This document shows, one piece after another, positions 1 to 10,000 of a stretch of 10,000 bases of DNA; the first letter of the stretch is position 1, and each line of letters starts with the position of its first letter. Source of the stretch: Candidatus Hydrogenedens sp. (GTDB taxonomy: Bacteria > Hydrogenedentota > Hydrogenedentia > Hydrogenedentales > Hydrogenedentaceae); NCBI GenBank assembly GCA_020216745.1, contig JAIWNQ010000239.1, positions 1 to 10,000 on the forward strand, given 5' to 3'. A model generated the notes under the pieces. It worked only from the letters and a program-made list of their open reading frames with translations. It had not been told where the DNA came from and ran no database searches. The position numbers and the translations under genes were made by a program.

Positions 1-1
1 A

Positions 2-226
2 GGCTGGATTATAGGTGTGATTGAAGACACTCCCGCCTGGAATAAAGCAAATCTACGAGGTGGGGAATGTCTCCAAAAAATAAATGATTTTGATGTAAAA
101 AATATGAAAATAGAACATTTAATTCAATTACTAAATTCAAAACCAGGGACAGTTTTAGATTGTACCTTCATAAACCAGGTAGGTTCAGAAATAAAAACAC
201 CACTTACCGCTGAAGAAATATTATGA
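2..226 (+). CDS. C-terminal part of a PDZ-domain protein (5' end outside window)
   Basis: The reading frame is open from the first bases and ends at TGA 224-226, so only the last ~74 residues are visible. They read as a PDZ domain: a GWIIGVIEDTPA carboxylate-binding-type loop, then NLRGGECLQKINDFDV, equivalent to the usual 'aGLrpGDvIlkING..V', and a final strand pair around PGTVLDCTF. PDZ domains at the C-terminus commonly belong to proteases or peptide-binding envelope proteins (for example retropepsin-like or HtrA/Ctp families). The catalytic part is outside the window, so the activity cannot be named. A GTG at 17 could be mistaken for a start, but the PDZ homology clearly continues upstream of it. 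The gene ends 65 bp before a strong hairpin terminator at 291-320. Confidence 0.75.
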   Translation, partial: GWIIGVIEDTPAWNKANLRGGECLQKINDFDVKNMKIEHLIQLLNSKPGTVLDCTFINQVGSEIKTPLTAEEIL

Positions 227-280
227 AATACTAACACACACTTAATTTAATTATATGATATTACCTTAATTAATAAACGA

Positions 281-566
281 TAAAAAAGTTGAGGTGTCGG
301 TAGGGGGCAACCGACACCTCTATATTTTTACGGGCTCTGAGGGGAATCAGAGCTCAATGGGGTAGCAGAGTTGCGGAGAAGCGGAAGAGAGGATTCCCGG
401 CCGGGGTAAACCGGGACATCTGTTATTCCGGAGAGAGAGATGCACTGCAGTGGTAATGGGAGGACAACCACTGGCAGCATTATGTGCTTCGCTATGTGTT
501 GTTGATTCAATTGGACCTTGAATAGTGTAGTAGCATAGGGAACACAATCACAACTCTGCTACCAAC
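281..566 (-). ncRNA. candidate stand-alone structured RNA gene (~285 nt primary transcript)
   Basis: No convincing protein is encoded here, yet the segment 332-563 is visibly richer in G and C than its AT-rich surroundings. Positions 551-563 and 361-373 form a perfect 13-bp closing helix (GGTAGCAGAGTTG/CAACTCTGCTACC). Inside it are three hairpins. The first is 518-523/505-510 (ATTCAA/TTGAAT, 7-nt loop). The second is a long bulged stem, 467-480/440-454, with a 12-nt loop. The third is a GC hairpin, 411-416/395-400 (TCCCGG/CCGGGA). A fourth, external hairpin (347-355/332-340) precedes the intrinsic terminator at 291-320. A consensus-like promoter just upstream on the minus strand predicts a start near 566, right at the closing helix. 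Size, solitary promoter and long closing helix recall 6S RNA, but I do not recognise conserved 6S sequence. RNase P, tmRNA and SRP RNA motifs are absent. The family is unassigned; the strand call rests on promoter and terminator. Confidence 0.65.
291..330. terminator. bidirectional intrinsic terminator between the PDZ gene and a minus-strand RNA
   Basis: A perfect 11-bp GC-rich stem (291-301 with 310-320, GAGGTGTCGGT/ACCGACACCTC) closes an 8-nt loop. Reading plus, it is followed by TATATTTTTA (321-330). Reading minus, it is followed by AAC and then six Ts (287-282). It can therefore end the PDZ gene on the plus strand and the candidate RNA gene on the minus strand. The better T-tract is on the minus side. 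Confidence 0.85.
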
Positions 567-572
567 AACGTT

Positions 573-602
573 AATATACAATATTTATATATATAATGTC
601 AA
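573..602 (-). promoter_or_regulatory. sigma-70-type promoter for the minus-strand RNA
   Basis: Read on the minus strand, a perfect TTGACA (602-597) is followed after 18 nt by TATATT (578-573). The predicted start is a G near position 566, three bases before the 13-bp closing helix. The -35 box is the best in the window, which fits a constitutively and strongly expressed RNA. The spacer is AT-alternating. Confidence 0.65.
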
Positions 603-743
603 ATGCTTATTTTAATTTATATATATGTGTGTTATTTATTATAGGCTTAAATATTTATAAATCAATAAGTTATAACTATAATTATTTATGTTTGAAAAAA
701 CGTATTTAAAATGTTGAAAATAGAACACAAATCCTTTAAGTAT

Positions 744-785
744 ACAAAAAAATAATTGTAATTTAAATAACAAATAAATATGGGG
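744..785 (-). terminator. weak possible terminator after the PPK2 gene
   Basis: Immediately downstream of the minus-strand stop is an imperfect AT-rich inverted repeat (770-773 with 756-759, plus a self-complementary ATTTAAAT centre). On the minus strand a run of seven Ts (752-746) follows. The stem is weak, so termination here is only a possibility; the next strong terminator-like structure is far away at 291-320. The remaining bases between about 603 and 743 are AT-rich, and I see no gene in them. Confidence 0.3.
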
Positions 786-2246
786 CTAACAAATATGTTC
801 TTTTACACAATTAATTACACTCCTTAAAATTTTTATTCTTGCATAACATTTATCGTTACCCTCTATGATTGTCCATGGACTATTTTTTGTAGAGGTAAAA
901 CTAATCATATCTGAAACAGCATCTACATAATCATTCCATTTTGCTCTATTTCTCCAATCCTCATCTGTAATTTTCCATTGCTTATACGGATTTTTCGTCC
1001 GCTCTTCAAATCGTTTTAGTTGTTCATCAGGAGAAATATGAATCCAAAATTTAATAAGAACTGCTCCCCATTTAACCAACTGCTGTTCAAATTCATTGAT
1101 TTCCTTATATCCACGTTTCCAATCCTTAGGTTTGGTAAACCCTTCTACACGCTCTACCAATACCCTTCCATACCAGGAACGGTCATAAATTGTAAAATGT
1201 CCCGCTTTAGGGAGCACTTTCCAAAACCGCCATAAGTGGTGATGCATTTTCTCCTCACCTTGAGGGGCGCCAATCGGAATAACCTCATAACCTCGTGGGT
1301 CTAATTCTCGAACCAGCCGTTTTATTGCTCCTCCTTTTCCACCAGCATCCCATCCTTCAAAAACGATAATGACAGGTATCCTTTTTTTAAAACAAATAAA
1401 CTGTAAACGACGAAGTTCCTTTTGTAGTTTTGGTAATGTCCTATCGTATTCTTCTCGGGATAATGTTTTTGACAAATCCACCTCATTTAAAGGTTCAGAA
1501 GTTCTACTCGGAAGAGAATATATTGGAACTGATAAACCCTTTTGTAATGCATTTTCCCAATGTGAAAGAATAATATGTTCCGCTTTTGAAATACAATACT
1601 TCTCATCCATAGCAGGAATGATATGCCATGGATGCACTCCATTATGTGTGTCCTCTAATATTACATCTATAATTTTATAAAGCTTGTCGTACGCATCTAA
1701 TATTTCCTGATTTTCACCTCGAACTCGCCACTCAAATGCAGGGTCTTTTTCTAATTTCTTAAATCGTTTTTTTTGTTCTTTTTTCGATATATGTAAAAAT
1801 AACTTGATGAGAATCATCCCATCTTCAACAATCTGCCGTTCAAAAATTTTAATATCTTCTAATTCAGCACGAAGTTTCTCAGTGCCCCATCTCTCTTTTT
1901 TTGCTCTCAACACAATAGGCCAATACCAACTATGATTAAAAAATGCAATATCACCATATTTGGGCAATCTATTCCAGAAACTCCATAAATAAGGTCTTAA
2001 TCGTTCCTCTCGTGTGGTCTTTGCTATATTATGGACCCAGTACCCTCTTGGGTCAAGGTTTAATAATAGACGGTTTAAAAGAGTCCCTTTTCCAGATGTG
2101 TCCCATCCCTCAACAAGGACAACAGTAGAAATGCCTTTTTCTCTTAATTCCCTTTGACATCGTCCTGAATCAATCTCCCATTTCTGAATAGCTTGCTTAA
2201 ATTCATCTTTTGAAAGGTAACAATCCAAATTTATTGTATCCAGCAT
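786..2246 (-). CDS. two-domain polyphosphate:AMP phosphotransferase (PPK2 family, class II)
   Basis: Predicted to transfer phosphate from inorganic polyphosphate to AMP, giving ADP, in the cytoplasm. The 486-residue length and tandem PPK2 domains match the Pap-type enzymes of Acinetobacter and Pseudomonas; single-domain PPK2s are about 230-300 residues. Domain 1 spans about residues 10-235 and has a Walker A GWDTSGKG at 47-54. Domain 2 spans about 262-486 and has Walker A GWDAGGKG at 298-305 and the lid/Walker B motif YDRSWYGR at 354-361. In domain 1 the matching motif is FNHSWYWP (103-110), so the Asp and Arg residues of the active DRSWY signature are missing. This agrees with what is known of Pap enzymes, where the C-terminal half carries the activity. 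An AAGGA ribosome site sits 7 nt before the ATG. The gene starts 33 bp after the stop of the upstream minus-strand gene, suggesting co-transcription, although no functional link between the two is obvious. Confidence 0.93.
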   Translation of the reverse strand: MLDTINLDCYLSKDEFKQAIQKWEIDSGRCQRELREKGISTVVLVEGWDTSGKGTLLNRLLLNLDPRGYWVHNIAKTTREERLRPYLWSFWNRLPKYGDIAFFNHSWYWPIVLRAKKERWGTEKLRAELEDIKIFERQIVEDGMILIKLFLHISKKEQKKRFKKLEKDPAFEWRVRGENQEILDAYDKLYKIIDVILEDTHNGVHPWHIIPAMDEKYCISKAEHIILSHWENALQKGLSVPIYSLPSRTSEPLNEVDLSKTLSREEYDRTLPKLQKELRRLQFICFKKRIPVIIVFEGWDAGGKGGAIKRLVRELDPRGYEVIPIGAPQGEEKMHHHLWRFWKVLPKAGHFTIYDRSWYGRVLVERVEGFTKPKDWKRGYKEINEFEQQLVKWGAVLIKFWIHISPDEQLKRFEERTKNPYKQWKITDEDWRNRAKWNDYVDAVSDMISFTSTKNSPWTIIEGNDKCYARIKILRSVINCVKEHIC

Positions 2247-2279
2247 ATATTATTCCTTGAAAAAGTGTAAATCCAGTTT

Positions 2280-4025
2280 TTAATTTGTAGTAATTTTTAT
2301 TACGTTTTCAGGAACATTATTTCCTTTAGTATCCGTTATTCGAAGCGTAAATCCCCAGTTGTTTTTGTTGTTCGTAATTTTTAATAGAATTTTGTATTTC
2401 CCTTTTTCGAAGGATATAGGGATGACCTCTTTATCTGGCAATACTGTTGATTCACCAAAATAGTCATAGATACATTTTTGTTCTGTATCTTTAATTACCC
2501 ATACCTTCACCGCATCATTAAAACCAAACCGAACCTGTGCTGTTATAGGTTGAAATACCTCAAACTCACACAGAGCGTATGCAGAACAAATGTCATGGCG
2601 ACCCAGAAGTTCTATAAAATCCATGGATACTTTATTAGGTTTCATTGATGCTATTTTCCAGCCATTATAATCTGCAATATTTTCAGGAGGGAAAGATGTA
2701 TCATGTGTTTCTTTAAATGTGCCAGCACTAAAATATTCAGAAATTTTCCAATCTATAATAGGCTTAAATAAAATCTGAAAATTTGTTTCCTCTCCATAGA
2801 GATATCGTTTTCCTAATTCCCAAAAATTATATTTATGAGTGTCATAGTTATTTAATGGCACTGTCTGAAATCTTGGATTATCATCAGGGCCCATCGGCAA
2901 TACCATCAGAGCATATCCCATTATGTTATTTAATTTTTCATAATCCCTTTCCTTTAACAATGTACTACCCTCAACAAATAACCCTTCCGTTGTCGGTTTT
3001 TTTGAACGTAAAACTTCTGTGAACGTTTCTAACGGTTCATCACTTACAAAAGATTCTTTCTGACGAGTTAATAATTGTTCGTAGCAATTATGGCTATAAA
3101 TCCAGTTGTATTTACGCGATGCTACTAAATGAATTCCGTAAACCTGCTCCAACTCATTGACGGTATAGCCAGCTTTATGTCCACTGTCATAATCATATCC
3201 GAAAGGCCAGATTCCTGGTGCAACAGAACACGTTTCCATCCAGTATTTCCTTGCATCTGGCGATAAATAATTTAAAAATATGTGTTCAACCCCACTAATA
3301 TAAGGTAATATCTCTTTTAAGTTTTTGAGCCGATATGTATGTTCCACACAATAGTGAACCCCTCCTTTCGCCTTCCTCTTTGCTGATTCCTCAATCCACG
3401 TAAGATGTATAATCAAACCTAAATTTAATCCTTGCTCTGGAAAAGTAAGAAACACCATATCGGGAAATACATCATATATAGTATTAATTAAATCCGCACT
3501 ACGTTTTTGAACCCTCTCTATCAAATCTTTCCGAGTATAACCATCGTATGTATATCCTTTCCAATTAAAGTTATATTGTTCCCCAATATACTCAATATCA
3601 ATTGCAAAACCTGTACATCCACTCTCCTTTGCAAATATCGCAAATTGACGAAAATTGTGAATAACATTTTCCCATTGCAGGTCACTAAACCAATCAAAAA
3701 AGTGGTCAAAAGATATCTTCAAAAATGTTTCCATCCCCAACTCTTTGCATAACTTATTAGCCTCAGAAACTTTTTGAAATGTCTCATCTTCTTTACCAAT
3801 AGTCCATGGCTTTTTATCAGAAGCCCAAATATTATCACTCCATTCTCTCGCAACATAATCAAGGAAAAAAGCATCAACCCCATGGCTTTTCCAGTCTTTC
3901 GCATCTTTTAATATCTGTTCTGGCGATGCGGAAAATAAAATCGTTTTTGGAACTTCTTCAGAAAAAGATAACATCGAGAGACAAAATACAAATAAAAATA
4001 ATACATAACATAAACTAAATTTCAT
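2280..4025 (-). CDS. secreted TIM-barrel-like (putative glycoside hydrolase-type) protein of unknown specificity
   Basis: A 581-residue protein with a classical signal peptide: MKFSL, a hydrophobic core to about residue 20, and likely cleavage near FSEE. Residues about 28-310 have the rhythm of a TIM barrel of the glycoside hydrolase type: HGVDAFFLDYVARE (48-61), GMETFLKISFDHF (97-109), then CTGFAIDIEYIGE (137-149), which ends a strand with the acidic residues D143 and E145, and later VHYCVEH and HIFLNYLSPDARKYW. Residues about 415-580 form a C-terminal beta domain with AYALCEFEVFQ and RFGFNDAVKVWV (about 482-510). This resembles the 'RFGsDDavKVWlNG' domain appended to many secreted proteins of Planctomycetes and Hydrogenedentes-like bacteria. 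I cannot assign a known GH family, and the catalytic residues are a guess. It may act on extracellular or periplasmic polysaccharide. The start has AAAGGTAGGA upstream. First gene of the minus-strand pair; it faces the divergent regulator gene across a palindrome-bearing intergenic region. Confidence 0.6.
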   Translation of the reverse strand: MKFSLCYVLFLFVFCLSMLSFSEEVPKTILFSASPEQILKDAKDWKSHGVDAFFLDYVAREWSDNIWASDKKPWTIGKEDETFQKVSEANKLCKELGMETFLKISFDHFFDWFSDLQWENVIHNFRQFAIFAKESGCTGFAIDIEYIGEQYNFNWKGYTYDGYTRKDLIERVQKRSADLINTIYDVFPDMVFLTFPEQGLNLGLIIHLTWIEESAKRKAKGGVHYCVEHTYRLKNLKEILPYISGVEHIFLNYLSPDARKYWMETCSVAPGIWPFGYDYDSGHKAGYTVNELEQVYGIHLVASRKYNWIYSHNCYEQLLTRQKESFVSDEPLETFTEVLRSKKPTTEGLFVEGSTLLKERDYEKLNNIMGYALMVLPMGPDDNPRFQTVPLNNYDTHKYNFWELGKRYLYGEETNFQILFKPIIDWKISEYFSAGTFKETHDTSFPPENIADYNGWKIASMKPNKVSMDFIELLGRHDICSAYALCEFEVFQPITAQVRFGFNDAVKVWVIKDTEQKCIYDYFGESTVLPDKEVIPISFEKGKYKILLKITNNKNNWGFTLRITDTKGNNVPENVIKITTN

Positions 4026-4096
4026 ATTCCTACCTTTCTGTTTTATTTGAGTATTTTTTTATAACAAAATAACAATATAATAAACACCTTTGAATT

Positions 4097-4102
4097 ATTA
4101 TA
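4097..4102 (-). promoter_or_regulatory. possible -10 box for the minus-strand operon
   Basis: A perfect TATAAT is present on the minus strand, 72 bp upstream of the secreted-protein ATG. No good -35 lies at the proper distance (T-rich only), so this is tentative and may depend on an activator. Confidence 0.3.
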
Positions 4103-4127
4103 CACATTTAAAGTAAAATAAAAAAGC

Positions 4128-4165
4128 ATTACATATATGTAATTTTGGAAAATATGTAAACATAT
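4128..4165. promoter_or_regulatory. paired palindromes in the divergent intergenic region (candidate operators)
   Basis: A perfect 16-bp palindrome, ATTACATATATGTAAT (4128-4143), is followed by a second inverted repeat, ATATGT-AA-ACATAT (4152-4165). Both share the half-site ATATGTAA (4135-4142 and 4152-4159), and their centres are 23 bp apart, close to two helical turns. They lie 34-71 bp before the regulator start, where a dimeric protein could control one or both divergent units. In AT-rich DNA some palindromes arise by chance. Confidence 0.4.
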
Positions 4166-4198
4166 AACCACTCAATAAAAGGATAGAAAAATACCTTA

Positions 4199-5791
4199 AT
4201 GAAAGAAAAAAACGAAAGAGCCCTTTCAGAACTTAAACTCCTTCTCGAAATAAGCGAAATATTAGATAGAAGTTATGACCTTAGAGACGAACTCTATCCT
4301 GTCCTCAAAGCAATTTCAAATCATACAGGAATGTTACGAGGCACCATTACCTTGCTCGATAGGGAGAGAGGTGAACTACATATAGAAGCAGCTTATGGAC
4401 TTTCCAGCGAAGAATTGGCACGAGGAGTCTATAAAGTTGGAGAAGGGATTATTGGGAAGGTAGCTCAAATGGGCAGGCCAATGGTTATTCCTAAAATCTC
4501 CACCGAGCCTATGTTCCTAAATAAAACAGGTTCAAGAAAAAATTTACAAAAAGAAGAAATATCCTACATCTGTGTACCAATAAGAGTAGAGAACATGGTA
4601 TTAGGAACATTAAGCGCTGACCGATTATATTCAGATGAGATTTCTTTAGAAGAAGACCTGCGTGTTTTGACAATCATCGCTTCTATGATAGCCCGTGCTG
4701 TCCGACTGAGAATGAGGAATGAGGAAGAGAGAAAAGCTCTTTTACTTGAAAACGCTCGGTTGCAAGAAGAATTAAAAAAAAGATTCCACCCCTCAAATAT
4801 GATTGGTAGTTCAGGAGCAATACAGAAAGTTTATGATTTAATTCAACAAGTATCTACAACCGAAGCAACCGTCCTTATTCGAGGTGAAAGTGGTACTGGT
4901 AAAGAATTGGTAGCCCACGCTATTCATTTTAATAGCAATCGTGCCACGGGTCCATTTATAAAAGTTAACTGTGCCGCACTACCAGAATCTGTTGTTGAGA
5001 GTGAACTATTTGGACATGAACGAGGTGCTTTCACAGGTGCATATCAGCAACGAAAAGGCCGTTTCGAAATGGCTCATGGCGGTACCATTTTCTTAGATGA
5101 AATTGGAGATTTACCTTTAAGTATTCAAGCAAAACTTCTTCGTGTACTACAAGATAAAACCTTCGAACGAGTAGGAGGCTCAGAAGTTATAAAGGTCAAT
5201 GTTCGTATAATTACTGCAACAAATCGTGATTTGGAAAAATTAGTTAAAGAAGAAAAATTTCGCGAAGACCTATTTTATCGATTGAACGTTTTCCCAATAT
5301 TTATTCCACCACTAAGAGAAAGAAAAACGGATATTTTAGAATTGGCAAATTACTTTGTCGAAAAATACAGTCGCGAAAATAATAAGTATGTTAAACGAAT
5401 TTCAACCCCAGCAATTGACATGTTAATGAGTTATCACTGGCCTGGAAACGTCCGTGAATTAGAGAATGTTATAGAACGTGCTATTATTCTAACCAATGAT
5501 GATGTAATTCATGGACATCATCTGCCACCAACACTTCAAACTGCAGAAGCTTCAAATACAATAATGAAAGGCAAATTGGAAGAAACCCTTGAACGGGTTG
5601 AAAGAGAAATGATTATTGAGGCATTAAAAAATACAAAAGGAAACAAAGCAAAAGCAGCAAGAGAATTAGGAATTACTGAACGGATTATGGGACTTAGAGT
5701 GATGAAACTCGGAATTAACCCAAAACAATATAAACCCCAAAAAGCAAAACATTCTATGAAAACAAAAGAATATATCGATAAGGATAGATAA
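4199..5791 (+). CDS. sigma-54-dependent transcriptional activator, GAF-AAA+-Fis (NifA-like architecture)
   Basis: A 530-residue enhancer-binding protein that would use ATP to open promoters held by RNA polymerase-sigma-54. The N-terminal GAF sensor spans about residues 20-170 ([35 protein letters not shown]). A short coiled linker (about 172-196) leads to the AAA+ domain (about 200-430), with Walker A GESGTGKE 229-236, the sigma-54 contact loop GAFTGA intact at 276-281, Walker B GGTIFLDE 294-301, [14 protein letters not shown] 354-367 and [11 protein letters not shown] 414-424. A Fis-type helix-turn-helix follows (about 477-505, [20 protein letters not shown]). The order and the HTH resemble NifA, but no nitrogen-fixation genes are near, so no target is claimed. 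There is no receiver domain, so the signal is probably a small ligand bound by GAF. ATG 4199 is the only in-frame start below a TAG at 4184; the nearest SD-like AAAAGGA (4177-4183) is an unusual 15 nt away. hslV follows 1 bp after the stop. Confidence 0.92.
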
Positions 5792-5792
5792 A

Positions 5793-6326
5793 ATGGCTGA
5801 ATTTAAAAGCACTACAATTATTGCTGTTCGAAGAAATGGAACCGTCGCTATGGCAGGCGATGGACAGGTAACCCTCGGTGATACAATCGTAAAAGGAACT
5901 GCAACAAAAATAAGAAGATTATATGGTGGTAAAGTTCTTGCAGGTTTTGCAGGTTCTGTTTCTGATGCCTTTGCATTATTTGAACGGTTTGAAGGAAAGT
6001 TAGAAGAATTCCATGGTAATTTGACGCGTTCCGCAGTTGAACTTGGAAAATTATGGAGAACCGATAAATATCTGCGACAGTTGAATGCTATGTTAATTGT
6101 GTGCAGTAAAGATGAAATCTTACTTGTGTCTGGAACAGGAGAAATTATAGAACCAGATGATGATATTTTGTCGATTGGTTCAGGTTCAGGTTTCGCATTG
6201 ACCGCAGCACGTGCTTTAATGAAGCATACAAATTTGTCAGCAGAACAAATTGCACATGAGGCTTTAAAACTTGCATCACAAGTTTGTATTTATACAAATG
6301 AACATATAACAGTAGAAATTTTGTAA
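5793..6326 (+). CDS. hslV: HslV, peptidase subunit of the HslUV (ClpQY) ATP-dependent protease
   Basis: A threonine peptidase that forms a double hexameric chamber and degrades proteins unfolded by the HslU ATPase in the cytoplasm. Its 177 residues match the family length. Diagnostic segments are [83 protein letters not shown] and [14 protein letters not shown]. The expected nucleophile, the first Thr of TTI, is residue 7, preceded by MAEFKS. This protein would therefore need a six-residue propeptide removed, unlike the enterobacterial form where Thr follows the initiator Met directly. It aligns with B. subtilis CodW (MSSFHATT), but residue 2 here is Ala, so an N-terminal Ser nucleophile is not available. 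The ribosome site AAGGA (5780-5784) lies inside the end of the upstream regulator gene, and the 1-bp gap suggests translational coupling. hslU is not downstream. Confidence 0.96.
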
Positions 6327-6446
6327 TTTTAAAATAAAAAATTTTTTAAAATAAAATATTTGAAAAATATGACACGCATCATAACCTCATAAAATGAGGC
6401 TAAAATAAATATTAAAAAAATAGTAGAAAAAAATTTGCGTTTTAAA

Positions 6447-6452
6447 TATAAT
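6447..6452 (+). promoter_or_regulatory. possible -10 box of the small Lys/Ala-rich gene
   Basis: A perfect TATAAT lies 39 bp before the leader hairpin and about 115 bp before the small gene. The matching -35 region is poor. Start near 6459 would give a leader of about 110 nt containing the whole hairpin. The upstream interval 6327-6446 is A/T-rich, with a short CCTCAT-AAA-ATGAGG hairpin (6385-6399) but no clear terminator for hslV. Confidence 0.4.
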
Positions 6453-6490
6453 TTTGTTCATTATCAGAATTAATTAAAGTTGAATCGGCA

Positions 6491-6542
6491 TTAAGAGGAA
6501 AGTTCAATGACCAGTTGTCATTGAGTAAATCGTTCCTCTTAA
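6491..6542 (+). promoter_or_regulatory. two-tier hairpin in the 5' leader of the Lys/Ala-rich gene
   Basis: The outer arm is a perfect 10-bp stem, TTAAGAGGAA (6491-6500) with TTCCTCTTAA (6533-6542). An asymmetric internal loop (AGT versus GTAAATCG) follows, and then a perfect inner 8-bp stem, TCAATGAC (6504-6511) with GTCATTGA (6517-6524), closed by a 5-nt loop. No T-run follows, so it is not a terminator. It ends 11 nt before the true Shine-Dalgarno (6554-6560) and contains an AGAGGA SD-like sequence in its 5' arm. It may stabilise the mRNA, tune translation or bind a protein. Confidence 0.6.
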
Positions 6543-6567
6543 AATAAAAACAATAAGGAGATTCACA

Positions 6568-6666
6568 ATGGCCGCTGCAAAGAAACCCGCTGCAAAAAAA
6601 ACAGCTGCAAAGAAACCTGCAGCAAAGAAGCCTGCTGCAAAGAAACCAGCAGCGAAGAAAAAGTAG
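6568..6666 (+). CDS. 32-residue Lys/Ala/Pro repeat protein resembling an isolated histone H1 tail
   Basis: The ORF begins ATG GCC GCT GCA and ends TAG, with a strong TAAGGAG (6554-6560) 7 nt before the start. The product is MAA followed by five five-residue units AAKKP, AAKKT, AAKKP, AAKKP, AAKKP and a final AAKKK (13 Lys, 13 Ala, 4 Pro, 1 Thr). It is extremely basic and has no globular part. Such AAKKP repeats occur in the C-terminal tails of bacterial histone-H1-like proteins (for example Hc2/BpH1 types), which bind DNA through Lys. By inference this peptide could compact DNA or coat RNA. It has its own leader hairpin upstream and a strong terminator downstream, so it is probably a single-gene, well-expressed unit. 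Its lysine codons are about half AAG, whereas its neighbours mostly use AAA. At only 33 codons the ORF could be too short for standard gene callers. A chance repeat is unlikely given the SD, stop and terminator. Confidence 0.8.
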   Translation: MAAAKKPAAKKTAAKKPAAKKPAAKKPAAKKK

Positions 6667-6673
6667 TTAAATA

Positions 6674-6693
6674 GTGATGTAGCTTAACATCAC
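6674..6693 (+). other. small hairpin after the Lys/Ala-rich gene
   Basis: A 7-bp perfect stem, GTGATGT (6674-6680) with ACATCAC (6687-6693), and a 6-nt loop lie just after the TAG. No T-run follows, so it is not itself a terminator. It may protect the mRNA 3' end in front of the real terminator at 6707. Confidence 0.4.
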
Positions 6694-6706
6694 AAATTAC
6701 TAATCT

Positions 6707-6750
6707 TGGCCTACAATTTGAAATCAATTGTAGGCCATAATTATTTTTAT
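6707..6750 (+). terminator. strong intrinsic terminator of the Lys/Ala-rich gene
   Basis: A perfect 12-bp stem, TGGCCTACAATT (6707-6718) with AATTGTAGGCCA (6726-6737), and a 7-nt loop are followed on the plus strand by TAATTATTTTTATTT. It ends only about 30 bp before the next gene's ATG, leaving little room for that gene's promoter. Confidence 0.85.
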
Positions 6751-6781
6751 TTGGATTATAAATAAACGAAAAGAAAAACTA

Positions 6782-9025
6782 ATGTTAGAAAAAAAATATA
6801 AAATCATTTTCAATAAAGTTCTTGATACCGCTATAAAAAATATACCTACAGGTGCTGTCGCATATATTGGACAATATGATGAGGTGCTATTTTTCCAAGC
6901 GTCTGGAAAATGTTCAGTTGTGCCGTATGAAGAACCTATGGATAAAGATGTTATTTTTGACCTTGCATCTCTCACAAAAGTTATTGCAACAACCACATCA
7001 ATTTTATTGTTATACCAGCAGGGGAAATTAAAATTAGATGAGAAACTTTATAAATATATTCCACTTCCCCTTTTTAAAGAAATTACAATTAGACATTTAT
7101 TAACACACAGCTCGGGTATTATCGGATATGAAACATGGTACAAAGAAATATTCTCTTTTGAAGACCTATTGATTAAGTTGTCAAAAACAAAATTATTCTT
7201 TAAACCTGGAACGAATCATCTCTATTCAGACTTCGGTTTTATATTATTAGGAAATATTATCGAGACAATATCAGGTAAAAAATTAGATCTATTTTGCAAA
7301 GATAATATTTTCTCCCCATTAAATATGAATAACACATTTTTTCACGTTCCCAAAGAATTTATTGATAAATGTGCTCCAACAGAAGAATGTCCATGGCGAA
7401 AAAAAATTATAAGAGGTGAAGTACATGATGAACATGCCTACGCATTAGGAGGTGTTGCTGGGCATGCTGGACTATTCTCTACTGCTGAAGATTTAGCCCG
7501 TTTTTCACGTGCTTTAATAAAACAACAACTACTTGAAAAAGAAGTAATAGAAGAGATGGCAACATGTAAAATAATACCTGATTATCCTTGGCAAGTATTA
7601 GGATGGAAAACAGACCCTTTTTGGGATAGCATCGAGGGGCAACTACCTTTTCGTTCTGCTCTTGGACACACAGGTTTTACAGGAACCTGCTTATGGTGGG
7701 ATAGAATATCAGGATACTATGCCATTTTGTTAAGTAATTCATGCCATCCGCGAAGAGAAAAAAGAGACAACCGAAAATTAAGAAAAACATTCTATAATTC
7801 CCTGGCAGTGATTGTCCATCCACAAAAGATGAATACCCACTACGGAATTGACACTCTATTGAGAAATGATTTTCAGCCTATTAAGAATGCCTCTGTCGGA
7901 TTATATACAAATACTTCCGCAACCAGTACAACAGGGAAGACAACCTTAGATATTTTTTATACATCTGAAAAAATAAAACTAAAATGCATTTTTACCGCTG
8001 AGCATGGATTAAATGTGTCAGAAGAATCTGGAAAATCAGAAAAACAGAAACAATGGATGAATATACCATTAATTGATATGTATTCGAAACATAAAACTAA
8101 TCAGTGGAGAGAAATATTAAAAACTCTTGATTGGATTGTAATTGATATTCAGGACATCGGTGTTCGCTATTACACGTATATATATTCGATGATTCAATTA
8201 TTAAAATTGTGTATGGAGTACAATAAGAAAGTTCTTATTCTTGATAGACCAAATCCACTCGGAGGAGAGATTATTGAAGGAATTTTTCCTGAGCCCTCAT
8301 TTGTAGATGAAGTATGTTGGGGAAATGTTCCTGTCCGACATGGCTTAACGATTGCAGAAACAGCATTATGGATACAAAATACAAATAAAGAATTCAATAA
8401 TTTAAATCTTGATGTTATAAAATTGGATGGCTGGTTTTATGATTTATTTTTCCATGAATTAGATTTGCAATGGATTCCTCCATCTCCGAATATTCAAAGT
8501 GTTGATTCCGCTCTATGTTATATCGGAACATGCTTATTTGAAGGCACAAATATAAGCGAAGGTCGAGGAACTGAAAAACCATTTCAAATAATAGGTGCAC
8601 CTTGGTGTAACCCAGAAAGAATAATTTCTAAAATACCAGATGATTTAAAACAAGGAATTGAAATAAAAAAATGTTCCTTTGTCCCAAAACCTATATTAGG
8701 AAAAACAACAAATCCAAAATACAATGGAGAACTTTGTGAAGGATTAGAATTTCAAATTATCAACCCTCATTTATGTAGACCATTTCGTTTGGTTGTGGAA
8801 ATCATTAAATTAATAAAAAGCAACCATCCCAACGAATTTCAATTTAATGCACATTTTGACAAACTTTGTGGAACCTCTAAACTTAGAATAGTAATCGAAA
8901 AAAATGAAGACCTAAATAATTTATGGTTACAAACAGAAAAAAATATTCAGACTTATATAACAACACATCCCCGATTATACACATCTCTCAAAGACGAAAC
9001 ACAAAAATTAATCGAATTGGCATAA
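6782..9025 (+). CDS. fused AmiE-like (beta-lactamase fold) amidase and NamZ-like exo-N-acetylmuramidase (DUF1343/GH171)
   Basis: A single 747-residue chain with two enzymes. Residues about 15-345 are a class-C beta-lactamase-fold serine hydrolase: S63-LTK66 nucleophile motif, Y148-SD in place of YxN, LGGVAGHAGLFSTAEDLARF (221-240), and H296-TG as the KTG equivalent. Residues about 352-747 are DUF1343: FTAEHG (404-409, proposed catalytic Glu407), VIDIQDIGVRYYTYIY (453-468), LDRPNPLGG (487-495), VPVRHGLTIAE (516-526), CLFEGTNISEGRGTEKPF (584-601) and GAPW (605-608). In B. subtilis the separate proteins AmiE (YbbE, N-acetylmuramyl-L-Ala amidase) and NamZ (YbbC, GH171 exo-beta-N-acetylmuramidase) act in turn on peptidoglycan fragments, so this fusion probably does both steps. 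No signal peptide is visible (MLEKKYKIIFNK), implying cytoplasmic recycling. The ATG has no Shine-Dalgarno, only an A-rich leader, and lies about 30 bp after a terminator; a TATAAA at 6757-6762 is the only promoter hint. Confidence 0.85.
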   Translation: MLEKKYKIIFNKVLDTAIKNIPTGAVAYIGQYDEVLFFQASGKCSVVPYEEPMDKDVIFDLASLTKVIATTTSILLLYQQGKLKLDEKLYKYIPLPLFKEITIRHLLTHSSGIIGYETWYKEIFSFEDLLIKLSKTKLFFKPGTNHLYSDFGFILLGNIIETISGKKLDLFCKDNIFSPLNMNNTFFHVPKEFIDKCAPTEECPWRKKIIRGEVHDEHAYALGGVAGHAGLFSTAEDLARFSRALIKQQLLEKEVIEEMATCKIIPDYPWQVLGWKTDPFWDSIEGQLPFRSALGHTGFTGTCLWWDRISGYYAILLSNSCHPRREKRDNRKLRKTFYNSLAVIVHPQKMNTHYGIDTLLRNDFQPIKNASVGLYTNTSATSTTGKTTLDIFYTSEKIKLKCIFTAEHGLNVSEESGKSEKQKQWMNIPLIDMYSKHKTNQWREILKTLDWIVIDIQDIGVRYYTYIYSMIQLLKLCMEYNKKVLILDRPNPLGGEIIEGIFPEPSFVDEVCWGNVPVRHGLTIAETALWIQNTNKEFNNLNLDVIKLDGWFYDLFFHELDLQWIPPSPNIQSVDSALCYIGTCLFEGTNISEGRGTEKPFQIIGAPWCNPERIISKIPDDLKQGIEIKKCSFVPKPILGKTTNPKYNGELCEGLEFQIINPHLCRPFRLVVEIIKLIKSNHPNEFQFNAHFDKLCGTSKLRIVIEKNEDLNNLWLQTEKNIQTYITTHPRLYTSLKDETQKLIELA

Positions 9026-9077
9026 AAACATATTAATACCTATTTATTATAAATAATATGTTTCTATGTCCTTTTTT
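9026..9077 (+). terminator. possible weak terminator after the amidase/muramidase gene
   Basis: A 9-bp stem, AAACATATT (9026-9034) with AATATGTTT (9055-9063), begins directly after the stop codon. It encloses a 20-nt AT-rich loop and is followed about 8 nt later by six Ts (9072-9077). The stem is almost entirely A/T, so its efficiency is doubtful. Confidence 0.35.
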
Positions 9078-9082
9078 GAAAC

Positions 9083-9112
9083 TTGAACATAATCCATTGT
9101 CCTATTTATTAT
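9083..9112 (+). promoter_or_regulatory. likely sigma-70-type promoter of the pilT-like gene
   Basis: TTGAAC (9083-9088) and TATTAT (9107-9112) are separated by 18 nt. Predicted start is near 9119, giving a leader of about 25 nt that contains the GTGGAG ribosome site (9131-9136), 7 nt before the ATG at 9144. Confidence 0.5.
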
Positions 9113-9143
9113 CATAGAGCAAACAACGAAGTGGAGTTCTCTT

Positions 9144-10000
9144 ATGGATATTCAAGAATTATTTGACATTGTCCTTAAAGAAAATGCATCCGACCTTATT
9201 ATCAGTGCTGGTGCTCCACCTATCCTTCGAATTAATGGCCAACTTTATAGAACTAAAACAGACCCCTTAACACCCCAAGCCACTGAAAAGATAATTTACA
9301 GCTTTCTTACCAAAGAACAAAAAGAACAATTTGAAAAAGAAAAAGAATTGGACTTCTCATTAGCAGTTGGTAGAAAACATAGATTTCGAGTAAACGTGTA
9401 TTACCAAAAACAATGTGTAACCGCAGCACTACGACCTATTCCAGAAAAAATCCCTTCTCTAAAAGATTTGGGTTTACCTGAAAATCTCAGAGAACTTGCA
9501 TTTGCTCGTCAAGGTTTAGTTCTTGTTACTGGCCCCACTGGTAGTGGCAAAACGACGACCCTCGCTTCTCTTATTGACATCATTAACAATCAGAGAGCAT
9601 GTCATATCATTACCATAGAAGACCCAATAGAATATGTTCACACCCATAAGAAAAGTATTGTAGACCAACGTGAAATTGGAGGAGACACGCATAATTTTGT
9701 TCGTGCATTAAAATATGTATTAAGGCAAGCACCCGATGTTATTCTCATCGGCGAAATGAGAGACCTTGAGACAATCCAGGCGGCACTTACCGCTTCTGAA
9801 ACTGGACATCTTGTATTCGCAACACTACATACCAACGATTCCATCCAAACAATTGACCGTATTATTGATGTCTTCCCCGCAGGACAGCAACAACAGATAC
9901 GTTTCCAATTATCGATGGTTTTATTAGCGGTAATATCTCAGAGATTACTACCTCACAAAGACGGTGAAGGTCGCGTCTTAGCGTATGAAATATTAAGGTC
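9144..10000 (+). CDS. pilT: PilT-family twitching-motility retraction ATPase (3' end outside window)
   Basis: The frame is open from ATG 9144 to the window edge (285 residues visible; the family is usually about 340-370, so roughly the last fifth is missing). PilT is the hexameric ATPase that depolymerises type IV pili at the inner-membrane base. The N-terminal PAS-like domain has the signature NASDLIISAGAPPILRINGQL (14-34, like the family's 'aSDlHls.g.pp..RidG.l'). The ATPase domain has Walker A GPTGSGKT (130-137), the Asp box IITIEDPIEYVH (155-166), Walker B VILIGEMRD (199-207), and the His box TASETGHLVFATLHTND (216-232), where most PilTs read AETGHLVF[GA]TLHT. DRIIDVFP and QIRFQLS follow. 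PilU and PilB are close relatives; the DLIIS and GEMRD patterns and compact N-terminus favour PilT. No other pilus genes are in view, and the gene appears to have its own promoter. Confidence 0.9.
   Translation, partial: MDIQELFDIVLKENASDLIISAGAPPILRINGQLYRTKTDPLTPQATEKIIYSFLTKEQKEQFEKEKELDFSLAVGRKHRFRVNVYYQKQCVTAALRPIPEKIPSLKDLGLPENLRELAFARQGLVLVTGPTGSGKTTTLASLIDIINNQRACHIITIEDPIEYVHTHKKSIVDQREIGGDTHNFVRALKYVLRQAPDVILIGEMRDLETIQAALTASETGHLVFATLHTNDSIQTIDRIIDVFPAGQQQQIRFQLSMVLLAVISQRLLPHKDGEGRVLAYEILR

What the first reader, a model, noticed from the sequence alone, without database searches (positions are those of the whole stretch)
281..602. Unassigned structured RNA gene with its own promoter and terminator on the minus strand
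A complete transcription unit can be read: TTGACA-18-TATATT, a predicted start at 566, a perfect 13-bp closing helix (551-563/361-373), at least three internal hairpins, an external 9-bp hairpin, and an 11-bp GC-rich terminator with a T6 tract. The body is GC-richer than the AT-rich flanks and codes for nothing plausible. The size and closed topology could suit a divergent 6S RNA, but the conserved 6S bubble is not evident, so it could be a new RNA class. The sequence shows the helices and promoter; the family is unknown and the RNA's existence is inferred.
Basis: partly seen in the sequence, partly recalled or inferred. Interest (0 to 1): 0.75.

Follow-up and report, generated by a model that had tools for sequence, protein, structure and literature searches.

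The report
New structured RNA of Hydrogenedentota bacteria
The stretch is very probably the gene of a previously undescribed regulatory RNA, found across one little-known bacterial phylum, which in some species stands alone and in others is built into the message for a surface protein.

Summary
Minus strand 566-281 folds far better than shuffles (z -10.2), with promoter, closed body, external hairpin and terminator at the stated places. All four genomes held of the genus carry it between the same two genes, with indels that break any frame. Rfam has nothing for it above threshold; a 6S candidate lies elsewhere in the genome. The 3' module (hairpin B + hairpin C with GCCCCCU loop) recurs, with strong covariation, in 40 of 68 genomes of the order, in 1-7 tandem copies, and once, weakly, outside. 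It comes in two forms: stand-alone RNA (this window), or directly 3' of a cohesin-domain membrane-protein gene. Many loci of both forms share further nucleotide elements: AnARUUGAA(UC), kept inside the coding frame against codon usage (24 sites, 0.44 expected), and an upstream palindromic operator. This is a new RNA family. Its loops carry anti-Shine-Dalgarno-like runs (UCCUCCC, CCCCC); the most likely job is trans-acting repression of translation without Hfq, like AbcR or RNAIII in manner, not in descent. A decoy (sponge) role is the main rival. No transcript or target has been shown. A second phylum-wide C-rich RNA family was found in passing.

The parts
281..566 (-). whole predicted RNA (about 286 nt)
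   Evidence: fold z -10.2; homologues in the three other genomes held of the genus
573..602 (-). sigma-70 type promoter TTGACA-18-TATATT
   Evidence: -35/-10 like pairs at the same place in the genus alignment (read by eye)
755..774 (-). palindromic operator TTTGTTATTTAAATTACAAT (consensus TTTGTAAT-N4-ATTACAAA), about 190 bp upstream of the start
   Evidence: 2 mismatches here, 0-3 in those relatives that have it
551..563 (-). 5' strand of the closing helix (partner 361-373)
   Evidence: kept in all 4 genomes, two pairs changed on both sides
361..373 (-). 3' strand of the closing helix
504..514 (-). shared motif CCAATTGAATC (family consensus AnARTTGAATC)
444..478 (-). hairpin with loop TTGTCCTCCCATTA (anti-Shine-Dalgarno-like), invariant in the 4 genus genomes
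396..415 (-). hairpin CCCGGTTTACCCCGGCCGGG with ACCCC loop, invariant in the 4 genus genomes
334..353 (-). hairpin B of the 3' module, loop TTCCCC at 341-346
   Evidence: 7 of 7 pairs with changes on both sides in A4
291..320 (-). hairpin C of the 3' module, GGT-TGCCCCCT-ACC top, also the terminator stem
   Evidence: T6 tract at 282-287
280..355 (-). complete 3' module (model R1 match, 76.7 bits, E 4.6e-14; the window copy is one of the 16 sequences of the model)

Best explanation
The locus encodes a stand-alone regulatory RNA of a new, phylum-restricted family. It is transcribed leftwards from its own promoter, which lies downstream of a palindromic operator of CRP/FNR-like form (TGTAA-N6-TTACA; the type is my reading). 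The body folds into a closed multi-hairpin domain; several loops present C-rich runs, among them UCCUCCC, UACCCC, UUCCCC and GCCCCCU. I think it most likely acts in trans: the C-rich loops pair with G-rich ribosome-binding sites of mRNAs and lower their translation, without Hfq. The motif AnARUUGAAUC would be a second contact, a seed or a protein site. In other genera the same module and motif sit in the message of a cohesin-domain membrane protein, so there the transcript would be both mRNA and regulatory RNA. Shown: predicted structure, conservation, module spread, the two forms, the shared motif and operator. Inferred: transcription, pairing with ribosome-binding sites, the effect.
For: Fold and conservation: z -10.2, -10.9, -8.7 in window, L012, L010; genus alignment 77-98% identical with indels not in threes and 71 consensus pairs, 10 with double changes. 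Module: 40 of 68 order genomes; on 89 distinct copies 97.6% of cells pair against 86.0% in shuffles, 14 of 18 pairs with double changes, partners slid by 1-3 columns 36-45% (that alignment was fitted to the model and includes two matches that are a copy read backwards; the unfitted MAFFT alignment of 16 copies gave 97.2% against 89.3%, 10 of 18). Motif: 24 coding sites against 0.44 expected from codon usage (the class of sites was defined after the motif had been seen). Operator: all 11 sites with at most one mismatch in 432,246 bases of fetched loci lie at this locus. Anti-SD: AbcR1/2 of Sinorhizobium use CUCCUCCC and UUCCCCUC (PMC8844928, passages); the window has UCCUCCC and UUCCCCUC in its loops. 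RNAIII uses C-rich loops on mRNAs and also encodes a peptide (PMC2837412, passages). Hfq was found in 0 of 4 genus genomes.
Against: No transcript and no target is shown. A target search with TGGGAGGACA in four genomes gave no excess over the reversed pattern (26 matches, 4 of them the RNA itself; control 26) and only the rplA leader as a repeated place, in three genomes, which has its own reason to be conserved. G-poverty of the unpaired bases is what the composition predicts (0.065 against 0.070 in shuffles); C enrichment is mild (0.404 against 0.362, 3 of 200 shuffles as high). UUCCCCUC is not kept in the other three genus members. The closing helix has only two double changes.
Confidence: 0.42

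Rival explanations
1. The RNA is a decoy (sponge): tandem C-rich modules and the AnARUUGAAUC motif bind and titrate an RNA-binding protein or a G-rich RNA, as CsrB does for CsrA with other motifs.
For: Variable number of tandem modules, 1-7; loop sequence conserved while stems covary; the motif also stands in other transcripts, e.g. between rpsG and fusA in two species (genes named by eye), as a regulon of a binding factor would; a second family with similar C-rich pieces.
Against: No binding protein identified; the window has one module only; motif counts in whole genomes (39 against 5 for the reversed pattern in 6 genomes) include many inside or across unrelated reading frames.
Confidence: 0.27
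2. A 3' untranslated stability, processing or termination element, which in this genus survived as a short non-coding transcript after loss of the cohesin gene.
For: 21 loci have the module within 85 nt of the stop of the cohesin-domain gene; hairpin C looks like a terminator here; partial relatives of the cohesin protein exist elsewhere in the genus genomes.
Against: The genus has a closed body with invariant loops, the upstream motif and the operator; in five loci read by eye (L013, L017, L184, L179, L177) a separate terminator-like hairpin follows the module array, so hairpin C is not the only terminator there.
Confidence: 0.2
3. A dispersed DNA hairpin repeat (REP-like or recombination site) without RNA function.
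For: Tandem hairpins of about 100 bp.
Against: In most of the 40 genomes one locus; at the 21 cohesin loci one strand relative to the gene; G-U pairs among the variants; no spread copies in the own genome.
Confidence: 0.05
4. Divergent 6S RNA.
For: Size and closed shape.
Against: No 6S match at the locus; 6S candidate on contig C108; branched body with no long open bubble.
Confidence: 0.01

Closest known systems
AbcR1/AbcR2 (alpha-r15, Rfam RF02345; suhB/mmgR RF00519 in the same clan)
   Same: Hairpin loop with UCCUCCC and a second run UUCCCCUC; stand-alone gene with terminator. Weak model match, E 4.8.
   Different: 18.3 bits against a cut-off of 40; model of 112 positions against 286 nt; Hfq-dependent lineage (recalled), while no Hfq was found here; other phylum.
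Staphylococcus RNAIII
   Same: Long multi-hairpin RNA with C-rich loops; mRNA and regulatory RNA in one (here perhaps in the cohesin-gene form).
   Different: No Rfam match to it; the protein is a cohesin-domain membrane protein, not a toxin peptide; the window form codes for nothing plausible; modules are tandem in relatives.
CsrB/RsmZ sponge RNAs
   Same: Repeated small hairpins in one RNA, copy number variable.
   Different: Loops are C-rich, not GGA (the GGA rule is recalled); no CsrA link tested.
6S RNA (RF00013)
   Same: Size, closing helix.
   Different: No match, branched body, separate 6S candidate in the genome.

Membership tests
6S RNA (RF00013) | covariance model match over the gathering score | tested here: not met
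   no match at the locus; best in genome on C108, 41.6 bits, cut-off 46.4
6S RNA (RF00013) | binding to RNA polymerase | not testable with these tools
   needs protein and RNA
alpha-r15 / AbcR (RF02345) | covariance model match over the gathering score | tested here: not met
   18.3 bits, cut-off 40, E 4.8
alpha-r15 / AbcR (RF02345) | two unpaired anti-Shine-Dalgarno motifs | tested here: met
   UCCUCCC and UUCCCC(UC) in loops of the fold (motifs); the second not kept in the genus
alpha-r15 / AbcR (RF02345) | Hfq in the host (recalled as a feature of the family) | tested here: not met
   found in 0 of 4 genus genomes; the control search rings in 5 of 14 named genomes; the genomes are 86-96% complete
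RNAIII-like dual-function RNA | C-rich hairpin loops | tested here: met
RNAIII-like dual-function RNA | encodes a protein as well | tested here: inconclusive
   not in the window form; yes at 21 loci with the cohesin-domain gene, where the RNA role is unproven
RNAIII-like dual-function RNA | pairs with ribosome-binding sites | not testable with these tools
   one loop searched, no convincing target
CsrB-type sponge | repeated GGA loops | tested here: not met
   loops are C-rich

The most novel reading that the evidence does not exclude
A phylum-wide class of transcripts built as operator + AnARUUGAAUC + tandem C-rich modules, in which one locus switches in evolution between a purely non-coding RNA and an mRNA whose coding sequence carries the RNA motif twice in frame, one copy after the signal peptide and one before the membrane anchor; the RNA, not the protein, would be the constant part.
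Probability: 0.35. Interest if true: 0.88.

Novelty: new variant of a known kind. Interest (0 to 1): 0.72.

Why it matters
Little seems to be known of regulatory RNA in this uncultured phylum (searches found no paper on it; my view otherwise). This is a family with defined boundaries, a covariance model, a two-form life (RNA alone or in an mRNA) and RNA signals hidden in a reading frame, so that hypotheses on Hfq-free RNA regulation in this phylum become testable from metatranscriptomes and reporters.

Tried and rejected
6S RNA: rejected. Protein-coding origin of the window RNA: the frames at 328-510 and 347-547 are broken by indels in relatives. Integron attC or other recombination site: the motif RTTGAA resembles GTTRRRY, but many sites have ATT and I saw no matching boxes in the module (by eye). 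Partner within the same transcript for the motif: TTCAAY found at no constant place. Viral origin: 13 viral contigs hold CGGTNGCCCCCTACCG, but only 16-20 positions match the model in each. Target search with the invariant loop: no excess; rplA leader only. Unpaired-G poverty as a signature: explained by composition. Clade-wise alignment of 5' bodies outside the genus: too divergent to give a common fold (9 loci). Papers: one search found 3 papers with both Hydrogenedent- and noncoding RNA, none on such an RNA by title; one search listed 15 of 214, none naming the phylum (listings only). The library holds open-licence PMC papers only.

Full report
The window is contig C278 of G000, a 3.1 Mb draft genome, 86% complete. 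It is Hydrogenedentota-like by its closest named relative: HslV of L042 'Candidatus Hydrogenedentota bacterium', 76% identical; two 'uncultured bacterium' contigs are closer, 91 and 89%. The collection gave 68 genomes of the order (G000-G067); the next relatives are given as 'same domain' only, so the order stands for the phylum here by my reading.

Observation. Minus strand 566-281 folds at -106.1 kcal/mol, z -10.2, 0 of 200 shuffles as good. The promoter is a near-consensus, though such hits are common in this AT-rich DNA. Rfam at E up to 5 gives nothing there but a chance-level alpha-r15 match, 18.3 bits against a cut-off of 40. In 8 relatives' loci Rfam at E up to 0.5 gives one sub-threshold match (skipping-rope, 24.5 bits, cut-off 36.7, L124). 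The genome has a 6S candidate elsewhere.

Genus. All four genomes held have the RNA; the other three are 88, 87 and 74% identical to the window by BLAST. It lies between the PPK2 gene and a convergent gene for a PDZ-like protein (the PDZ_6 match of L012 is under Pfam's cut-off, 23.4 against 27 bits; in the window that gene is the cut frame 2-226, without a Pfam match). L040 and L041 carry what appear to be the same sequences as L011 and L010 and were not counted twice. Indels break any frame; the loops TTGTCCTCCCATTA and TTTACCCC are identical in all four. The consensus has 71 pairs: 59 of one pair type, 10 with changes on both sides, 2 changed on one side; 5 are broken in at least one sequence.

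Module. A covariance model R1 of the two 3' hairpins (16 sequences) matches 40 of 68 order genomes at E <= 0.01. A larger run over 386 genomes, which as I read it include the same 68, gave 41 with E <= 0.001; the one outside (G260) is weak (32.6 bits, E 7.5e-4) and about what chance allows in some 300 genomes (strict filters, which lose weak matches). In the own genome the window is the only full match; the second is the same hairpin read backwards. Covariation is strong. Most of the 40 genomes have one locus, with 1-7 copies, mostly 84-115 nt apart with outliers (21, 77, 138-181); G055, G047, G027, G057 and G004 have matches on more than one contig, some of these contigs ending at the array.

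Two forms. At 21 loci (19, plus L182 and L218) the module follows, within 85 nt, the stop of a gene for a protein with a Cohesin domain (PF00963, 4 of 4 scanned) and a C-terminal membrane stretch (by eye). At 24 other loci no cohesin gene is seen next to it; five of these start within 60 nt of a contig end (L154, L180, L188, L189, L190). Relatives of the protein, some full length, occur without the module: 18 such loci were fetched, in 17 genomes without any R1 match and in G014, whose module is on another contig; L208 is cut at its 3' end.

Motif. Of the 24 non-cohesin loci 17 have NNA[AG]TTGA[AC]NN within 450 nt upstream of the module, 15 of them with TTGAA. L155 and L192 have TTGAC, the window's copy is CCAATTGAATC, L158 and L171 also deviate from AnARTTGAATC. 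Of the 7 without, 5 are the contig-end loci; L176 and L191 are real misses. Of the 21 cohesin genes with module, 14 carry AnARTTGAA shortly after the signal peptide, 13 of these again about 200 nt before the module; L153, cut by the contig start, shows only the second; 6 (G010 and five f11 genomes) have none. These sites are in frame in each gene; two looser TTGAC matches (L168, L169) are not. In the 19 genes of cluster c0, 24 of 33 [TRIK][VI]E sites have it, 0.44 expected from local codon usage (classes chosen after seeing the motif). Of the 18 module-less cohesin genes none has it inside the frame (L207 has a similar string just before its frame). So the signal is nucleotide-level and goes with the module, with six exceptions that have the module alone.

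Operator. TTTGTAAT-N4-ATTACAAA lies upstream of both forms. Of 45 loci looked at, 18 have it with at most 2 mismatches, 5 more with 3, and 22 show none at up to 4 mismatches, some because the contig ends. The six motif-less cohesin loci are among the 22. None of 18 module-less loci has it at up to 3 mismatches (the fetched upstream stretch is short in some). With the pattern TTTGTAATNTANATTACAAA at up to 2 mismatches it is the only site in the genome, at this locus, in G005, G013, G055, G047, G012 and G017, reversed-pattern control 0; G059 has 2, G018 0, and the AT-rich genus genomes G000-G003 7, 2, 2 and 1 against controls of 2, 0, 1 and 1. At the RNA itself G001, G002 and G003 have it with 1, 3 and 3 mismatches.

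Mechanism. The conserved loops resemble anti-Shine-Dalgarno motifs of AbcR1/2 (CUCCUCCC, UUCCCCUC; PMC8844928, passages) and C-rich loops of RNAIII (PMC2837412, passages) and IsrR (PMC9410917, passages). Hfq was found in 0 of 4 genus genomes. Against: no target, mild C enrichment only, G-poverty explained by composition. The tandem copies and a motif shared with other transcripts keep a decoy role open. I give the RNA gene itself about 0.93 and trans-acting anti-SD repression about 0.42.

Membership. It is not 6S and not alpha-r15: tested features fail. It works perhaps like AbcR or RNAIII, which is a statement on manner only.

A sister family. Pattern ATCTGCCTCACGTCACNCCTTNCC, up to 3 mismatches, hits 44 of 68 genomes, reversed control 0 in all 68; single 3-mismatch hits such as G047:C106, G055:C301, G035:C4 and G010:C40 look like chance. 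In 30 loci read, copies are single or tandem, 108-151 nt apart; six aligned copies lie in stems of variable sequence. In G000 it lies behind a FecR-like gene (by eye). In 6 of the 30 loci NNARTTGAATC stands 57-84 nt upstream. Rfam at E up to 0.5 in 6 loci gives 4 matches, all sub-threshold, in L321 and L308.

Noticed in passing
G000:C66:6925-6948 (L329) and loci in 43 other genomes: Second phylum-wide RNA family with core WTCTGCCTCACGTCACTCCTTCCC, tandem in many genomes, no Rfam match above threshold in 6 loci.
   Followed up: partly
L277, L278 (rpsG-fusA spacer), L304 (before a DEAD-box helicase start): The motif ACAGTTGAATC or ACAATTGAATC stands in leaders of translation-related genes; in the rpsG-fusA spacer in two species (gene names by eye).
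   Followed up: partly
G000:C151:8787-8806 and G000:C273:576-595 (L234, L235): The same operator (1 and 2 mismatches) lies about 200 bp upstream of two pilin-like DUF1559 genes.
   Followed up: partly
L259, L272, L273: rplA leaders (gene named by eye) in three genus genomes contain TGGGAGGACA, complementary to the invariant loop; probably the L1 autoregulation site (that role is recalled).
   Followed up: partly
G000:C108:3466-3670: 6S RNA candidate, 41.6 bits, just under the Rfam cut-off.
   Followed up: no
window 6569-6667: Short peptide of KKPAAKK repeats, preceded by a hairpin-forming leader near 6490-6540 (by eye).
   Followed up: no
window 6782-9025: Fusion of a beta-lactamase-fold domain with NamZ N- and C-terminal domains.
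   Followed up: no
window 5793-6326: Proteasome-fold protein, HslV by my reading, directly after a sigma-54 activator gene; no HslU seen among the scanned genes of the window.
   Followed up: no
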